NCBI GenBank assembly: GCA_035539175.1
Contig: DATLIY010000003.1
Coordinates: 124,001 to 188,000 of the forward strand
Origin: Acidisarcina sp.
GTDB lineage: Bacteria > Acidobacteriota > Terriglobia > Terriglobales > Acidobacteriaceae
Direction of reading: 5' to 3'
Length of the DNA: 64,000 bases
A program made the position numbers and the translations under genes. Below, piece after piece: positions 1 to 64,000 of the stretch. The notes under the pieces are model-generated. The model was not told the DNA's origin. It worked only from the letters and a program-made list of their open reading frames with translations, and did not search any database. Numbering within the stretch: the first letter of the stretch is position 1; the number at the start of each line of letters is the position of its first letter.

Positions 1-206
1 CTTGAATATCGTTGCTCCACGGGGTCTTCCTCTGGCGTTGCGTGTTGCGACAGCGCTTGCTATCTTCAGTCGGCTGGTTTGGTGCTTCGCACTTCGCATC
101 CAAACTGATTGTGCTGCTCTCCGGGTAGAAACGTCTGCCGCCCGCACCAGTCAAAGGGTTGAGAGCTATCGGCTAAGAGCCGTCGGGTTAAGAGAGGGCC
201 TACACC
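1..206. other. Upstream region of the thiolase gene
   Basis: I recognise no gene in this edge segment. Open frames here have no resemblance to a known family and no convincing ribosome binding site. It ends with a purine-rich GAGAGGG about 9 bases before the thiolase ATG, which probably serves as that gene's ribosome binding site. Confidence 0.4.
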
Positions 207-1391
207 ATGGAAGAAATTGTGATTGTCTCCGCTGTTCGAACACCGATCGGAAAATTTCAGGGCTCCCTCTCTGACTTTTCCGCTGTGCAACTGGGAGCGC
301 TCGCAGTCCGTGAGACGGTCCGGCGCGCCACGGTGGATGCTGCGTCGATCGATGAGTGCATTCTCGGGAACGTTGTCTCTGCTGGCCTTGGCCAGAACCC
401 CGCGCGGCAAGCGGCGATCCGCGGCGGTCTGCCGCCCGAGGTGAGCGCCATGACGATTAACAAGGTTTGCGGTTCCGGGCTAAAAGCGATCGCACTCGCA
501 GCGCAATCCATCCAGACCGGGAACGCCGAGACGGTCGTTGCCGGCGGAATGGAATCGATGACGAACGCGCCGTACCTCCTGCCGCAGGGCCGCAGCGGTT
601 TTCGCATGGGCAACTCCACCGTAGTGGATTCCATGATTCACGATGGCTTGTGGGATGCCTTCTACGACTACCACATGGGGATCACCGGCGAGAACGTGGC
701 AGAGAAGTATGGCATCACCCGCGAAGAGCAGGATGCGTACGCGGTGAACTCCCATTGCAAGGCTGCGGCAGCCACTCGCGAAGGCCGCTTCTCCGAGGAG
801 ATTCTGCCGATCGAGATCCCCCCGAAAAAGAAGGGAGAGGAGCCCACCCTCTTCGCACACGATGAATCGATCCGCGAGAATGCGAGCCTCGAGTCTCTGC
901 GCGCGCTGAAGCCTGCATTCAAAAAGGATGGAACGGTGACCGCCGGCAATGCTCCAGGGGTGAACGATGGAGCGGCCGCCTTCGTCGTCACATCGGCGCG
1001 CAAGGCAAAGGAGCTGTGGTTGCGGCCGATGGCTGCCATCCGCGCGCAGGCGACCAGCGGCGTGGATCCGAAGTGGGTCATGCTGGCTCCCATTACAGGC
1101 GTGAAGAAGCTGCTGGAGCGCGCCGGATGGCCGATCGAGAGCGTGGATCTCTTCGAATTGAACGAAGCATTCGCGGTGCAGGCGATTGCGCTGACTCGCG
1201 AGCTGGGTATCCCGCCGGAAAAGTTGAACGTCAATGGGGGGGCGGTCGCACTGGGACATCCTATCGGTGCCAGCGGAGCTCGCTGCCTGGTCACGCTACT
1301 GCATGAGATGATCCGTCGCGACGCGCATCGCGGAGTGGTGGCTTTGTGTCTCGGCGGCGGAAACTCTGTCGCCCTGGCCGTCGAGCGTTGA
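207..1391 (+). CDS. Acetyl-CoA C-acetyltransferase (thiolase)
   Basis: A 394-residue thiolase of normal length. It condenses two acetyl-CoA to acetoacetyl-CoA or cleaves 3-ketoacyl-CoA in the cytosol. The nucleophilic cysteine lies in NKVCGSG (C88), the catalytic histidine in GHPIGASG (H351) and the second cysteine in CLGGGNS (C381). In many homologues that last motif reads CIGGGQG, so it is slightly divergent. The gene stands alone, convergent with the serine dehydratase gene. The sequence does not separate a biosynthetic (phaA/atoB) from a degradative (fadA) role, because no neighbour belongs to either pathway. Confidence 0.93.
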
Positions 1392-1476
1392 CGCGATAGC
1401 GTGACCCGGCTGCAAGGATGGGAAGGGCGCTATCGAAGGGCGGCTGCTCTTGGTTGCAATTGGAGGGTGAGAAGCA

Positions 1477-1570
1477 GATCCTTCCTGCGCTCAGGATGAC
1501 AATGCTTCTGCGCAGGACAATGCCCTTTGCGCAGGATGACAATGCTTTTGCGCTCAGGATGACAATGCGA
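1477..1570. repeat. Short degenerate repeats of GCTCAGGATGACAATGC type
   Basis: Between the convergent thiolase and serine dehydratase genes, a unit close to TGCGCTCAGGATGACAATGC occurs about four times in tandem with small deletions (near 1485, 1509, 1527 and 1549). The core CTCAGGATGACAA also occurs three times at 29.29-29.43 kb. I read it as a dispersed intergenic repeat family rather than coding DNA. Confidence 0.7.
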
Positions 1571-1591
1571 GCAACTGATGGCGTAGCGTCT

Positions 1592-2992
<1,401 letters not shown>

Positions 2993-3023
2993 AGAGTCCT
3001 GACGATCCGTTCCAAGGTCTATT

Positions 3024-4031
3024 TTAAGGCTTTTGGGCTGGTGCCTGTTTGGGCGTCGAGGAACGGGAGCGGCGGTGGAGGCGCGGGACGGTACTGCGTC
3101 TGGACGGCGTGTTGACAAGCAGGTACGAAGCCGCTGCCATCGCGCGCACGGCGGGCTTGGAATCCCCGAAGGCCGTGATCAGCGCCTGATTCACATCGTC
3201 GCCGTGAAAGGCGTTGAGCGAACGTGCTGCCGCAGAGCGGACGAAAGGGTCATGATCCAACAGCGCAGCGATAAGCTGCTCTTTGGTGTTCTGCGTAGGA
3301 CTCTGAACGAGAAGATTCGCGGCGAGCACGCGGGCAGGGTTGCTGTTGGAGCTTTTACGCAGCGCCTTTGCCACATCCAGACCGATGCCGAGCGGGCCGA
3401 GCAATGCATAGGCTCCCTGCTCCGCTCCAAGGCGGGCGAGCGTCGAAGGATTCTGCATGTCGCGTTTTGCCTTCTCCACTGCGCCGGGCCCGCTCTTCTT
3501 TTCTCCTTTGAGCACCCCGTAGAGCACATTCTCTCCACTGCGGTCGCCCTGGATCCAAAGCGCCACCGCGGCGTTGAAGCTAACCTCGGGCGCGGAATCG
3601 TCGAGTGCCTGCCGCAGCCGCGGGATCAGGGTGCGGTCTCGCGTATTGCCCATGGCTATCACGGCAGCAGCGCGCACCTCTCGATCGGTATCCTCACACG
3701 CGGTCAGCACCAACTTCTCTACCCGCGGATCGTTGCCCATGGTTCCCATCGCAGCCATCGCCGCGACGCGCGACGTGACCCTCGCGCTCTTCGCGCTGTA
3801 TTCAATTACCTGCCATGCCAGTGTCTTACCAGCATCCACGCTTTTGCGCGCGGCATCCAAAGACAGCTCGGAGGGGTCATCCATATCGTCGTTGGTGTCG
3901 CCGGGTATCAGCTCCGGGCTGGTGGAGCTTTTCGGCTGAACCTCCTGGCAGATGCTGTGATGGGGCATCAGGCAGAGGAGCAGCAGCGGCAGCATAAATC
4001 GAATCGAGACGCTTCTCGTAAGATGTTCCAT
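3024..4031 (-). CDS. Secreted HEAT-repeat protein
   Basis: A 335-residue protein with an N-terminal hydrophobic signal ([11 protein letters not shown], residues 13-23), then several alpha-helical repeats such as [15 protein letters not shown] and [15 protein letters not shown], typical of HEAT repeats that bind other proteins. The C-terminus is basic and Ser/Arg/Pro rich. A start at 4031 is preferred because GAGGTGG lies 5 bases upstream. A longer frame to 4082 lacks such a site. The signal is followed by SICQ, which resembles but does not clearly match a lipobox. The partner and role cannot be told from sequence. Confidence 0.8.
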
Positions 4032-4141
4032 TCCAGCCACCTCGCTTTGCCGTGAACCATTGCGGGCTGAGCAAATCATCAAGACCGATGTTCGCTAATG
4101 CCGCGGCACACTGCATATTACACATTTGGCAATAATACGAG

Positions 4142-4150
4142 TGCTATACT
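4142..4150 (+). promoter_or_regulatory. Extended -10 promoter of the yifB-like gene
   Basis: TG-C-TATACT forms an extended -10 element 25 bases before the ATG at 4176. The bases around it form the inverted repeat CGAGT-GCTAT-ACTCG, which may be an operator. No well-spaced -35 is visible. The region is shared with the divergent HEAT-repeat gene. Confidence 0.45.
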
Positions 4151-4175
4151 CGGCGCACGCCCTGTAAAGAAAAAT

Positions 4176-5735
4176 ATGCTTTTTAAGTCACTCAGTGCTG
4201 CTGTTTATGGCATCGACGCGAGCATCATCGATGTCGAGGTAGATTTTTCAGGTATCAAAACAACCGAAGATCGCTTTCACACGGTTGGCCTTCCGGACGC
4301 CGCTGTGCGCGAGAGCCGGGATCGCGTGCGTGCCGCAATCAAGAACTCCGGCTTCGACATTCCACCGACGCACATCACGATCAATCTGGCCCCGGCGGAT
4401 CTCAAGAAAGAGGGAGCAGGCTTCGATCTGCCAATGGCTATTGGCATCCTCGGGGCCTATGGCGGCTTGCAACTGCGGGATACGAGCCAGTTCCTGCTGG
4501 TAGGAGAGCTTGGTCTGGATGGCGGCGTGCGTTCGGTTCCGGGGATGCTTCCGGTTGCCATCGCAGCGCGGGAGCGCGGAATCAAGAACCTGATTCTGCC
4601 CGCTGCCAACGCTGCCGAAGCAGCGGTGGTCGAAGGTGTGGATGTCTATCCTGTCACCTCTCTGCTGCAGGCGCGGGAACTGCTGAATGCGGCTGCCAAC
4701 GGCGGTATCACCACTCCTCCCTTTCGCATTGCCACGGAAAACCTGCTGGGCGAGCTGCAGCATTTTTCTCTCGACTTCAAGGATGTGCGCGGACAGCAGA
4801 CCGCCAAGCGTGCGCTGGAGATTGCGGCTGCGGGCAGCCACAACATCCTGATGATTGGCCCTCCGGGATCGGGCAAGACGATGCTGGCTAAACGGCTGCC
4901 ATCGATCCTCGCTGCTCTGAGTTTTGAGGAGGCGCTGGAGACGACGAAGATTCACTCGGTCGCGGGCGTGCTGGATCCGGAAGCCGGTCTGGTCACGCAG
5001 CGTCCGTTTCGCTCTCCTCACCATACGATTTCGGATGCGGGACTGATTGGCGGAGGCGCTATCCCCCGGCCCGGCGAGGTTTCGCTGTCCCACAATGGAG
5101 TGTTGTTTCTCGACGAACTCCCGGAGTTTCCGCGCAATGTGCTCGAGGTAATGCGCCAGCCCCTCGAAGACGGCACCGTCACCATAGCGCGTGCTTCCAT
5201 GTCGCTGAGCTTCCCGGCGCGCTTCATGCTTGCGGCGGCAATGAATCCCTGCCCTTGCGGATACTTCAACGACAAGTCCCGCGAATGTCGCTGTACGCCG
5301 CCGATGATCCAGCGCTACATCTCCAAGGTTTCCGGCCCATTATTGGACCGCATCGATATCCACATCGAGGTTCCGGCGGTGCAATACAAAGAGTTGCGAT
5401 CCGGAGCTGCGGCAGAAGGTTCGAAAGAGATTCGCGATCGCGTGCTTGCGGCGCGGGAGCGGCAGAAGCAGCGCTTCAAGAGTGCGGGGGAGAAGATCTA
5501 CTCCAATGCGCAGATGGGAACCCGTCAGATTCGCACCTTCTGCGAACTCGCGCCAGACGCCGAACGGCTGCTGGAACGCGCCATGCAGCAGCAGGGGCTG
5601 AGCGCGCGAGCCCATGATCGCATCCTGAAAGTGGCACGGACGATTGCCGATCTGCAGGGGGAGCCTGCCCTGAATGTAGGGCACATTGCCGAGGCGATCC
5701 AATACCGCACGCTCGACCGTAGCTATTGGAGCTAA
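4176..5735 (+). CDS. comM: YifB/ComM-family Mg-chelatase-like AAA+ ATPase
   Basis: A 519-residue member of the YifB/ComM family. ComM acts as a helicase that extends heteroduplexes during natural transformation in proteobacteria. The N-terminal ChlI-type fold begins [14 protein letters not shown] as in the family. The ATPase core has Walker A GPPGSGKT and Walker [11 protein letters not shown], then MNPCPCGY and a C-terminal Mg-chelatase helical domain. A longer reading from 4098 is rejected because its extra residues are unrelated. Together with the ComF-like gene at 18.8 kb it hints at natural competence, but both families are common in non-competent bacteria. Confidence 0.93.
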
Positions 5736-5754
5736 GGGGCTTGAGTCCTAAGGG

Positions 5755-6699
5755 CTAGGCGGTGGGCAGAACGCTGGGGCGAAAGGACGTAGCTCTGGTT
5801 TTTGGGGAGAGAGCCCGTCCGTTGCGGTGCACAATCGTCAAGCTCTCGCGCTCAAGAATCTTGCGCGCCTGGCAGCGGGCGTGATTCGCCCAGGGGCCGA
5901 TCGGGTCCAGCTTGATGTAGGTTGTCCAGTGGCGAAGCGCTTTGCGGCGCTCTCCGGTGCGCTCGTAGGCCAGCGCGAGGTTGTAGTGGGCATCCGCATA
6001 GCCTGGAGCTACACGAATCGCGCCGCAATAGGCCTGGATCGCGTCCGGAAGGCGCTGGAGTTCGTCCAGTACGTTTCCCAGGTCAAAGAAGGCGAGAGCG
6101 TAGCCTGGATCCGCTTCCGTCGCGCGGCGGTAGAGGTACTCCGCCCGGCTGTAGTGGCGTTGATTGTAGTGAATGGTTCCCAGGTTGATGCAGGCCGGTG
6201 CATGATCCGGATCGATTTCGAGAATTTGTTCGTAGAGCGCGGAGGCTTCCTTGAGCTGCGATGCCTCTTCGTTGCGGATTGCCGCAAAGAACAGCTCTTG
6301 CAAACGGCCCTCGCGCGCAGCGAGGGCAGAGGACGATTCGCGAACTTTGGCCAGCCGGTCCTCGTTGGCAGACTCAAAATCAAAGACGAATTGCCGTGCA
6401 ATCGGGTCCATCATTGCGCCACTGTAGCGGAAGGCTACATGGGAACCGGCGCGGATCACTCCTGCCTCCAGCAGCGGATTGACCATGCCTGACACGCTGC
6501 GCATGGCGGAGATGGAGGCGCGGATGCTGGCCACTGAAAGACGGGTGGCACGCAGATCGCGGAGTTTTCTGAGCTGGACCAGATCCTGAAAAGTATAGAG
6601 CTCGCTGGAGGCAACTAATCCCGCCCGCTCCCACGCTCGGAGTTGCCTGGCGTGGATGCGTAGAATCCGAAGTACATCCTGGCGGCAATATCGGGTCAC
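5755..6699 (-). CDS. MerR-type HTH protein with C-terminal TPR repeats
   Basis: A 314-residue protein with an N-terminal MerR-like winged helix (residues 1-70, LRAWERAGLV and YTFQDLVQLRKLRDL). A short linker and a middle segment (GSHVAFRYSGAMMD) follow, then about four tetratricopeptide repeats from residue 135 to 270, for example ACINLGTIHYNQRHYSRAEYLYRRA. The usual C-terminal ligand-binding part of MerR regulators is replaced by a protein-interaction scaffold. Start is GTG. A 5-codon frame (6696-6713) ends across this GTG and could couple translation. Target genes are unknown. The arrangement recurs, to my knowledge, in acidobacteria. Confidence 0.82.
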   Translation of the reverse strand: MTRYCRQDVLRILRIHARQLRAWERAGLVASSELYTFQDLVQLRKLRDLRATRLSVASIRASISAMRSVSGMVNPLLEAGVIRAGSHVAFRYSGAMMDPIARQFVFDFESANEDRLAKVRESSSALAAREGRLQELFFAAIRNEEASQLKEASALYEQILEIDPDHAPACINLGTIHYNQRHYSRAEYLYRRATEADPGYALAFFDLGNVLDELQRLPDAIQAYCGAIRVAPGYADAHYNLALAYERTGERRKALRHWTTYIKLDPIGPWANHARCQARKILERESLTIVHRNGRALSPKTRATSFRPSVLPTA

Positions 6700-6874
6700 A
6701 ATTGGATACTCATAAAAAAGCCGGTTGCACCCGTGCTTCTGACGCGATTATGCGCACGTGCTCTCCTAAGAGCAATAGGCTCATTGTAAAAATCAGTGGA
6801 TAACGCGGTACCGGAGACGATACGCGCCAAAAAAGTGAAGAAAAACTGTTGTCGTGACTGGAAAACGGGGAATC
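6700..6874. other. Spacer between the MerR-TPR gene and tRNA-Thr
   Basis: No gene seen. On the minus strand this is the 3' flank of the tRNA and the leader of the MerR-TPR gene. The two may share a transcript. No strong terminator is visible between them. Confidence 0.4.
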
Positions 6875-6950
6875 TGGAGCCGACGAGCGGACTTGAACCG
6901 CTGACCTGCCGATTACGAATCGGCTGCTCTACCAACTGAGCTACGTCGGC
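6875..6950 (-). tRNA. tRNA-Thr (anticodon CGT)
   Basis: Read on the minus strand it folds as a full cloverleaf: acceptor GCCGACG/CGTCGGC, D-arm GCTC...GAGC, anticodon stem GCCGA/TCGGC with loop TTCGTAA, and T-arm AGCGG-TTCAAGT-CCGCT. The discriminator is T and the 3' CCA is encoded. The anticodon CGT reads ACG threonine codons. No other tRNA was found in the window. Confidence 0.97.
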
Positions 6951-7064
6951 CTTGCCATGGTTGATTGTATCGTTGCAGCGAGGGATCGTAAAGAGAGCGG
7001 GCTCAGCCTCGTACTTGCCGCAGGAGCTTCGCAAAAAGAGCGGAAATCATCGTCTAAAAGAACG

Positions 7065-7095
7065 AAAAAGCCGCCCGGCAACAGGGCGGCTTTTT
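7065..7095. terminator. Bidirectional hairpin terminator
   Basis: A-tract, stem GCCGCCC, 7-base loop, stem GGGCGGC, T-tract: a perfect intrinsic terminator in either direction. It lies 115 bases upstream of the tRNA and 255 bases beyond the end of the DUF6599-like gene, whose transcripts it may stop. An unrecognised RNA between 7096 and 7349 is the alternative. Confidence 0.8.
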
Positions 7096-7349
7096 CTCTT
7101 AGGGAGAATAGTTCCAACGGAGGCAAGGCCATCAGAACTTTCTGGCGAAATAGTATGGTCGCCTCCAGAGGGTGTCAAGGCAAAATCCGGGAAGGAATAA
7201 GTGGTGCATTGTCGGGTACTTAGAGGGGTAGGAAAATATCCAGCGAAAGGATCGTATTCGCCTATTCTTCGCTAAATTTTCACACTAAGTAATGCCTAAT
7301 GAGATATTTATCCTTGGAGTTGCCTCGTTCCATGTGCAAGTAGCAGAGC
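7096..7349. other. Unassigned intergenic DNA upstream of a terminator
   Basis: No protein gene is convincing here. The part nearest the DUF6599-like gene is AT-richer than its surroundings. Its minus-strand transcript would end at the hairpin at 7065-7095, so it is either a long 3' untranslated region or a small RNA. Confidence 0.3.
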
Positions 7350-8486
7350 CTAGTAATTCCGCAGGTTCAGGCTGATGAACTCCATCTCTTCCATCGACGA
7401 GGCTGGTTTCCCACGCAGGCGGCGATAGAGCGCACGGGCTCCCCCAAGAAATATTCCGAGCAGAAGCGTGCCTCCGCAGAGGATGCCGCTCAGGGTAGCG
7501 ATGCCGATGAGCAGGCGGCCGGCCTTCGCTGCTTCGCTGATATAGCCCTGGGGATGATCCCAGGTGACTTCGGCAGTGTAGTTCACCTGCGAGGCGAGCC
7601 TGTGGGCATCATCCGCGGAAAAGCCTCCGCTGGTAACCGCCACCATGGGGCCGCTGCGGCGTACGGAGAGCGCAGTGGTCCTACTCTCTGCAAGGGCTTC
7701 GGGCCATCCGCTCTGGGGAGTGTTGCCGGCTGCCAGGAAGTCCTGGATCGCCTTCTCCTGCCCGGCGGCAAGCTGCGGCGTGGGGTAGTTGAGGAGGGTC
7801 AGTGTTCCGTCTCCGCTCTTCAAGTGGTAGTGGGCCGTGATGGCCTCCGCCCCGCGAGTGAAGTCGATGAGGCGCGGAGGCAGGACGCCACCGCTCCGCG
7901 TATAACCGGCGTCTCCCAGCGCATAGTGCGTGGTCTGGGCTTCGAGCGCGTCGGCAGGGAGATAGCGCGGCAACGGCGGTGGCACATTCGTTGAGCCTGC
8001 TGGTGTGGGCAGATCTTTCGCGAGTTCGCGCAGCTCCGCGGCGGACATGCTGGTGACGCGATCAAAAGCCGCGTCTACGACGGTGTTGCCCGTCCAGAAG
8101 AGAACACGGTTGTTATCCGATGCGCCGCCCTGGCCGATGTCTTCCTTCGGCATGCCGGAGCGACGATAGAAGGTGTAGGCTCCGTAGGCCCCGGTTGCGT
8201 CTTCAAAACGAATCACGCGCACACGCAGCTTGCTTGCATCCCGCGTGTAATCTCCTTGCTCGAAGCGGACAAAGCCGTATTCCTTCAGCACATCGACATT
8301 GGCTGGATCGGCGGCCTGCGGCTGCGCGGCGCTGATCGCCGCGCTCGATAGATGCCAACCCGCGAAGTCGGCGGGTAGCAGCGGCTGCGGTGGCGCAGGA
8401 GAAGCTTTAGGCTTGGCCAGGAGGCAGACGGGGGACAGAAGAAGCGCGGTAAGGACAAGACTACGAAAGCGCGTTGAGAGAGACAT
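7350..8486 (-). CDS. DUF6599-like exported membrane-anchored protein
   Basis: 378 residues with an N-terminal signal (VLTALLLSPVCLLAKPKA), a long extracytoplasmic part and a C-terminal hydrophobic helix near residues 325-350 (LLIGIATLSGILCGGTLLLGIFL) followed by a basic tail (YRRLRGKP). It should sit in the inner membrane with its body outside. Segments such as LKEYGFVRFEQGDYT and GAYGAYTFYRRSGMP resemble a family of unknown function that I associate with acidobacteria (DUF6599). The function is unknown, and neighbouring genes give no strong hint. Confidence 0.75.
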   Translation of the reverse strand: MSLSTRFRSLVLTALLLSPVCLLAKPKASPAPPQPLLPADFAGWHLSSAAISAAQPQAADPANVDVLKEYGFVRFEQGDYTRDASKLRVRVIRFEDATGAYGAYTFYRRSGMPKEDIGQGGASDNNRVLFWTGNTVVDAAFDRVTSMSAAELRELAKDLPTPAGSTNVPPPLPRYLPADALEAQTTHYALGDAGYTRSGGVLPPRLIDFTRGAEAITAHYHLKSGDGTLTLLNYPTPQLAAGQEKAIQDFLAAGNTPQSGWPEALAESRTTALSVRRSGPMVAVTSGGFSADDAHRLASQVNYTAEVTWDHPQGYISEAAKAGRLLIGIATLSGILCGGTLLLGIFLGGARALYRRLRGKPASSMEEMEFISLNLRNY

Positions 8487-8609
8487 ACAGTTCTGAATGT
8501 GAGACTACCATTCCGCGCAAAGTTTTGGTGCGCTCGCAGGACTTGCACCCGATAAATCAATTCGTGTCATGAGAAGACGCGTCAAGTCTTAGGGCCTTGT
8601 TAATTGGCC

Positions 8610-11243
8610 TTAATTCCCGCCAGCGCGCGACTTTGCGAGTTGGACGCCGGAGAGTCCGCCGACATATTTTGACACGCCGTGGTAGAGCGATTCGGCGATG
8701 CGTTGCCGGTAGTTGGGGTCGCGGAGTTCGCGAGCATCCTCGGGATTGGTGAGGAAGGAGATCTCTGCAAGGATCGACGGCATGTTTGCCCCAATCAGCA
8801 CGACGAAGGGAGCCTTCTTCACGCCGCGATCTTTCAGTCCGCGATTGCCGTCTTCCAGTCCGGCGAAAAGATTCTGCTGCACATCCGTCGCGAACTCGCG
8901 GGATTCGTCGATCTTGTCCTTGAGCGTGATCTTCTTCACCAGGTCGGAGAGCTGATGAATGGACTGGTTCGAGACGGCATTCTCTCTGGCGGCCACTTCG
9001 AGCGCGTCGGGTGAGGCGGTGAAGTTGAGGTAGTAGGTTTCCACCCCTCGCGCTGTCGGGTCGTGGCTGGAGTTGGCGTGAACCGAGATGAACAGGTCTG
9101 CCTGCGCCTTGTTAGCAATGGCGGTTCGCGTCTCCAGCGGGATGAAGGTATCGTCATCGCGGGTATAGATCACATCCGCGCCCAGACGCTGTTTCAGCAG
9201 TTTCCCGAGCCGCAGGGCTACGTCGAGGACAACTTCTTTTTCTTCAATGCCCTCAGGCCCGAGTGTGCCGGAATCATGTCCGCCGTGACCGGCGTCCACC
9301 ACGATTCGCCCAATTTTCAATCCCAGTGCGCGTACGAGCGATCGCTCTCCATTCGCGGTTGGCGCGGCCTCATGGCTGACGCTGGCCAGCGTATTGGTAT
9401 CCGGCTCGCTGCGCGATGGCTCGGTGCTGCGGCTTGTCGATGCGTGCTTGCGCGAGCGGGACTTGCCTGTGGGTGGTGCTGCCGGCGTATCGACCCCGCT
9501 CGATTGCGGTGCGGGGGTAGTGTCGGCGACGGATGCCGAGATCGGAGCCGAAGTGGGGTGCGTCGTTGCCTGTACGCGATTCTTCTGCTGGCTGAGCGCG
9601 GCTACTTCGTCCAGAGAGGAAGATTTCTTTTCGGCCTTTCGGCGCGATGGGGAATCTTCAGATTTGGTTGCGCTTGCGCTCTGCCGGGGCGTCGGCGGCT
9701 GCGCTGTGGCTTGCGGCAAGGTGCTTCCGCGTAGAGACGTGGGTATGTTGGTCGCCGCGGATCTGGTCGTGGCGGGAGCCGCCTGGGATGCCGAAGCCGG
9801 AGTGTGGGGCTGCGAAGTTGTACCCGAAGTTGTTGCGCCCGAAGTTATGCCCGTCATTGTTCCCGAAGCTGCGCTCGAAGTTGAGCCAGCACGCGAGCCT
9901 TGTGCGAGGGCCGTGGCGGTTGAGGATGTGGTGGTCGAAGATGTGGTAGTTGAGGAGGTGTTGGTCGAGGATGCCAGGGGGCGGCGCGCTGCGTTTCCAC
10001 CCGCAGGGGCGCTGGGCGGGGGCTCCGTAGTGGCCGTCTGCGTGGTCGCGGGCGAGCCGGGCTTCCGCCCATGAATATCGATGATAAGACGATAGGGGTT
10101 GGGCAGGAGGAAGGCGGAGTACTCGCTTACGTCGCTCACGTCGAGCACGATGCGCGTCACGTCGTTCGAGAACTGGGCCGCTCGAATCCTCTTGAGATAT
10201 CCATCGTCGGTTACTTCCACAGAGCGCCCAATCAGCTCCGGCGAAAGCTTGACGCCGTGCAGGTCGAAGAAGATACGGTCAGGATTCGGAACCCGCGCTG
10301 CTTCGTACTGCACCTCTTCATCCAGGTCGATGGCCACACGCGTATAGACGTTGGTGGACCAATGACGAATGTTGGTGACCAGCGGAGTCTTGCCCCGCCG
10401 GGTGTGCGCGGGCGTTGCCAGAGAAGTGTCAGTGACTGCTGAGCTAGGGATGGGCGCGAGCGGTTGCGGTTCAGATGCTGCTGAGGATGACGTCTGCTTC
10501 GTCTTCGATGGCGTGGTTTGCGGGAGCACCGTGGTTTGCTGGCTGGGCAAGGATGAAGGTGAGGCATCCTTGAGGACCTGATCCTCTTTCCGCGTCTGCT
10601 CCGCGTTCGCGGCGCGCCCGTTCTTCTTTGCCGCCGTATCCTCGGCAGGCTCGGGCTTGTTCTTTCCGGAACGCGAACCGTGCTTCTCGGCGATCTGCTG
10701 GTTGCGGAGCTCCTTCAATCCTGCACGGGCCTGGTCGGCCAGCGGACTGCGCGGATATGCCTTCAGGAACTGCTGATACTTCGTCTTCGCCTCGTCTTTG
10801 TCGCCGATATCGCGGTGATAGATGGCAGCTTCGGTGAGCAGCGCGGTGGCGCAAAAGCGGCTGGCAGGGTACTGGTGACGCAGAAACTCGTATTGCCCGA
10901 TGGCATCGTGCAGCGTCTTGTCATCGTCGAAGATGCGGCCTTCCTCGGCTAACACATCCCCGACGGCAGCGATGCTGGCATCGGCCCTGGGAGACGCGGG
11001 ATCGCTGTGGTAAACAGCGCGATAGGCATCGAGTACGCGTTCGTAATCACGCCGGGTTCGCTGTTGCTGGGGGCGGCCGTTGAGCGCTTCGCGCATGCGC
11101 TGCGCCTTGTCAAACGGCGAGAGCGGAATTGCATGGGCAGAGATGTGCCGCACCCTGGCGGCGGGAAGCAGGGGCGAAAACATACTGAGTACCACGCCGA
11201 GGAGTAGGGCTCGAGCGGGGCGTGCTAGTGCAAACAGGTGCAT
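8610..11243 (-). CDS. N-acetylmuramoyl-L-alanine amidase with AMIN domain
   Basis: Cleaves the amide bond between MurNAc and the stem peptide, probably at the septum. The 877-residue chain starts with a signal segment (ARALLLGVVLSMFSPLLPA). TPR/outer-membrane-lipoprotein-like helices follow (about 40-180), an AMIN domain that binds peptidoglycan (about 285-385), a long Ser/Thr/Pro/Ala-rich linker (about 390-640), and a zinc amidase_3 domain with VVDAGHGGHDSG, LFISVHAN and the late glutamate in ILAEISFL. The 11243 start is chosen because GGAGGG lies just before that ATG. An ATG at 11273 lacks this. The linker contains Thr/Ser homopolymer-like runs. Confidence 0.9.
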   Translation of the reverse strand: MHLFALARPARALLLGVVLSMFSPLLPAARVRHISAHAIPLSPFDKAQRMREALNGRPQQQRTRRDYERVLDAYRAVYHSDPASPRADASIAAVGDVLAEEGRIFDDDKTLHDAIGQYEFLRHQYPASRFCATALLTEAAIYHRDIGDKDEAKTKYQQFLKAYPRSPLADQARAGLKELRNQQIAEKHGSRSGKNKPEPAEDTAAKKNGRAANAEQTRKEDQVLKDASPSSLPSQQTTVLPQTTPSKTKQTSSSAASEPQPLAPIPSSAVTDTSLATPAHTRRGKTPLVTNIRHWSTNVYTRVAIDLDEEVQYEAARVPNPDRIFFDLHGVKLSPELIGRSVEVTDDGYLKRIRAAQFSNDVTRIVLDVSDVSEYSAFLLPNPYRLIIDIHGRKPGSPATTQTATTEPPPSAPAGGNAARRPLASSTNTSSTTTSSTTTSSTATALAQGSRAGSTSSAASGTMTGITSGATTSGTTSQPHTPASASQAAPATTRSAATNIPTSLRGSTLPQATAQPPTPRQSASATKSEDSPSRRKAEKKSSSLDEVAALSQQKNRVQATTHPTSAPISASVADTTPAPQSSGVDTPAAPPTGKSRSRKHASTSRSTEPSRSEPDTNTLASVSHEAAPTANGERSLVRALGLKIGRIVVDAGHGGHDSGTLGPEGIEEKEVVLDVALRLGKLLKQRLGADVIYTRDDDTFIPLETRTAIANKAQADLFISVHANSSHDPTARGVETYYLNFTASPDALEVAARENAVSNQSIHQLSDLVKKITLKDKIDESREFATDVQQNLFAGLEDGNRGLKDRGVKKAPFVVLIGANMPSILAEISFLTNPEDARELRDPNYRQRIAESLYHGVSKYVGGLSGVQLAKSRAGGN

Positions 11244-11389
11244 GCACCCTCCGAAGCGGATGGCAAGCGGCATAAACGAGCGAGAGGCTGCACGCCAGAG
11301 ACACTCTGATTATAAGTTGCCCGCACAAGGGCAGCAACGAAGGGGACCGATGAAAACCGCAAATTCACCCACAAAACACGAAATCGGGA

Positions 11390-11419
11390 ATCCAGCCAGC
11401 AACTATCCAGCCAGTAACT
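11390..11419. repeat. 15-bp tandem repeat before the amidase gene
   Basis: Two adjacent copies of ATCCAGCCAGYAACT differ at one base. They lie between the end of alaS and the amidase start. The next bases (11422-11445) can form a CCTGGGG/CCCCAGG hairpin that runs into the alaS stop codon. There is no T-tract, so terminator function is doubtful. Confidence 0.6.
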
Positions 11420-11435
11420 ACCCTGGGGGCAGCAA

Positions 11436-14150
<2,715 letters not shown>

Positions 14151-14208
14151 AGAGACCTTTAGTTTACTGGACAGGCCCTCTCCACGGGCGCTGAATTATC
14201 GCGGGCGG

Positions 14209-14775
14209 CTACTCGGAGGAGGAGTCGTCGTCCAGTCCGAGCGCTTCGATCGGAGCGATGGCCTCTTCATCCACCTGCCAGTTGCGCAGCACTTTGAAGA
14301 TTACGTCCAGGGAAAATCCGGCACGGATCAGCCGCCGCATCACGCGCGTGGTCTCCTTTTCATCCTTGGGCTTGCGGATGCCTTTGCGCTCCAGGTGGCG
14401 CCGGGCCAGCTCTTCTTCGTTGACGTTTTCGTATGCGGATTCGAGCGTAGTGGCTACCAGCTCGGGGTGGATGCCCTTCAGCATCAACTCCTGCTGCACG
14501 CGGCGCTTGCCGAACTTCTCGTTTTCCTGCCGCAGGCGCGTGTACTCGCTGGCGAAGGCGGTGTCGTTCAGGTAGCGCATCTCCTTCAGTTTGCGCACGA
14601 CGGCTTCGACCTTCACTGCGCCGGTCTCGCCCTCCTCGACCTTGGCGCGCATCAGTCGCTTTAGCTGCGCCACGGTGCGCATGCGGCGGCTCAGTGCGCC
14701 TACGGCGTACTCGTAGAGCGCCGCTGCGTCGAGCGGATCGACTTTCTTGCGCGGGTTGCGGCCAAACGACATCAT
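14209..14775 (-). CDS. recX: Regulatory protein RecX
   Basis: RecX family proteins bind RecA filaments and restrain recombination and SOS activity. The 188-residue chain has the expected three-helix repeats, with LKRLMRAK, YLNDTAFASEYTRLR, FGKRRVQQELMLKGI and a final repeat around RAGFSLDVIFKVLR. The ATG directly abuts the stop codon of the S9 peptidase gene (TAGATGATG), so translation is probably coupled. An unusual partner: recX normally follows recA, which is not in this window. Confidence 0.9.
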   Translation of the reverse strand: MMSFGRNPRKKVDPLDAAALYEYAVGALSRRMRTVAQLKRLMRAKVEEGETGAVKVEAVVRKLKEMRYLNDTAFASEYTRLRQENEKFGKRRVQQELMLKGIHPELVATTLESAYENVNEEELARRHLERKGIRKPKDEKETTRVMRRLIRAGFSLDVIFKVLRNWQVDEEAIAPIEALGLDDDSSSE

Positions 14776-16938
14776 CTATCTCTTTGACGGACCGGGCTGG
14801 GAAGTGCCGGTCCACTGCTCGACCCAATCGCTGACAACCTGGTTCCACAGCCTGGAGTTCTGCGGCTTCAGAACCCAGTGGCCCTCATCGGGGAAGTAGA
14901 GCATCTTCGACGGCACCTTCAGGCGCTGCAGCGTGGTAAAGAGCTGGAAGCCCTCCGCCACATCGAGCCGGTAATCCAATTGACCGTGGATGACGAGCGT
15001 CGGCGTTTTGAAGTTCTTCGCATAGAGCGACGGAGCCCATTTGCGGAAGGGATCCGCCGCCTTTGCCTTGCCATAGTAATCCCAGGGACGGCCCTTGAAC
15101 TCCCATTCGTTGAACCATAGCTCTTCGGTCGATCCATACGCCGATTCGGGATTGAACATACCGTCGTGCGAGACGATGCACTTGAAGCGATCCGTATGGC
15201 CGAGAATCCAGTTGGCCATGAATCCGCCATAGCTCGCTCCCAGCGCGCACTCGCGGGACTTATCGAGGAAGCTGTAGTGCTGCTCTGCGTAGTCGAGGCC
15301 GCGCATCAGGTCGATGTACGGCTTGCCGCCCCAATCGCCATTGACGCCGTCGGTAAAGGTCTGCCCATAGCCGGTTGAGCCGCGCGGGTTGATCATCACG
15401 ACGGCATAGCCGTTCGCGGCAAAGTATTCCGCGTTCCAGCGATAGCTCCACGAATCGCCCCACGCTCCCTGCGGTCCTCCGTGGATGAGGAACTTGACGG
15501 GATACTTCTTCGCCGCGTCAAAGGCGGGAGGCTTAATCAGGAAACCCTGCACTTCCACCTTGCCAAGAGAAGGGAACCAGAAGGACTCCATTGCCGGTAG
15601 GTCGAGCTGTGCGAGGAGTGCGTCGTTGAGATGGGTGATCGGCTGCTCGGTAACGCTGTAGCTCTTTGCGAAGTCGGTTGGAGCGCCCTTAGCCGGGCTG
15701 GATTGCAGCGGTTTCGCCGAGGCTAGATCGAGGCGAACGATCTCGCTGGGAGCCTGAACGGTCATCCGGGTCGCGAACAGATGACCGTCTGCGGCGGCGT
15801 GCAGGTCGCCATATTCTCCCGCCTGGGTGAGCGACCTCAGATCGGAGCCATCGAGATTGACTGAAAATACAGGAGCTTCGCCTCTATCCCCGCTCACAAA
15901 GTACAGGGTCTTCGAGTCCGGCGCCCAGGCAAATTCATCCACCCATCGATCGAGCTTCGGCAGCACTTCCTTCAAAGTCTTCGCGGCGCGGTCGTAGACC
16001 ATCAGGCGAAAGCGGTCGCTCTCATACCCGGCGCGTGCCTGGGAGCGGAAGGCGATGTACCTGCCATCGCGCGAATATGCCGGGCTGAAGTCGCCGCCGG
16101 CACTGGTGCTGATCTTCACCGGCCTGGCATTCGGATCATCCAGCCGCAGCGTGAAGATGTCTGCGTTGGTGCTGATTGCGGGGACGGGATCGAGATTCTC
16201 GGTGAACGCGATCTCCTTGCCATCGGGGGAGAATCCGTAGGCATCCGGACCTCCGAGCGAAAACGGCGGAATATCATGCGTATCTCCGGGGTTTAGATCG
16301 CGCGGCGTTCCGCCCTCGGATGGGATCAGGAACAGGTGGCTGCGCTTCTCCCCGACATAGGCGTTCCAGTGGCGGTAGAGCAGCTCGGTAAAGATCCGGG
16401 CCTTGACCTTGGAGGCGGCTTTCTCCGCGTCGCGACTCTTGTTGCAGGCATCGTCCTTGCAGTCGGGGTAGACGGAGGAGGTGAAGAGAATCTGCTTGCC
16501 GTCGGGCGACCACATGGCGCCATCCGCCTCGGTGCTCAGGGAGGTGATCTTGCGCTGTGCGCCGATGCTGCCCGCTGTGCCGTCGAAGCTGGCGACATAA
16601 ATCTGCTGGCTGCCCTCACGCGCGCTGGTAAACAGAATCTGCTTACCGTCCGGCGAAAAGCGCCCGCCGTCTTCTCCGTCGAGAGAGGCGGTCAGCGGCC
16701 GTGCATCGCCGCCCGCAGTGGGAATCACCCACAACCGCGTCGTCTTGGAGTTCTTCTCCAGGTCGGCATCGGTAGCGGCATAGATCACCCACTTGCCATC
16801 CGGAGAGATGCTGAAGCCTCCCAGCCGATGCATCTTCATCAGGTCATCAAACTGCATGGGACGCTTGTTTTGTGCGACAGCCGGGGTCAAAAGAGCGGCA
16901 AAGAGCAGCAGGGAGAGAGCGGAGCGGCGTGCGAGCAT
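14776..16938 (-). CDS. S9-family prolyl oligopeptidase-like serine peptidase
   Basis: A 720-residue exported peptidase, signal at residues 5-22 (RSALSLLLFAALLTPAVA). The N-terminal half is a TolB/WD40-like beta-propeller with repeated SPDGK motifs that gates access to the site. The C-terminal alpha/beta hydrolase domain has the nucleophile in GASYGGF (about S567), aspartate in HGQLDYRLD and histidine in DEGHWV. These enzymes trim short peptides, often from the N-terminus. It probably acts in the periplasm. It is immediately followed by recX. Confidence 0.92.
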   Translation of the reverse strand: MLARRSALSLLLFAALLTPAVAQNKRPMQFDDLMKMHRLGGFSISPDGKWVIYAATDADLEKNSKTTRLWVIPTAGGDARPLTASLDGEDGGRFSPDGKQILFTSAREGSQQIYVASFDGTAGSIGAQRKITSLSTEADGAMWSPDGKQILFTSSVYPDCKDDACNKSRDAEKAASKVKARIFTELLYRHWNAYVGEKRSHLFLIPSEGGTPRDLNPGDTHDIPPFSLGGPDAYGFSPDGKEIAFTENLDPVPAISTNADIFTLRLDDPNARPVKISTSAGGDFSPAYSRDGRYIAFRSQARAGYESDRFRLMVYDRAAKTLKEVLPKLDRWVDEFAWAPDSKTLYFVSGDRGEAPVFSVNLDGSDLRSLTQAGEYGDLHAAADGHLFATRMTVQAPSEIVRLDLASAKPLQSSPAKGAPTDFAKSYSVTEQPITHLNDALLAQLDLPAMESFWFPSLGKVEVQGFLIKPPAFDAAKKYPVKFLIHGGPQGAWGDSWSYRWNAEYFAANGYAVVMINPRGSTGYGQTFTDGVNGDWGGKPYIDLMRGLDYAEQHYSFLDKSRECALGASYGGFMANWILGHTDRFKCIVSHDGMFNPESAYGSTEELWFNEWEFKGRPWDYYGKAKAADPFRKWAPSLYAKNFKTPTLVIHGQLDYRLDVAEGFQLFTTLQRLKVPSKMLYFPDEGHWVLKPQNSRLWNQVVSDWVEQWTGTSQPGPSKR

Positions 16939-17101
16939 GGGTTCCTCTAGTGGCCGATGTAACAGCCGGATGCTGGGAAACTGTCAGTGTAAATGGTACG
17001 GTGCCCGGGAGGCGAGAGCGGCTTCCCGATGCTATTCCATTCGGCTGCAGGGACTTGCGCGGTCGTTTGCAGAGGCCTGGGAGGCAGTATCTGTAATGGG
17101 A

Positions 17102-17130
17102 TTGACCTTCTGCCGCCTCCCGCGTCTATT
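17102..17130 (+). promoter_or_regulatory. Putative sigma-70 promoter
   Basis: TTGACC, a 17-base spacer and TCTATT give a plausible housekeeping promoter about 80 bases before the secreted-protein gene. Confidence 0.45.
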
Positions 17131-17207
17131 TAAGAGAAGTGGAACTTTTGGTAGGGTGAACTGTCCCCGGATCCGTCGGAAGAAATCCTTATAGGGTGGA
17201 GAGATCT

Positions 17208-18128
17208 TTGAGCGCAAATCGAAAGCTACTTGTGGCCGTGGTCATGCTGGGTTTTCTTGGCGCTTTTTCGGGTCCGGTTACGGCATCGGCGCAGAAGGAC
17301 AGCTACACCCCCATGCCGGTCGAGTCAGGCTTCGGGCCGATGGATACGAGCGCTCCGCCGAGCCCGCCCGAGGAGATCATCCAGCACTTTGCCGCGAAAG
17401 AGAGCGAGTTCCGCCATGCGCTGGATAACTACGTCTATAGGCGCTCGGTAAAAGTGCAGACGCTGGACGATGGCAAGGTCGATGGCGAGTACCAGGAGAT
17501 GGACGATGTCTCCTTTGACTCGACCGGCAAGCGTATGGAGAAGGTGCTCTTTGCTCCGCAGAACTCGCTGGAGCGCGTGAGCATGAGCCCGGCGGACTTC
17601 GCGGACATCCAGCAGCGTCTGCCTTTTGTCCTGACGACACAGGACATCGCCCAGTACAACGTGACCTATGTCGGCAAGCAGAAGGTGGATGAGCTCGATA
17701 CCTATGTCTTCGACGTCGAGCCGAAGGTAATGGAGAAGAACAAGCGCTACTTCAAAGGCCGCATCTGGGTGGATCAGACCGATCTGCAGATCGTCGTCAC
17801 CAGCGGCAAGAATGTGCCTGACGACCTGCGGAGGGGACACGAAGACCTGTCGCCGCCCTTCACTACGTATCGCCAGCAGATCGACGGCAAGTACTGGTTC
17901 CCAACTTACACGAAGGCGGAAGGCGTTCTGCACTTCCAGGGCTGCAAGGGATGTATGTCCAACGACGTTCACATCCGCCAGGTGGTGAAATACACCGACT
18001 ACAAGCAGTTCAAATCCACCGTCAAGATTCTTTACAACGGCGAGGACATAACGAACAATGGCCAGCCGCAGGATGGAAAGCCGGCACAGGCGCCCGCGTC
18101 GGGAGCAGCGGCAACGCGGCCTAAATAG
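17208..18128 (+). CDS. Exported protein, outer-membrane lipoprotein-sorting-like
   Basis: About 306 residues with a hydrophobic signal (LLVAVVMLGFLGAFSGPVTASA). The mature part has alternating beta-rich segments (DTYVFDVEPKVMEKNKRYFKGRIWVDQTDLQ split over two strands) like the LolA/LppX fold, which binds lipids or lipoproteins in the periplasm. The C-terminus is disordered (Gln/Pro/Ala rich). I prefer a TTG start at 17208 because GGTGGAGAG lies just upstream. A GTG at 17196 would overlap that site. The family is widespread and poorly characterised, so lipid transfer is only a suggestion. Confidence 0.72.
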   Translation: MSANRKLLVAVVMLGFLGAFSGPVTASAQKDSYTPMPVESGFGPMDTSAPPSPPEEIIQHFAAKESEFRHALDNYVYRRSVKVQTLDDGKVDGEYQEMDDVSFDSTGKRMEKVLFAPQNSLERVSMSPADFADIQQRLPFVLTTQDIAQYNVTYVGKQKVDELDTYVFDVEPKVMEKNKRYFKGRIWVDQTDLQIVVTSGKNVPDDLRRGHEDLSPPFTTYRQQIDGKYWFPTYTKAEGVLHFQGCKGCMSNDVHIRQVVKYTDYKQFKSTVKILYNGEDITNNGQPQDGKPAQAPASGAAATRPK

Positions 18129-18196
18129 AATTCGCGGTTATCCTCGTATTCACAGTCACTGCAGAGTCACATGGCAAACGGGGCACCAGTGGTCTT

Positions 18197-18805
18197 CTAG
18201 TAGTAGAGGTATCTCCGCCACTTCGGGTCCGAGTGGCCAATCATGCGCATGATGTGGCGGCTAGTGTGCAGGGAGAAGGGCCGCGGCTCGCGCACTAACT
18301 GCATGTCAGTGATCTCGTGTAGCAGGCGGTTGCCCTTGCGACGGTTGCAGGAGTGGCAGCAGGCAACAAGATTCTCCCAGGTGGAGAGCCCTCCCCGGGA
18401 ACGTGGCTGCACATGGTCGAGCGTCAACTCGCTCGCGGGCAGAACGGTGGAGCAGTATTGGCAGGTATTGCGGTCGCGCAGCAGGATGTTCTTTCGCGAG
18501 AGGGCGCGCGTCTGGTGCGGGATGCGGCGATATTCCAGCAGCCGGATCACCGATGGCATAGCCATATGGACGCGCGCAGCGTGCAGGAACGCTCCCTGTT
18601 CCTCCTCTGTCTTGGCCACCCCCTTGAGCACCAGCACCAGCGCGCGGCGTGCGCCGCAGATATTGATGGGCTCATAGGAGGCGTTAAGAACCAGCACAGG
18701 CGTCTGCATCGTCTGCGGCACGCGATACTCTTCCTGAACGGTGACGTGGCACTTGGTGGCTGATTTCTGTTGCCGAGCGTGGACCATGGCTTTTCCCAGA
18801 GACAT
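18197..18805 (-). CDS. HNH endonuclease
   Basis: 202 residues. The C-terminal HNH nuclease domain has two zinc-type pairs (CQYC and CHSC) and the metal-binding core LTLDHVQPRSRGG with WENLVACC. The N-terminal part contains PVLVLNASYEPINIC, shared by a common family of stand-alone HNH proteins found next to housekeeping genes. The ATG at 18805 has a strong GGGGGAG ribosome site. Many relatives begin at the later methionine corresponding to 18709. A role in DNA repair or defence is not established. Confidence 0.88.
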   Translation of the reverse strand: MSLGKAMVHARQQKSATKCHVTVQEEYRVPQTMQTPVLVLNASYEPINICGARRALVLVLKGVAKTEEEQGAFLHAARVHMAMPSVIRLLEYRRIPHQTRALSRKNILLRDRNTCQYCSTVLPASELTLDHVQPRSRGGLSTWENLVACCHSCNRRKGNRLLHEITDMQLVREPRPFSLHTSRHIMRMIGHSDPKWRRYLYY

Positions 18806-18827
18806 CTTCTCCCCCGCAAGAATTGAC

Positions 18828-19814
18828 TCAACTACCAGGCGAACTTGCCATCTCCCTCACGTTGGTGTGGGAGACGGCAGTCTTCCCGAACTTTGGATCC
18901 CAGAAAGCGACGCCCTCGCGCTGTGCGCGTGCGAGGGTGGCTACCCAGACGGAGGCCGCTCCGGCTTTGAGCAGCGTTTTGCTGCAGGCGCGCGCGGTGG
19001 CTCCGGTGGTGTAAATGTCGTCGACCAGCAGGATGTCGCGGCCCGCGACGGCGCGAGGCTCAGGCACAGAAAAAACGCCGCGTACGTTGTCGCGGCGTTG
19101 GCGGGCCGATAGCTCAAATTGGGTCGCAGTCCTGCGGCTCCTTACCAGCACTTCGCTGGCGAGGCGGAGCTTCCATTCAGGATGCGTCCGGCGCAGAACC
19201 TTCAGTGCTGCCTGGGTAAGCAGCTCAGCCTGGTTATAACCACGGGTGCGCCGTTTCGAGCGGTGCAGCGGGACCGGGACGACCAGCATTTCAGAGGGAG
19301 TTTCCGCCGCAAGCTGCGCCATCGCACTTGCCAGGAGATGGCCTAATCCGTTGGAGACGGGGGTGATCCTCTCGTACTTGAGGGAGTGGATGAGGGTGCG
19401 AAGCGTACCCTGATACGCTCCGTGCGCCACGGCCCTGCGAAAGGGTGGAGGATCCATCCGGCAGACCCTGCAGACGCAATCCTCTTCCGGGCGCGGGTTT
19501 CCTGTGCTGAAGGTGGCAATGCCAAGATCCTCTCCGCATATGCGGCAGAGAGTTCCGCCTTGGACGGGCAGCATATTCCAGCAGGAATCGCAGACAGGAG
19601 AGAGGGTGAAGCGCAGGAGGGGGTTACCGCAGGCACAGCAGGAGGCGGGGAAGAGAGCGCAGCTCAACGCGTCCATCGGACTTCGGAGGACGCGTACCAC
19701 GGCGCGCCACCGCGAAGTGTCGGATGTTGGAACGTCAAGCGTCAAAGTGTCACTCTGACTACCGAAGACGCACCTCGCACTGGAAGCCAGGCATGCTTGC
19801 GCCTTCGCCGCCAT
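18828..19814 (-). CDS. ComF-family phosphoribosyltransferase-like protein
   Basis: A double zinc-finger and phosphoribosyltransferase protein related to ComF/GntX, which helps DNA uptake in competent bacteria. Cysteine pairs CCACG, CDSC, CRIC and CRVC occupy the N-terminal third. The PRPP loop ILLVDDIYTTGAT is near residue 275. The start is uncertain. The ATG at 19814 has almost no leader behind a TATACT element. An alternative ATG at 19676 gives the usual family N-terminus (DALSCALFPASCCACG). Confidence 0.85.
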   Translation of the reverse strand: MAAKAQACLASSARCVFGSQSDTLTLDVPTSDTSRWRAVVRVLRSPMDALSCALFPASCCACGNPLLRFTLSPVCDSCWNMLPVQGGTLCRICGEDLGIATFSTGNPRPEEDCVCRVCRMDPPPFRRAVAHGAYQGTLRTLIHSLKYERITPVSNGLGHLLASAMAQLAAETPSEMLVVPVPLHRSKRRTRGYNQAELLTQAALKVLRRTHPEWKLRLASEVLVRSRRTATQFELSARQRRDNVRGVFSVPEPRAVAGRDILLVDDIYTTGATARACSKTLLKAGAASVWVATLARAQREGVAFWDPKFGKTAVSHTNVREMASSPGS

Positions 19815-20129
19815 TGATCCAGAGTATACGGCGAAGGCACGCCGTATGCCAGAGGCAAATTGCGGAGTGCTTGATCAGACCGGACGATTCACCCTGTATT
19901 CATAGGGGCGCGCGCTGTTACACTCGTCCTTCCCCTGAAATCCGCCAGCACCGGGAGCGAAGGCTCTATCCTCCTTTCCGGTCAATCTCGCAGCAGAAGT
20001 GCGCCCAGTATGGCTATTCTAGTGTTGGAACACCCGTAGTTTTGTTTTGTGGTTCGAGACGCCGCGGATACGAAGGCGGAAGTTCCAGCAGAAGGATTCA
20101 GATATCGTTTTTTGAGCGGAGGCATTCGA
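19815..20129. other. Divergent intergenic region comF-like / OPT
   Basis: No gene is supported. A TATACT at 19826-19831 on the minus strand may be the comF-like -10. A GGAGG at 20118-20122 lies 7 bases before a GTG and fixes the OPT transporter start. Confidence 0.4.
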
Positions 20130-22325
20130 GTGTCAGAAGTCGCTCCAGCAGTTCAACCCTATATCCCGCATACCGAGACACGGCCGGAGTTTACCTGGCG
20201 CGCCATCCTGCTGGGATCATTTTTCGGGATTCTTTTCGGCGCGGTTACTGTCTATGTGGGTCTGCGGGCGGGACTTACGGTGGCGGCCTCCATTCCGATC
20301 TCCGTGCTCTCCATCAGCATTCTGCGGGTGCTGGGCCGGGCTTCCATCCTTGAAAACAATATCGTCCAGACCACCGGCAACGCCGGTCAGTCGATTGCCG
20401 CTGGGGTGATCTTTACCTTGCCGGCGCTGGTTTTTCTGGGATTTGACCTGGAGTACTCGCGCATCTTCCTGCTGGCGTTGATCGGCGGTTGGCTGGGCGT
20501 GCTCTTCATGATTCCCTTGCGCCGCCAGTTGATTGTGGAGGAGCACGCGAACCTGAAGTATCCCGAAGGAACGGCCTGTGCCGATGTGCTGCTGGCCGGC
20601 GAGCGTGGCGGATCGTTCGCCAGCCGCGTGTTCTTCGGCCTGGGACTCGGCAGCCTGTATACCCTCTTTCAAAATGACAATCTGTTTGCCGCGTGGCCCA
20701 GCACTCCGGATTACCAGCCGGATTTTGGCAAACAGCATGTCCTGAAGGGCGCTGCGATACGGGCCGATGCCACGCCGGAGTACCTTGGCGTCGGTTACAT
20801 CATCGGGCCACGCGTGGCGGGGGTGATCTTCGCCGGCGGCGTTTTCTCCTGGCTGGTGCTGATGCCGCTCATCTATTTCTTTGGCTCGCATTTTCCCCAG
20901 GCGCTTTACCCGGCAACCAAGCCAGTGGCGCAGATGTCGCCCAGCGAGATATGGGCCTCCTACATCCGGCCGATGGGGGCTGGCGCGGTGGCTGCCGCCG
21001 GGCTGATCACGCTGCTCAAAACACTGCCGACGATTGCGAGCGCGCTGCGCTCCGGCTTGCAGAATCTGAAGAAGGGCAGTGGATCGAAGGCCGCCACAAA
21101 GCGGACGGATGACGACCTCTCCATGGGGATTGTCGTTGGCGGCTCTGCGCTGCTGGTGCTCATGATGTTCTTCTTCCTCACCTTCAAGCCCGTGCCCGGA
21201 GCGCAGGTGGGAGTGATGGCGAATCTGGCCGCATCGCTGCTGGTGGTGGTCTTTGGATTCCTCTTCGTAACCGTGTCTTCGCGCATTGTGGGACTGATCG
21301 GAAGCTCCGCAAACCCCATCTCCGGCATGACGATTGCCACGCTGATGGCAACCTCCGCGATCTTTCTTGTGAAGGGCTGGACAACCCCTGCCTTTGGCGC
21401 ATTGGCGATCACTATTGGCGGCGTGGTCTGCATCGCGGCGGCGAACGCAGGGGATACTTCGCAGGATCTGAAGACAGGTTTCCTGATCGGAGCTACGCCC
21501 TGGAAACAGCAGGTTGCGCTGATGATCGGCGTCTGCGTTTCTACCGTGGCAATCGGCGTTACGCTCAACCTGATGAATAAGGGACTTGAGGAATTCCGCG
21601 AGACGGCACAGCCCTGGGATATCAGCGTTGTCCATGACGGCGTGCAGATGCAGGGGACGTTTACACGCCAGAGCTTTCGCGTGGTGCATGCGGACAAGAC
21701 CGAGGACACACGTTCCGGCAGCAACTATCTTCTGCTGAATGCTCTGGGCTCGCCTGAACTCGCCGACGGCAAATATCTCTACAATCCGGCGACTCGTTTG
21801 ATTGAAGTGCAATGGGTGCAGGGAATCGGCAGCGAGAAGGCCGCCGCGCCCCAGGCCAGGCTTATGGCGACGGTGATTAACGGCATCCTGACTCGCAAAT
21901 TGCCCTGGGGCCTGGTGCTGCTTGGCGTATTTCTGGTGATCGCGGTGGAGCTGCTGGGAATTCGGTCTCTGTCTTTCGCGGTTGGCGCGTATCTCTCCAT
22001 TGCCACCACGCTCGCTATCTTCTGCGGTGGCGTGATGCGCTGGATGGTGGATCGTGCGGTGGAGAAGGCAGGTGGCGGCACGGAGGATTCCGAGAGCGAA
22101 ATCAGCCCCGGCTCGCTGTATGCCAGCGGTCTGATTGCAGCAGGAGGAATCGTGGGACTGCTGGGCGTCGCTCTCAAGCTCTACGAGGCTGCGACGAACC
22201 GGCACGATATCCTGCGCCTTCCCCGGACCTTTCTGTATCACGACTGGGTATCGGTGGGGATGTTCGCGCTGCTGGCGTTCTCGCTGTATTACTTTGCGCG
22301 CAAGCCGCTGGAGAACAAGAAATAG
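20130..22325 (+). CDS. OPT-family oligopeptide transporter
   Basis: A 731-residue inner-membrane carrier of the OPT superfamily, which imports small peptides or metal chelates with protons. I see at least twelve hydrophobic segments. The first is preceded by RPEFTWRAILLG. Conserved GNAGQSIAAG and NLKYPEGTACADVL motifs follow, and a soluble insert lies around residues 500-590. The GTG start at 20130 is chosen for its GGAGG. An upstream GTG at 20049 has none. Bacterial members of this type are often annotated as oligopeptide transporters, but substrate identity is unproven. Confidence 0.9.
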   Translation: MSEVAPAVQPYIPHTETRPEFTWRAILLGSFFGILFGAVTVYVGLRAGLTVAASIPISVLSISILRVLGRASILENNIVQTTGNAGQSIAAGVIFTLPALVFLGFDLEYSRIFLLALIGGWLGVLFMIPLRRQLIVEEHANLKYPEGTACADVLLAGERGGSFASRVFFGLGLGSLYTLFQNDNLFAAWPSTPDYQPDFGKQHVLKGAAIRADATPEYLGVGYIIGPRVAGVIFAGGVFSWLVLMPLIYFFGSHFPQALYPATKPVAQMSPSEIWASYIRPMGAGAVAAAGLITLLKTLPTIASALRSGLQNLKKGSGSKAATKRTDDDLSMGIVVGGSALLVLMMFFFLTFKPVPGAQVGVMANLAASLLVVVFGFLFVTVSSRIVGLIGSSANPISGMTIATLMATSAIFLVKGWTTPAFGALAITIGGVVCIAAANAGDTSQDLKTGFLIGATPWKQQVALMIGVCVSTVAIGVTLNLMNKGLEEFRETAQPWDISVVHDGVQMQGTFTRQSFRVVHADKTEDTRSGSNYLLLNALGSPELADGKYLYNPATRLIEVQWVQGIGSEKAAAPQARLMATVINGILTRKLPWGLVLLGVFLVIAVELLGIRSLSFAVGAYLSIATTLAIFCGGVMRWMVDRAVEKAGGGTEDSESEISPGSLYASGLIAAGGIVGLLGVALKLYEAATNRHDILRLPRTFLYHDWVSVGMFALLAFSLYYFARKPLENKK

Positions 22326-22353
22326 CGGGTCCAAAAAGGTGTTAAATAGTAGT

Positions 22354-22398
22354 CAAAGACGAGAGGCGCCTGTCGTTGTTAGGCGCCTCCAGTCTTTG
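22354..22398. terminator. Bidirectional terminator between OPT and hemH
   Basis: Long interrupted stem CAAAGAC-GA-GAGGCGCC ... GGCGCCTC-CA-GTCTTTG with an 11-base loop, placed between two convergent genes. The base of the stem supplies TTTG/CAAA rather than a long T-tract. Confidence 0.75.
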
Positions 22399-22410
22399 CT
22401 CCCCGGCTCG

Positions 22411-23400
22411 CTAGGCTCTTTCCGATTGCAGCCGCTCTAAGCCCTGATGGGCCAGATCCTCCAGCGCCGAGATCAGCAGCGGCGAGTCATTCAGCGATTG
22501 TGGGCGTTCCAGTCGCATACCTAAGCTAGAGGCCAATTTGCGGAAAGCGATGTCGATATCGTAGAGGATTTCGACGTGGTCGCAGAGAAAGCCAATCGGC
22601 TGCAGCACAATAGATTTGCGCCCCGCAGCCGCGAGTGCCGCGAGTGTCTCTTCTACCGTGGGACCTAACCACGGGCCGCCGGACATCCCCTGGCTTTGAA
22701 ACGCAAAGAACCAATCTTCCGGCTTCAGGTCTGCGATCCGCGCAGCGACCAGTGCGGCAGTCCGCTTGGCTTCGATAGCGTAGGGGTCTGGTCCGGAGTT
22801 GCTCGTTGGTGGTGCTGGTCTTTCCGGTCTTGCGTCGGCGGCGGAGGCAGCAGCCGGGCTCTGCGTCTGAACCGTTCTGCAGGGGACGCTGTGCGCGGTA
22901 AAGAGAACCGGCACGTCTGAGCCGGTTTCTTCGCGGAGCCGGCCCAGTACAGGGCGCAGGCGGTCGGCGAAGGCATCGGCAAGCAGCGGGTGTTCCGCCC
23001 AGCCCTCGATAAACTCGATACGCATATCCCCGGCCTCTGCCTGCACAGCCCGACGATACAACCCCACACTGGTCCGCGAATTGTGCGGAGCCAGACAGAT
23101 CGCAACAGCGGAGCGGATGCCGTCGGCGCGCATCTGCTTCACCATATCGACAATGTAGGGCTTCCAGTTGCGCATGCCGACGTAGGTTGGCATGCCAACG
23201 GCTTCGCTCAGCAGCCGGCCCTGTTCCAGGGTGATCCCGGTAAGCGGGCTTTGACCGATGAGGCTGTACCGATGACGGATCTCCTCCACGACCTGCTGGG
23301 GCAAAGGCCGCCCACTGGTTACGTTGCGCAGGTACTCGGGGATGTCGTCCAGAGCCTCCGGTGTTCCGTGCGCCAGCAGCAGGATGGCGGTATCAGACAT
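22411..23400 (-). CDS. hemH: Ferrochelatase
   Basis: Inserts iron into a porphyrin in heme synthesis (protoporphyrin IX classically). 329 residues with the N-terminal LLLAHGTPEALDDIPEYL, the metal-site histidine in ICLAPHNS, and the late QPIGFLCDHVEILYDID with the active-site histidine and glutamate. A Pro/Ala/Ser-rich insert (QSPAAASAADARPERPAPP) near residues 190-210 is unusual. It overlaps the hemE stop by 8 bases, so the two are one translationally coupled unit. Confidence 0.95.
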   Translation of the reverse strand: MSDTAILLLAHGTPEALDDIPEYLRNVTSGRPLPQQVVEEIRHRYSLIGQSPLTGITLEQGRLLSEAVGMPTYVGMRNWKPYIVDMVKQMRADGIRSAVAICLAPHNSRTSVGLYRRAVQAEAGDMRIEFIEGWAEHPLLADAFADRLRPVLGRLREETGSDVPVLFTAHSVPCRTVQTQSPAAASAADARPERPAPPTSNSGPDPYAIEAKRTAALVAARIADLKPEDWFFAFQSQGMSGGPWLGPTVEETLAALAAAGRKSIVLQPIGFLCDHVEILYDIDIAFRKLASSLGMRLERPQSLNDSPLLISALEDLAHQGLERLQSERA

Positions 23401-24496
23401 GACCGCCGCTCTTCGAGAACTCGCGCACATACTTCACCACCTGCTGCACGTTTTCTACCGGGGTTCCAGGCACAATACCATGTCCGAGGTTAAAGATGTG
23501 TCCCGGGCGTCCGGCTGCCTGCTGCATGACTTCATACACACGCTTGCGCAGCAATTCCGGCTCGGCGAAGAGAGTGATGGGATCGAGGTTGCCCTGCACG
23601 GCGCAGCGGTAATCCAGCGTCCTCCATGCTCCATCGAGCGGAGTCCGCCAGTCGAGCCCGAGGACATCGGCGCCGGTCTCGCTCATGGCAGGCAGAAGGC
23701 TCGCCGTGTCCACTCCGAAGTAGATCACCGGGACTCCCATGGCCTGAACCTCGCGCACCAGCCGCGTGGCTATCGGCAGAACGAACTCCCGATAATCTGC
23801 GATGGAGAGCGCTCCTACCCAGCTATCAAAGATCTGGATGACATCGGCGCCAGCGGCCACCTGTTGCGCGGCATACTCGCGCAGGACCAGGGCAAGCTTC
23901 TCCAGAAGCCGCTGCCAGGTGGAGGGCTGGCGATACATCATCGTCTTGGTGTGGATGTAGTTTCGCGAGCCGCCGCCCTCGATCATGTAGCTGGCCAGGG
24001 TGAATGGCGCGCCGATAAAGCCGATCGTGCCGATCGTCTCCTTAAAATGCGCCACAACCCGGCTGATTGCCTCGGCCACGTAGCCCAGCTCCGATGCGCG
24101 ATCCGTTCGCAGCCGCACGACGTCTTCCTCGGTACGAATGGGGTGGTGAATCACCGGACCCTCACCAGCCTGGAACTCAAAGTCCAGCCCCATGCAGTCC
24201 AGGGGCAGCAGCAGATCGGCAAATATGATGGCGGCGTCCACGTCCAGCTTCTCGGCGGCGGTAATCGTCACCTCCGCAGCGAGCTCCGGGCGTCTGCAAA
24301 TCTCGAGCAGGGAATGGTGTTTGCGGACGGCCTGATATTCCGCCATATATCGTCCGGCCTGGCGCAAAAACCAGACAGGCGTGCGGTCTACCGGTTTGCG
24401 AAGGCAGGCGCGGAGAAATCGTGTTCCACTGGACAGCACTTCAGGATCAGCCCCAGCGGCTTCGGGACGAGATGGTGGATATGGTTTGGAGGGCAT
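23393..24496 (-). CDS. hemE: Uroporphyrinogen decarboxylase
   Basis: Converts uroporphyrinogen III to coproporphyrinogen III, a cytosolic step of heme synthesis. 367 residues with the signature PVWFLRQAGRYMAEYQ, the ADLLLPLDCMG aspartate region and IGFIGAPFTLASYMIEG. It heads the hemE-hemH operon. The overlap with hemH keeps the two products in step. Confidence 0.97.
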   Translation of the reverse strand: MPSKPYPPSRPEAAGADPEVLSSGTRFLRACLRKPVDRTPVWFLRQAGRYMAEYQAVRKHHSLLEICRRPELAAEVTITAAEKLDVDAAIIFADLLLPLDCMGLDFEFQAGEGPVIHHPIRTEEDVVRLRTDRASELGYVAEAISRVVAHFKETIGTIGFIGAPFTLASYMIEGGGSRNYIHTKTMMYRQPSTWQRLLEKLALVLREYAAQQVAAGADVIQIFDSWVGALSIADYREFVLPIATRLVREVQAMGVPVIYFGVDTASLLPAMSETGADVLGLDWRTPLDGAWRTLDYRCAVQGNLDPITLFAEPELLRKRVYEVMQQAAGRPGHIFNLGHGIVPGTPVENVQQVVKYVREFSKSGGHV

Positions 24497-24698
24497 AGTT
24501 TCCCATCAAGAGTAGCATTTTCGAGCACGGAGACGGATGGCGGATCCTGGCCGCTTCTGTCCGGCTTCCCCATCTGCCGCGGGCAGGATGTCTAACTCGG
24601 CATGTAGGGCACGCATCCTCTCCTTTGGGCTATTTCCGTTACAGCGGGGTGAGTTTTGCGCTTTAATGGGAAGTTCCTTGAGAGGTGAAAGCGTCCCC

Positions 24699-26933
24699 AT
24701 GTCCCTGAAGAGCTATTGCCGTGCCATCCGGATCGTCCTCGTTCTCTTCTTCAGCCTGCCTGTGTTGCCGTTGCCGTCTATGGCGCAGGGCGGCGACTCG
24801 GTCCAATACAACAGCCAGAGCAGGATCTTCCGGCTCGATGCGGCGGGCGTTACCTACGCTCTCGGCGTCAACGAGAGAGGCGAATTGCAGCCCGTCTACT
24901 GGGGACAAAGGCTGGGGGAGAAAGACGCCCTTGCGCCAGCCCATTCGATGAGGGAGGCCGCATCGTTTGATCTCGCTACCACTACCACGCCGCAGGAGTT
25001 CCCGGGATGGGGAGCGGGGCTATATACCGAGCCTTCGCTCAAAGTCACCTTCCCCGATGGGAACCGCGACCTGGTACTGCATTATGTGAGCCACGCGATT
25101 CACGGCAATGCGCTGGAGATTGTGTTGAAGGACATTTCGCGCGAAGTCTATGTGAACCTGCGCTACCAGATCGATCCCGCGACGGGGGTGCTGGGCCGCT
25201 CGGCAACGATTGAGAATCGGACAAAGGATCCGCTGACGGTGCAGCAGGCAGCATCGGCGGCGTGGACCTTGCCGCGCGCTCCGGAGTACACCCTGAACTA
25301 CTTAACGGGACGGTGGGGCGCGGAGTTTTCACTGCAGCGGGAGAAGATCCGTCCCGGCCAGCGCGTGCTGGAGAGCCGTCGCGGTTCTACCGGCCACCAG
25401 AACAATCCATGGTTTGCGGTCAGCCGGGGAGAGACGCAGGAGGAGTCAGGTGACGTCTGGTTTGGCGCTTTGGCCTGGAGCGGCTCGTGGCGCATTACGG
25501 TGGAGCAGACCCAGCTTGAGGAAGTTCGTATCACCGGCGGTTACAATCCCTTCGATTTCGGATATCGCCTGGCTCCCGCGGAGAAGCTCGCCACGCCGGT
25601 CTTCTATGCGGGATACACGCACTCCGGCATGGGAGAAGCTTCGCGCCTGATGCACCGCTTTGAACTGGCGCAGATTGCTCCGCAACGCCCGCATCCCAAG
25701 GTTCGGCCTATCATCTACAACTCCTGGGAAGCGACGGAGATGAATGTGGATGAACCGGGGCAAGTTGCCCTGGCAGAGAAGGCGGCAGCTCTCGGGGTCG
25801 AACGTTTTGTGATGGACGACGGCTGGTTTGGCCAGCGCAAGGACGACCACGCCGGGCTGGGTGACTGGTACGTGAACCCGCAGAAGTTTCCCCATGGACT
25901 CGGGCCGCTGATCGACCGCGTGCACGCGCTTGGCATGGACTTTGGGCTATGGGTGGAGCCGGAGATGGTGAATCCGGACAGCGACCTCTATCGCAAACAT
26001 CCTGATTGGGTGATCGGTTTTAACGGGCGCCCGCGCACCGAGGGGCGAAACCAGCTCGTGCTGAATCTGGCCCGTCCAGATGTGCGGGAATACGTCTACA
26101 ACTTCCTCGACAAGATCCTTACGGACAACCAGATCGCCTTCCTCAAGTGGGACTACAACCGCAACTGGTCCGAGCCGGGATGGCCCGCGGTCGCGCCGGA
26201 AGAGCAGCAGCAGATCTATGTGAAATACGTGCAGAACCTGTATTCCATTCTGGACGAACTGCGGGCAAAGCATCCCGGCGTCGAGATCGAATCCTGCTCT
26301 GGCGGCGGCGGCCGCGTGGATCTCGGCATCCTCGCGCGCACCGATGAGGTGTGGACGTCGGATAACACGGACCCGTTCGACCGCCTCTCGATTCAGCATG
26401 GATTTACACAGGCCTATGCGCCGGAATTCATGATGGCCTGGGTGACCGATTCGCCGCACTGGCTGAACCGGCGGACGACTTCGATCGAGTATCGCTTTCT
26501 GTCGTCCATGCAGGGATCGCTTGGCATTGGCGCAAATCTCAATCGCTGGCAGCCGGCGGATTTTGCGGCGGCCAAGTCGATGATCGCAGCGTACAAGGAT
26601 GTGCGCGAGACGGTGCAGCATGGCTCGCTCTATCGCCTGATCTCGCCGCTGAATAGCAGCGAGGCATCTGCGACCGAGTCCGTTGCTCAGGATGGAAACC
26701 AGGCGGTCGTCTTCGCGCTGCTCCACTCAAGCCAGTTCGGCAACACCTTTCCGACGCTGTATCTGCGGGGGCTCGATTCGCAGGCAAATTATCGGATCGA
26801 TCTGCTGTACGGGAAGCTCCTAGGTCCCGGCCCGGTTACAGCGACCGGGGCCTACTGGATGTCGCACGGCGCTGACCTGGATCTTCGTGGAGACTACCAG
26901 GCAGCGGCGTTCAAACTCACGCGCCTGCAGTAA
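24699..26933 (+). CDS. GH36 alpha-galactosidase, exported
   Basis: Releases alpha-linked galactose from oligosaccharides such as raffinose or galactomannan fragments. 744 residues: signal (VLVLFFSLPVLPLPSMAQ), beta-sandwich domain, then a TIM barrel with nucleophile D in FLKWDYNRNW (about 485) and acid/base D in WTSDNTDPFD (about 555), plus ESCSGGGGRVDLG. A C-terminal beta domain ends it. The 24699 start gives a clean signal peptide, although AGAGG is 14 bases away; an ATG at 24666 is the alternative. It ends at a terminator shared with the ROK gene region. Confidence 0.93.
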   Translation: MSLKSYCRAIRIVLVLFFSLPVLPLPSMAQGGDSVQYNSQSRIFRLDAAGVTYALGVNERGELQPVYWGQRLGEKDALAPAHSMREAASFDLATTTTPQEFPGWGAGLYTEPSLKVTFPDGNRDLVLHYVSHAIHGNALEIVLKDISREVYVNLRYQIDPATGVLGRSATIENRTKDPLTVQQAASAAWTLPRAPEYTLNYLTGRWGAEFSLQREKIRPGQRVLESRRGSTGHQNNPWFAVSRGETQEESGDVWFGALAWSGSWRITVEQTQLEEVRITGGYNPFDFGYRLAPAEKLATPVFYAGYTHSGMGEASRLMHRFELAQIAPQRPHPKVRPIIYNSWEATEMNVDEPGQVALAEKAAALGVERFVMDDGWFGQRKDDHAGLGDWYVNPQKFPHGLGPLIDRVHALGMDFGLWVEPEMVNPDSDLYRKHPDWVIGFNGRPRTEGRNQLVLNLARPDVREYVYNFLDKILTDNQIAFLKWDYNRNWSEPGWPAVAPEEQQQIYVKYVQNLYSILDELRAKHPGVEIESCSGGGGRVDLGILARTDEVWTSDNTDPFDRLSIQHGFTQAYAPEFMMAWVTDSPHWLNRRTTSIEYRFLSSMQGSLGIGANLNRWQPADFAAAKSMIAAYKDVRETVQHGSLYRLISPLNSSEASATESVAQDGNQAVVFALLHSSQFGNTFPTLYLRGLDSQANYRIDLLYGKLLGPGPVTATGAYWMSHGADLDLRGDYQAAAFKLTRLQ

Positions 26934-26942
26934 GGAAAGAAG

Positions 26943-26977
26943 AGAGCCCTGCACGGCGATCCGTCCTGCAGGGCTCT
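26943..26977. terminator. Terminator hairpin (left copy)
   Basis: AGAGCCCTGCA pairs with TGCAGGGCTCT around a 13-base loop, 10 bases after the GH36 stop. It lacks a long T-tract. Its duplicate at 27892-27926 has one weakened pair. Confidence 0.65.
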
Positions 26978-26995
26978 CGTGCTTTCAGATGAATG

Positions 26996-27101
26996 CTAGG
27001 AGGACACCGCGACGGCCATCTCCATCTCCGCATAGGGAAGCATCGCGGCGCCCAGCAATCCCGACTCCGGGCCGAGCAGAGCGGGAACGATCTGGGTGCG
27101 T
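26996..27101 (-). pseudogene. 3'-terminal fragment of the ROK kinase gene
   Basis: Encodes the last 33 residues of the ROK kinase (TQIVPALLGPESG to the stop TAG) in frame and without amino-acid change, but nothing upstream of it. It is a duplication remnant created with the flanking repeat, not a functional gene. Confidence 0.88.
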
Positions 27102-27159
27102 GAATGTGCAACTTTGGGCTATCAGATTTCTCTTCATTCACCAACAAGGAGAAAGACCG

Positions 27160-27813
27160 ATGAAAACGCTTGCTCTTATAGTGGCTCTCTTCGCCGCTGT
27201 CTCTGGCTGGGCACAAAATGGGAGTCCAGATGGAGCACGGCCCGGAGGTGCCCAACCGCCGACCGAGGCTCTCAATGGGAAACACAGGAATAGTTCCGGA
27301 CCTCTTGCTTGGGTAAGCTCCGACATCAACCCTAAGACCCTCTTCTGGATTCAGGGAAGGTTCGTGCCCGCTGCTGATTCCAACTATCAGGGCCATGCAG
27401 AGGTTGTAACTATCCTGTGTTCGATTCGCGAATACGAATGCCTCGAAATTGAGAGCACTAGCCCGCTCGTCCGCGGTGAACAGGTCTGGATTGCAGATTT
27501 CAAGCCCGCCAGCTGGGACAATACAGGGATTCTGGCAACCACCCGCTCGCTCGACGGCTGCACGGACGAAACGCTGAAAATCCATTTCTCTCCACCGTCC
27601 GTGGTCTTAATCAACTCGCCCGTGCTACCGACGTCCGAGAATTGCAAAAAAGTCAACAACTCGTGGGATACACTTCTGCGCAAAAGCGGCAGCGGGATAG
27701 CGGCACAGATGGAGGAGGATATGCTTGTCCCTACGCGGGGGCCGTTTCCATTTCAGGATATCGATTCTGAAGTCGAGAGAGTTCCTACATCTGCTCTGCA
27801 GAAGAAGCCTTGA
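27160..27813 (+). CDS. Small exported protein of unknown function
   Basis: 217 residues with a clear signal peptide (MKTLALIVALFAAVSGWAQ) and a well-placed AAGGAG before the ATG. The mature protein begins with a low-complexity Gly/Pro/Asn stretch. Four later cysteines (LCSIREYEC, DGC, SENC) could make two disulfides. I do not recognise the family. Its base composition looks less GC-rich than its neighbours. It is the only gene in a segment bounded by the 167-bp direct repeats, so it may have been acquired together with them. Confidence 0.7.
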   Translation: MKTLALIVALFAAVSGWAQNGSPDGARPGGAQPPTEALNGKHRNSSGPLAWVSSDINPKTLFWIQGRFVPAADSNYQGHAEVVTILCSIREYECLEIESTSPLVRGEQVWIADFKPASWDNTGILATTRSLDGCTDETLKIHFSPPSVVLINSPVLPTSENCKKVNNSWDTLLRKSGSGIAAQMEEDMLVPTRGPFPFQDIDSEVERVPTSALQKKP

Positions 27814-27883
27814 TCGTCCTTCGTGCGGCCGGACAGCAAGACAGTGCTTGATGGTCTGCTCTATCAACGGGAGGCATAAGGCC

Positions 27884-28050
27884 GAAAGAAGAGAGCCCTG
27901 CGCGGCGATCCGTCCTGCAGGGCTTTCGTGTTCTCAGGTGAATGCTAGGAGGACACCGCGACGGCCATCTCCATCTCCGCATAGGGAAGCATCGCGGCGC
28001 CCAGCAATCCCGACTCTGGGCCGAGCAGAGCGGGAACGATCTGGGTACGT
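27884..28050. repeat. 167-bp direct repeat, right copy
   Basis: Second copy of the repeat at 26935-27101. It is the native 3' end of the ROK gene plus its terminator. Confidence 0.92.
27892..27926. terminator. Terminator hairpin (right copy)
   Basis: AGAGCCCTGC pairs with GCAGGGCTTT with one G-T pair, 19 bases beyond the ROK stop codon. It is the natural terminator of the ROK gene. Confidence 0.65.
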
Positions 28051-28964
28051 TGTGGATCGACGTCCTCTTCGTTGCGGGGGGCTGTGAGCCGGTAGATATA
28101 GCTATCGCGCAGAAGGACGGAAAACATGGTTGGCGCAAACAGATGCCAGGAGCTTGCCAGCCCACCACCGATGACATACAGGGGAAGATTCAATGTATTC
28201 ACCAGATGGGAGAGGCTGATACCGAGGAATTTGCCCACCTTGACGTATACCTGACGAGCACCCTCATCTCCAGCGTCTGCCAGTTGCGCGACGTTGTGTG
28301 CCGAGATAGATCCAGTAGTAGCAAGGATGCGGGCAATTTCTTCCGACTGTCCGGCTTCGGCTGCTTCCTTTGCCATTCGGGAGACGGCGGTAGCGGAGGC
28401 ATACTGCTCCAGGCACCCTCGTCCACCGCAGCCGCATAAAGGGCCGTCATACTCCAGCGGGCCATGGCCTGCTTCTCCGGCCATCCCGGCCATTCCATGC
28501 CACACTCGCCGATTGAGGATGATTCCGTTGCCGACGCCGGTTCCCAGGGTTAGCATGCAGAGGGAGTTGACTCCGCGCTGCTTGCCGGAGCCGTGAAAAA
28601 GCTCGGCCAGGGCCGCGGCATTGGCGTCATTCTCAATGATGACAGGCATGCCCAGCACCTTTTCAATCTCGATCTTGAGTTCAAAACCGTCCCATCCAGG
28701 AAAATTCGGCAGGTGGTAGAGTTTGCCGGAGGGTAGCTGCAGCGGACCGGGGCTGCCTACGCCGACGCCCACCAGTTCCAATCTGCCCCGCAGCTTGCGT
28801 GCGATTTCGTGGATTGCGTTGCACATGTCCTGTACAACGGCATACTTTCCCGCCTCAAGCCGGGTCGGGATCGCGACGCTTTCGAGCCTCTCCTGAGCCC
28901 TTGTATACGCTGCGATCCGCAGGTTTGTGCCACCAAGATCTACCCCAATTGAAAAGCTATTCAT
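27945..28964 (-). CDS. ROK-family sugar kinase (glucokinase-like)
   Basis: Phosphorylates glucose or a related hexose with ATP. 339 residues with the phosphate loop VDLGGTNLRIA, catalytic ENDANAAALAE and the zinc/ROK motif CGCGGRGCLEQYAS. There is no N-terminal DNA-binding domain, so it is a kinase rather than a ROK repressor. It would serve sugars released by the hydrolases in this window. Its 3' end has been copied to 26996-27101. Confidence 0.92.
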   Translation of the reverse strand: MNSFSIGVDLGGTNLRIAAYTRAQERLESVAIPTRLEAGKYAVVQDMCNAIHEIARKLRGRLELVGVGVGSPGPLQLPSGKLYHLPNFPGWDGFELKIEIEKVLGMPVIIENDANAAALAELFHGSGKQRGVNSLCMLTLGTGVGNGIILNRRVWHGMAGMAGEAGHGPLEYDGPLCGCGGRGCLEQYASATAVSRMAKEAAEAGQSEEIARILATTGSISAHNVAQLADAGDEGARQVYVKVGKFLGISLSHLVNTLNLPLYVIGGGLASSWHLFAPTMFSVLLRDSYIYRLTAPRNEEDVDPQRTQIVPALLGPESGLLGAAMLPYAEMEMAVAVSS

Positions 28965-29536
28965 AGAAAGCCTTTTGCTTCTGCCAGACTATTAGTTTTT
29001 TAACTGCCCATTAGACAGCATATTCCTCATATATGACTTTTTAATGAGAAGGCGCGGGGCCTTTTCATCGTCTTCTGACCCGCAAGCTAAGCCAAAAGCA
29101 CTTTCTATTCATCGGCGTGACTGGCAAGGACGATGACGCCGTCACGAGGCGGTAGAGAGATGCTTTCGCTAGTTGCGCAGCTATTGAGGAGTTGTTCCGT
29201 TAATTGTAAGTCCTGCGCCGGAAGCGAATGGAAGACAGGTGGAAACCGGGGGAGAAACTGGGGTTCGCTGCGGGAAGGGTGATAAAGCAGGTCCTTCGCT
29301 TCGCTCAGGATGACAACCTGGCGGGCGGAAACCGGAAGAGAACGCTTCGCTCAGGATGACAAACAAGGGGGCAGTGAGTTTCCGCGGCGGTGGGAAGCAG
29401 GTCCTTCGCTTCGCTCAGGATGACAAACAAGGCGGGAGGAAACTGGAAGAGAAAACCAGGGGAGAAATCTGGGGGAGAAAACTGGGAGGTCTAGAATGGT
29501 TCCGATTTTGGTTTATCCAGCAAGTGGAGGCTGTAA
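28965..29536. other. 572-bp intergenic region rich in short repeats
   Basis: No gene supported. The left 70 bases are AT-rich and likely hold the ROK promoter. The right part has three copies of CTTCGCTCAGGATGACAA and runs of GAAACYGG-like sequence. A frame at 29181-29366 translates through the repeat as CHPERSEGP, a well-known false gene pattern. Confidence 0.6.
29287..29428. repeat. Three copies of a dispersed intergenic repeat
   Basis: CAGGTCCTTCGCTTCGCTCA plus GGATGACAA occurs at 29288-29316 and 29398-29426, with a shortened copy at 29344-29362. The core is shared with the degenerate repeats at 1477-1570. Confidence 0.75.
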
Positions 29537-30004
29537 ATGTCGAATTCAAAACCAGTTTCTGCGATCCCGCGGAAGATTCTCTCTCCGATTGACTTCAGCG
29601 CTCCTTCGACGACTGCTCTTGCCACGGCTACGGATCTTGCCAGGCATTTCCATGCAGAACTCGTCCTGGTTCACGTGATACCCATGCTGCCGCCGGTGAG
29701 CGGCGCGGACTTCTTTAAGGAAACCGAGTATATGCGCGAGTTGCAGCGGGATGCGGAAGGGAGGCTCCGTGCCATGCTTGCGCCCATTCTTGCCAGCGGA
29801 GTCACGGCGGAATCCGTCGTCGCCGTCAGCGGAGATACCGCTGGAGAGATTCTGCGTGTCGCAACCGCCAAGGATATCGACATGATCGTTATTGCAACCC
29901 ACGGCATGACCGGATGGCGTCCGATGATTTTTGGCTCAATTGCAGAGAAGGTCGTGAAGCTGGCGCACTGTCCCGTGCTCGTGATCCGTGCGCCCAACGC
30001 TTGA
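29537..30004 (+). CDS. Universal stress protein (UspA family)
   Basis: 155 residues, single Usp domain. It starts with RKILSPIDFSAPS and carries the ATP-binding pattern G-x2-G-x(n)-GS in THGMTGWRPMIFGSIAEKV, so it probably binds ATP. Such proteins accumulate under stress. A TGGAGG lies 6 bases before the ATG. It sits at the edge of the nitric-oxide island, convergent with the radical SAM gene, though nothing shows shared control. Confidence 0.9.
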   Translation: MSNSKPVSAIPRKILSPIDFSAPSTTALATATDLARHFHAELVLVHVIPMLPPVSGADFFKETEYMRELQRDAEGRLRAMLAPILASGVTAESVVAVSGDTAGEILRVATAKDIDMIVIATHGMTGWRPMIFGSIAEKVVKLAHCPVLVIRAPNA

Positions 30005-30082
30005 TCGCCTGGGCCCGCCGTTTCCGGTTATTGTCCCGGTAATCGGTAACCTGGGTTAGCAGAGACCTGCGAGTGCATCAGG

Positions 30083-30111
30083 GGGGCCTGCGCGTTTCCT
30101 TCTCAGGCCCC
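30083..30111. terminator. GC-rich hairpin at the end of the radical SAM gene
   Basis: GGGGCCTG and CAGGCCCC form an 8-bp stem that overlaps the radical SAM stop codon, between convergent genes. No T-tract follows in either direction, so it is a weak terminator candidate. Confidence 0.35.
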
Positions 30112-31251
30112 TTGCAGTACGTGGAGCGTCGTTGCTTTCTTCAGGCTTGCGGCTGGCTGGTGATAGCCCTTCGGCACATAGGAGCAGCAGGGCTCTTCGG
30201 AATGCGGGTTTCCCGTTAGAGCATAGGCCCGCGACCGGGATCCGCCGCAGATCTCCTTAAACTCGCACGCGCCGCATTTCCCCTCCAACTGGGAGGTGTC
30301 CCGCAGGCTCTTGAACAGCGGCGAATCGCGGTAGATCGTCGCCAGACTCTGCTGGCGGATGCTCCCGGCAGACATAGGCAGAAATCCGCTGGGGAAGACC
30401 TCTCCCTTGTGGGAAATAAATACGAATCCCTTGCCGTCGTTCAAGCCGCGAGGAGCGCGCCCAATAGTGTCCAGTGCTTTTGCGTGATCCTCGGAGTCGC
30501 TCACTCCCGCCTTCCGTTCGCGCACGCGCTGTTGCAGGGCATAGCGTCTGAAATGCTGCGCTTCTGTGGTTTTGATATCAAAGGACGCCGTCTTGGAGAG
30601 GCTGTAGAGTCTTGCGAAGACCTCCTCGAATTCATCGGCGCTCAACAGGTCGTTCAGCTTTCCGCGTCCGGTGGGCACCAGGAAGAACACACTCCAGAGA
30701 GTGATCTTCAGGTGCTCCATCAGACTCACGATCGCGTCGATTTCTCCAATATTGCGGCGGCTGAACGTGGTGTTGATCTGTACCGGCAGGCCGATTTCGT
30801 TGGCCCAGCGAATGGCATCGAGCGTGCGCGCGAACGACCCTGACATTCCCCGAAATGCATCGTGCGTTTCTGCGCTGGCGCCATCCATGCTGACGGCAAG
30901 CCTTGCCAATCCTGCTTCTTTCAGGCGAACAATGATCTCCCGGGTCAACAGGGGGGTTGCGCTCGGCGTCAGGGATACGCGGACACCCACCTCCCGCGCA
31001 TGGCGGATGAGCTCGAAGAGATCCGGCCGCTTGATCGGATCGCCGCCCGTGAGCACGAAGACCGGAACCTGCAGGCTCGCGATCTGGTCGATCAACTGCT
31101 TCCCCTCTTCGGTCGTCAACTCGGAGGGATGGCGTTCGGGCTGCGCCGAGGCGCGGCAGTGGACGCAAGCCAGATCGCAGGCTTGGGTAACCTCCCATAT
31201 AGCTATGAATGGGCGCTCATCAAAGTTGGTGGTATGCATCAGCGGGTTCAT
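30103..31251 (-). CDS. Radical SAM/SPASM protein, NirJ/AhbC-like
   Basis: A 382-residue radical SAM enzyme. The cluster-binding CDLACVHC (C25, C29, C32) follows the N-terminus. The C-terminal SPASM region has CGACEFKEICGG and a late CC. The overall layout resembles the heme-modifying NirJ/AhbC/AhbD group and its uncharacterised relatives (TIGR04053 type). I set the start at the ATG at 31251 because a putative -10 at 31259-31264 would start transcription there, making the mRNA nearly leaderless. ATGs at 31260 and 31239 are alternatives. It is divergent from a Crp/Fnr regulator and lies in an NO-response cluster, which supports a link to heme or NO metabolism. Confidence 0.82.
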   Translation of the reverse strand: MNPLMHTTNFDERPFIAIWEVTQACDLACVHCRASAQPERHPSELTTEEGKQLIDQIASLQVPVFVLTGGDPIKRPDLFELIRHAREVGVRVSLTPSATPLLTREIIVRLKEAGLARLAVSMDGASAETHDAFRGMSGSFARTLDAIRWANEIGLPVQINTTFSRRNIGEIDAIVSLMEHLKITLWSVFFLVPTGRGKLNDLLSADEFEEVFARLYSLSKTASFDIKTTEAQHFRRYALQQRVRERKAGVSDSEDHAKALDTIGRAPRGLNDGKGFVFISHKGEVFPSGFLPMSAGSIRQQSLATIYRDSPLFKSLRDTSQLEGKCGACEFKEICGGSRSRAYALTGNPHSEEPCCSYVPKGYHQPAASLKKATTLHVLQGA

Positions 31252-31285
31252 ATCCACCATAAGACTGCGATCTGCGCTGCCGCGC

Positions 31286-31301
31286 AGTGACCAAAGTCGC
31301 A
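31286..31301. promoter_or_regulatory. Candidate Crp/Fnr-type operator, radical SAM/crp intergenic
   Basis: AGTGAC-CAAA-GTCGCA. Its centre lies 29.5 bases upstream of the first base of the radical SAM -10 candidate (TCTTAT, minus strand), a class II activator position. It also lies just upstream of TAGAAT (31308-31313), the probable crp -10, where binding could repress. Confidence 0.45.
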
Positions 31302-31334
31302 CACTGATAGAATTTGCGGGTGAGCGCTGAACGC

Positions 31335-32024
31335 ATGGATCTGGCTGCCGTCCTGCAAAGGACACCTTTATTGTCGAGTCTGTCTCCTGCCGAGCTGGGA
31401 TCGCTGGCCGCCCGGACGGTGAGGAAGTTGCTGAGTGCAGGGGAGTTGATCTTCTCCGAAGGCGAGCCCTGCAACGGATTGCACATCATCGCTCGCGGAA
31501 AGGTCAGGATCTTCAAGACCTCCGTGAGCGGACGCGAGCAGGTGCTTGCTGTGAATGGTGCGGGCGAATCCATTGCCGAGCTGCCCGTCTTTGATGGCGG
31601 CCCTTTTCCCGCCTCCGCGGTCGCGTTGGAGGATACCGAGATCGCTTTTATCTCTCGCCGCGATTTTCAGGCATTTTGCCGGGAGCACCCCGAGGTTGCC
31701 CTGAAGGTGCTTGCCGTCGTCGGTGGCAGATTGCGACGCCTGGTCGGCATTATTGAAGAGCTGTCTTTTACTACGATTCGCCAGCGTCTCGTCTCTGCCC
31801 TGGTGCGCTTGGCCGAGAGCGAAGGCAGAAAGACCGCTCGCGGTATCGAGTTCCTTCTTCCTGCCAGCCATCAGGAATTGGCGAATCAACTCGGAACTGT
31901 GCGTGAGCTGGTTTCGCGCAACCTTACCCGTTTGCACGCGGAAGGGCTACTCGATGTAGATGCAAGGCAGATCATTGTGAAGGATCTGAAGGGGCTCCAC
32001 TCACTGCTGGATGGTTCCCAGTAA
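31335..32024 (+). CDS. Crp/Fnr-family transcriptional regulator
   Basis: 229 residues: a cyclic-nucleotide-binding-like beta roll (residues 8-120, GELIFSEGEPCNGLHIIARGK split around the turn), a long dimer helix and a C-terminal winged helix (ASHQELANQLGTVRELVSRN). The N-terminal cysteine cluster of oxygen-sensing Fnr is absent. That suits a DNR/NnrR-like NO sensor or another effector. The ATG at 31335 is preferred for a GGTGAG upstream; a GTG at 31320 is possible. It is the likely regulator of the genes that follow (RIC, NnrS, NorB). Confidence 0.88.
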   Translation: MDLAAVLQRTPLLSSLSPAELGSLAARTVRKLLSAGELIFSEGEPCNGLHIIARGKVRIFKTSVSGREQVLAVNGAGESIAELPVFDGGPFPASAVALEDTEIAFISRRDFQAFCREHPEVALKVLAVVGGRLRRLVGIIEELSFTTIRQRLVSALVRLAESEGRKTARGIEFLLPASHQELANQLGTVRELVSRNLTRLHAEGLLDVDARQIIVKDLKGLHSLLDGSQ

Positions 32025-32038
32025 TTCCAGCAATCCTG

Positions 32039-32054
32039 AGTGACATAAGTTACT
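32039..32054. promoter_or_regulatory. Candidate Crp/Fnr-type operator upstream of RIC
   Basis: AGTGAC-ATAA-GTTACT, 12 of 16 positions symmetric. Its centre is 29.5 bases before TACGGT (32076-32081), a possible -10, which places the site at about -41.5. Confidence 0.55.
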
Positions 32055-32098
32055 GCTGAGAACCAGGCATCCGGCTACGGTTGTAAGTGGAGAGCATC

Positions 32099-32128
32099 TT
32101 ATGTCCGCCACTGTTATGTCCGCCACTG
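32099..32128. repeat. 15-bp tandem duplication across the RIC start codon
   Basis: TTATGTCCGCCACTG occurs twice back to back. It duplicates the ATG, so the gene has two in-frame starts (32101 and 32116). The TGGAGAG upstream favours the first. Confidence 0.9.
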
Positions 32129-32853
32129 CCACGCAAACGCTTCGCGAGATCGCCGCTGAACAGCCATCCGCCGTGAATCTCTTCGCGCGATTCGAGATCG
32201 ATCTATGTACGCTCGCAGATAAGTCGCTCGCTGAGGCCTGCTCCGAACTAAGCCTCTCGCTCGACCAGCTCTTGCAGAAACTGGACGAGGCGAAAGCTAC
32301 GGAAAACGGCACCGCTGCCGCTATCGATCCATCCACGCTCTCCCTGACGCGCCTCATCCAGCACATCGTACGCAGACATCATCAGGGCGTTCGGCAAGAG
32401 CTTCCGGAACTCCTTCGGATGGCGCACAAGCTGGTGGAAAGGCGCGCGGAGGATTCTCCCGAGTTGAGGCAGATCGAACAGTTGATTGAACAACTGCACA
32501 GGGGCTTGCTCAAGCACATCGGCAAGGAGGAGCAGGTCCTCTTCCCAGTGATTGCCGACATGGAAGAGAACTCGACACTTGGCTCCCCCTCTCTGCACTC
32601 CCACTTCAAAACGCTGACTCACCCTGTCTTTGTGATGGCGCAGGAGCATGAATTCACCAGCGCCGTGTATGCCGAGATGCGAAGAGCGACGAAAGACTTC
32701 GAACTACCCGCCGGAGCGTGCACAACCCATCAGGCGCTGTTCGAAGGCTTGCGCCGATATGAAGTCAATCTGCGAGAGCATATCCGCCTGGAAAATGACT
32801 TTCTGTTTCCGCGCGCAATCGCTATGGAAACAGAGCTGCAAGGCCGGAGGTAG
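32101..32853 (+). CDS. Iron-sulfur cluster repair di-iron protein (RIC, YtfE/ScdA type)
   Basis: A 250-residue protein that restores iron-sulfur clusters after NO or oxidative damage. N-terminal ScdA_N-like segment (LREIAAEQPSAVNLFARF). The C-terminal hemerythrin-like four-helix bundle has histidines and glutamates in HHQGVRQE, HIGKEEQVLFP, HEFTSAVYAE and REHIRLENDFLFP. The usual CC of the first domain is a single cysteine here (IDLCTLA). It is followed after 2 bases by NnrS, probably as one operon controlled by the upstream Crp/Fnr-type site. Confidence 0.9.
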   Translation: MSATVMSATATQTLREIAAEQPSAVNLFARFEIDLCTLADKSLAEACSELSLSLDQLLQKLDEAKATENGTAAAIDPSTLSLTRLIQHIVRRHHQGVRQELPELLRMAHKLVERRAEDSPELRQIEQLIEQLHRGLLKHIGKEEQVLFPVIADMEENSTLGSPSLHSHFKTLTHPVFVMAQEHEFTSAVYAEMRRATKDFELPAGACTTHQALFEGLRRYEVNLREHIRLENDFLFPRAIAMETELQGRR

Positions 32854-32855
32854 CC

Positions 32856-34211
32856 GTGACCGCAACAGAGCAATCCACTCGAAGCGTACCAGGCGAGCAG
32901 GAAAACGTCGCCCTGGCTGCAATCGTTCGCGAACGGCGCAAGAGCCTGATGCTGCGCGCGTGGATCGTGAGCGGGCTCTTCTTTATGGCGCTGCCGGGAA
33001 CGCTTATGGGCTTCTCGAACTTGCTGGCGATCAGCTCCCATCACGGGCTCGCGTCGCTGCCAGCCTCGTGGATTGAAGGCCACGGGCATGCGCAGGTCTT
33101 TGGCTGGATTGGAAGCTTCATCCTCGGCATTGGCTTCTATTCGCAGCCATCCAAGGCACAGCCCACAAATAGGATTCCGCTGACGTCTTTTGTATTGTGG
33201 ACCTCAGGGGTAGCACTGCGATGGGTGGGGAACATCTACGGCTGGCATTGGCGAATTCTGCTGCCGGTGTCGGCTGCCTTTGAATTTCTCGCGGTGCTTC
33301 TGTTTCTGAAGGCGGCACTGCAACACAAGCTTCCCGATGCGGAGGCCGGCAAACCGCGCGAATCCAGGATGGAAGTGTGGATGATTTCCGTCATGGTCGG
33401 GACCGCAGGGCTGGTTGCATCGGTTATCTTCAATCTCATCGAATGTGTTCAGCTTGCGATTCAAGGTTCCCTGCGTTCCTTTCCTCATGCTCTCGACCAG
33501 AAATACCTGGTGCTTCTGGGGTGGGGATTCCTGGTTCCATTTGTCTGGGGATTCTCCGCACGCTGGCTGCCCACTTTTCTGGCGCTTGCGAAACCCAATG
33601 CTTCCGGATTGAAGTTGGCTCTGTTTCTTGACCTCGCTGGTGTGCTATGCGGCGCAAGCGGCTGGACACCCCTTGCGACGATTCTGCTGGCCACAAGCGC
33701 GATTGTCGTATGTGCTGCGCTTCATCTCGCCGAGCGACCCAGGGGACACGCAAAGGTGCAGGGAATCCATCCAAGTTTTCCGGTGTTTATCCGCATCGCG
33801 TATGGCTGGCTGGTGATCGCAGGCGGGCTGAGTGTTGTGGCTGCATTCGCTGACCATCACGGCGGTTTCTGGGGTGCCTCCCGCCATGCACTTACGGTTG
33901 GATTCGCCGCCACGATGGTCTTCGCCATCGGGCCGCGCATTCTTCCTCACTTCGGTGGCGTCTATGCGATCTTCAGCAAGCGCCTCATGTTTCTCAGCCT
34001 TCTTCTGGTGCAGACAGGATGCACGCTCCGCGTGTCCTCCGAGTCGCTGGCGTATGAAGGGCTGGCCTCCTTCGGATGGAAGGTCCTGCCTCTCTCCGGA
34101 GTTCTGGAACTGACCGCAGTGCTTCTCTTTGCGATCAATCTTTCACTTACTTTCCTGGCGGGCCGCTCTACCTTTGCGCAGAACAGTTCTCAGCAAGCAA
34201 AGGTTGCTTAG
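32856..34211 (+). CDS. NnrS-family membrane protein
   Basis: A 451-residue protein with about twelve transmembrane helices. NnrS is a heme- and copper-containing membrane protein that protects cells from NO-related stress, often found under NnrR/Crp-Fnr control. The family motif GHGHAQVFGWIG is at residues 70-81. Later helices carry histidines (SRHALTVGF, PHFGG). It starts with GTG, with GGAGG 6 bases before, directly after the RIC gene. The basic N-terminal 30 residues are cytosolic. Confidence 0.88.
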   Translation: MTATEQSTRSVPGEQENVALAAIVRERRKSLMLRAWIVSGLFFMALPGTLMGFSNLLAISSHHGLASLPASWIEGHGHAQVFGWIGSFILGIGFYSQPSKAQPTNRIPLTSFVLWTSGVALRWVGNIYGWHWRILLPVSAAFEFLAVLLFLKAALQHKLPDAEAGKPRESRMEVWMISVMVGTAGLVASVIFNLIECVQLAIQGSLRSFPHALDQKYLVLLGWGFLVPFVWGFSARWLPTFLALAKPNASGLKLALFLDLAGVLCGASGWTPLATILLATSAIVVCAALHLAERPRGHAKVQGIHPSFPVFIRIAYGWLVIAGGLSVVAAFADHHGGFWGASRHALTVGFAATMVFAIGPRILPHFGGVYAIFSKRLMFLSLLLVQTGCTLRVSSESLAYEGLASFGWKVLPLSGVLELTAVLLFAINLSLTFLAGRSTFAQNSSQQAKVA

Positions 34212-34275
34212 AGCAGCCTGCCTGTTGCTGGTATCGCGACATAGCAAGCAACCGGAGCAGACCTTTCGTCTCAAT

Positions 34276-34296
34276 ATATATCGTGATACGATATAT
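34276..34296. promoter_or_regulatory. Perfect palindrome: MarR operator candidate
   Basis: ATATATCGT-GAT-ACGATATAT, 9-bp perfect arms, ends 5 bases before the marR start codon. It should overlap the promoter, as expected for an autorepressor. No Shine-Dalgarno sequence follows, so the mRNA may be leaderless. Confidence 0.75.
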
Positions 34297-34301
34297 CAAC
34301 G

Positions 34302-34769
34302 ATGACGAAGATAGATGAAGAGAATGCGTGCTCGGCTCAGCAACTCCAGGTGCTTGCTGAGTTCCGTCACGAACTGCGGAGGTTTTTGCACTTCAGCGAA
34401 CAGGCAGCGGCTGAGGTAAACCTTCAGCCCCAGCAACATCAGCTTCTGTTGCAAATTGCGGGTGCGCCGGAGGGAGTGGCGCCAACCGTGGCTTATGCAG
34501 CAGAGCGCCTCGGGCTTCGCCACAACAGTGTGGTGGAGTTGAGCAATCGCTGTGAAGAGGCTGGTCTGATCGTTCGCCGTCAGGATCCGCAGGATCATCG
34601 CTGCGTATTGCTCTGTCTAACTCCGCACGGGCAGCACATCCTCGCGGATCTATCTGCACACCACGCGCGTGAGCTAAACGAATTTGGTCCCCGTCTCATC
34701 CAGGCTTTAAAGCGCATTCAGGCGATGGACAAGCCGAATCTGAAAAACACAAAAAAGGCGAGCGCATGA
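34302..34769 (+). CDS. MarR-family transcriptional regulator
   Basis: 155 residues, a winged-helix dimer. Helices LRRFLHFSEQAAAEV, then the recognition region APTVAYAAERLGLRHNSVVELSNRCEEAGLI and a wing with RRQDPQDHRC, followed by dimer helices and a basic tail. It overlaps the CLC gene by 4 bases (ATGA), so it very likely controls that transporter and itself through the palindrome just upstream. The ligand is unknown. Confidence 0.9.
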   Translation: MTKIDEENACSAQQLQVLAEFRHELRRFLHFSEQAAAEVNLQPQQHQLLLQIAGAPEGVAPTVAYAAERLGLRHNSVVELSNRCEEAGLIVRRQDPQDHRCVLLCLTPHGQHILADLSAHHARELNEFGPRLIQALKRIQAMDKPNLKNTKKASA

Positions 34770-36382
34770 GATCTGAGCCTTCAGTACTACGTGACTTTAC
34801 GGTCGACGGACGGGTTTGGATTATCTCGGCCATCGCTATCGTGATTGGTGCAGGAGCCACTCTTCTGGCGGTTGTGCTCTTGCGATTGATTGGCCTCGCA
34901 ACCAATCTCTTCTATTTCCATCGCTTCAGTACGGCGCTGGTATCTCCCGCTGGCAGCCCGCTTGGCTATTGGATGGCAGTGGTTCCAGTGATTGGTGGTC
35001 TCTTGGTTGGACTGATGGCCCGCTATGGCTCGGAGAAAATTCGCGGCCATGGAATTCCTGAGGCGATTGAAGCGATCCTTCTGCATCGGGCCCGCGTGGA
35101 CCCGAAGATCGCGATCCTCAAGCCAATCTCTGCTGCAATCGCTATTGGCTCAGGAGGACCGTTCGGTGCGGAAGGCCCAATCATTATGACGGGCGGAGCC
35201 TTCGGCTCACTGGTTGCCCAATGGATCCATCTGACCGATGCCGAGCGGACAACGCTGCTGGTGGCGGGCGCGGCGGCGGGTATGTCGGCTACTTTTGAGA
35301 CTCCTCTTGCCGCGACCATGCTGGCGGTGGAGCTGCTGCTGTTTGAATGGCGACCGCGCAGCCTTGTACCCGTCGCACTTGCGAGCGCCGTCGCCGCAAT
35401 CCTGCGAGTCCACTGGCTGGGTGCTGGGCCTTTATTTCAAATGCCGGCGATCCATGGCGTTCGCACGGTTTCCGTTGCTATTGGAGCGCTCCTGCTTGGC
35501 ATGATTGTCGGGCTCGCAGCCGCTGTTCTAAGCCGCATCATGTACGGATTTGAAGATCTGTTTGGCGCAATGCGCGTGCATTGGATGTGGTGGCCTGCGA
35601 TTGGCGCAGTTGGCATCGGCATTGGTGGGCTATTCTTTCCGCGCGGTCTTGGCGTGGGCTACGACAATATTGCCGAGTTGCTGCGAGGGAACGCATCGAC
35701 GGGTCTGATAGTAGGCATCCTCCTTGCGAAGTCCCTCATGTGGGCGTTCTCGCTCGGGTCCGGAACCTCTGGCGGTGTGCTGGCTCCGCTGCTCATGATC
35801 GGCGGCGCAATTGGCGCTATGGCTGGACATTTTGCGCATGCCACCACTGAGGCGCAGGCATTCTGGGCCCTGCTGGGTATGGGAGCGATGCTGGCGGGCT
35901 CGCTGGGTGTGCCAATTACCGCGATGCTCTTCAGCCTGGAACTGACGCATTGTTTACCGGCGTTGATGCCGCTGATGCTGGCCTGCATCGCAGCGTACCT
36001 GGTGACGGCACTGGTGATGCCGCGCTCCATCCTGACTGAAAAACTCAGCCGACGAGGGTATCACCTGACGCGCGAATATGGCGTCGATCCGTTAGAGCTG
36101 ATTATCGTGCGGGAATTGATGACAGAGATCCAGGCGCCCGAGAGCGCCGACACAAATGATCTTCCCGAGCAGTACGTATACGCGGATACTACCTGCCGCG
36201 GCGTTGCGGAACAAATGGCGACGGAAGGAGTGACCCGCCTGCCGGTGGTCGACCGCATGACACATGCCGTGTGTGGCACGGTTACGCTTGAAGACCTTCT
36301 CCTGGGGCGTCGCAAAGCGGTGACGCGGGAGCAGGAGCGCCTTCGCCTCTTCGGGAGCCTTGTTCCGGCGAAGGACGAGTAA
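34766..36382 (+). CDS. CLC-family chloride channel/antiporter with CBS region
   Basis: 538 residues with the CLC membrane fold. Selectivity segments: RGHGIPEAIEA, GGPFGAEGPII (with the gating glutamate) and GSGTSGGVLAPLLMIGG. The C-terminal 90 residues hold a CBS-like domain (AEQMATEGVTRLPVVD). The serine of the classical GSGIP chloride site is histidine here, a variant I recall from other bacterial CLC proteins. It moves anions across the inner membrane, perhaps in exchange for protons. It is coupled to MarR and sits inside an NO-response cluster, an uncommon setting. Confidence 0.9.
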   Translation: MRSEPSVLRDFTVDGRVWIISAIAIVIGAGATLLAVVLLRLIGLATNLFYFHRFSTALVSPAGSPLGYWMAVVPVIGGLLVGLMARYGSEKIRGHGIPEAIEAILLHRARVDPKIAILKPISAAIAIGSGGPFGAEGPIIMTGGAFGSLVAQWIHLTDAERTTLLVAGAAAGMSATFETPLAATMLAVELLLFEWRPRSLVPVALASAVAAILRVHWLGAGPLFQMPAIHGVRTVSVAIGALLLGMIVGLAAAVLSRIMYGFEDLFGAMRVHWMWWPAIGAVGIGIGGLFFPRGLGVGYDNIAELLRGNASTGLIVGILLAKSLMWAFSLGSGTSGGVLAPLLMIGGAIGAMAGHFAHATTEAQAFWALLGMGAMLAGSLGVPITAMLFSLELTHCLPALMPLMLACIAAYLVTALVMPRSILTEKLSRRGYHLTREYGVDPLELIIVRELMTEIQAPESADTNDLPEQYVYADTTCRGVAEQMATEGVTRLPVVDRMTHAVCGTVTLEDLLLGRRKAVTREQERLRLFGSLVPAKDE

Positions 36383-36605
36383 TCCAGGAACCTCCTCCTT
36401 CGCCGTTGTGCTGCCTATCGACCAGAAAACTGCTACTTCTGCTGCTACAAATCTGTTGTGTGCTCCACGGCGAAAAGAGTATCTACCACAACCCATCCAT
36501 AAAGGAGCGTATGCGACGCTAAAGATTCTTCCTGTGACTTAAGTCCCTGCATCGCTGCCAGCCTACGTTTTATGTTGCAGATAGCACTGGCAACGAGCAA
36601 CCTTT
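36383..36605. other. Promoter region of the norB unit
   Basis: No gene in the first 220 bases. It contains the Crp/Fnr-type site at 36533-36548 and, 30 bases further, TATGTT (36571-36576), a possible -10 that would start transcription near 36583. Confidence 0.45.
36533..36548. promoter_or_regulatory. Candidate Crp/Fnr-type operator upstream of norB
   Basis: TGTGAC-TTAA-GTCCCT. Its centre lies about 30 bases before TATGTT, close to the spacing at the RIC and radical SAM promoters. Confidence 0.5.
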
Positions 36606-36800
36606 ATGATCTGCATCAACACCTCTTCTATCGCCGTCATTTTTCGGGCTCCTGATCTGGGAGCCATATCGGGCCGCTGGGTCTACCTCGCGCTGTTTGC
36701 GGTGAACCTTGCTCTTACAGCTTACTTCGGCCCCACACTTTCCGCGCGCACCGAACGGCGCGCCTCTCATCCATCGTCGAGGAAACATCATGTCCTTTAA
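36606..36800 (+). CDS. Possible small membrane protein upstream of norB
   Basis: A 64-codon frame begins about 23 bases after the inferred norB transcription start and ends 11 bases inside norB in another frame. It encodes one strong transmembrane helix (WVYLALFAVNLALTAYFGP) followed by a basic tail (ARTERRASHPSSRK). The ribosome site is weak (CGAG). No family is recognised. It may be a real small subunit or leader peptide, or chance. Confidence 0.4.
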   Translation: MICINTSSIAVIFRAPDLGAISGRWVYLALFAVNLALTAYFGPTLSARTERRASHPSSRKHHVL

Positions 36801-39081
36801 GCGTCATTGGCTGGCTTTGGCCATCGTCATCCTTGCATCATTCGCCGTTCTTGGAGGAGTCGGGCGGCAGATGATCAGCGAAGCTCCACCACTCCCCGAT
36901 GTATATAGTACGGACGGGCAACTACTCTTTACTGGCAGTTCCATTACCGATGGTCAGGGAGTCTGGCAATCGATCGGTGGTCAGGAGATTGGCACGGTAT
37001 GGGGCCACGGCGCCTATGTTGCTCCTGACTGGAGTGCCGACTGGTTGCATCGTGAGTCTGAGATCCTGCTCAACATCTGGGCGAATCAGGCGGGAGCCGC
37101 AGACTTTGCATTGTTAAACCTGGATCAGCAGGCTGTTCTGAAGGCTCGCCTGATTCGCGTAATGCGTGCCAACACCTATGACAAGGCTCAGAACCGCGTC
37201 ACGATTGGTCCGGAGCGCGTGGCAGCGTATCGGCAGTTGTCGAGCTACTACGCGAACGTCTTCGCCAATGGTCGCAAAGAGTACGCGATTCCTCAGAAGG
37301 CTTTGACGGATCCTGTGAAAGCGCGCCAGATGGCGAACTTCTTCTGGTGGACCTCCTGGGCTGCAAGTACCGAGCGTCCTGGCTCGGCCACAACATACAC
37401 CAACAATTGGCCACATGAGCCGCTGGTGGGAAATCAACCTACCTCCGGCGCGATCCTGTGGAGCGTGATCAGCTTCGTACTACTGCTAGCGAGTATTGGC
37501 GGGCTTGTCTGGTGGTACTCCTCGCAGGAGAAAGCTGTAAGCCACCTCGTGCTTCCGAAAACAGACCCATTCCTGGGGATGCAGGCAACACCATCGCAGA
37601 AGGCAACGATGAAGTACTTCTTCGTCGTAGTGATTCTGTGGGGTGTGCAGATCCTGATGGGTGTTATCACTGCGCACTATGGCGTTGAAGGCCAGGGATT
37701 CTATGGATTCCCGCTGGATCGATATCTGCCTTATTCCATCACCCGCACCTGGCATCTGCAGATAGCTATCTTCTGGATTGCGACCTCGTGGCTTGCTACG
37801 GGATTGTATGTGGGACCCGCGGTTACGGGCTATGAGCCAAAGGGCCAGCGCATAGGCGTCAATATACTTTTTGCTGCGCTCATTCTTGTCGTTGGCGGAT
37901 CGCTTGCGGGAGAGTGGTTTGGCATCCAGCAGAAGCTCGGCAACCTGTGGTTCTGGTTCGGAAGCCAGGGATATGAGTATGTGGACCTCGGGCGCTTCTG
38001 GCAGATACTCCTCTTTGTTGGATTGGTTCTATGGCTCTTCCTGATGGGCCGCTCGCTGAAGCCCGCACTGGTCAAGCAGAGTGAGGATCGTTCTCTGCTG
38101 ATTCTCTTCCTGGTCTCCAGCATCGCTATCCCACTGTTCTATGCCGCAGGGTTGATGTATGGGCAGCGTTCGCACCTGGTTACCGCCGAGTATTGGCGCT
38201 GGTGGGTTGTTCACCTCTGGGTCGAAGGCTTCTTTGAGGTATTTGCAACTGTGGTGATTGCATTCCTGTTCACCCGGATGAAGCTTATCGAAATCCGTAC
38301 CGCGACCAAGGCGGTCCTCTTTTCCACGACGATCTTTCTTGCTGGCGGAATTATTGGAACCTTCCATCATCTCTACTTCACCGGGGCATCGGCTGCGGTA
38401 ATCGCGCTGGGCGCTGTCTTCAGTGCGCTTGAGGTGGTTCCGCTGACGCTGGTTGGATACGAGGCATGGGAGAATATCCGGCTTACACGAGCCACCGAGA
38501 AGGCTCCCTGGATTGCGAACTACCGTTGGCCAATCTACTTCTTTGTCGCTGTATCTTTCTGGAACCTGGTGGGCGCCGGGGTGTTTGGCTTCCTCATCAA
38601 TCCTCCAGTAGCTCTGTACTACATGCAGGGGCTCAACACGACTCCGGTGCACGGACATACCGCGTTGTTTGGTGTCTACGGCATGCTTGGCCTTGGGCTT
38701 ACGCTGTTCTGCCTGCGCGCAATGCGTCCGGCGAGACCGTGGAAGCAAGGGGCGCTCAAAATGTCCTTCTGGTGCATCAATCTTGGGTTGGCGTTTATGG
38801 TTCTGTTTAGCATGCTGCCAGTGGGCCTGCTGCAGGTCTGGGCGTCGATCCAATACGGCACATGGTATGCGCGTTCTGCGGAGTTCATGCAGGCCGGACC
38901 CATGAATACCTTGCGCTGGCTGCGCGTTCCGGGGGATATCCTGTTTTCCATCGGAGCCGCCGCATTCGCCTGGTTTGTTCTGGGACTGCTTACCGGGCAC
39001 TCGTTCGACAATCGCGGGGATGGTGAGGTTGCAGGCCGTTCCAGAGCTGCACAGGATGAGTTGGTAACGGCAGGCGATTAA
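36790..39081 (+). CDS. norB: Quinol-type nitric oxide reductase (qNOR)
   Basis: Reduces 2 NO to N2O with electrons from the quinol pool at the inner membrane, a detoxification enzyme in non-denitrifiers. 763 residues: N-terminal extension typical of the single-subunit qNOR (TDGQGVWQSIGGQEIGTVWG), then about fourteen helices. Heme and non-heme iron ligands lie in TRTWHLQIAIFW, WWVVHLWVEGFFE, FHHLYFTG and VHGHTALFG. No heme-c motif, so it is not the cytochrome c type. GAGGAA precedes the ATG. Expression is probably driven by the Crp/Fnr-type site at 36533. Confidence 0.95.
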   Translation: MSFKRHWLALAIVILASFAVLGGVGRQMISEAPPLPDVYSTDGQLLFTGSSITDGQGVWQSIGGQEIGTVWGHGAYVAPDWSADWLHRESEILLNIWANQAGAADFALLNLDQQAVLKARLIRVMRANTYDKAQNRVTIGPERVAAYRQLSSYYANVFANGRKEYAIPQKALTDPVKARQMANFFWWTSWAASTERPGSATTYTNNWPHEPLVGNQPTSGAILWSVISFVLLLASIGGLVWWYSSQEKAVSHLVLPKTDPFLGMQATPSQKATMKYFFVVVILWGVQILMGVITAHYGVEGQGFYGFPLDRYLPYSITRTWHLQIAIFWIATSWLATGLYVGPAVTGYEPKGQRIGVNILFAALILVVGGSLAGEWFGIQQKLGNLWFWFGSQGYEYVDLGRFWQILLFVGLVLWLFLMGRSLKPALVKQSEDRSLLILFLVSSIAIPLFYAAGLMYGQRSHLVTAEYWRWWVVHLWVEGFFEVFATVVIAFLFTRMKLIEIRTATKAVLFSTTIFLAGGIIGTFHHLYFTGASAAVIALGAVFSALEVVPLTLVGYEAWENIRLTRATEKAPWIANYRWPIYFFVAVSFWNLVGAGVFGFLINPPVALYYMQGLNTTPVHGHTALFGVYGMLGLGLTLFCLRAMRPARPWKQGALKMSFWCINLGLAFMVLFSMLPVGLLQVWASIQYGTWYARSAEFMQAGPMNTLRWLRVPGDILFSIGAAAFAWFVLGLLTGHSFDNRGDGEVAGRSRAAQDELVTAGD

Positions 39082-39120
39082 TCGTTCAGGAAAAATAACG
39101 AACTGTCTTTTCACCAGGAG

Positions 39121-39148
39121 TGCGCCGTCACGAGGTTGTGGCGGCGCA
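39121..39148. terminator. Hairpin after norB
   Basis: TGCGCCG and CGGCGCA form a 7-bp stem with a 14-base loop between the convergent norB and trxC genes. T-tracts are weak, so terminator function is moderate at best. Confidence 0.4.
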
Positions 39149-39191
39149 TTCCTGCATTTGTGCTTTTGGGGCTATATGGGCGGAGTGAGCT

Positions 39192-39632
39192 TCAGCTATT
39201 GATCTGGGCGGATCGCAGCCATTCTTCCATAACTTTATGGTCGACCAGACCGGCCTGCTGCTTCACCAGATGGCCGCCATGAAAGACAGCGAAATTGGGG
39301 ATGCCGCGCACATTGAATCGCCCGGCAAGCTCGGGATACCGCTCCGTATCTACCTTGAGAACAACTGCATGGCCGGCCATATCCGCAGCCACTCGGGCAA
39401 CCTCGGGAGCCGCCATTCGGCACGGTCCGCACCACGCGGCCCAGAAATCCACCAGCACCGGCACGCGGGAATCTCTAACAATCTCATCGAAGAGTTCGTT
39501 GTCGACCTGTAGAGGCTCCGCGAGCGGAGGTAGGGGAACCTTGCATGCGCCACAGCGGCCTGTGTCTGCAAGATGGCTGGAGGGGATTCGATTCTTCTGC
39601 TTACAACTCTGGCATACACGAAGTACTGGCAT
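39192..39632 (-). CDS. trxC: Thioredoxin 2 (zinc-binding)
   Basis: 146 residues. The N-terminal zinc domain has two pairs (CQSC, CGAC). The thioredoxin fold has the redox site AAWCGPCRM, with the cis-proline in RGIPNFAVF. TrxC is a stress-linked disulfide reductase in the cytosol. Its position beside norB fits a role in nitrosative or oxidative stress, though no shared operator is visible in its own upstream region (39633-39800, no gene). Confidence 0.93.
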   Translation of the reverse strand: MPVLRVCQSCKQKNRIPSSHLADTGRCGACKVPLPPLAEPLQVDNELFDEIVRDSRVPVLVDFWAAWCGPCRMAAPEVARVAADMAGHAVVLKVDTERYPELAGRFNVRGIPNFAVFHGGHLVKQQAGLVDHKVMEEWLRSAQINS

Positions 39633-39800
39633 GGATACCTACCGTAAACTCTTTAGGAGATAGGATGCAATCCGGTTGCAAGTTTGGATGGCCACGCAAT
39701 TCACACTGAAAATACCAGATTCCGAGGCAAGCCGGCTCGGGAATTCCCGTGCCGGTTCCCCCCTTCAACACAGCGGTACGTTCGCGGCAAATCACAATTT

Positions 39801-41003
39801 CTACACGCGACTCTTTGGACCATCTTTCATCCAGGCATCATTCGGATAGACCTTGTCTACATTTTCCGGAGTCACCAACTGGTGTTGCGTGAAGATGGCT
39901 GGAGCTACGGGCCTATGGTTGAGGATGTCGTTGGCAACTTCAATCAGGCGCGCCCCGTAGGTCTCAGGAAAGTAGGCGACGGTGCAGACCAGCCGCGTTG
40001 ATGCGCTTCGCATCGTTTCCCTGGCCTGAAAGCTGGCATCCTGACCGACGATCGCACACTGCTGTTCGAGGCCGACCTCCCGAAAAGCCTGCAACGCAGC
40101 CAATGCGGTGGTGTCATTCACCGCTCCAATAAGCGTACGGCGAGGCTTGCATCGGCGAAGGTGTTTCCTCATCACATTCAGCGTAGCTTCAAACCTTCCG
40201 CCCTTCGTATCGTAATGCTGGTTGGGGATCGTTTGCGCTATAGGCAGGAGTTCGCAAAGACCGTCGACCACTCCGCTGAGGCGCGTATTCAGCAGGGATC
40301 CGGCCGCGTCGACACCGAGAAGAATCAGTTGCTCGGCATGCCCATTCCAATTCTTTGTCGTCCACCGCGCAAGGTAGCGGCCGGCCATGCGCCCTGCCTT
40401 GTAATTATCCGCACCGAAATAGACCGCGCCGGGATGTGGAATATCGATGGCGATGAAGGGTATACCCGCATCCGAAAATTTTGCCGCAATCTGGGCTGCT
40501 ACGCTCACATTGATCTGCGAATCAATTACCAGGTCGACCCGTTCCGCAATGAATCGATCCGCATTCTGCAAGGCTGCCGTCGCGCTGAATTTATTGTTCA
40601 GGACCAGCAGGTCCATGTTGGCGGCGCTGGCTGCCGATATCAAGCCATCCGTAACCGCGGCGGTGAAGGGCAGAAGATGGCTCTGTGACGCATAACCAAT
40701 GCGAAAGCGCTTCACGCGCGTGGTACGGATGCGCGAGCGGTATCCCTGTTTGCCTGCCCGTTCCAGTATCCCTGTCTCTACAAGCGTCTCGAGGATTCTG
40801 AAGGTTGTGCCTTTGTTCAGGTGGACCTTTTCGGTGACGTTCCGCAGATCGAGAACTTCGGAGGTAGACGCGAAGGCGTTCAAAACCGAAACCGCGCGAA
40901 CTATGGATTGGATCGTATAGGAGCGTTTGCGCTCGGGGTACTGTGCGTCGTCGTGTTCCATACAGCAAAACAGTCTATCACTTCTCAATTGGGGCGTCGC
41001 CAT
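39801..41003 (-). CDS. IclR-type HTH fused to a periplasmic-binding-protein sugar domain
   Basis: A 400-residue regulator. Residues 30-95 resemble the IclR winged helix (IVRAVSVLNAFASTSEVLDLRNVTEK split over two helices, NKGTTFRILETLVETGIL). The remaining 270 residues form a LacI/ribose-binding-like sugar-sensing fold (RFRIGYASQSHLLPF, DLVIDSQINVS, FIAIDIPHPGAVYFGADNY, AVNDTTALAALQAFRE). Usual IclR proteins carry a GAF-like sensor instead. It is cytosolic (no signal) and divergent from the isomerase-aldolase-kinase genes, which it probably controls. The start may be 41003 or 40961. Confidence 0.85.
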   Translation of the reverse strand: MATPQLRSDRLFCCMEHDDAQYPERKRSYTIQSIVRAVSVLNAFASTSEVLDLRNVTEKVHLNKGTTFRILETLVETGILERAGKQGYRSRIRTTRVKRFRIGYASQSHLLPFTAAVTDGLISAASAANMDLLVLNNKFSATAALQNADRFIAERVDLVIDSQINVSVAAQIAAKFSDAGIPFIAIDIPHPGAVYFGADNYKAGRMAGRYLARWTTKNWNGHAEQLILLGVDAAGSLLNTRLSGVVDGLCELLPIAQTIPNQHYDTKGGRFEATLNVMRKHLRRCKPRRTLIGAVNDTTALAALQAFREVGLEQQCAIVGQDASFQARETMRSASTRLVCTVAYFPETYGARLIEVANDILNHRPVAPAIFTQHQLVTPENVDKVYPNDAWMKDGPKSRV

Positions 41004-41016
41004 CCCCCAAATTGGG
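40986..41016. promoter_or_regulatory. Operator-like repeats at the regulator start
   Basis: CAATTGGGG (40986-40994) is mirrored by CCCCAAATTG (41005-41014). The same bases include CCCAA-A-TTGGG (41006-41016). The structure covers the regulator's first ATG and faces the divergent sugar genes, so it may mediate autoregulation. Confidence 0.5.
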
Positions 41017-41063
41017 AAGAACCCTGTATCAATTCACTCTTTTTCTTCGGACTTCCGACAATA

Positions 41064-41084
41064 ACGTTTTGTCAGGTAAAACGT
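41064..41084. promoter_or_regulatory. Inverted repeat upstream of the isomerase operon
   Basis: ACGTTTT-GTCAGGT-AAAACGT, perfect 7-bp arms with a 7-base spacer, 90 bases before the isomerase start. It resembles a dimer-binding operator. The half TAAAACGT recalls TAAAACGC in the shared promoter module at 47909 and 59030. Confidence 0.55.
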
Positions 41085-41173
41085 ACAACCTCATCCGCTT
41101 TCACTGTAGCCGACCGCTGTACACGGTGCCTATGATTCCGGGTGTCGATATGCGGTCCAAGTGGAAGGGGTCA

Positions 41174-41905
41174 GTGAAGAGATCTGAAATCAATATTGCA
41201 ATTGCTTCTGCCATCGAATTTTTTGCGAGACATCAGTTTGCTCTTCCTCCTTTTGCAAGCTGGACTCGCGAGACATGGGCAGAACTGGATGAGGTGAGTG
41301 AATTTGCCAGCCGCGAACTCGGTTGGGATGTCACGGATTTCAATTCAGGAAATTTCGAGTCTATTGGATTGACTCTTTTTGCACTCAGAAATGGCATTCC
41401 GTCCAAGGGAAATCAATGCATGTATTCGGAAAAGATCATGCATGTACGCGAGCGGCAGGTGACGCCGCTGCATTTCCACTATAGGAAGACGGAAGACATT
41501 ATTAATCGAGGCGGCAAGGGGACGGGAGACCTGGCGGTGCAGCTATATAACTCCACTGCTGACGGTGGTCTTGCCGATACTCCGGTTGTCGTAACCTGCG
41601 ACGGGTTTCGCCGGCATTGCAAGGCTGGCGGAACGATCTTCCTTCGCCATGGAGAATCGATCACAATTACTCCCCGGCTCTATCACACCTTCCACGCGGT
41701 AGGCGGACCGGGCTTGATCGGCGAAGTGTCAACGTTGAATTCGGATAGCAACGATAATCACTTCTTCGAGCCTATCCCTCGATATCCTGAAGTTGTGGAG
41801 GACGAGGCTCCGCTTCGCCTCCTCTGTACCGAATACCCGGTTCCGCAGCAGTTAGCTTCTCAGCGCGTTACCAATTCCCAGGAGACCAATGGAAAAAACT
41901 CTTGA
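41174..41905 (+). CDS. D-lyxose/D-mannose isomerase-like protein (lyxose isomerase family)
   Basis: 243 residues of the cupin-type D-lyxose ketol-isomerase family, which interconverts D-lyxose/D-xylulose and D-mannose/D-fructose. Metal ligands lie in TPLHFHYRKTEDIINRGG (H100, H102, E107) and in the later YHTFHAVGG. I choose the GTG at 41174 because a GGAAGGGG lies 3-6 bases upstream and family members typically begin KRSEIN. Upstream ATGs at 41132 and 41150 add unrelated residues. It overlaps the aldolase gene by 17 bases. Confidence 0.82.
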   Translation: MKRSEINIAIASAIEFFARHQFALPPFASWTRETWAELDEVSEFASRELGWDVTDFNSGNFESIGLTLFALRNGIPSKGNQCMYSEKIMHVRERQVTPLHFHYRKTEDIINRGGKGTGDLAVQLYNSTADGGLADTPVVVTCDGFRRHCKAGGTIFLRHGESITITPRLYHTFHAVGGPGLIGEVSTLNSDSNDNHFFEPIPRYPEVVEDEAPLRLLCTEYPVPQQLASQRVTNSQETNGKNS

Positions 41906-42917
41906 AGCCAAGCTGGCGCTTCTGCGCGCGAAGCCACACAGCGATACCTTTATTCTGGCCGATGCCAAGGATGCAGACATGGCCTTTGGTATCGCTGCTC
42001 CGGGGAAGCGAAATGATGGGCGGCCTCGATCTCTGGCGGAGTACCGCGATAAGATTCGCGAAATCGTTGCCCAGGGACTGGTTGACATTACGCTGATGTC
42101 TGCCAGTACCTCCGAGCTGCTTACGATTCAGGAGCGCATCTTCGATCGCTCTGCTGTGACGCCAGCGGTGAGAGCCAATGACACGACCGATGTTCACGTC
42201 ATTCGTGGGGCGCAGTATCCTACTGCTCCCTCCCGGCCCTTCGCGTCAGCAACCATAGAACATATTCAGCATGGAAAGCTTTCTCCGAATGCAGAAGAGA
42301 GAAATGCCGGCGCGAATCTCGGTTTGTATTCGGTAACGTTTAATAACGATCCCGAGCGCGATCTGGCGACGATGGAAGCGTATAAGGCGTTTCGCATCGA
42401 TGCGGAGAAGAGTGGATTCCATCACTTCCTCGAAGTCTTCGGGCCGAATGTCCCCGCTGAAGTGCATGGGCTTTCCGATGAGATGATTCCGTCATTTCTG
42501 AACGATCATATTGTTCGGCTCCTCGCCGGAGTACCTTCAAAGGCGCGGCCACGCTTTTTGAAGATTCCGTACTATGGCGCTGCGGCGATGGAGGAAATAT
42601 GCACCTACGATCCATCGATGATTGTGGGTGTGCTGGGGGGATCGGCGGGAACCACGCATGACGCGTTTGCGCTTCTGCATAGCGCCAAGCAGCATGGCGC
42701 CCGAGTTGCTCTTTTCGGCAGAAAAATTAATGTCGCCGAGGATCAGCTGTTGTTTGTCGAGTATCTTCGTCATGTTGCCGACGGCGAGATCCTGCCCGCG
42801 GAGGCGGTGAAGGCTTATCACTCCGAGCTCAAGAAGGCCGGCATCGCTCCCCATCGTCCGCTGGAGTTGGACTTACAGCTCACGACCGCAATTCTGAATT
42901 ACGGAAGCGCCAGCTGA
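41889..42917 (+). CDS. Class I aldolase of the DeoC/LacD type
   Basis: 342 residues with a TIM-barrel aldolase pattern: the Schiff-base lysine in RFLKIPYYG (K225), phosphate-binding VLGGSAGTTHDAF and FGRKIN near the C-terminus. It should cleave a ketose phosphate. The exact substrate is not readable. It stands between an isomerase and a PfkB kinase, so a ketose 1-phosphate (for example fructose or xylulose 1-phosphate) is a reasonable guess. AGGAG precedes its ATG. Confidence 0.8.
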   Translation: MEKTLEAKLALLRAKPHSDTFILADAKDADMAFGIAAPGKRNDGRPRSLAEYRDKIREIVAQGLVDITLMSASTSELLTIQERIFDRSAVTPAVRANDTTDVHVIRGAQYPTAPSRPFASATIEHIQHGKLSPNAEERNAGANLGLYSVTFNNDPERDLATMEAYKAFRIDAEKSGFHHFLEVFGPNVPAEVHGLSDEMIPSFLNDHIVRLLAGVPSKARPRFLKIPYYGAAAMEEICTYDPSMIVGVLGGSAGTTHDAFALLHSAKQHGARVALFGRKINVAEDQLLFVEYLRHVADGEILPAEAVKAYHSELKKAGIAPHRPLELDLQLTTAILNYGSAS

Positions 42918-42956
42918 GTCGATGAGTCTGAACTGCAGCGCGTAAAAAGGACCCGG

Positions 42957-43943
42957 ATGGCAAAGCGTTACGATGTACTTTCGGTCGGCGTCGCAGCGGT
43001 GGATGACATGCTCTATGTCTCCGACTACCCGCGGCCCAATGTAAAAACGCCGCTCACCGCGGTGGAGCGGCATGGCGGCGGCCCGGCGTGCACCGCGGTT
43101 GCCGCCGTGGGGACGCTCCAGGGCCGGTCCGCATACATTGCGCGCTTTGGCGACGACGAGCTTTCGACTTACATCAAGTCAGGACTGCTCAGGCGTGGCG
43201 TTGATACTGCGCACATCATTCACGACGCAGATTCGGCGCCCTACCATAGCTTCATCGTCGTCGATCGTGTGGGAAGCCGCAATGTGTTCTTTGACGCTTC
43301 CATGTTTAAGCCGATAGCGGGCGAGGATATTCCAGAATCACTCATACAATCCGCAGAGATCGTTCTTCTCGATCACGTAGCGGATCCCGCATTGATCCAG
43401 GTTGCAGAAAAGGTCAGGAATCTGCATGTGCCCATCCTCGGCGATATTGAAGGGCAGACGGAAGACGCGCTCCGCATGGCGAATCTTGCGGATTATCTGA
43501 TCGTGCCGGAGGAGTTTGCCTGCTGGGCAAGCAGTACGACGAATCCTCGCGAAGCCTGCGCCGGCTTGTCGCGAACCGGGCGCCTGGCCACGGTTGTAAC
43601 CTCCGGAGCGGAGGGATGCTATTACAGCCTCGGATCCGATGCGACGATTACGCATGTTCCGGCATTTCCTGTGCAGGCGTTTGACACGAATGGCTGCGGA
43701 GATACGTTTCACGGGGCGTTCGCGCTTGGCATCGCCCGGGGCTTTTCTCCGTGGGAGGCGATAACATTTGCATCCGCCGCGGCTGCCATCAAAGCGTCTG
43801 CCGCGGGAGGCCGGCAAAGAGGCTGGGATGCGCTTCCTACGTTAGAGGATATTCTTCGTTTCCTCGGTTCGCTGCAGCGCGGTTCCGTTCCAGCAGAATT
43901 GCTGAAGAAGATTGCTGACCTGCAACTGGTGGCAACCAGCTAG
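42957..43943 (+). CDS. PfkB-family carbohydrate kinase
   Basis: 328 residues of the ribokinase/PfkB fold. N-terminal substrate region GVAAVDDMLYVSDYP and RHGGGPACTAVAAVGTLQG. The C-terminal signature DTNGCGDTFHGAFALG holds the catalytic aspartate (about D248). It phosphorylates a sugar with ATP. It is third in the isomerase-aldolase-kinase operon and ends 80 bases before the GH3 gene. Confidence 0.9.
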   Translation: MAKRYDVLSVGVAAVDDMLYVSDYPRPNVKTPLTAVERHGGGPACTAVAAVGTLQGRSAYIARFGDDELSTYIKSGLLRRGVDTAHIIHDADSAPYHSFIVVDRVGSRNVFFDASMFKPIAGEDIPESLIQSAEIVLLDHVADPALIQVAEKVRNLHVPILGDIEGQTEDALRMANLADYLIVPEEFACWASSTTNPREACAGLSRTGRLATVVTSGAEGCYYSLGSDATITHVPAFPVQAFDTNGCGDTFHGAFALGIARGFSPWEAITFASAAAAIKASAAGGRQRGWDALPTLEDILRFLGSLQRGSVPAELLKKIADLQLVATS

Positions 43944-44023
43944 CTTCCGTACGTGTAGCTGGCTGCGTATACAAGATTCAACACTGCAATGTTCCATCTT
44001 TCGTTTCAAAGGAAGGATGCTTC

Positions 44024-46288
44024 ATGAGGATCGCCCCAATCGCTTTGCTTGTGCTCGCCGGTTTCGCTTCTGGCTGCTTGCACGGCATGGCTCAAACGAA
44101 GGCTGCAACTGCTCCGCTGAAGCAGCAGCTTCCCTGGATGAATCCCGTGCTTGACCCCGACACTCGAGCGGATCTGGTGATTCATGAGATGACGCTCGAC
44201 GAGAAGATTCAGTTGGTTCATGGAGAGGGCGGCGTAGGGTATCTTCTCTCCGGGGCAACTCTCCCGAAGGGCCACAATCTTGGTGCTGGCTACGTCCCCG
44301 GCATTCCCCGGCTGCGCCTTCCAGACATCAATCTCGCGGATTCTGCCGTCGGTGTGCGCATGGGCGCTTTGCAGAGTCGATATGCAACCCTGCTTCCCTC
44401 CGTCCTTGGCATGGCTGCTAGCTGGGATACGACGGCTGCCTATTTGTACGGCTCTGTCATTGGCCGCGAGCTGCGCGACCAGGGATTCAACATGTCGATC
44501 GGAGGGGGCGTCAACCTGATTCGCGAGCCGCGTAACGGCCGCAATTTTGAGTACGCAAGTGAGGATCCCATTCTCTCCGGCGTTATGGTCGGCGAGCTGG
44601 CCCGTGGCCTCCAATCCAACCATGTCATGGGAGATCTCAAGCACTACGTGCTGAACGATCAGGAGACCGGTCGCGAGTCTCTCAACGCGGTTCTCAATCC
44701 ACGCGCTCTTCGCGAGACGGATCTGCTTGCGTTTCAGATTGCGATCGGCATCGGCCAGCCGGCTGGCATCATGTGCTCCTACAACCGCGTCAATGGAGAT
44801 TATGCCTGCGAGAATGATTCCAACCTGAACCATGTCCTCAAGCATGATTTTGGCTTCAAGGGGTGGGTTCTATCGGATTGGGGGGGCACGCACAGCACGG
44901 TCAAGGCTGCATTGGCCGGACTCGACCAGGAGCAGGCAGGCGGCTGGTACTTCGGTGCTCCGCTCAAGGAAGCCGTGCTTAAGGGGCAAGTTCCGCAGAG
45001 CCGCCTGGATGACATGGTGCATCGCATCGTTCGCAGCATGTTCGCGAACGGCATCGTGGATGACCCACCCGTTCGCCGTGTTGTCGATCCCTTCCGCGGT
45101 CGTGATGAGGCGCAGAAGATCGAAGAAGAGAGCATCGTCCTGCTGCGGAACGAGGGCAGCATTCTTCCGCTCTCCCGCGAACGCATTCGCAGTATTGCTG
45201 TGATCGGTGGGCATGCAGACGTTGGGGTTCTATCCGGCGGCGGCTCGGCCCAGGTGGACCCGCCCGGAGGCAATGCGATCGATCCGGCACACAGCACTCC
45301 GCTCTGGACCGATACGCCTGTCTATTTCCCATCCTCGCCGCTGCGCTGCGTGCGCGAGTTGGCGCAACCGGAGACCACGATCACCTATGACAGCGGAGCT
45401 GATCTGGCGAAGTCGGCCAGGATCGCCGCCGCCGCCCAGGTGGCTCTCGTCTTTGTAGACCAATGGATGGCCGAAGGTCACGATGCAGAGACTCTGAGCT
45501 TGCCCAATCGGCAGGATGATCTTGTCACCGCCGTAGCAGCCGCCAATCCCAACACGATTGTCGTGCTGGAGACTGGAGGCCCGGTCAAAATGCCGTGGGC
45601 TCTCCAGGTAAAAGGAATTCTCGAAGCATGGTATCCGGGAATCGGGGGCGGCCAGGCTATCGCTAATGTGCTCTTTGGCCGCACAAATCCATCGGGAAGA
45701 CTCCCGGTTACATTTCCTGCTACGGAAGCTGACCTCCCGTACCCGCAAGTCACGGGTCTGGCCGGTCTGAAAAAGAACCAGGGCGTCGATGGTAAAAAAG
45801 CATCCATTGTGCCGGAAGGCTTCACCCTCGATTACAACGGAGAAGGTCTAACCCCTGGGTATCGCTGGTTTCAAGTGAAGAACAAGCAGCCTCTGTTTCC
45901 GTTTGGCTTCGGACTCTCTTACACGCGCTTCCTCTATTCCGGGCTTCAGGTGGATCCTGCGGCAAAGTCGGTGAGCTTCGATCTCCGCAACGGTGGCGAT
46001 CGCCAGGGGGATGAAGTTGCGCAGGTCTACGTAACGCTGCCCGCGAAATCCGGAGAGCCCTTTCGCAGGCTGGCCGGGTGGAGACGGGTTAGCCTTGCTC
46101 CGGGAGAGAGCCAACGCGTCGATATCCCTCTTAACCCGCTCTATCTTTCTATATTTTCCGTGGAAGACAACGCGTGGCATCGTCTCGCCGGTGAGTATGT
46201 GGTGGAGGTAGGCACCTCGTCCGCAAACCTGCCGCTTCATGCGTCGCTAGTGCTATCGCAGGCTGCGCCGGATGACTTGAAACCGTAA
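44024..46288 (+). CDS. GH3 beta-glycosidase, exported
   Basis: 754 residues. Signal LLVLAGFASGC, a possible lipobox, followed by HGMAQ. The (beta/alpha)8 domain carries the nucleophile in VLSDWGGTHS (about D285). The second domain holds the acid/base glutamate in WMAEGHDAETLSLPN. The C-terminus is fibronectin type III-like (GGDRQGDEVAQVYV). It removes terminal beta-linked glucose, xylose or similar residues from oligosaccharides outside the cytoplasm. AAGGA lies upstream of the ATG. Probably co-transcribed with the esterase gene that follows. Confidence 0.93.
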   Translation: MRIAPIALLVLAGFASGCLHGMAQTKAATAPLKQQLPWMNPVLDPDTRADLVIHEMTLDEKIQLVHGEGGVGYLLSGATLPKGHNLGAGYVPGIPRLRLPDINLADSAVGVRMGALQSRYATLLPSVLGMAASWDTTAAYLYGSVIGRELRDQGFNMSIGGGVNLIREPRNGRNFEYASEDPILSGVMVGELARGLQSNHVMGDLKHYVLNDQETGRESLNAVLNPRALRETDLLAFQIAIGIGQPAGIMCSYNRVNGDYACENDSNLNHVLKHDFGFKGWVLSDWGGTHSTVKAALAGLDQEQAGGWYFGAPLKEAVLKGQVPQSRLDDMVHRIVRSMFANGIVDDPPVRRVVDPFRGRDEAQKIEEESIVLLRNEGSILPLSRERIRSIAVIGGHADVGVLSGGGSAQVDPPGGNAIDPAHSTPLWTDTPVYFPSSPLRCVRELAQPETTITYDSGADLAKSARIAAAAQVALVFVDQWMAEGHDAETLSLPNRQDDLVTAVAAANPNTIVVLETGGPVKMPWALQVKGILEAWYPGIGGGQAIANVLFGRTNPSGRLPVTFPATEADLPYPQVTGLAGLKKNQGVDGKKASIVPEGFTLDYNGEGLTPGYRWFQVKNKQPLFPFGFGLSYTRFLYSGLQVDPAAKSVSFDLRNGGDRQGDEVAQVYVTLPAKSGEPFRRLAGWRRVSLAPGESQRVDIPLNPLYLSIFSVEDNAWHRLAGEYVVEVGTSSANLPLHASLVLSQAAPDDLKP

Positions 46289-46313
46289 CTTGTTGGTAAG
46301 GAGAAATAATTCT

Positions 46314-47570
46314 ATGTGTGCAAAAGTATGGCGGGCTGGTAATCAGCAGCGTCTACGCAGGGGCATCCATCTTGCAGCCGTATGTCTGCTGGCGATGCTT
46401 GCTCCGTTGCCGGTTATCGCTGAAACGCCAGCAAACGGCCACTGGGTGGGGAGCTGGGCGAATGCACCCTTTGCCCAAAGCAATTCGCGAACGCCGGACT
46501 TCGCGGGCGCAACATTCCGCCAGATTGCGCACAACACGCTTGCCGGCAAGTCGCTGCGCATCCGGTTTACCAATGAGTTTGGGACCGAGCCGCTGGAGAT
46601 TAGCGCCGCGCATGTTGCCATCAGCGCAGGTCACGGCACTATCCAGCCGGAAACGGATCATCCGGTTACCTTCAATGGCAAACCGTCGATCATCATTCCC
46701 CCCGGAAGCATTGCGTTGAGCGATGTTGTAGCCATGGCTACGCCGCCATTTGCGGATCTTGCGATTACCTGCTATTTCCCATCGCAGCAGATCGACGTCG
46801 CCTCCTTTCACGGAGAGGCGGACCAGACGAGCTACCTGCAAAAAGGCAACTTCATCGGAGCGGCAAAATTCGATTCGCCAGTGGAGCTTACTTCCTGGTA
46901 CTTCCTTAAAGGGGTTGACGTAGAGACCACTGCGGAGAGTGCCGCGGCGGTAGTGACCCTGGGTGATTCGATTACGGATGGCGTTCATTCATCGCTCGAT
47001 GCAAACCGGCGCTGGCCGGATATTCTCGCCCACAGGTTGCAGTCCAATGAGAAGACATCGAATCTTGCCGTGCTGAACGCGGGGATGGGTGCCAACCGGC
47101 TGCTGCATGACGGAACTGGCCCCAATGCGCTGGCCCGTTTCGATCGCGATGTGCTGACGCAATCCGGAGTGAAGTACGTCATCGTGCTTGAGGGCATCAA
47201 CGATATCGGGCGTCTTGTCCGCAACAACGACCCCGCCGATGCGGTGACTGCGGAAGATATGGAGATGGGTCTACAGCAGCTGGCCGCACGCGCGCATGAC
47301 CACAACATCAAGATCTTCGCGGCTACGATCACTCCATTTAAGGGCGCTGGATATTACAGCGAAAAAGGTGAGGTGGTTCGCGGAGCGCTGAATCAATGGA
47401 TCCGCACCAGCGGCGTGTTTGATGGAGTCGTCGACTTTGACAAAGTCGTTCGAGACCCTGCAAACCCGCTGATGCTTTTGCCAGCGTATGACAGCCATGA
47501 CCATTTGCACCCCAATGACGCTGGCTATAGTGCAATGGGAAATGCAATCGATCTCAGCTTCTTTCAATAG
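46314..47570 (+). CDS. SGNH/GDSL-type carbohydrate esterase, exported
   Basis: 418 residues with a signal (IHLAAVCLLAMLAPLPVIA), an N-terminal beta domain beginning GHWVGSWANAPFAQ as in XynE-like esterases, then the SGNH fold: nucleophile in TLGDSITDG, NAGMGANR, the Asn block GINDIG, and Asp/His in DHLHPNDAGY. It likely removes acetyl or other esters from plant polysaccharides. The ATG at 46314 has AAGGAG upstream. A frame from 46290 begins within that region. It follows GH3 by 25 bases. Confidence 0.88.
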   Translation: MCAKVWRAGNQQRLRRGIHLAAVCLLAMLAPLPVIAETPANGHWVGSWANAPFAQSNSRTPDFAGATFRQIAHNTLAGKSLRIRFTNEFGTEPLEISAAHVAISAGHGTIQPETDHPVTFNGKPSIIIPPGSIALSDVVAMATPPFADLAITCYFPSQQIDVASFHGEADQTSYLQKGNFIGAAKFDSPVELTSWYFLKGVDVETTAESAAAVVTLGDSITDGVHSSLDANRRWPDILAHRLQSNEKTSNLAVLNAGMGANRLLHDGTGPNALARFDRDVLTQSGVKYVIVLEGINDIGRLVRNNDPADAVTAEDMEMGLQQLAARAHDHNIKIFAATITPFKGAGYYSEKGEVVRGALNQWIRTSGVFDGVVDFDKVVRDPANPLMLLPAYDSHDHLHPNDAGYSAMGNAIDLSFFQ

Positions 47571-48079
47571 CCCCGACGACCGAGCGATGTACGTCGACGA
47601 AATTTTCGTCAAAGGGGGAGTTGGGCAGTGCTACGATGCGCTTACCAACTCCTTCGTTTACGCAGGGAATACGCTGGAACGAGTCTGGGATGGAGAGCTC
47701 CTCCCAGCAGATGCCGGTGCGCCACAGTTGTGCGCGGGCTGATTGTGTTTTATCAGGTAAGACGAATTTGTCTGGGATCCAGAGATAGCTCCTTAGAGTG
47801 AAGGTGGCATGCGTTGCTTTGTTTTGGAGAAATATCAGGGGATCCTGGCAGTTTAGAAAGTGTTCGCTCTGCGCTGCTGGAGCCTCCTATAGGTCTGTTG
47901 CAGCGCAGAAAATAAAACGCAGCCCGATATCCTCGAAAACTCAGTGTTTTCGTTGACACTCATTCCGCCGGAGCCTAAAAAAGGCCTTGCGGCATGAAAC
48001 GCAAACCTTGGAGAGATGCAGATCATCCATGTCATGGTCGCTCATCTCCTTACGTGAGTAGCATTACGGCCTTGGAAAA
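47571..48079. other. 509-bp region before GH92
   Basis: No supported gene. The first 340 bases hold nothing I recognise. The last part contains the promoter module at 47909-47981. A frame at 47488-47742 overlaps the esterase gene and has no recognisable similarity. Confidence 0.5.
47909..47981 (+). promoter_or_regulatory. Promoter with conserved upstream module (copy A)
   Basis: AAAATAAAACGC (47909-47920), AAAACT (47936-47941), CGTTGACACT (47951-47960, containing -35 TTGACA), a 17-base spacer and TAAAAA (47976-47981) as -10. GAAAAC-TCAGT-GTTTTC is an inverted repeat in the middle. The three blocks recur at identical spacing at 59030-59081. It probably drives the GH92-to-GH27 genes. Confidence 0.7.
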
Positions 48080-50395
48080 ATGCGCATATCTTCGAACGTG
48101 GTAGCAATCCCCAGATCCAGCCGCAGCCTGCGGAACCTCAGCCGCGTATTCCAGCGAATCTCAAGCGTTTTCCCGGCGTCCAGCTTCCTGCTTTGCGGCC
48201 TGCTGTGTGCAGCCACTTCGCTGCCCGCCGCGAACGTCACGCCCTTTGAGTTGGTGGATCCGCTGATTGGAACCGCGAATGAAGGCCAAACTTACCCTGT
48301 GGTAGGAATGCCCTTCGGCATGACGGGCTGGACACCCGAGACTCAGCCTACTGAGGCGAAGTGCATCTCGCCCTATTACTACAAGGACACACGGATCACC
48401 GGCTTTCGCGGCAGCCATTGGCTTAGCGGAAGCTGTACGCAGGAGTATGGCAGCGTCACGCTGATGCCTACGACTGGAGAGCTCAAGGTTTCACCGGCGG
48501 CCAGGTCCTCCTCGTTCCGGCACCAGACGGAGACCTCAACCCCGGCCTATTACTCCGTGCTGCTCGACGACTACTCCACCAGGGTGGAACTTGCCGGCAC
48601 CACGCGCTCGGGCATGCTCCGCTTCACCTTTCCGGAGAATGCGGTCGCAAATATTCTTGTGGAGCCAAATTCACGGCCTGGCGAAGGCTACGTGCAGGTC
48701 AGGGCCGACCGGAATGAGATCGTTGGCTATAACCCGGTGCATCGCTTGTACCAGGGTGCTGGAGAGCCCGCAGGATTCAGCGGATATTTCGTTGCCCGAT
48801 TCGACCATTCCTTTTCAAAGTCCGGAGTCTGGTGCGGCGAAGATATTCGCCAGGGGACAACGGAGCAGTCGGGCGGATGCAAGCATCTTGGGGCCTTTAT
48901 AACCTTTCCCCACCTGCAAGGCGGGAAGGTCCTGATCAAGGTTGGCACCTCGTTCACAAGTATCGAAGAGGCAGAGAAGAATCTGGATACAGAGAACGCA
49001 GGCTGGAGCTTCGACAAGGTTGAACAATCTGCGGAAGCGGCCTGGCGCACCTTGCTGGGGCGCATCGAGGTGCAGGGAGGTACGGGGGATCAACGGTCCA
49101 CGTTTTACACCGCTCTCTTCCATGCCTCGTTGGTGCCGCGAGTGGTCAGCGATGCGGACGGTACATACAACGGCTTCGCAAACGAAGGAAAGCTTCATAA
49201 CGCTGGACCGGGGCGGGTCTATTACGACGACTTTTCTTTATGGGATACATTTCGCGCGTTCCATCCGCTGCTGACAATTCTGGATCCGTCACGAGACGAG
49301 CAGATGGTGCAATCTCTCCTTGCCAAAGGCGAGCAGGGAGGGTTTATGCCGATCTTCCCGACCTGGAATCACTACACCTCCGAGATGATTGGCGATCACG
49401 CGACGGCGGTGATAGTGGATGCCTACAGCAAGGGCCTGCACGATTTCGACGTTGAAGCGGCCTATCGGTTGGTGAGGCAAAATGCGATGGTCACGCCACC
49501 CGATGCGGAGTACAAGGAGGGAAAGGGCCGACGAGCTCTGCCGTCCTACCTCCAGTATGGATATATACCGCTTGAGGACAAGGTTCTGGATGCCTTTCAC
49601 CAGCAGGAGCAGGTCTCAAGAACGCTGGAGTATGCCTACGACGACTCGCTGGCTGCTACGTTTGCGCACGCCCTTGGCAAGGAAGAGGATGCCCGTGACT
49701 TCGCCAAACGGAGCGAGTACTGGCGCAATGTCTTTGATCCTGCTGTGGGCTTTGCGAGAGGGCGCTATCAAAACGGAACCTGGTCGGAACCCTTCGATCC
49801 GGGAAAGGCCTATCCATATATTACGGAGGGCGTGCCGTGGCAATACACGTTCTTCGTTCCGCAAAACATTGCCGGCCTGATTCAGGCCATGGGAGGAAAC
49901 GCGCCCTTTATCGCGAAGCTCGACGGCCTGTTTGCAGCCAAGCTTTACGACCAGGGGAACGAGCCCAGCCACCACATCGCGTATCTTTACGATTACGCTG
50001 GGAGCGCGTGGAAGACGCAGTTGCATCTTCGCCAGATTATGCACGATGAATTTCATACGGGGCCGGCGGGCCTGCCGGGGAACGACGATGCAGGCCAGAT
50101 GTCAGCCTGGTATGTCCTCAGTGCGATGGGTTTTTATTCTGTTTGCCCCGGCCGGCCAGTGTATGCGCTCGGCAGCCCCATCTTTTCTCGCGTCGTGATT
50201 CACCAGCCAAATGGGAAGAACTTTACCATCCTGGCTCCTGCTTCCTCCTCTGAAAACAAATATATCCAGTCGGCGGAGCTGGATGGTTTGCCCTACAACA
50301 GATACGAAATAACGCACGCAGATATCGTGCGAGGGGCAACGTTGCGATTGAATATGTCCGCTAAGCCCAACCCTAAGGCGCTGCAAGAAAAATGA
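48080..50395 (+). CDS. GH92 alpha-mannosidase, exported
   Basis: GH92 enzymes are calcium-dependent inverting exo-alpha-mannosidases. 771 residues: a basic N-terminus, hydrophobic signal (FLLCGLLCAATSLPA), N-terminal beta domain with the opening VDPLIGTANEGQTYPVVGMPFGM, and the (alpha/alpha)6 domain with DDFSLWDTFRAFHP, GGFMPIFPTWN and GLPGNDDAGQMSAWYVLSAMG. Length is normal. It heads the run of hydrolase genes and overlaps the next gene by 4 bases. Confidence 0.93.
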   Translation: MRISSNVVAIPRSSRSLRNLSRVFQRISSVFPASSFLLCGLLCAATSLPAANVTPFELVDPLIGTANEGQTYPVVGMPFGMTGWTPETQPTEAKCISPYYYKDTRITGFRGSHWLSGSCTQEYGSVTLMPTTGELKVSPAARSSSFRHQTETSTPAYYSVLLDDYSTRVELAGTTRSGMLRFTFPENAVANILVEPNSRPGEGYVQVRADRNEIVGYNPVHRLYQGAGEPAGFSGYFVARFDHSFSKSGVWCGEDIRQGTTEQSGGCKHLGAFITFPHLQGGKVLIKVGTSFTSIEEAEKNLDTENAGWSFDKVEQSAEAAWRTLLGRIEVQGGTGDQRSTFYTALFHASLVPRVVSDADGTYNGFANEGKLHNAGPGRVYYDDFSLWDTFRAFHPLLTILDPSRDEQMVQSLLAKGEQGGFMPIFPTWNHYTSEMIGDHATAVIVDAYSKGLHDFDVEAAYRLVRQNAMVTPPDAEYKEGKGRRALPSYLQYGYIPLEDKVLDAFHQQEQVSRTLEYAYDDSLAATFAHALGKEEDARDFAKRSEYWRNVFDPAVGFARGRYQNGTWSEPFDPGKAYPYITEGVPWQYTFFVPQNIAGLIQAMGGNAPFIAKLDGLFAAKLYDQGNEPSHHIAYLYDYAGSAWKTQLHLRQIMHDEFHTGPAGLPGNDDAGQMSAWYVLSAMGFYSVCPGRPVYALGSPIFSRVVIHQPNGKNFTILAPASSSENKYIQSAELDGLPYNRYEITHADIVRGATLRLNMSAKPNPKALQEK

Positions 50396-53300
50396 ACCTA
50401 TCTTCGATTCCACTCCTGCCTGCACGCAGAGCGATAGCCGCTGTTGGGCTATCCCTGCTTTCGTTTTTTTCGATCGCAACCAACTTCGCCAGCGCCCAGA
50501 TGGTGACCGGCGCCAAGATGCCGGGATATCCTGAGGCCTTCCGGCTCACAGCCGGGGAGCAAGCCGCGGACTACTCGGTACAGGAGATTGGTGTTAAGGC
50601 TGGCGGCGCCACGATGGCAAACGTGCTGTTGCCCGGCGAGGATATGCAACTCACACTTCGCTTTACCAACAAGACGAAGCAGCGCATCCAGGCGAAGGGC
50701 AGCTTGAGCCTCATCAACTACCGCACCAGCGTGCCCCCCGGAGATGTATGGGTGCCCCATGTCTTCAAGGTAGCGGATGAAGGCACTACGGCTGTGGATG
50801 TCGATCTGCCTCCATCGGGTTTTCAGGATGTCACCGTTCGTCCTCAGGTCCCTGAGCGCTTTGGCGGTTATGTTCTGGTGGCCGAGCTCGCTGGACATGG
50901 ACGCGCGTTTGCCGCAGCAGTGGTTCGGACTATCACTCCGGATGCCGGTCGAGTGCAGTATCCCACCTACGCGTTGGATGCTACCTGGCCACAGTATATG
51001 AACGAGGGCGTGCTGGTGCTGTTTGAGAAGCTGGGGGTGAAAGGCATGCGGCTTGCCGGCTCCTACAGCCCTCGGAATGCTCCCGAGTATGCCAGGAGCA
51101 CGCAGGATCTCGACACATACATGCAATGGATCAAGGCGCATGACGTCACGGTCATGCTTACGCTCGACAGCGGAACCATGATGACGCAGCCGTTGGGAAG
51201 GCCCAGGCCATGGCTCACCCCTGATGGCAAAATGCTGAAGACGAAGTCCGACCAGGCATGGCTGCCTTCCTATGACGGCGACTTCCAGAACTGGGTGCAG
51301 CACATTACCTCACGCTATGGCTGGCCCAAGGGGAACTTGAATGCCGTGGAGCTGTGGAATGAGCCGTGGGAGAGCATCTCGATCTCCGGCTGGGGAGCCG
51401 ATATCCCTCGTTACCGGGAGATCTTTACTCACATGGCGCTGGGGGTTGAGGCGGCGCGGCAGAGCGCTGGAGTCAACGTATTGATTGGGGGCACATCCTC
51501 TTCTTCCAACGCGCGCGATAAGCTTTTCTCCGACGGATCTACGGATTTTTTGAAGTGGCTGGATTTCGTAAGCGTTCATTATCAGGCGCTCGCCGCAGAC
51601 CCCTCGGAGGTGCCCGAGTGGATACATCGCAAGAGTCCCTATGGGCCTGTGCGCGTCTGGGATACGGAAAGCTGGATTGCGAATTCGGAAGACCGCTTTG
51701 CCGGAGTGATTGCTTCCATGCGGGCGCAGGGTCAATCGCGAACCGCTGGGGTTTACGGTGGGAATGTCTACGAAAGCCGAAACATCACCTTCGGCGATCA
51801 TGTGTATCCAGTGGTGCAGGCCTGGGCTCCGGCTGCGGCTGTGGCCGCCACTCAGAAGTTTATCGGTCAGCGCGCATTCAATCGTCTGCTCTTTCAAAAC
51901 GGATTGCCCTGGGTATTTGTCTTTGACGGTCGACCAGCGGAGAAGGGCGGCCAGGCCAGGCCGGAAGACGGAACAGTTGTGGTCCTGGGCGATCTGAAGC
52001 AGCTCTACGATCCGAACCGCACAGTCTTCCGCTCCATCCAGGTTGCGCCAGATGCACAGTTGACCGTGCCGAATCGCGGGCACTTCATCCGGGCATACGA
52101 CTTCTATGGCAACCAGATACAAGTCGGGAGCAATGCGATTCATATTCCCCTGAATGGACAGGGGTATTTCCTCCGCGGCGATGGACAGCCCGGGTCGTTT
52201 GCAAAATTGCTGGCTGCGTTGAAGACCGCGAATGCCAGGGGATATACGCCGGTGGAGATTGTGGCGCACGATATGACTGCGCCAGTCAATTCAGGTGCAA
52301 ACCTGCGCCTCTCCCTAACCAACATCCTGGACCATGCCGTGACGGGCCGCGTGAGCGTGACGCTCGGCGACCTGACAATGGATTCCTCCAGCAAGAGCGT
52401 GACCCTTGCGGCGAACGAGACGAAGGATGTCTCTTTCGCGATCACCGGAGGCAAGCCGGCACCCAGCAACATCTACGGTCTCTCTGCAGAGTTCGATACC
52501 GGTGCGGATGGCAAAGCCACCCACAAAGAAGAGATTCACGTGAACCAGATTGCTCATCGCACGATTCATGTGGATGGGGATCTCGAGGACTGGAAGGGAG
52601 TGTTGCCGCAGATCCTTCCGGGCACCGGGATCGGCGCGAATATGACCGAGGAAGCCTGGCTGCCCTTCAAGGACTTTACTCAGGGTGCGGCGAATGGATT
52701 GGCGACTGCGTACCTTGCCTACGATAGCGACAACTTTTACTTTGCGGCGAAGATCGCGGACACTACCCCGGATGCGGGCATGCTGCGATTCGAAAAGCGC
52801 GATGACGATGCGTACTTTTATCCTGACCACGTCACGGATCCGGACGGGAAGACACTTACCTGGCCGGAGGGGGTACGGCACTATTCGTATCGCAAGCACT
52901 TCGATGTGCCTTCGGGCAGCGGAGAACACGACAACGTTCAGATTGCCCTCAACGTCCTGCGGGATAAGCCGTGGCTGCCGAATCCGCCGGGCGTAATGCC
53001 GCACTTCATCACCTACTGGGACACAGACTACGAGTACGCATTGAATCCGGTCGCGAACCAATATGGTGGAGGCACCGAGATCTGGCGGCTGCAGTCTCCC
53101 GGAATGCCGCGCAAGCACTTCTTTCCGCGCCAGCCAAAGTCGCCGATCGATGGTGGCCCGGTCGCGGGCAAGCTTGTCATTCGCCGCGATGCCAACACGC
53201 GCGTGGTGGAAGCGGCGATTCCGTGGAGTGAGATGCCGGAAGTTTATAAGCAGATCCTCGCGGGAAAGACGGTGAAGTTCACCTGCCGCGTGAATGACAA

Positions 53301-53421
53301 CAAGGGGCCGGCGCACGAGCTAGCTACAGGACGCAGCGTCTCAATCACGAATTCCATTACCTTCCATGATGACTGGAAGACCCACTGGGCTAACGAGATC
53401 GAATTCAGCGCAGAACGGTAG
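50392..53421 (+). CDS. Clan-A glycoside hydrolase with CBM9-like C-terminal domain
   Basis: 1009 residues, exported (LSLLSFFSIATNFASAQ). An N-terminal beta domain (about 50-190), then a TIM-barrel-like part with the acid/base in ELWNEPWES (E324) and the probable nucleophile in VWDTESW (E426), a beta region to about 700, and a C-terminal CBM9/DOMON-like domain (HVDGDLEDWKG to ITFHDDWKTHWANEIEF). The two-glutamate arrangement places it in clan GH-A, near GH39 or GH5-like families. I cannot assign the family or substrate. Starts within the GH92 stop (ATGA), so translation is coupled. Confidence 0.72.
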   Translation: MNLSSIPLLPARRAIAAVGLSLLSFFSIATNFASAQMVTGAKMPGYPEAFRLTAGEQAADYSVQEIGVKAGGATMANVLLPGEDMQLTLRFTNKTKQRIQAKGSLSLINYRTSVPPGDVWVPHVFKVADEGTTAVDVDLPPSGFQDVTVRPQVPERFGGYVLVAELAGHGRAFAAAVVRTITPDAGRVQYPTYALDATWPQYMNEGVLVLFEKLGVKGMRLAGSYSPRNAPEYARSTQDLDTYMQWIKAHDVTVMLTLDSGTMMTQPLGRPRPWLTPDGKMLKTKSDQAWLPSYDGDFQNWVQHITSRYGWPKGNLNAVELWNEPWESISISGWGADIPRYREIFTHMALGVEAARQSAGVNVLIGGTSSSSNARDKLFSDGSTDFLKWLDFVSVHYQALAADPSEVPEWIHRKSPYGPVRVWDTESWIANSEDRFAGVIASMRAQGQSRTAGVYGGNVYESRNITFGDHVYPVVQAWAPAAAVAATQKFIGQRAFNRLLFQNGLPWVFVFDGRPAEKGGQARPEDGTVVVLGDLKQLYDPNRTVFRSIQVAPDAQLTVPNRGHFIRAYDFYGNQIQVGSNAIHIPLNGQGYFLRGDGQPGSFAKLLAALKTANARGYTPVEIVAHDMTAPVNSGANLRLSLTNILDHAVTGRVSVTLGDLTMDSSSKSVTLAANETKDVSFAITGGKPAPSNIYGLSAEFDTGADGKATHKEEIHVNQIAHRTIHVDGDLEDWKGVLPQILPGTGIGANMTEEAWLPFKDFTQGAANGLATAYLAYDSDNFYFAAKIADTTPDAGMLRFEKRDDDAYFYPDHVTDPDGKTLTWPEGVRHYSYRKHFDVPSGSGEHDNVQIALNVLRDKPWLPNPPGVMPHFITYWDTDYEYALNPVANQYGGGTEIWRLQSPGMPRKHFFPRQPKSPIDGGPVAGKLVIRRDANTRVVEAAIPWSEMPEVYKQILAGKTVKFTCRVNDNKGPAHELATGRSVSITNSITFHDDWKTHWANEIEFSAER

Positions 53422-53439
53422 AGTCGAAAAGGAGAACAC

Positions 53440-55779
53440 TTGGACCGCAGGCATTTTCTTAAGGCCAGCACTCTTGCGGCAGGGGCGACGATGCTCCCCT
53501 CCGCAATTGGCGAGATGACAAAGCATTCTCATAACCCTCAGCCGCAGACTCTGCGCATTCTGCCGCTCAATCGTGGCTGGCGGTTCAGCCCCACGCTGAC
53601 CGAGGGCGATTTCAAACGGGAGTTCGATGACTCCAGCTTCGCGCGCGTGGTGATTCCGCACACGAACAAGGTCCTGCCGTGGCACGGCTTTGACGAGAAG
53701 AGCTATGAGTTTACTTCGGTGTACAGGCGGCGCTTCAAGCTTCCGCAGGCAGCTCGAGGCCAGCGAGTCTTCGTGGACTTTGAAGGAGCGATGACGGCCT
53801 CCACAGTTTTTATCAATGGAGAGAAGCTCGGCGAGTACAAGGGCGGCTACACGCCGTTTTCCTTCGAGCTTACCTCGCATGTTGACTGGGATGGAGACAA
53901 TGTTCTCGTCGTCCACCTGGATTCCAGCGAGCGGCCAGACATCCCACCCTTCGGCTATGAGGTGGACTACCTCACCTTTGGCGGCATTTACCGCGAGATG
54001 AATCTTCGCATCGTGCCGGCAACCTATCTCGAAAACATCTTTGCTCGGCCAGTCGATGTTCTATCGGAACATCCTTCCGTCGAGGTGAAATGCTTCCTTG
54101 ACTCCGCGACGCCGATCGAGCCGAAGCGCTATGCGCTCTCCGTGGAGTTGCGTGATGGCGAACGCGTAATCAGCAAGGCTTCCGTACCGTGGCATGGAGT
54201 CGCTCATGGTACAGAGCCTTTATCGCAGACGGTTGTGCTCACCAATCTCACGGGCATCAAGCTGTGGGATCTGAAGGCGCCGACGCTTTACACCGTTCAT
54301 GTGCAGCTTCTCGACAAGAACGTCGCGGTAGATCGCGACTCACGCCGCATCGGCTTTCGCGAGGCGAAGTTTACCGACCGCGGCTTCTCGCTCAATGGCA
54401 AGATCATCAAGCTGCGTGGACTCGACCGACATCAGACCTTTCCCTTTGTCGGGCAGGCCATGCCCGCACGCGTTCAGCGCCGCGATGCACGGATTCTGCG
54501 GAACAGCCTGAAGTGCAATATCGTGCGCACCTCGCATTATCCCCAATCCAGGCATTTTCTGGATGCCTGTGATGAGGTTGGATTGCTGGTGCTGGAAGAG
54601 ATAACCGGCTGGCAGCATATTGGCGACGGCCCGTGGAAAGACATTGCCGTGGATAATGTGCGCCGCATGATTCGCCGCGACTGGAATCATCCATCCATCA
54701 TTCTGTGGGGCGTGCGTATCAATGAGTCCAAGGACGACCACAACTTCTATCTGCGCACAAATACTTTAGCGCATGCGCTCGATGCTTCGCGGCAGACTGG
54801 CGGCATCCGTTCCAGCTATACTTCAGAACTTCTTGAAGACGTTTATACCAACAACGATTTCGGATTTCCGTTACAACCGCCGAACCATCCCCTCTACCTG
54901 AATACCGAGTTTGTGGGGCACACTTTCCCGACCCGCTCCACCGACAACTCCGACCGCCTCCGCGAACACACTCTTCGCCATGCACGCATCCATGACCAGT
55001 TGGCATCGAATCCTGGATACGCTGGCGGGCTGGGCTGGTGCGCCTTCGACTACAACACGCATGCCAACTTTGGATCGGGAGATCGGATTTGCTACCACGG
55101 TGTTTCTGACATCTTTCGTGAACCAAAGCCTGCTGCCGGTTTTTATAAATCACAGTGTGATCCCGAAGAGGAAGTTGTTCTCGAGCCGGCTTACCATTGG
55201 GCGCGCAACGATGAAAATACGGGCTTCACGACCGCGGTAGTCTGCTCCAATTGCGACCATTTGAAGTTTTATCTCGATACGGGCTCGGGATTTAAGCTGC
55301 TGGCCGAAGCAGATCCCGATCGCAAGGAATTCGCCCATTTGAAATATGCGCCATTCACGGTGCCGTTCCGCAAGGAGCAGATCAGGAACTGGGGAGATCT
55401 TCGGATCGACGGGTTCCTCAACGATAAGCTGGTGATCTCCAAAACCTATTCCGGCAAGGGAGTGGACCAGAAGTTCTTTGCTGTTGCCGACGACCACGAA
55501 CTGGTAGCAGATGGCGCTGACACAACTCGCGTGGTTGTTCGTGTGACGGATGAGTTTGAGCAGATCCGTCCTATCGCCAATGATCCGATCGTATTTGAGA
55601 TCAGCGGTCCCGCCACCATCATTGGCGATAATCCATTTGCGCTGGTCGGCGGAACAGGTGCGATCTGGATTCGTGCGCTGGAGACGCCGGGTACGGTAAT
55701 CCTGCGTGCGAAGCATCCCCGCCTTGGAACGCAGCAGATCGAGATCAAGGTGCTGCCCGCCGAAGCTGAGATGGTGTGA
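53440..55779 (+). CDS. GH2 beta-galactosidase/beta-mannosidase-like, Tat-exported
   Basis: 779 residues. The N-terminus DRRHFLKASTLAAGATML is a twin-arginine signal. Sugar-binding domain, immunoglobulin-like domain, then a TIM barrel with acid/base in HPSIILWGVRINES (about E429) and nucleophile in LNTEFVGH (about E490). A C-terminal Big-like domain ends it. The start is TTG with AAAGGAG 6 bases before. It removes beta-linked galactose, mannose or a similar sugar. Its stop overlaps the next start by one base (TGATG). Confidence 0.9.
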   Translation: MDRRHFLKASTLAAGATMLPSAIGEMTKHSHNPQPQTLRILPLNRGWRFSPTLTEGDFKREFDDSSFARVVIPHTNKVLPWHGFDEKSYEFTSVYRRRFKLPQAARGQRVFVDFEGAMTASTVFINGEKLGEYKGGYTPFSFELTSHVDWDGDNVLVVHLDSSERPDIPPFGYEVDYLTFGGIYREMNLRIVPATYLENIFARPVDVLSEHPSVEVKCFLDSATPIEPKRYALSVELRDGERVISKASVPWHGVAHGTEPLSQTVVLTNLTGIKLWDLKAPTLYTVHVQLLDKNVAVDRDSRRIGFREAKFTDRGFSLNGKIIKLRGLDRHQTFPFVGQAMPARVQRRDARILRNSLKCNIVRTSHYPQSRHFLDACDEVGLLVLEEITGWQHIGDGPWKDIAVDNVRRMIRRDWNHPSIILWGVRINESKDDHNFYLRTNTLAHALDASRQTGGIRSSYTSELLEDVYTNNDFGFPLQPPNHPLYLNTEFVGHTFPTRSTDNSDRLREHTLRHARIHDQLASNPGYAGGLGWCAFDYNTHANFGSGDRICYHGVSDIFREPKPAAGFYKSQCDPEEEVVLEPAYHWARNDENTGFTTAVVCSNCDHLKFYLDTGSGFKLLAEADPDRKEFAHLKYAPFTVPFRKEQIRNWGDLRIDGFLNDKLVISKTYSGKGVDQKFFAVADDHELVADGADTTRVVVRVTDEFEQIRPIANDPIVFEISGPATIIGDNPFALVGGTGAIWIRALETPGTVILRAKHPRLGTQQIEIKVLPAEAEMV

Positions 55780-57413
55780 TGATGCATCGTCGCAGTTTTC
55801 TCGCTCTTTTGGGGCTCTCTGGTGTCGCCATGCTTCCTGGCGCAGGGAGCTCAGCGATGCGCGTCTTCGATGTTCTGGATTATGGGGCCAGACCCGGGGA
55901 AAGTTCGCTAAATACGGACTCTCTCCAGAAGGCCATTGACCAGGCCTCACACGCAGGTGGCGGTGTCGTTTATGTCCCCCCGGGAGTGTTTTTGACGGGT
56001 GGCCTTGTGCTTCGCAGCCACGTAACGCTGCACCTCGAATCGGGCGCGATCCTGCGTGGCAGCACAGATATCAAAGACTACAAATACAACGCAGGCCCTC
56101 CGGAGATGGGAGACGCCAACGGCAGGCATCTTATCTTCGCGCGCGATGCAGAGGATATCGCCATCACGGGCCTCGGAACCATCGACGGTCAGGGCTCAGC
56201 CTTCTGGCGCCGCAAAGGGCGCCCGCAGCCAGCCGCGGGCGATATGTGGGGCGACGTCATCGCATGGGATTGGGAGCCTGCAACTCCGCGCCGGCCCTCC
56301 CCCATGCTTGAGTTTGCATACTGCAGGAATGTGCGGGTGGAGGACGTGACCCTCATCAATGCAGCCGGATGGACCATGCGGCCCGTTGCCTGCGAATCCG
56401 TCTTCATCCGAGGGATTCGTGTGCGCAATCCTATCTTCGCGCCAAACACGGACGGCATGGACTTAACCGCATCGCGCAACGTCTTTGTTTCCGATTGCGA
56501 CATTGCCACCGGCGACGATGCCATTTGTATCAAGAGTGAGAACCCCTACGGCGAGGTGTTGCCGACTAAGAACATTACTGTTACGAACTGCGTCCTTACC
56601 ACTTGCTGCAACGGATTCAAAATCGGCACAGCAACCCGCGGCGCAGTAGAAAATATCGTGTTCAGCAACTCCGTCATCTACAACGATGACGTGCCTCTGA
56701 ATCAGCGATTGACTTCTGGTATCGCCATTGAAATGGTAGACGGCGGCACGCTTGAGGGCATCGTCGTCAGCAACATTCGTATGCAGAATGCTCGCACTCC
56801 ATTCTTTATCAGGCTGGGGAAGCGGACGCCTCATTCCGGCAGCTATCTGCGCAACGTGATGATTCAGGGGCTGGATGCATCGGGGGCGATTCTGACAAGT
56901 TCCATCACCGGCCTTCCCGATATGCCGGTTGAAGCAATCACGCTCGAAGACATATGCCTGCGGACCGAGGAGCGGGGAAGCTCGACGTGGTTGAGGCGTA
57001 CCGTACCTGAGCAGGAAGCTGCCTATCCTGAAGCGCGGATGTTCGGACGGCTGCCTGCCTCGGGGTTGTATGTACGCCATGCGAACCGCATTCGTCTGCG
57101 GAACGTGGAAGTGCGTACGGCGGCGCCTGACGCCCGTCCGCTTCTCTTCTGCGATGATGTGAAGGATGTCGCGATTTCCGGGTTCGAGGGAACAGCTCCC
57201 GCAGAGAGCCAGCCGATGGTCACGCTCCGCGATACGCAGGATGCCTACCTGCATGGCTCCAGGGCGCCGCACGGCACGCACACCTTCCTGCAGGTCGAGG
57301 GCAAAGCGTCCGCAGGAATCGTGCTCGCCGGCAACGATCTATCTCGCACCGGACAGGCAGTTGCTTTTGACGACGGCGCTTCCGCCGACGCTGTCTCGGC
57401 TTCAAAAGGCTAG
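55779..57413 (+). CDS. GH28 polygalacturonase-like enzyme, Tat-exported
   Basis: 544 residues, right-handed beta-helix of the pectinase family. The signal HRRSFLALLGLSGVAML has twin arginines. Domain start VLDYGARPGESS. Catalytic region NTDGMDL and GDDAICIKS (aspartates about 224-246), then CCNGFKIGT in place of the usual GHG motif, which could alter activity or specificity. Hydrolyses alpha-1,4-galacturonan or a rhamnogalacturonan. Translation is probably coupled to GH2; the ATG at 55782 is an equal alternative. Confidence 0.86.
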   Translation: MMHRRSFLALLGLSGVAMLPGAGSSAMRVFDVLDYGARPGESSLNTDSLQKAIDQASHAGGGVVYVPPGVFLTGGLVLRSHVTLHLESGAILRGSTDIKDYKYNAGPPEMGDANGRHLIFARDAEDIAITGLGTIDGQGSAFWRRKGRPQPAAGDMWGDVIAWDWEPATPRRPSPMLEFAYCRNVRVEDVTLINAAGWTMRPVACESVFIRGIRVRNPIFAPNTDGMDLTASRNVFVSDCDIATGDDAICIKSENPYGEVLPTKNITVTNCVLTTCCNGFKIGTATRGAVENIVFSNSVIYNDDVPLNQRLTSGIAIEMVDGGTLEGIVVSNIRMQNARTPFFIRLGKRTPHSGSYLRNVMIQGLDASGAILTSSITGLPDMPVEAITLEDICLRTEERGSSTWLRRTVPEQEAAYPEARMFGRLPASGLYVRHANRIRLRNVEVRTAAPDARPLLFCDDVKDVAISGFEGTAPAESQPMVTLRDTQDAYLHGSRAPHGTHTFLQVEGKASAGIVLAGNDLSRTGQAVAFDDGASADAVSASKG

Positions 57414-57500
57414 ATCCAAAGGCTGCGTGATTCCAGCCAGGATGTCACGCAGCCTGCTCTTCAGCAGGGAACTATTACGGAGGATCGAAATTCCACGACT

Positions 57501-58712
57501 ATGAAAAGCAAAGTATCTCTTACTCGTCGCTTGAGCTTATTGGCTGTCTGCAGTGCTCTCCTGTCTATCTCCGGCAGCCTCGCCATCGCGCAAAGCCTGC
57601 CGCTTGCTGCTACTCCGCCGATGGGCTGGAATAGCTGGAATCATTTTGGGAGCAAAGTCACGGATGCGGATGTACGTGCCGCTGCGGATGCAATGGTCGC
57701 GAATGGCATGAGAGACGCGGGCTACATCTACGTGAATATCGATGATGCGTGGCAGGGCCAGCGTGACGCAAACGGCGTGCTCCAGCCCAACAGCAAATTT
57801 CCGGATATGAAGGCTCTGGCAGATTATGTTCATTCGAAGGGCTTAAAGCTGGGCATCTATTCCTCGCCCGGAACCCAGACCTGCGCCCATTACGAGGGCA
57901 GCCTGGGCCATGAAGAACAGGATGCGAAGACCTATGCCGCTTGGGGTGTCGACTACCTGAAATACGATTTGTGCAGCTTCTCGAGTGTTCTGCGAGCTGA
58001 GGGGAAGGGAAATATTGCCGCGGCCTTCCCAACGCAGAAGGAAGCCTATCTGAAGATGCACAAAGCTCTGGTGGCAACAGGCCGTCCCATTGTCTACAGC
58101 CTCTGCCAGTATGGAATGAACAACGTCTGGGAGTGGGGGCCGGAGGTAGGCGGAAACCTCTGGCGCACGACCGGCGACATCACGGATAAATATGAGCGCA
58201 TGTCGCTGATCGGCTTTGCCCAGGCCGGACTGGCGAAGTATGCGGGCCCCGGCCACTGGAATGACCCGGACATGCTGGAAATCGGCAATGGCGGAATGAC
58301 CCTGGAGGAATACCGCACCCACATGAGCCTGTGGGTCATGCTGGCGGCTCCATTGCTGGCCGGTAACGACCTCAGTAAGGCAACACCCGAGACGCTTGCG
58401 CTGCTCGAAAATCGGGATGCGATTGCCATCGATCAAGACCCTCTTGGCATTCAGGGAGACCGCGTGTCCGCTGTGGGCCCGCTGGAGATATGGTCGAAGC
58501 CGCTTTCCGGAGGAGCAAAGGCTGTTGCCCTGTTCAACCGCGGGGAATTGGAGACGCCCATGACCCTGAAACTGAGCGACGTCGGCTTCCATTCAGGCGT
58601 CCGCATCTACGATGTGTGGACGAAGAAGAGCCAAACGGTCCGCGAAGGGACTTACACCGCGGTTGTTCCCAAGCATGGGTCGGTGCTGTTGCGCATCAGC
58701 AGCCAGCAGTGA
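57501..58712 (+). CDS. GH27 alpha-galactosidase, exported
   Basis: 403 residues with signal (SLLAVCSALLSISGSLAIAQ). TIM barrel starting TPPMGWNSWNHFG. The nucleophile is in YLKYDLC (about D156), and the acid/base in WNDPDMLEIGNGGM (about D257). A short beta-sandwich follows. It cleaves terminal alpha-galactose, complementing the GH36 enzyme at 24.7 kb. Separated by 87 bases from GH28. It is the last hydrolase before the receptor gene. Confidence 0.95.
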   Translation: MKSKVSLTRRLSLLAVCSALLSISGSLAIAQSLPLAATPPMGWNSWNHFGSKVTDADVRAAADAMVANGMRDAGYIYVNIDDAWQGQRDANGVLQPNSKFPDMKALADYVHSKGLKLGIYSSPGTQTCAHYEGSLGHEEQDAKTYAAWGVDYLKYDLCSFSSVLRAEGKGNIAAAFPTQKEAYLKMHKALVATGRPIVYSLCQYGMNNVWEWGPEVGGNLWRTTGDITDKYERMSLIGFAQAGLAKYAGPGHWNDPDMLEIGNGGMTLEEYRTHMSLWVMLAAPLLAGNDLSKATPETLALLENRDAIAIDQDPLGIQGDRVSAVGPLEIWSKPLSGGAKAVALFNRGELETPMTLKLSDVGFHSGVRIYDVWTKKSQTVREGTYTAVVPKHGSVLLRISSQQ

Positions 58713-58725
58713 GGAGTTTTTTCGG

Positions 58726-58767
58726 ATGCGGAGGAGGCTTCCAGCCTCGGGGAATTCTCCCCCGCAT
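58726..58767. terminator. Composite hairpin after GH27
   Basis: Outer arms ATGCGG/CCGCAT enclose an inner hairpin GAGGCT-TCC-AGCCTC and a near palindrome GGGGAATTCTCCCC. AGTTTT follows. It may end the hydrolase transcript. Confidence 0.5.
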
Positions 58768-59029
58768 AGTTTTGCAACTGGAGAGAACTAACTCCATCGC
58801 AAGTTCTCTTCCGACATCGACCGCTCTGCGAACCGCTTGAAAAAAACCTCTGAACGTTTCTCTAGATAAAACAATAACTCCAAAATCTGCAAGGTTGCTT
58901 TCTGCTGATATCAACCGGCGTCAGCATCGAGGATTAAGGGAAATATTCCATATTCCCTCTAAAATTGGATGGATAAAGATGCTGGTTCCGACGGGGGACA
59001 ATTGCAAAATAAGGTTGGGTACCCCTGCA

Positions 59030-59102
59030 AAAATAAAACGCCTGCAGTTCCGCCTAAAAACTGAAACACTGCGTTGACACTGTCTAAGATCGAAAACTAT
59101 AA
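59030..59102 (+). promoter_or_regulatory. Promoter with conserved upstream module (copy B)
   Basis: AAAATAAAACGC (59030-59041), AAAACT (59057-59062), CGTTGACACT (59072-59081) and CTATAA (59097-59102; 17-base spacer from TTGACA). Blocks and distances equal those of copy A upstream of GH92. Confidence 0.7.
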
Positions 59103-59145
59103 ACCACACCGAACGCAAGAATAGCTCTCGCGGGAGCCAGTACCT

Positions 59146-59179
59146 CGGCGGCGAAGCGGTGGAGTACTAAAAGCCGCCG
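59146..59179 (+). promoter_or_regulatory. Leader hairpin of the receptor mRNA
   Basis: CGGCGGC (59146-59152) pairs with GCCGCCG (59173-59179) in the untranslated leader, 23 bases before the AGGAGG at 59203-59208. It might affect transcript stability or elongation. Confidence 0.4.
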
Positions 59180-59215
59180 TCGTAGTGATCGGCACGAACT
59201 TTAGGAGGCTAGTAA

Positions 59216-62200
59216 ATGGTGGTCCATATGATACGGAATCTCTCAGGACACACGCCTGCAACAACGGCGGTGTTACCTGAAGTAAGGCGCAGGTCGGCAA
59301 CATACGCTGCCTGGTGGTTTGGGTTTGCCTTGGTAGTTTGGCTCCTGAGCCTGGGAACATTGCATGCACAGACGGCACAGGGTTCCATCTCTGGCGTTGT
59401 CAAGGACACACGGGGCGCGGTGATATCGAACGCGGCTGTGGAGGTCTCCAATACGGAGACTGGGGTCAAGCAGTCAACAAAGACCAACGGTGATGGCAGC
59501 TACAGCGTTCTTTTCCTGAATCCTGGGAGCTATAACGTCGCTGTCACCATGGATGGGTTTTCACGGTCCCTTACAAGTGGAATTATCGTCAGCGCGGCGC
59601 AGGCCACAACGGTAAATGCGACGCTGTCAGTTGGCATGGCCTCAACGGTTGTGACGGTCACCGCGCAGGATACCCTTCTCTCAAAAGATACGTCGGATGT
59701 GACGACGACCGTCGACCACGCAATTGTTGAATCCCTTCCTTATCCAGAGCGGAGCTCGCTGGAAGCAGCCTTGCTGGCTCCTGGCGTAAACGGCGACCCA
59801 TTGCAGCCGGGTGGTATCTCCACTGAGAATCCCGGTGCGTATACCAGCTACGTAGTGCCGGGTGCAAGCATTGCCATCGGCGGTGCGGCTCCGGGCACCA
59901 GCTCCATCCTTGTGGATGGATCAGACGTAACCCAGGGAAGCTACGCCAGAACGGGCGTGAACCTCTCGGGGCGCGATGTTCAGGAAACAACGACGATCGT
60001 GTCGGGTTTGTCCGCCAAATATGGCCGCACCGGCGCCGGCGTCATTGTCCAGAGCAGCAAGCCAGGCACGAATGAATACCACGGGGCAATCACCTACCGC
60101 CATACGGATCCGTTCTTCAATGCGGTTCCGGACGGTGGATTTGCGAAGAGCTTGCTCCACGAAAACTACTACGGCTTCTACGTAGGCGGACCAGTATGGC
60201 TTCCTAAGCTCTACAACGGGCATAACAAGACGTTCTTCTATGTTGGCGTGGAGCCGGCCCGAATGAGGAATCAGTATGCGTTCCGCGGAACCTTCCCAAC
60301 TCCCGATGAGTTGGCGGGACATATGCACAACTCTTTGACCTTGCTGAATCAGAAGGTTCTGAAGGCGAGTGGATACGCTGCAGCCCTCGCTGCACCAAGA
60401 ATTGGGGGCATCAACTATCAGTCGACCGTAGACGCAAACGGCTTTCCCAATGGTCCCTACAATGCGTCCCTGATCCGTCAGATCAACGGCCCTGCTGCGG
60501 ATTGCGCGGCTGCCTATCAAGTCAACGGAGCCTGCCCCGATGATGTGGGACCCCAGTTGGCAATGAACCCATTTGCGAAATATGTATTGTCGCTCTTTCC
60601 CACGCCGAGCAATCCGGGACCCTATATCAAGTACGACTCCCCGGATGCAGCCTCTCAAAACGATGGAACCAATGGCATCTATCGCCGTGGCGTGATAAAC
60701 GTCGATAATCGTTACTCCTTCCGTATCGATCACACCTTCCCGAACTCCGACCAGATCTATGGCCGCTACACTGTTATCCCCGTGGAAGCGCATCGATTCT
60801 TTGCGGTGGATCCAAACAACCCGCTTACCATCGTTCCCAGTGACACGGCACGCACGCATAATGTTGCCATCGGCTATTCCCACGCCTTTTCCAACTCTGT
60901 GGTCAACGTCTTCCGCTACAGCTTCCTGCGGGTTAACCAGCAACGCCTCTCGCCGCCCAGTGCCAACACGCAGGACTTTGCTGCGAAATATGGTCTGACG
61001 CCGGCCACCTTCGGCAAGGGTTTTCCGAGTCTGGGAAATCTGAATCAGAATGGCGTCGGTTATACGATACAGATGGGTCTTTCGAACGCCGCCATCCAGG
61101 TGGATCAAAACTTCATCCTCGGCGACGACATTACCTGGACGCACAACAAGCATCTCTTCCAGTTTGGCGTGGACCTCCGCTGGATTCAGTCCAATCAGTA
61201 TGACCTCAGCGGTGCTACCGGCGGCAAATACAACTTTCTTGGTGGTCAAACCAACAACGGTGCGACCGGCGGTGCGCCTCTCGCTACCTTCATCCTGGGA
61301 ACGATCTCTGCATTCTCCAACACGCCACAGCTCGTCAATGGATACTATCGCTGGCATTATTATGGTGGATATTTCCAGGACGACTGGCATGTGACTCCCA
61401 ACCTCACCCTGAACCTCGGTCTTCGCTACAACATCGAGACGCCCAGGGCTGAAAAGTTCAACAATCAGGCCTACATCAGGGTCAACACACCGGGAACTCT
61501 GAATGGTCTACCTACCAACGCTGCGTATTGCTTCTCTTCCGCCTGCGGGAATCCGCATACAATCTGGCCCATCAACTACTATGGCATCGAGCCCAGGGTC
61601 GGCTTCTCCTATGCGCCAACGTCGCGTGCCACGGTTCGCGCGTCCTATATGCTGACGCACCTTCCACTGAGCGGATATGAGAACATACCCGATCCGAACT
61701 TCAATGTTGCGGCACAGGCAGTTGGCAACCAGATCGGCGGCGTGACGCCCAATTCAACGGTGAACTACATTACCAATCCGGTGGGACCCCTCTCCTCCGC
61801 ATACACAGCGCTTCAGGGAAATCGCGGCCCCATCCTGTATTCAACGGGACTCAATCCCATCTATGTATCGCAAAGAAATACTGTTCCCTATAACCAGGCC
61901 TGGGCGGCGACCCTGCAATACCAGGTTGCGAACAAGACGCTCTTGCAGGCGACCTATCAGGGGCTGAAAGGCACACACCTGATCGGTACCTTTTCAGGCG
62001 CGCTCAATATTCCATCGATTGCGACGATCGCCAACGCAATCCAGAACAATGTGAACCTGGGTGCCTTTGTCCCAAATCCCTATGGCATCACGCAGAATGG
62101 CACAGTCGTGAACGAATCCAAACTGCAGATGCTGAATCCGTATCAGAATTTCTTCAACCAGTCGCTCAATGAGATTTATCCCCGCGATGGAGGCTCTTCC

Positions 62201-63097
62201 TACAATGGCTTCTACGCGAGCATCAATCAGCGCATGGGCCGTGGTTTGTCTCTTCTGGCCAATTACACCTGGTCAAAGTCGCTGGATAATGTTCCGAATA
62301 CCGGTACAGGCGCAAACTCGGGCGGCTTTGGCACAGCCCCGCAGCAAAATCCGCTGTCCACGGCAAACGAGTGGGCGGTGTCGAGCTTTGATCAGGCGAG
62401 CAAGCTCAAGGCTGGCTATACCTATGAGCTTCCGTTTGGCAGGGGGCGGACCTTCGATACCCACGTCGGTATTCTGAACCAGATCATTGGAAACATTTCG
62501 ACTGCGGGGATTCTCACGGTTGCATCAGGCGTTCCCAATGTCGTTGCTCTTGGTTCAGCCGGATACTTCACCTCCATTACGCCTGCTGGAACGGATGGCT
62601 GCACACCCAGGGCTCCCGCCAAATACTGCGTTGCAGGAGCGTTACCGGCTGGCTATACACTACGGCCAAATATCATGCCAGGAGTACCGCTGATCAACAA
62701 GAATTGGAAGAACAATGCGTTGAACTCGCACTTCACGTCATATCTGAATCCTGCAGCGTTTAGCACTCCGGGAACCCAGGGCAATCCGATGTTAGGAAAT
62801 GCTCCCCGTACCCTTGCCGGTGCACGAAGCCCACGGGAGACCATGTTTGACGCCCAGGTGAGCAAGGGCATCAGCATCAAGGAGCGGTACAGGCTGAATC
62901 TGACTGGCACTTTCAGTAATGCGTTCAATCACCCGGTGTATTACGGAGTCAACCGGAATCTGCAAGGCTCGACAACCGTATCGAACGTCAACGGTACCAT
63001 CACCACGAATTCGGCTGCGAACTTTGGACAGTTCAACGCTGGACAAACTGGGGGAATGTCGCGAGTGATTCGATTCGGAGGCGAATTTACCTTCTAA
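59216..63097 (+). CDS. Oar-like TonB-dependent receptor
   Basis: 1293 residues. Signal anchor (FALVVWLLSLGTLHAQ), then a carboxypeptidase-regulatory-like beta-sandwich (GSISGVVKDTRGAVIS to about residue 145), a plug domain (LPYPERSSLEAALL, GASIAIGGAAPGTS) and a large beta-barrel ending with a terminal aromatic (RVIRFGGEFTF). It would take up carbohydrate fragments or other large substrates across the outer membrane using TonB energy. No SusD-like lipoprotein gene lies nearby, as usual for acidobacterial receptors. AGGAGG lies 7 bases before the ATG. Confidence 0.93.
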   Translation: MVVHMIRNLSGHTPATTAVLPEVRRRSATYAAWWFGFALVVWLLSLGTLHAQTAQGSISGVVKDTRGAVISNAAVEVSNTETGVKQSTKTNGDGSYSVLFLNPGSYNVAVTMDGFSRSLTSGIIVSAAQATTVNATLSVGMASTVVTVTAQDTLLSKDTSDVTTTVDHAIVESLPYPERSSLEAALLAPGVNGDPLQPGGISTENPGAYTSYVVPGASIAIGGAAPGTSSILVDGSDVTQGSYARTGVNLSGRDVQETTTIVSGLSAKYGRTGAGVIVQSSKPGTNEYHGAITYRHTDPFFNAVPDGGFAKSLLHENYYGFYVGGPVWLPKLYNGHNKTFFYVGVEPARMRNQYAFRGTFPTPDELAGHMHNSLTLLNQKVLKASGYAAALAAPRIGGINYQSTVDANGFPNGPYNASLIRQINGPAADCAAAYQVNGACPDDVGPQLAMNPFAKYVLSLFPTPSNPGPYIKYDSPDAASQNDGTNGIYRRGVINVDNRYSFRIDHTFPNSDQIYGRYTVIPVEAHRFFAVDPNNPLTIVPSDTARTHNVAIGYSHAFSNSVVNVFRYSFLRVNQQRLSPPSANTQDFAAKYGLTPATFGKGFPSLGNLNQNGVGYTIQMGLSNAAIQVDQNFILGDDITWTHNKHLFQFGVDLRWIQSNQYDLSGATGGKYNFLGGQTNNGATGGAPLATFILGTISAFSNTPQLVNGYYRWHYYGGYFQDDWHVTPNLTLNLGLRYNIETPRAEKFNNQAYIRVNTPGTLNGLPTNAAYCFSSACGNPHTIWPINYYGIEPRVGFSYAPTSRATVRASYMLTHLPLSGYENIPDPNFNVAAQAVGNQIGGVTPNSTVNYITNPVGPLSSAYTALQGNRGPILYSTGLNPIYVSQRNTVPYNQAWAATLQYQVANKTLLQATYQGLKGTHLIGTFSGALNIPSIATIANAIQNNVNLGAFVPNPYGITQNGTVVNESKLQMLNPYQNFFNQSLNEIYPRDGGSSYNGFYASINQRMGRGLSLLANYTWSKSLDNVPNTGTGANSGGFGTAPQQNPLSTANEWAVSSFDQASKLKAGYTYELPFGRGRTFDTHVGILNQIIGNISTAGILTVASGVPNVVALGSAGYFTSITPAGTDGCTPRAPAKYCVAGALPAGYTLRPNIMPGVPLINKNWKNNALNSHFTSYLNPAAFSTPGTQGNPMLGNAPRTLAGARSPRETMFDAQVSKGISIKERYRLNLTGTFSNAFNHPVYYGVNRNLQGSTTVSNVNGTITTNSAANFGQFNAGQTGGMSRVIRFGGEFTF

Positions 63098-63116
63098 CTT
63101 CTAACTTCTCAACCGA

Positions 63117-63158
63117 CAAGGCGCTCAACCCCCAAGGGTTCGAGCGCCTTGTTTTTTT
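63117..63158 (+). terminator. Intrinsic terminator of the receptor gene
   Basis: CAAGGCGCTC and GAGCGCCTTG form a 10-bp stem with a 15-base loop followed by seven T residues, 20 bases after the receptor stop. Confidence 0.92.
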
Positions 63159-63325
63159 AGGGGATTCGGTAAAACCAGGATCGTACGGTGGCGGGCGTTC
63201 GATAGCTGCCATTCCTATTGAGCGACTGCGGCGAAGAATACGCTTGGCACGGATGTCTGACTTGAGGGACATAGATGATGTACTGTATGGCGAACAATGC
63301 TGTTCGCCGAACCATGTCGCCTGCG

Positions 63326-64000
63326 CTAGGATTGCTGAGGAGTTTCTATCTGTAGCAATTGATTCCGCAATCCTCGTACATCTTCCTCGATCACGACAAA
63401 TCTGGTGTATTCACCCTCGCACGTCTTGGCATTTCGAGAAGCTTCTCCCAAGAAGACTGGCGCCTTTTGATGCCTGCCGGGGCTTGCAACGGCCCTCCTC
63501 AATCCTGCATGGAATTCGGTTGCGCCCGTCCGCGTAGCTACTTCAAGAATATTCGCGGGAGTAATGCCTCCCCCCGGCATCAGGGTGATCTTACCTTGCG
63601 CCTTGTGCTGCAAGCGCTGAATTGTATCTGCGCCATCGACTGCGCGAATTTCTCCGCCTGACGTTAGAATGCGATCCACGCCCATCGCCATCAAAACATC
63701 GAGTGACGCGAATAAGTCCCTCGTCATGTCAAATGCGCGATGGAAAGTGACTTTCAGTGGCCGCGCCAGTTGGACCAGTTCCGATGTCCGTTCATAATCG
63801 ACATCGCCATTCCCATCAAGCACGCCGAAGACAACCATATCCGCACCAAGTCTCTTCGCCTGCTCAATGTCGTATCTTAGGACCTCCAATTCGCTGTCTG
63901 TATAGACAAAGTCGCCCGGCCTTGGACGGAGAAGAACGCTCAAGGTCAGGGGCACATGTTCTCGCACGTATTCAATCAATCCCGCGCTTGGTGTAATTCC
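63326..64000 (-). CDS. cutC: Copper homeostasis protein CutC (N-terminus beyond window)
   Basis: At least 225 codons, cut by the window edge. The reading frame continues to the last base with GITPSAGLIEYV, the conserved early CutC motif, so the first roughly 20 residues lie outside. TIM-barrel signatures VLLRPRPGDFVYTDSE, VFGVLDGNGDVDYER, VTFHRAFDMTRD, ILTSGGE and LMPGGGI are all present. CutC has been linked to copper tolerance, although its biochemical role is disputed. The C-terminal segment after GATEFHAGLR is family-like. Confidence 0.93.
   Translation of the reverse strand, partial: GITPSAGLIEYVREHVPLTLSVLLRPRPGDFVYTDSELEVLRYDIEQAKRLGADMVVFGVLDGNGDVDYERTSELVQLARPLKVTFHRAFDMTRDLFASLDVLMAMGVDRILTSGGEIRAVDGADTIQRLQHKAQGKITLMPGGGITPANILEVATRTGATEFHAGLRRAVASPGRHQKAPVFLGEASRNAKTCEGEYTRFVVIEEDVRGLRNQLLQIETPQQS

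Follow-up and report, generated by a model that had tools for sequence, protein, structure and literature searches.

The locus described here raises the question of why the 3′ end of a sugar kinase gene occurs twice in direct orientation with one small gene between the copies. Within the 64,000-nt stretch of DNA that we analyzed from Acidisarcina sp., a soil acidobacterium (hereafter the window), realignment reproduced exactly the repeat reported in a preliminary description: 26935-27101 (R-left) and 27884-28050 (R-right) align over 167 bp without gaps and are 96% alike, and 7/7 differences are transitions. Each copy carries the tail of a ROK-family gene, as had been stated, although this tail runs to 34 sense codons and a stop (106 nt in all) rather than 33 codons; the remaining 61 nt are non-coding. 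In R-right the 34 codons, next to a hairpin, are the end of an intact ROK gene, while in R-left they form, by translation, an orphan tail on the minus strand (26996-27101) that is severed from its gene. We consider it about an even chance (probability near 0.5) that this arrangement is an integrase-less, CIME-like remnant of a lost element whose attachment site was the ROK 3′ end.

We first asked how well delimited the repeat is. The left contexts of both copies contain TAAGG. A repeat extending beyond the 167-bp edges was nevertheless rejected, as similarity there was not above chance: 3547 of 20,000 random 20-mers scored equally well on the left and 3178 of 5,000 on the right. No further direct repeats of at least 45 bp were found in the window using 14-base seeds. 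A search of the 3.9-Mb genome reported a single place for the whole R-cargo-R unit and a single place for the cargo, in an output that did not contain the cross-match of the two R copies and that may merge overlapping matches. Since the window lies in a contig of 254,878 bp within a 13-contig assembly, an assembly artefact is unlikely to be the source of the repeat. Clustered short repeats of the CTTCGCTCAGGATGACAA and GGAGGAAACTGGAAGAGAAA types are present at 29238-29480, beyond the ROK start.

The preliminary description placed a terminator in each copy. A strong hairpin is indeed present in both, formed by inverted repeats at 26942-26978 in R-left and 27891-27927 in R-right, but neither was flagged by a terminator scan, and their role as terminators is conjectural. 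The 62-nt stretches containing them were predicted to fold with -35.0 (plus strand) and -31.4 (minus strand) kcal/mol in R-left, and with -30.5 and -22.0 kcal/mol, respectively, in R-right. Two of the differences between 27884-27945 and 26935-26996 fall in the hairpin, where they give G-U pairs on the plus strand and mismatches on the ROK strand of R-right; the hairpin adjoining the intact ROK gene is therefore weaker in the ROK direction (-22.0 vs -31.4 kcal/mol).

The 782-bp insert between the copies (27102-27883) proved to be as originally described, with a single secreted-looking gene and no transposase. The only plausible gene is a 217-aa reading frame at 27160-27813 on the plus strand, preceded by a ribosome-binding site recognized by eye (AAGGAG, 27146-27151, plus strand); the remaining ORFs are short or overlap it, and the Pfam scan covered the cargo ORF. 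No integrase or other mobility gene was recognized in the 782 bp. The composition of the insert is mildly unusual, with a GC content of 54.1% (8th percentile of the 782-bp stretches of the window) and a tetranucleotide distance at the 83rd percentile. By eye the N-terminus of the cargo protein looks like a signal peptide, so that the protein is probably secreted, and four cysteines are conserved among the aligned relatives. A simple count, made at high synonymous divergence, gave dN/dS values of 0.16-0.26 against three relatives, which argues that the cargo is a selected gene; it would act as an accessory passenger. The protein had no match in Pfam, NCBIfam, PHROGs or PADLOC, and Rfam yielded nothing for the locus. 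A profile built with three relatives retrieved no solved structure at E ≤ 1, and an AlphaFold model (mean pLDDT 36) was too poor to use. A plasmid collection contained no match, and viral contigs gave none to the cargo, R or integrase. Two familiar classes of mobile DNA were considered and rejected. For a transposon or IS insertion, no transposase was recognized, there are no inverted termini at the ends of the insert, and the repeated 167 bp belong to a host gene; for an integron gene cassette, the repeat consists of ROK coding sequence plus hairpin and has its two copies here only. The genome contains 10 Phage_integrase matches in 3.9 Mb, and the nearest of them is ~95 kb from the locus.

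We next examined the neighboring genes. On the left, R-left adjoins a GH36 alpha-galactosidase (Melibiase) ORF at 24537-26933 on the plus strand (Pfam PF02065, PF16875, and PF16874), and on the right lies the intact ROK-family sugar kinase gene, which encodes 339 aa at 27945-28964 on the minus strand (PF00480). The same two genes adjoin one another in G001, the sole other genome of the genus that was compared, with DNA identity of ~81% and a ROK orthologue that is also 339 aa long (identical at 301 of 340 translated positions, counting the stop). After GH36, G001 has a single hairpin, a single ROK tail, and no cargo. The preliminary description had suggested looking in relatives for an empty site with a single repeat copy, and such a site was thus present in the one of one other genomes of the genus. 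It follows that the extra piece in the window consists of one R copy plus 782 bp, which, judging from this one relative, was probably gained in the window lineage with ROK kept intact; loss in G001 would require removal of the insert together with one R copy. When the GH36-cargo-ROK DNA was compared with 300 genomes of the family, matches were obtained in 181. Among the matches listed, GH36 adjoins ROK only in the genome of the window itself (G000) and in G001, which left no other site to be classed as empty or filled; in G035 the pair is ~15 kb apart.

The differences between the two R copies are unevenly placed: two are in the 106-nt coding part, both of them third-position and synonymous, and five are in the 61-nt non-coding part. 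None falls at the 70 sites of codon positions 1 and 2 in the ROK tail. If the seven changes were scattered uniformly over the 167 sites, the probability of sparing all of these positions would be 0.020 and that of finding two or fewer of the seven in the coding part would be 0.062, both tests being post hoc and based on few sites. The absence of changes at positions 1 and 2 favors divergence of the tails while both were part of working ROK genes, that is, before arrival and in a donor that was a close relative, in line with the related-strain donor originally proposed. The ROK tail of G001 is only ~75% identical to either R copy, which points to a donor far closer to the window strain than G001. 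Using G001 to polarize the changes, one of the two coding sites was informative and favored R-left as the ancestral copy, while the non-coding sites aligned too poorly.

The distribution of the cargo family provides a different kind of evidence. Relatives of the cargo are patchy, being found in 6/300 genomes of the family and 9/399 of the class (the genome of the window and weak matches are counted in both), with a further one, L023, in a genome collection. Of seven close relatives outside the window, five (L018, L019, L020, L023, and L046) are on stretches that carry tyrosine-integrase genes. In L018, L019, and L023 the cargo homologue is directly beside, and convergent with, the same tyrosine integrase (intA); these three represent one integrase lineage and are not independent cases. 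In L018 and L019 it is the first gene inside an element bounded by exact 45-bp repeats of the tRNA-Glu 3′ end, 6,862 and 6,643 bp apart, respectively, and in L023 the element is open, with the same tRNA-Glu 3′ fragment upstream. The search for cargo homologues in similar repeat-flanked contexts, suggested at the outset, was therefore successful in part: L018 and L019 lie between tRNA-Glu repeats together with an integrase, but none was found at ROK. The cargo copies borne by these elements look broken: L018 shows an apparent frameshift (two frames) and L019 an in-frame TAG, which could be sequence errors in draft genomes. L020 has a C-terminal cargo fragment beside an intA remnant and tRNA-Glu, and L046 has two integrase-like genes ~4 and 5.5 kb from the cargo homologue, one of them Pfam-checked, along with a tRNA-Ser and a DUF3631 gene. 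The 18-19 kb around L016 and L017 yielded no match to intA or to the L020 integrase, in a search with these two integrase queries rather than a Pfam scan. For comparison, judging from the Phage_integrase matches in the genome of the window, chance would place one within 5 kb of a few per cent of randomly chosen genes; the window cargo itself has no such match within 5 kb.

Some of these stretches had features of their own. L016 was considered as a second repeat-flanked case and rejected: the intergenic repeat at L016:6470-6588 that flanks the cargo homologue and its neighbor is dispersed, with 49 matches in that genome (G021). At L020:4170-5479, a tRNA-Glu(ctc), the intA remnant, and the cargo fragment are clustered, giving the appearance of layered, decayed insertions. 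A small, secreted-looking protein encoded there at 4651-5130 resembled a distant cargo relative by eye; it had no match at E ≤ 1e-3 and was not counted. Distant homologues of the cargo (E 1e-3 to 1e-11) also occur in more genomes of the class (L021 and L047-L051), on stretches with no intA-type match, and possibly belong to a broader undescribed family.

The integrase that accompanies the cargo homologues has a consistent target. Relatives of intA at E ≤ 1e-60 were found in 19/300 genomes of the family; a tRNA was present at 13 of the 19 loci, in every case tRNA-Glu, and the other six had no tRNA on the stretch examined. An extra ORF lies between the tRNA and the integrase at four loci (L081, L082, L083, and L090), two of which (L082 and L083) correspond to cargo loci L018 and L019; this optional position is thus occupied by a cargo homologue or by another gene. 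The elements themselves are small integrative elements at tRNA-Glu with a tyrosine integrase (L018:1778-8714, L019:2842-9559, and L023:6255-11816). L018 also carries a DUF3631 gene and L023 a Prim-Pol primase, and there is a short gene whose L023 copy matches PHROG 15261. Given that every intA locus with a tRNA had tRNA-Glu, we rejected the window repeat as an intA site: the only tRNA in the window is a tRNA-Thr (6875-6950), and G000 has no intA relative at E ≤ 1e-60.

How, then, might the arrangement have arisen? The preliminary description proposed either a single crossover by a molecule carrying R plus the cargo or an unequal exchange. The former is supported by the geometry, with ROK intact, and by the empty site in G001; the latter found no support, as the genome search reported no second cargo match and G001 has a single tail. 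A horizontally acquired piece would have entered by one reciprocal crossover within the ROK 3′ end. As it would have brought a ROK tail with it, ROK would stay whole, and R-left would be the displaced native tail, now adjoining GH36. This piece would most probably have been an integrative element with an integrase targeting the ROK 3′ end, and later loss of the integrase and other genes would have left a single passenger gene between attL and attR. What we observe are two repeats, an intact ROK gene, a congener with the empty site, the patchy cargo family, and the cargo homologues in integrase elements elsewhere; from them we infer R as an attachment site, a former integrase, and a later deletion.

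The agent of the crossover could be a site-specific integrase or RecA. We prefer an integrase, at roughly even odds, because the cargo family occurs at the attachment sites of integrase elements and because e14 of E. coli, the most familiar element of this kind, leaves the same scar. The main weakness of the attachment-site reading is that no integrase for the ROK tail is known: no element at ROK was seen in any genome examined, and the integrase of the relatives uses tRNA-Glu. A RecA-type homologous single crossover (Campbell insertion) without a site-specific recombinase, in which a non-replicating circle or transforming DNA contributed the ROK tail of a related strain plus the cargo, is therefore a strong rival, although in our view the less probable of the two. 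Shared R alone would give identical geometry, no integrase was recognized, and a near relative would suffice as donor, considering that the R copies are 96% alike compared with ~75% for the congener tail. However, 167 bp with seven mismatches is a short and imperfect substrate for RecA, the molecule would have to join the cargo to both ends of R, and the position of the cargo family at the attachment sites of integrase elements would be left unexplained. In pneumococcus, transformation has been documented to produce partial duplications (PMC3784515).

Other explanations account for less of the evidence. The same R-cargo-R order could be obtained without a circle if a linear donor (cargo, hairpin, ROK) paired via ROK and underwent illegitimate joining at its opposite end within the ROK tail of the recipient, at 27101/27102, a mechanism that has been named in the literature. 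We regard such a one-sided insertion as unlikely, as no donor locus with the cargo directly downstream of ROK was found and similarity past the repeat edges is at chance on both sides (3547/20000 and 3178/5000, as above). Still more doubtful is an old in-place duplication of the ROK tail that caught the cargo between the copies and then drifted. R-left is outside any gene and would be free to drift, and the copies differ by 4%; against this stand the lack of differences at the 70 sites of codon positions 1 and 2 and the scarcity of coding changes (the post hoc P values of 0.020 and 0.062), the single tail in G001, and the patchy cargo, for which such a duplication does not account. It seems similarly improbable that the cargo family moves as minimal attL-gene-attR cassettes that have gene tails as attachment sites and are mobilized in trans by integrases of other elements, the tail of each cassette determining whether it targets tRNA-Glu or ROK.

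The preferred reading, an element remnant at an attachment site in ROK, has a close parallel in e14 of Escherichia coli K-12, which is described as supplying the 3′ end of icd (PMC6379469). There, as here, the element provides the replacement 3′ end of the target gene and the displaced tail (icdC) stays at the far side, in the place where R-left would be the leftover native tail adjoining GH36. The icd tail and icdC differ at 12/165 bp, with 11 of the differences in third position, 10 synonymous, and nine transitions, compared with 7/167 in the window, where 2/2 coding differences are synonymous. Blocks of att identity are reported to reach ~250 bp when the site is well inside the target gene, with the replacement tail on attP (PMC10111431). 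On the other hand, e14 is ~15 kb long and has intE/xisE, whereas the window insert is 782 bp with one gene and no recombinase.

It is the absence of an integrase that makes the locus CIME-like, a CIME being described as an element without its integration and transfer genes that keeps attL and attR (PMC5704250). The locus has direct repeats at both ends, at a gene 3′ end, one of which completes the intact target gene, and integration and transfer genes are absent from the 782 bp between them, with one plausible gene that has no Pfam match and no integrase or transfer gene recognized. It differs in that the repeats are putative att sites, the parent element and its recombinase were not found, and a single gene is left. 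Among the matches listed in our literature searches on Acidobacteria tRNA-Glu islands and on ROK as an attachment site, no title described such a case. Our results suggest that in Acidobacteria a gene-tail duplication like that of e14 and icd can be maintained around a lone passenger of 782 bp. They also link a secreted-looking family, for which the libraries searched gave no match, to integrase elements that occupy tRNA-Glu sites. Tail-gene-tail scars are easily searched and may mark decayed islands that are missed by integrase-based tools. Compared with the tRNA-Glu elements (L018, L019, and one end in L023), the locus shares the cargo family, and its gene likewise lies just inside a repeat, here a putative attachment site. 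Those elements, however, have tRNA-Glu as their target, exact repeats of 45 bp, and 6.6-6.9 kb containing the integrase and other genes, and their cargo is oriented the opposite way relative to the target gene: its start faces the intact target gene in L018 and L019, while its end faces intact ROK in the window. Set beside these systems, the window locus represents a common kind of insertion, here at a very small size.
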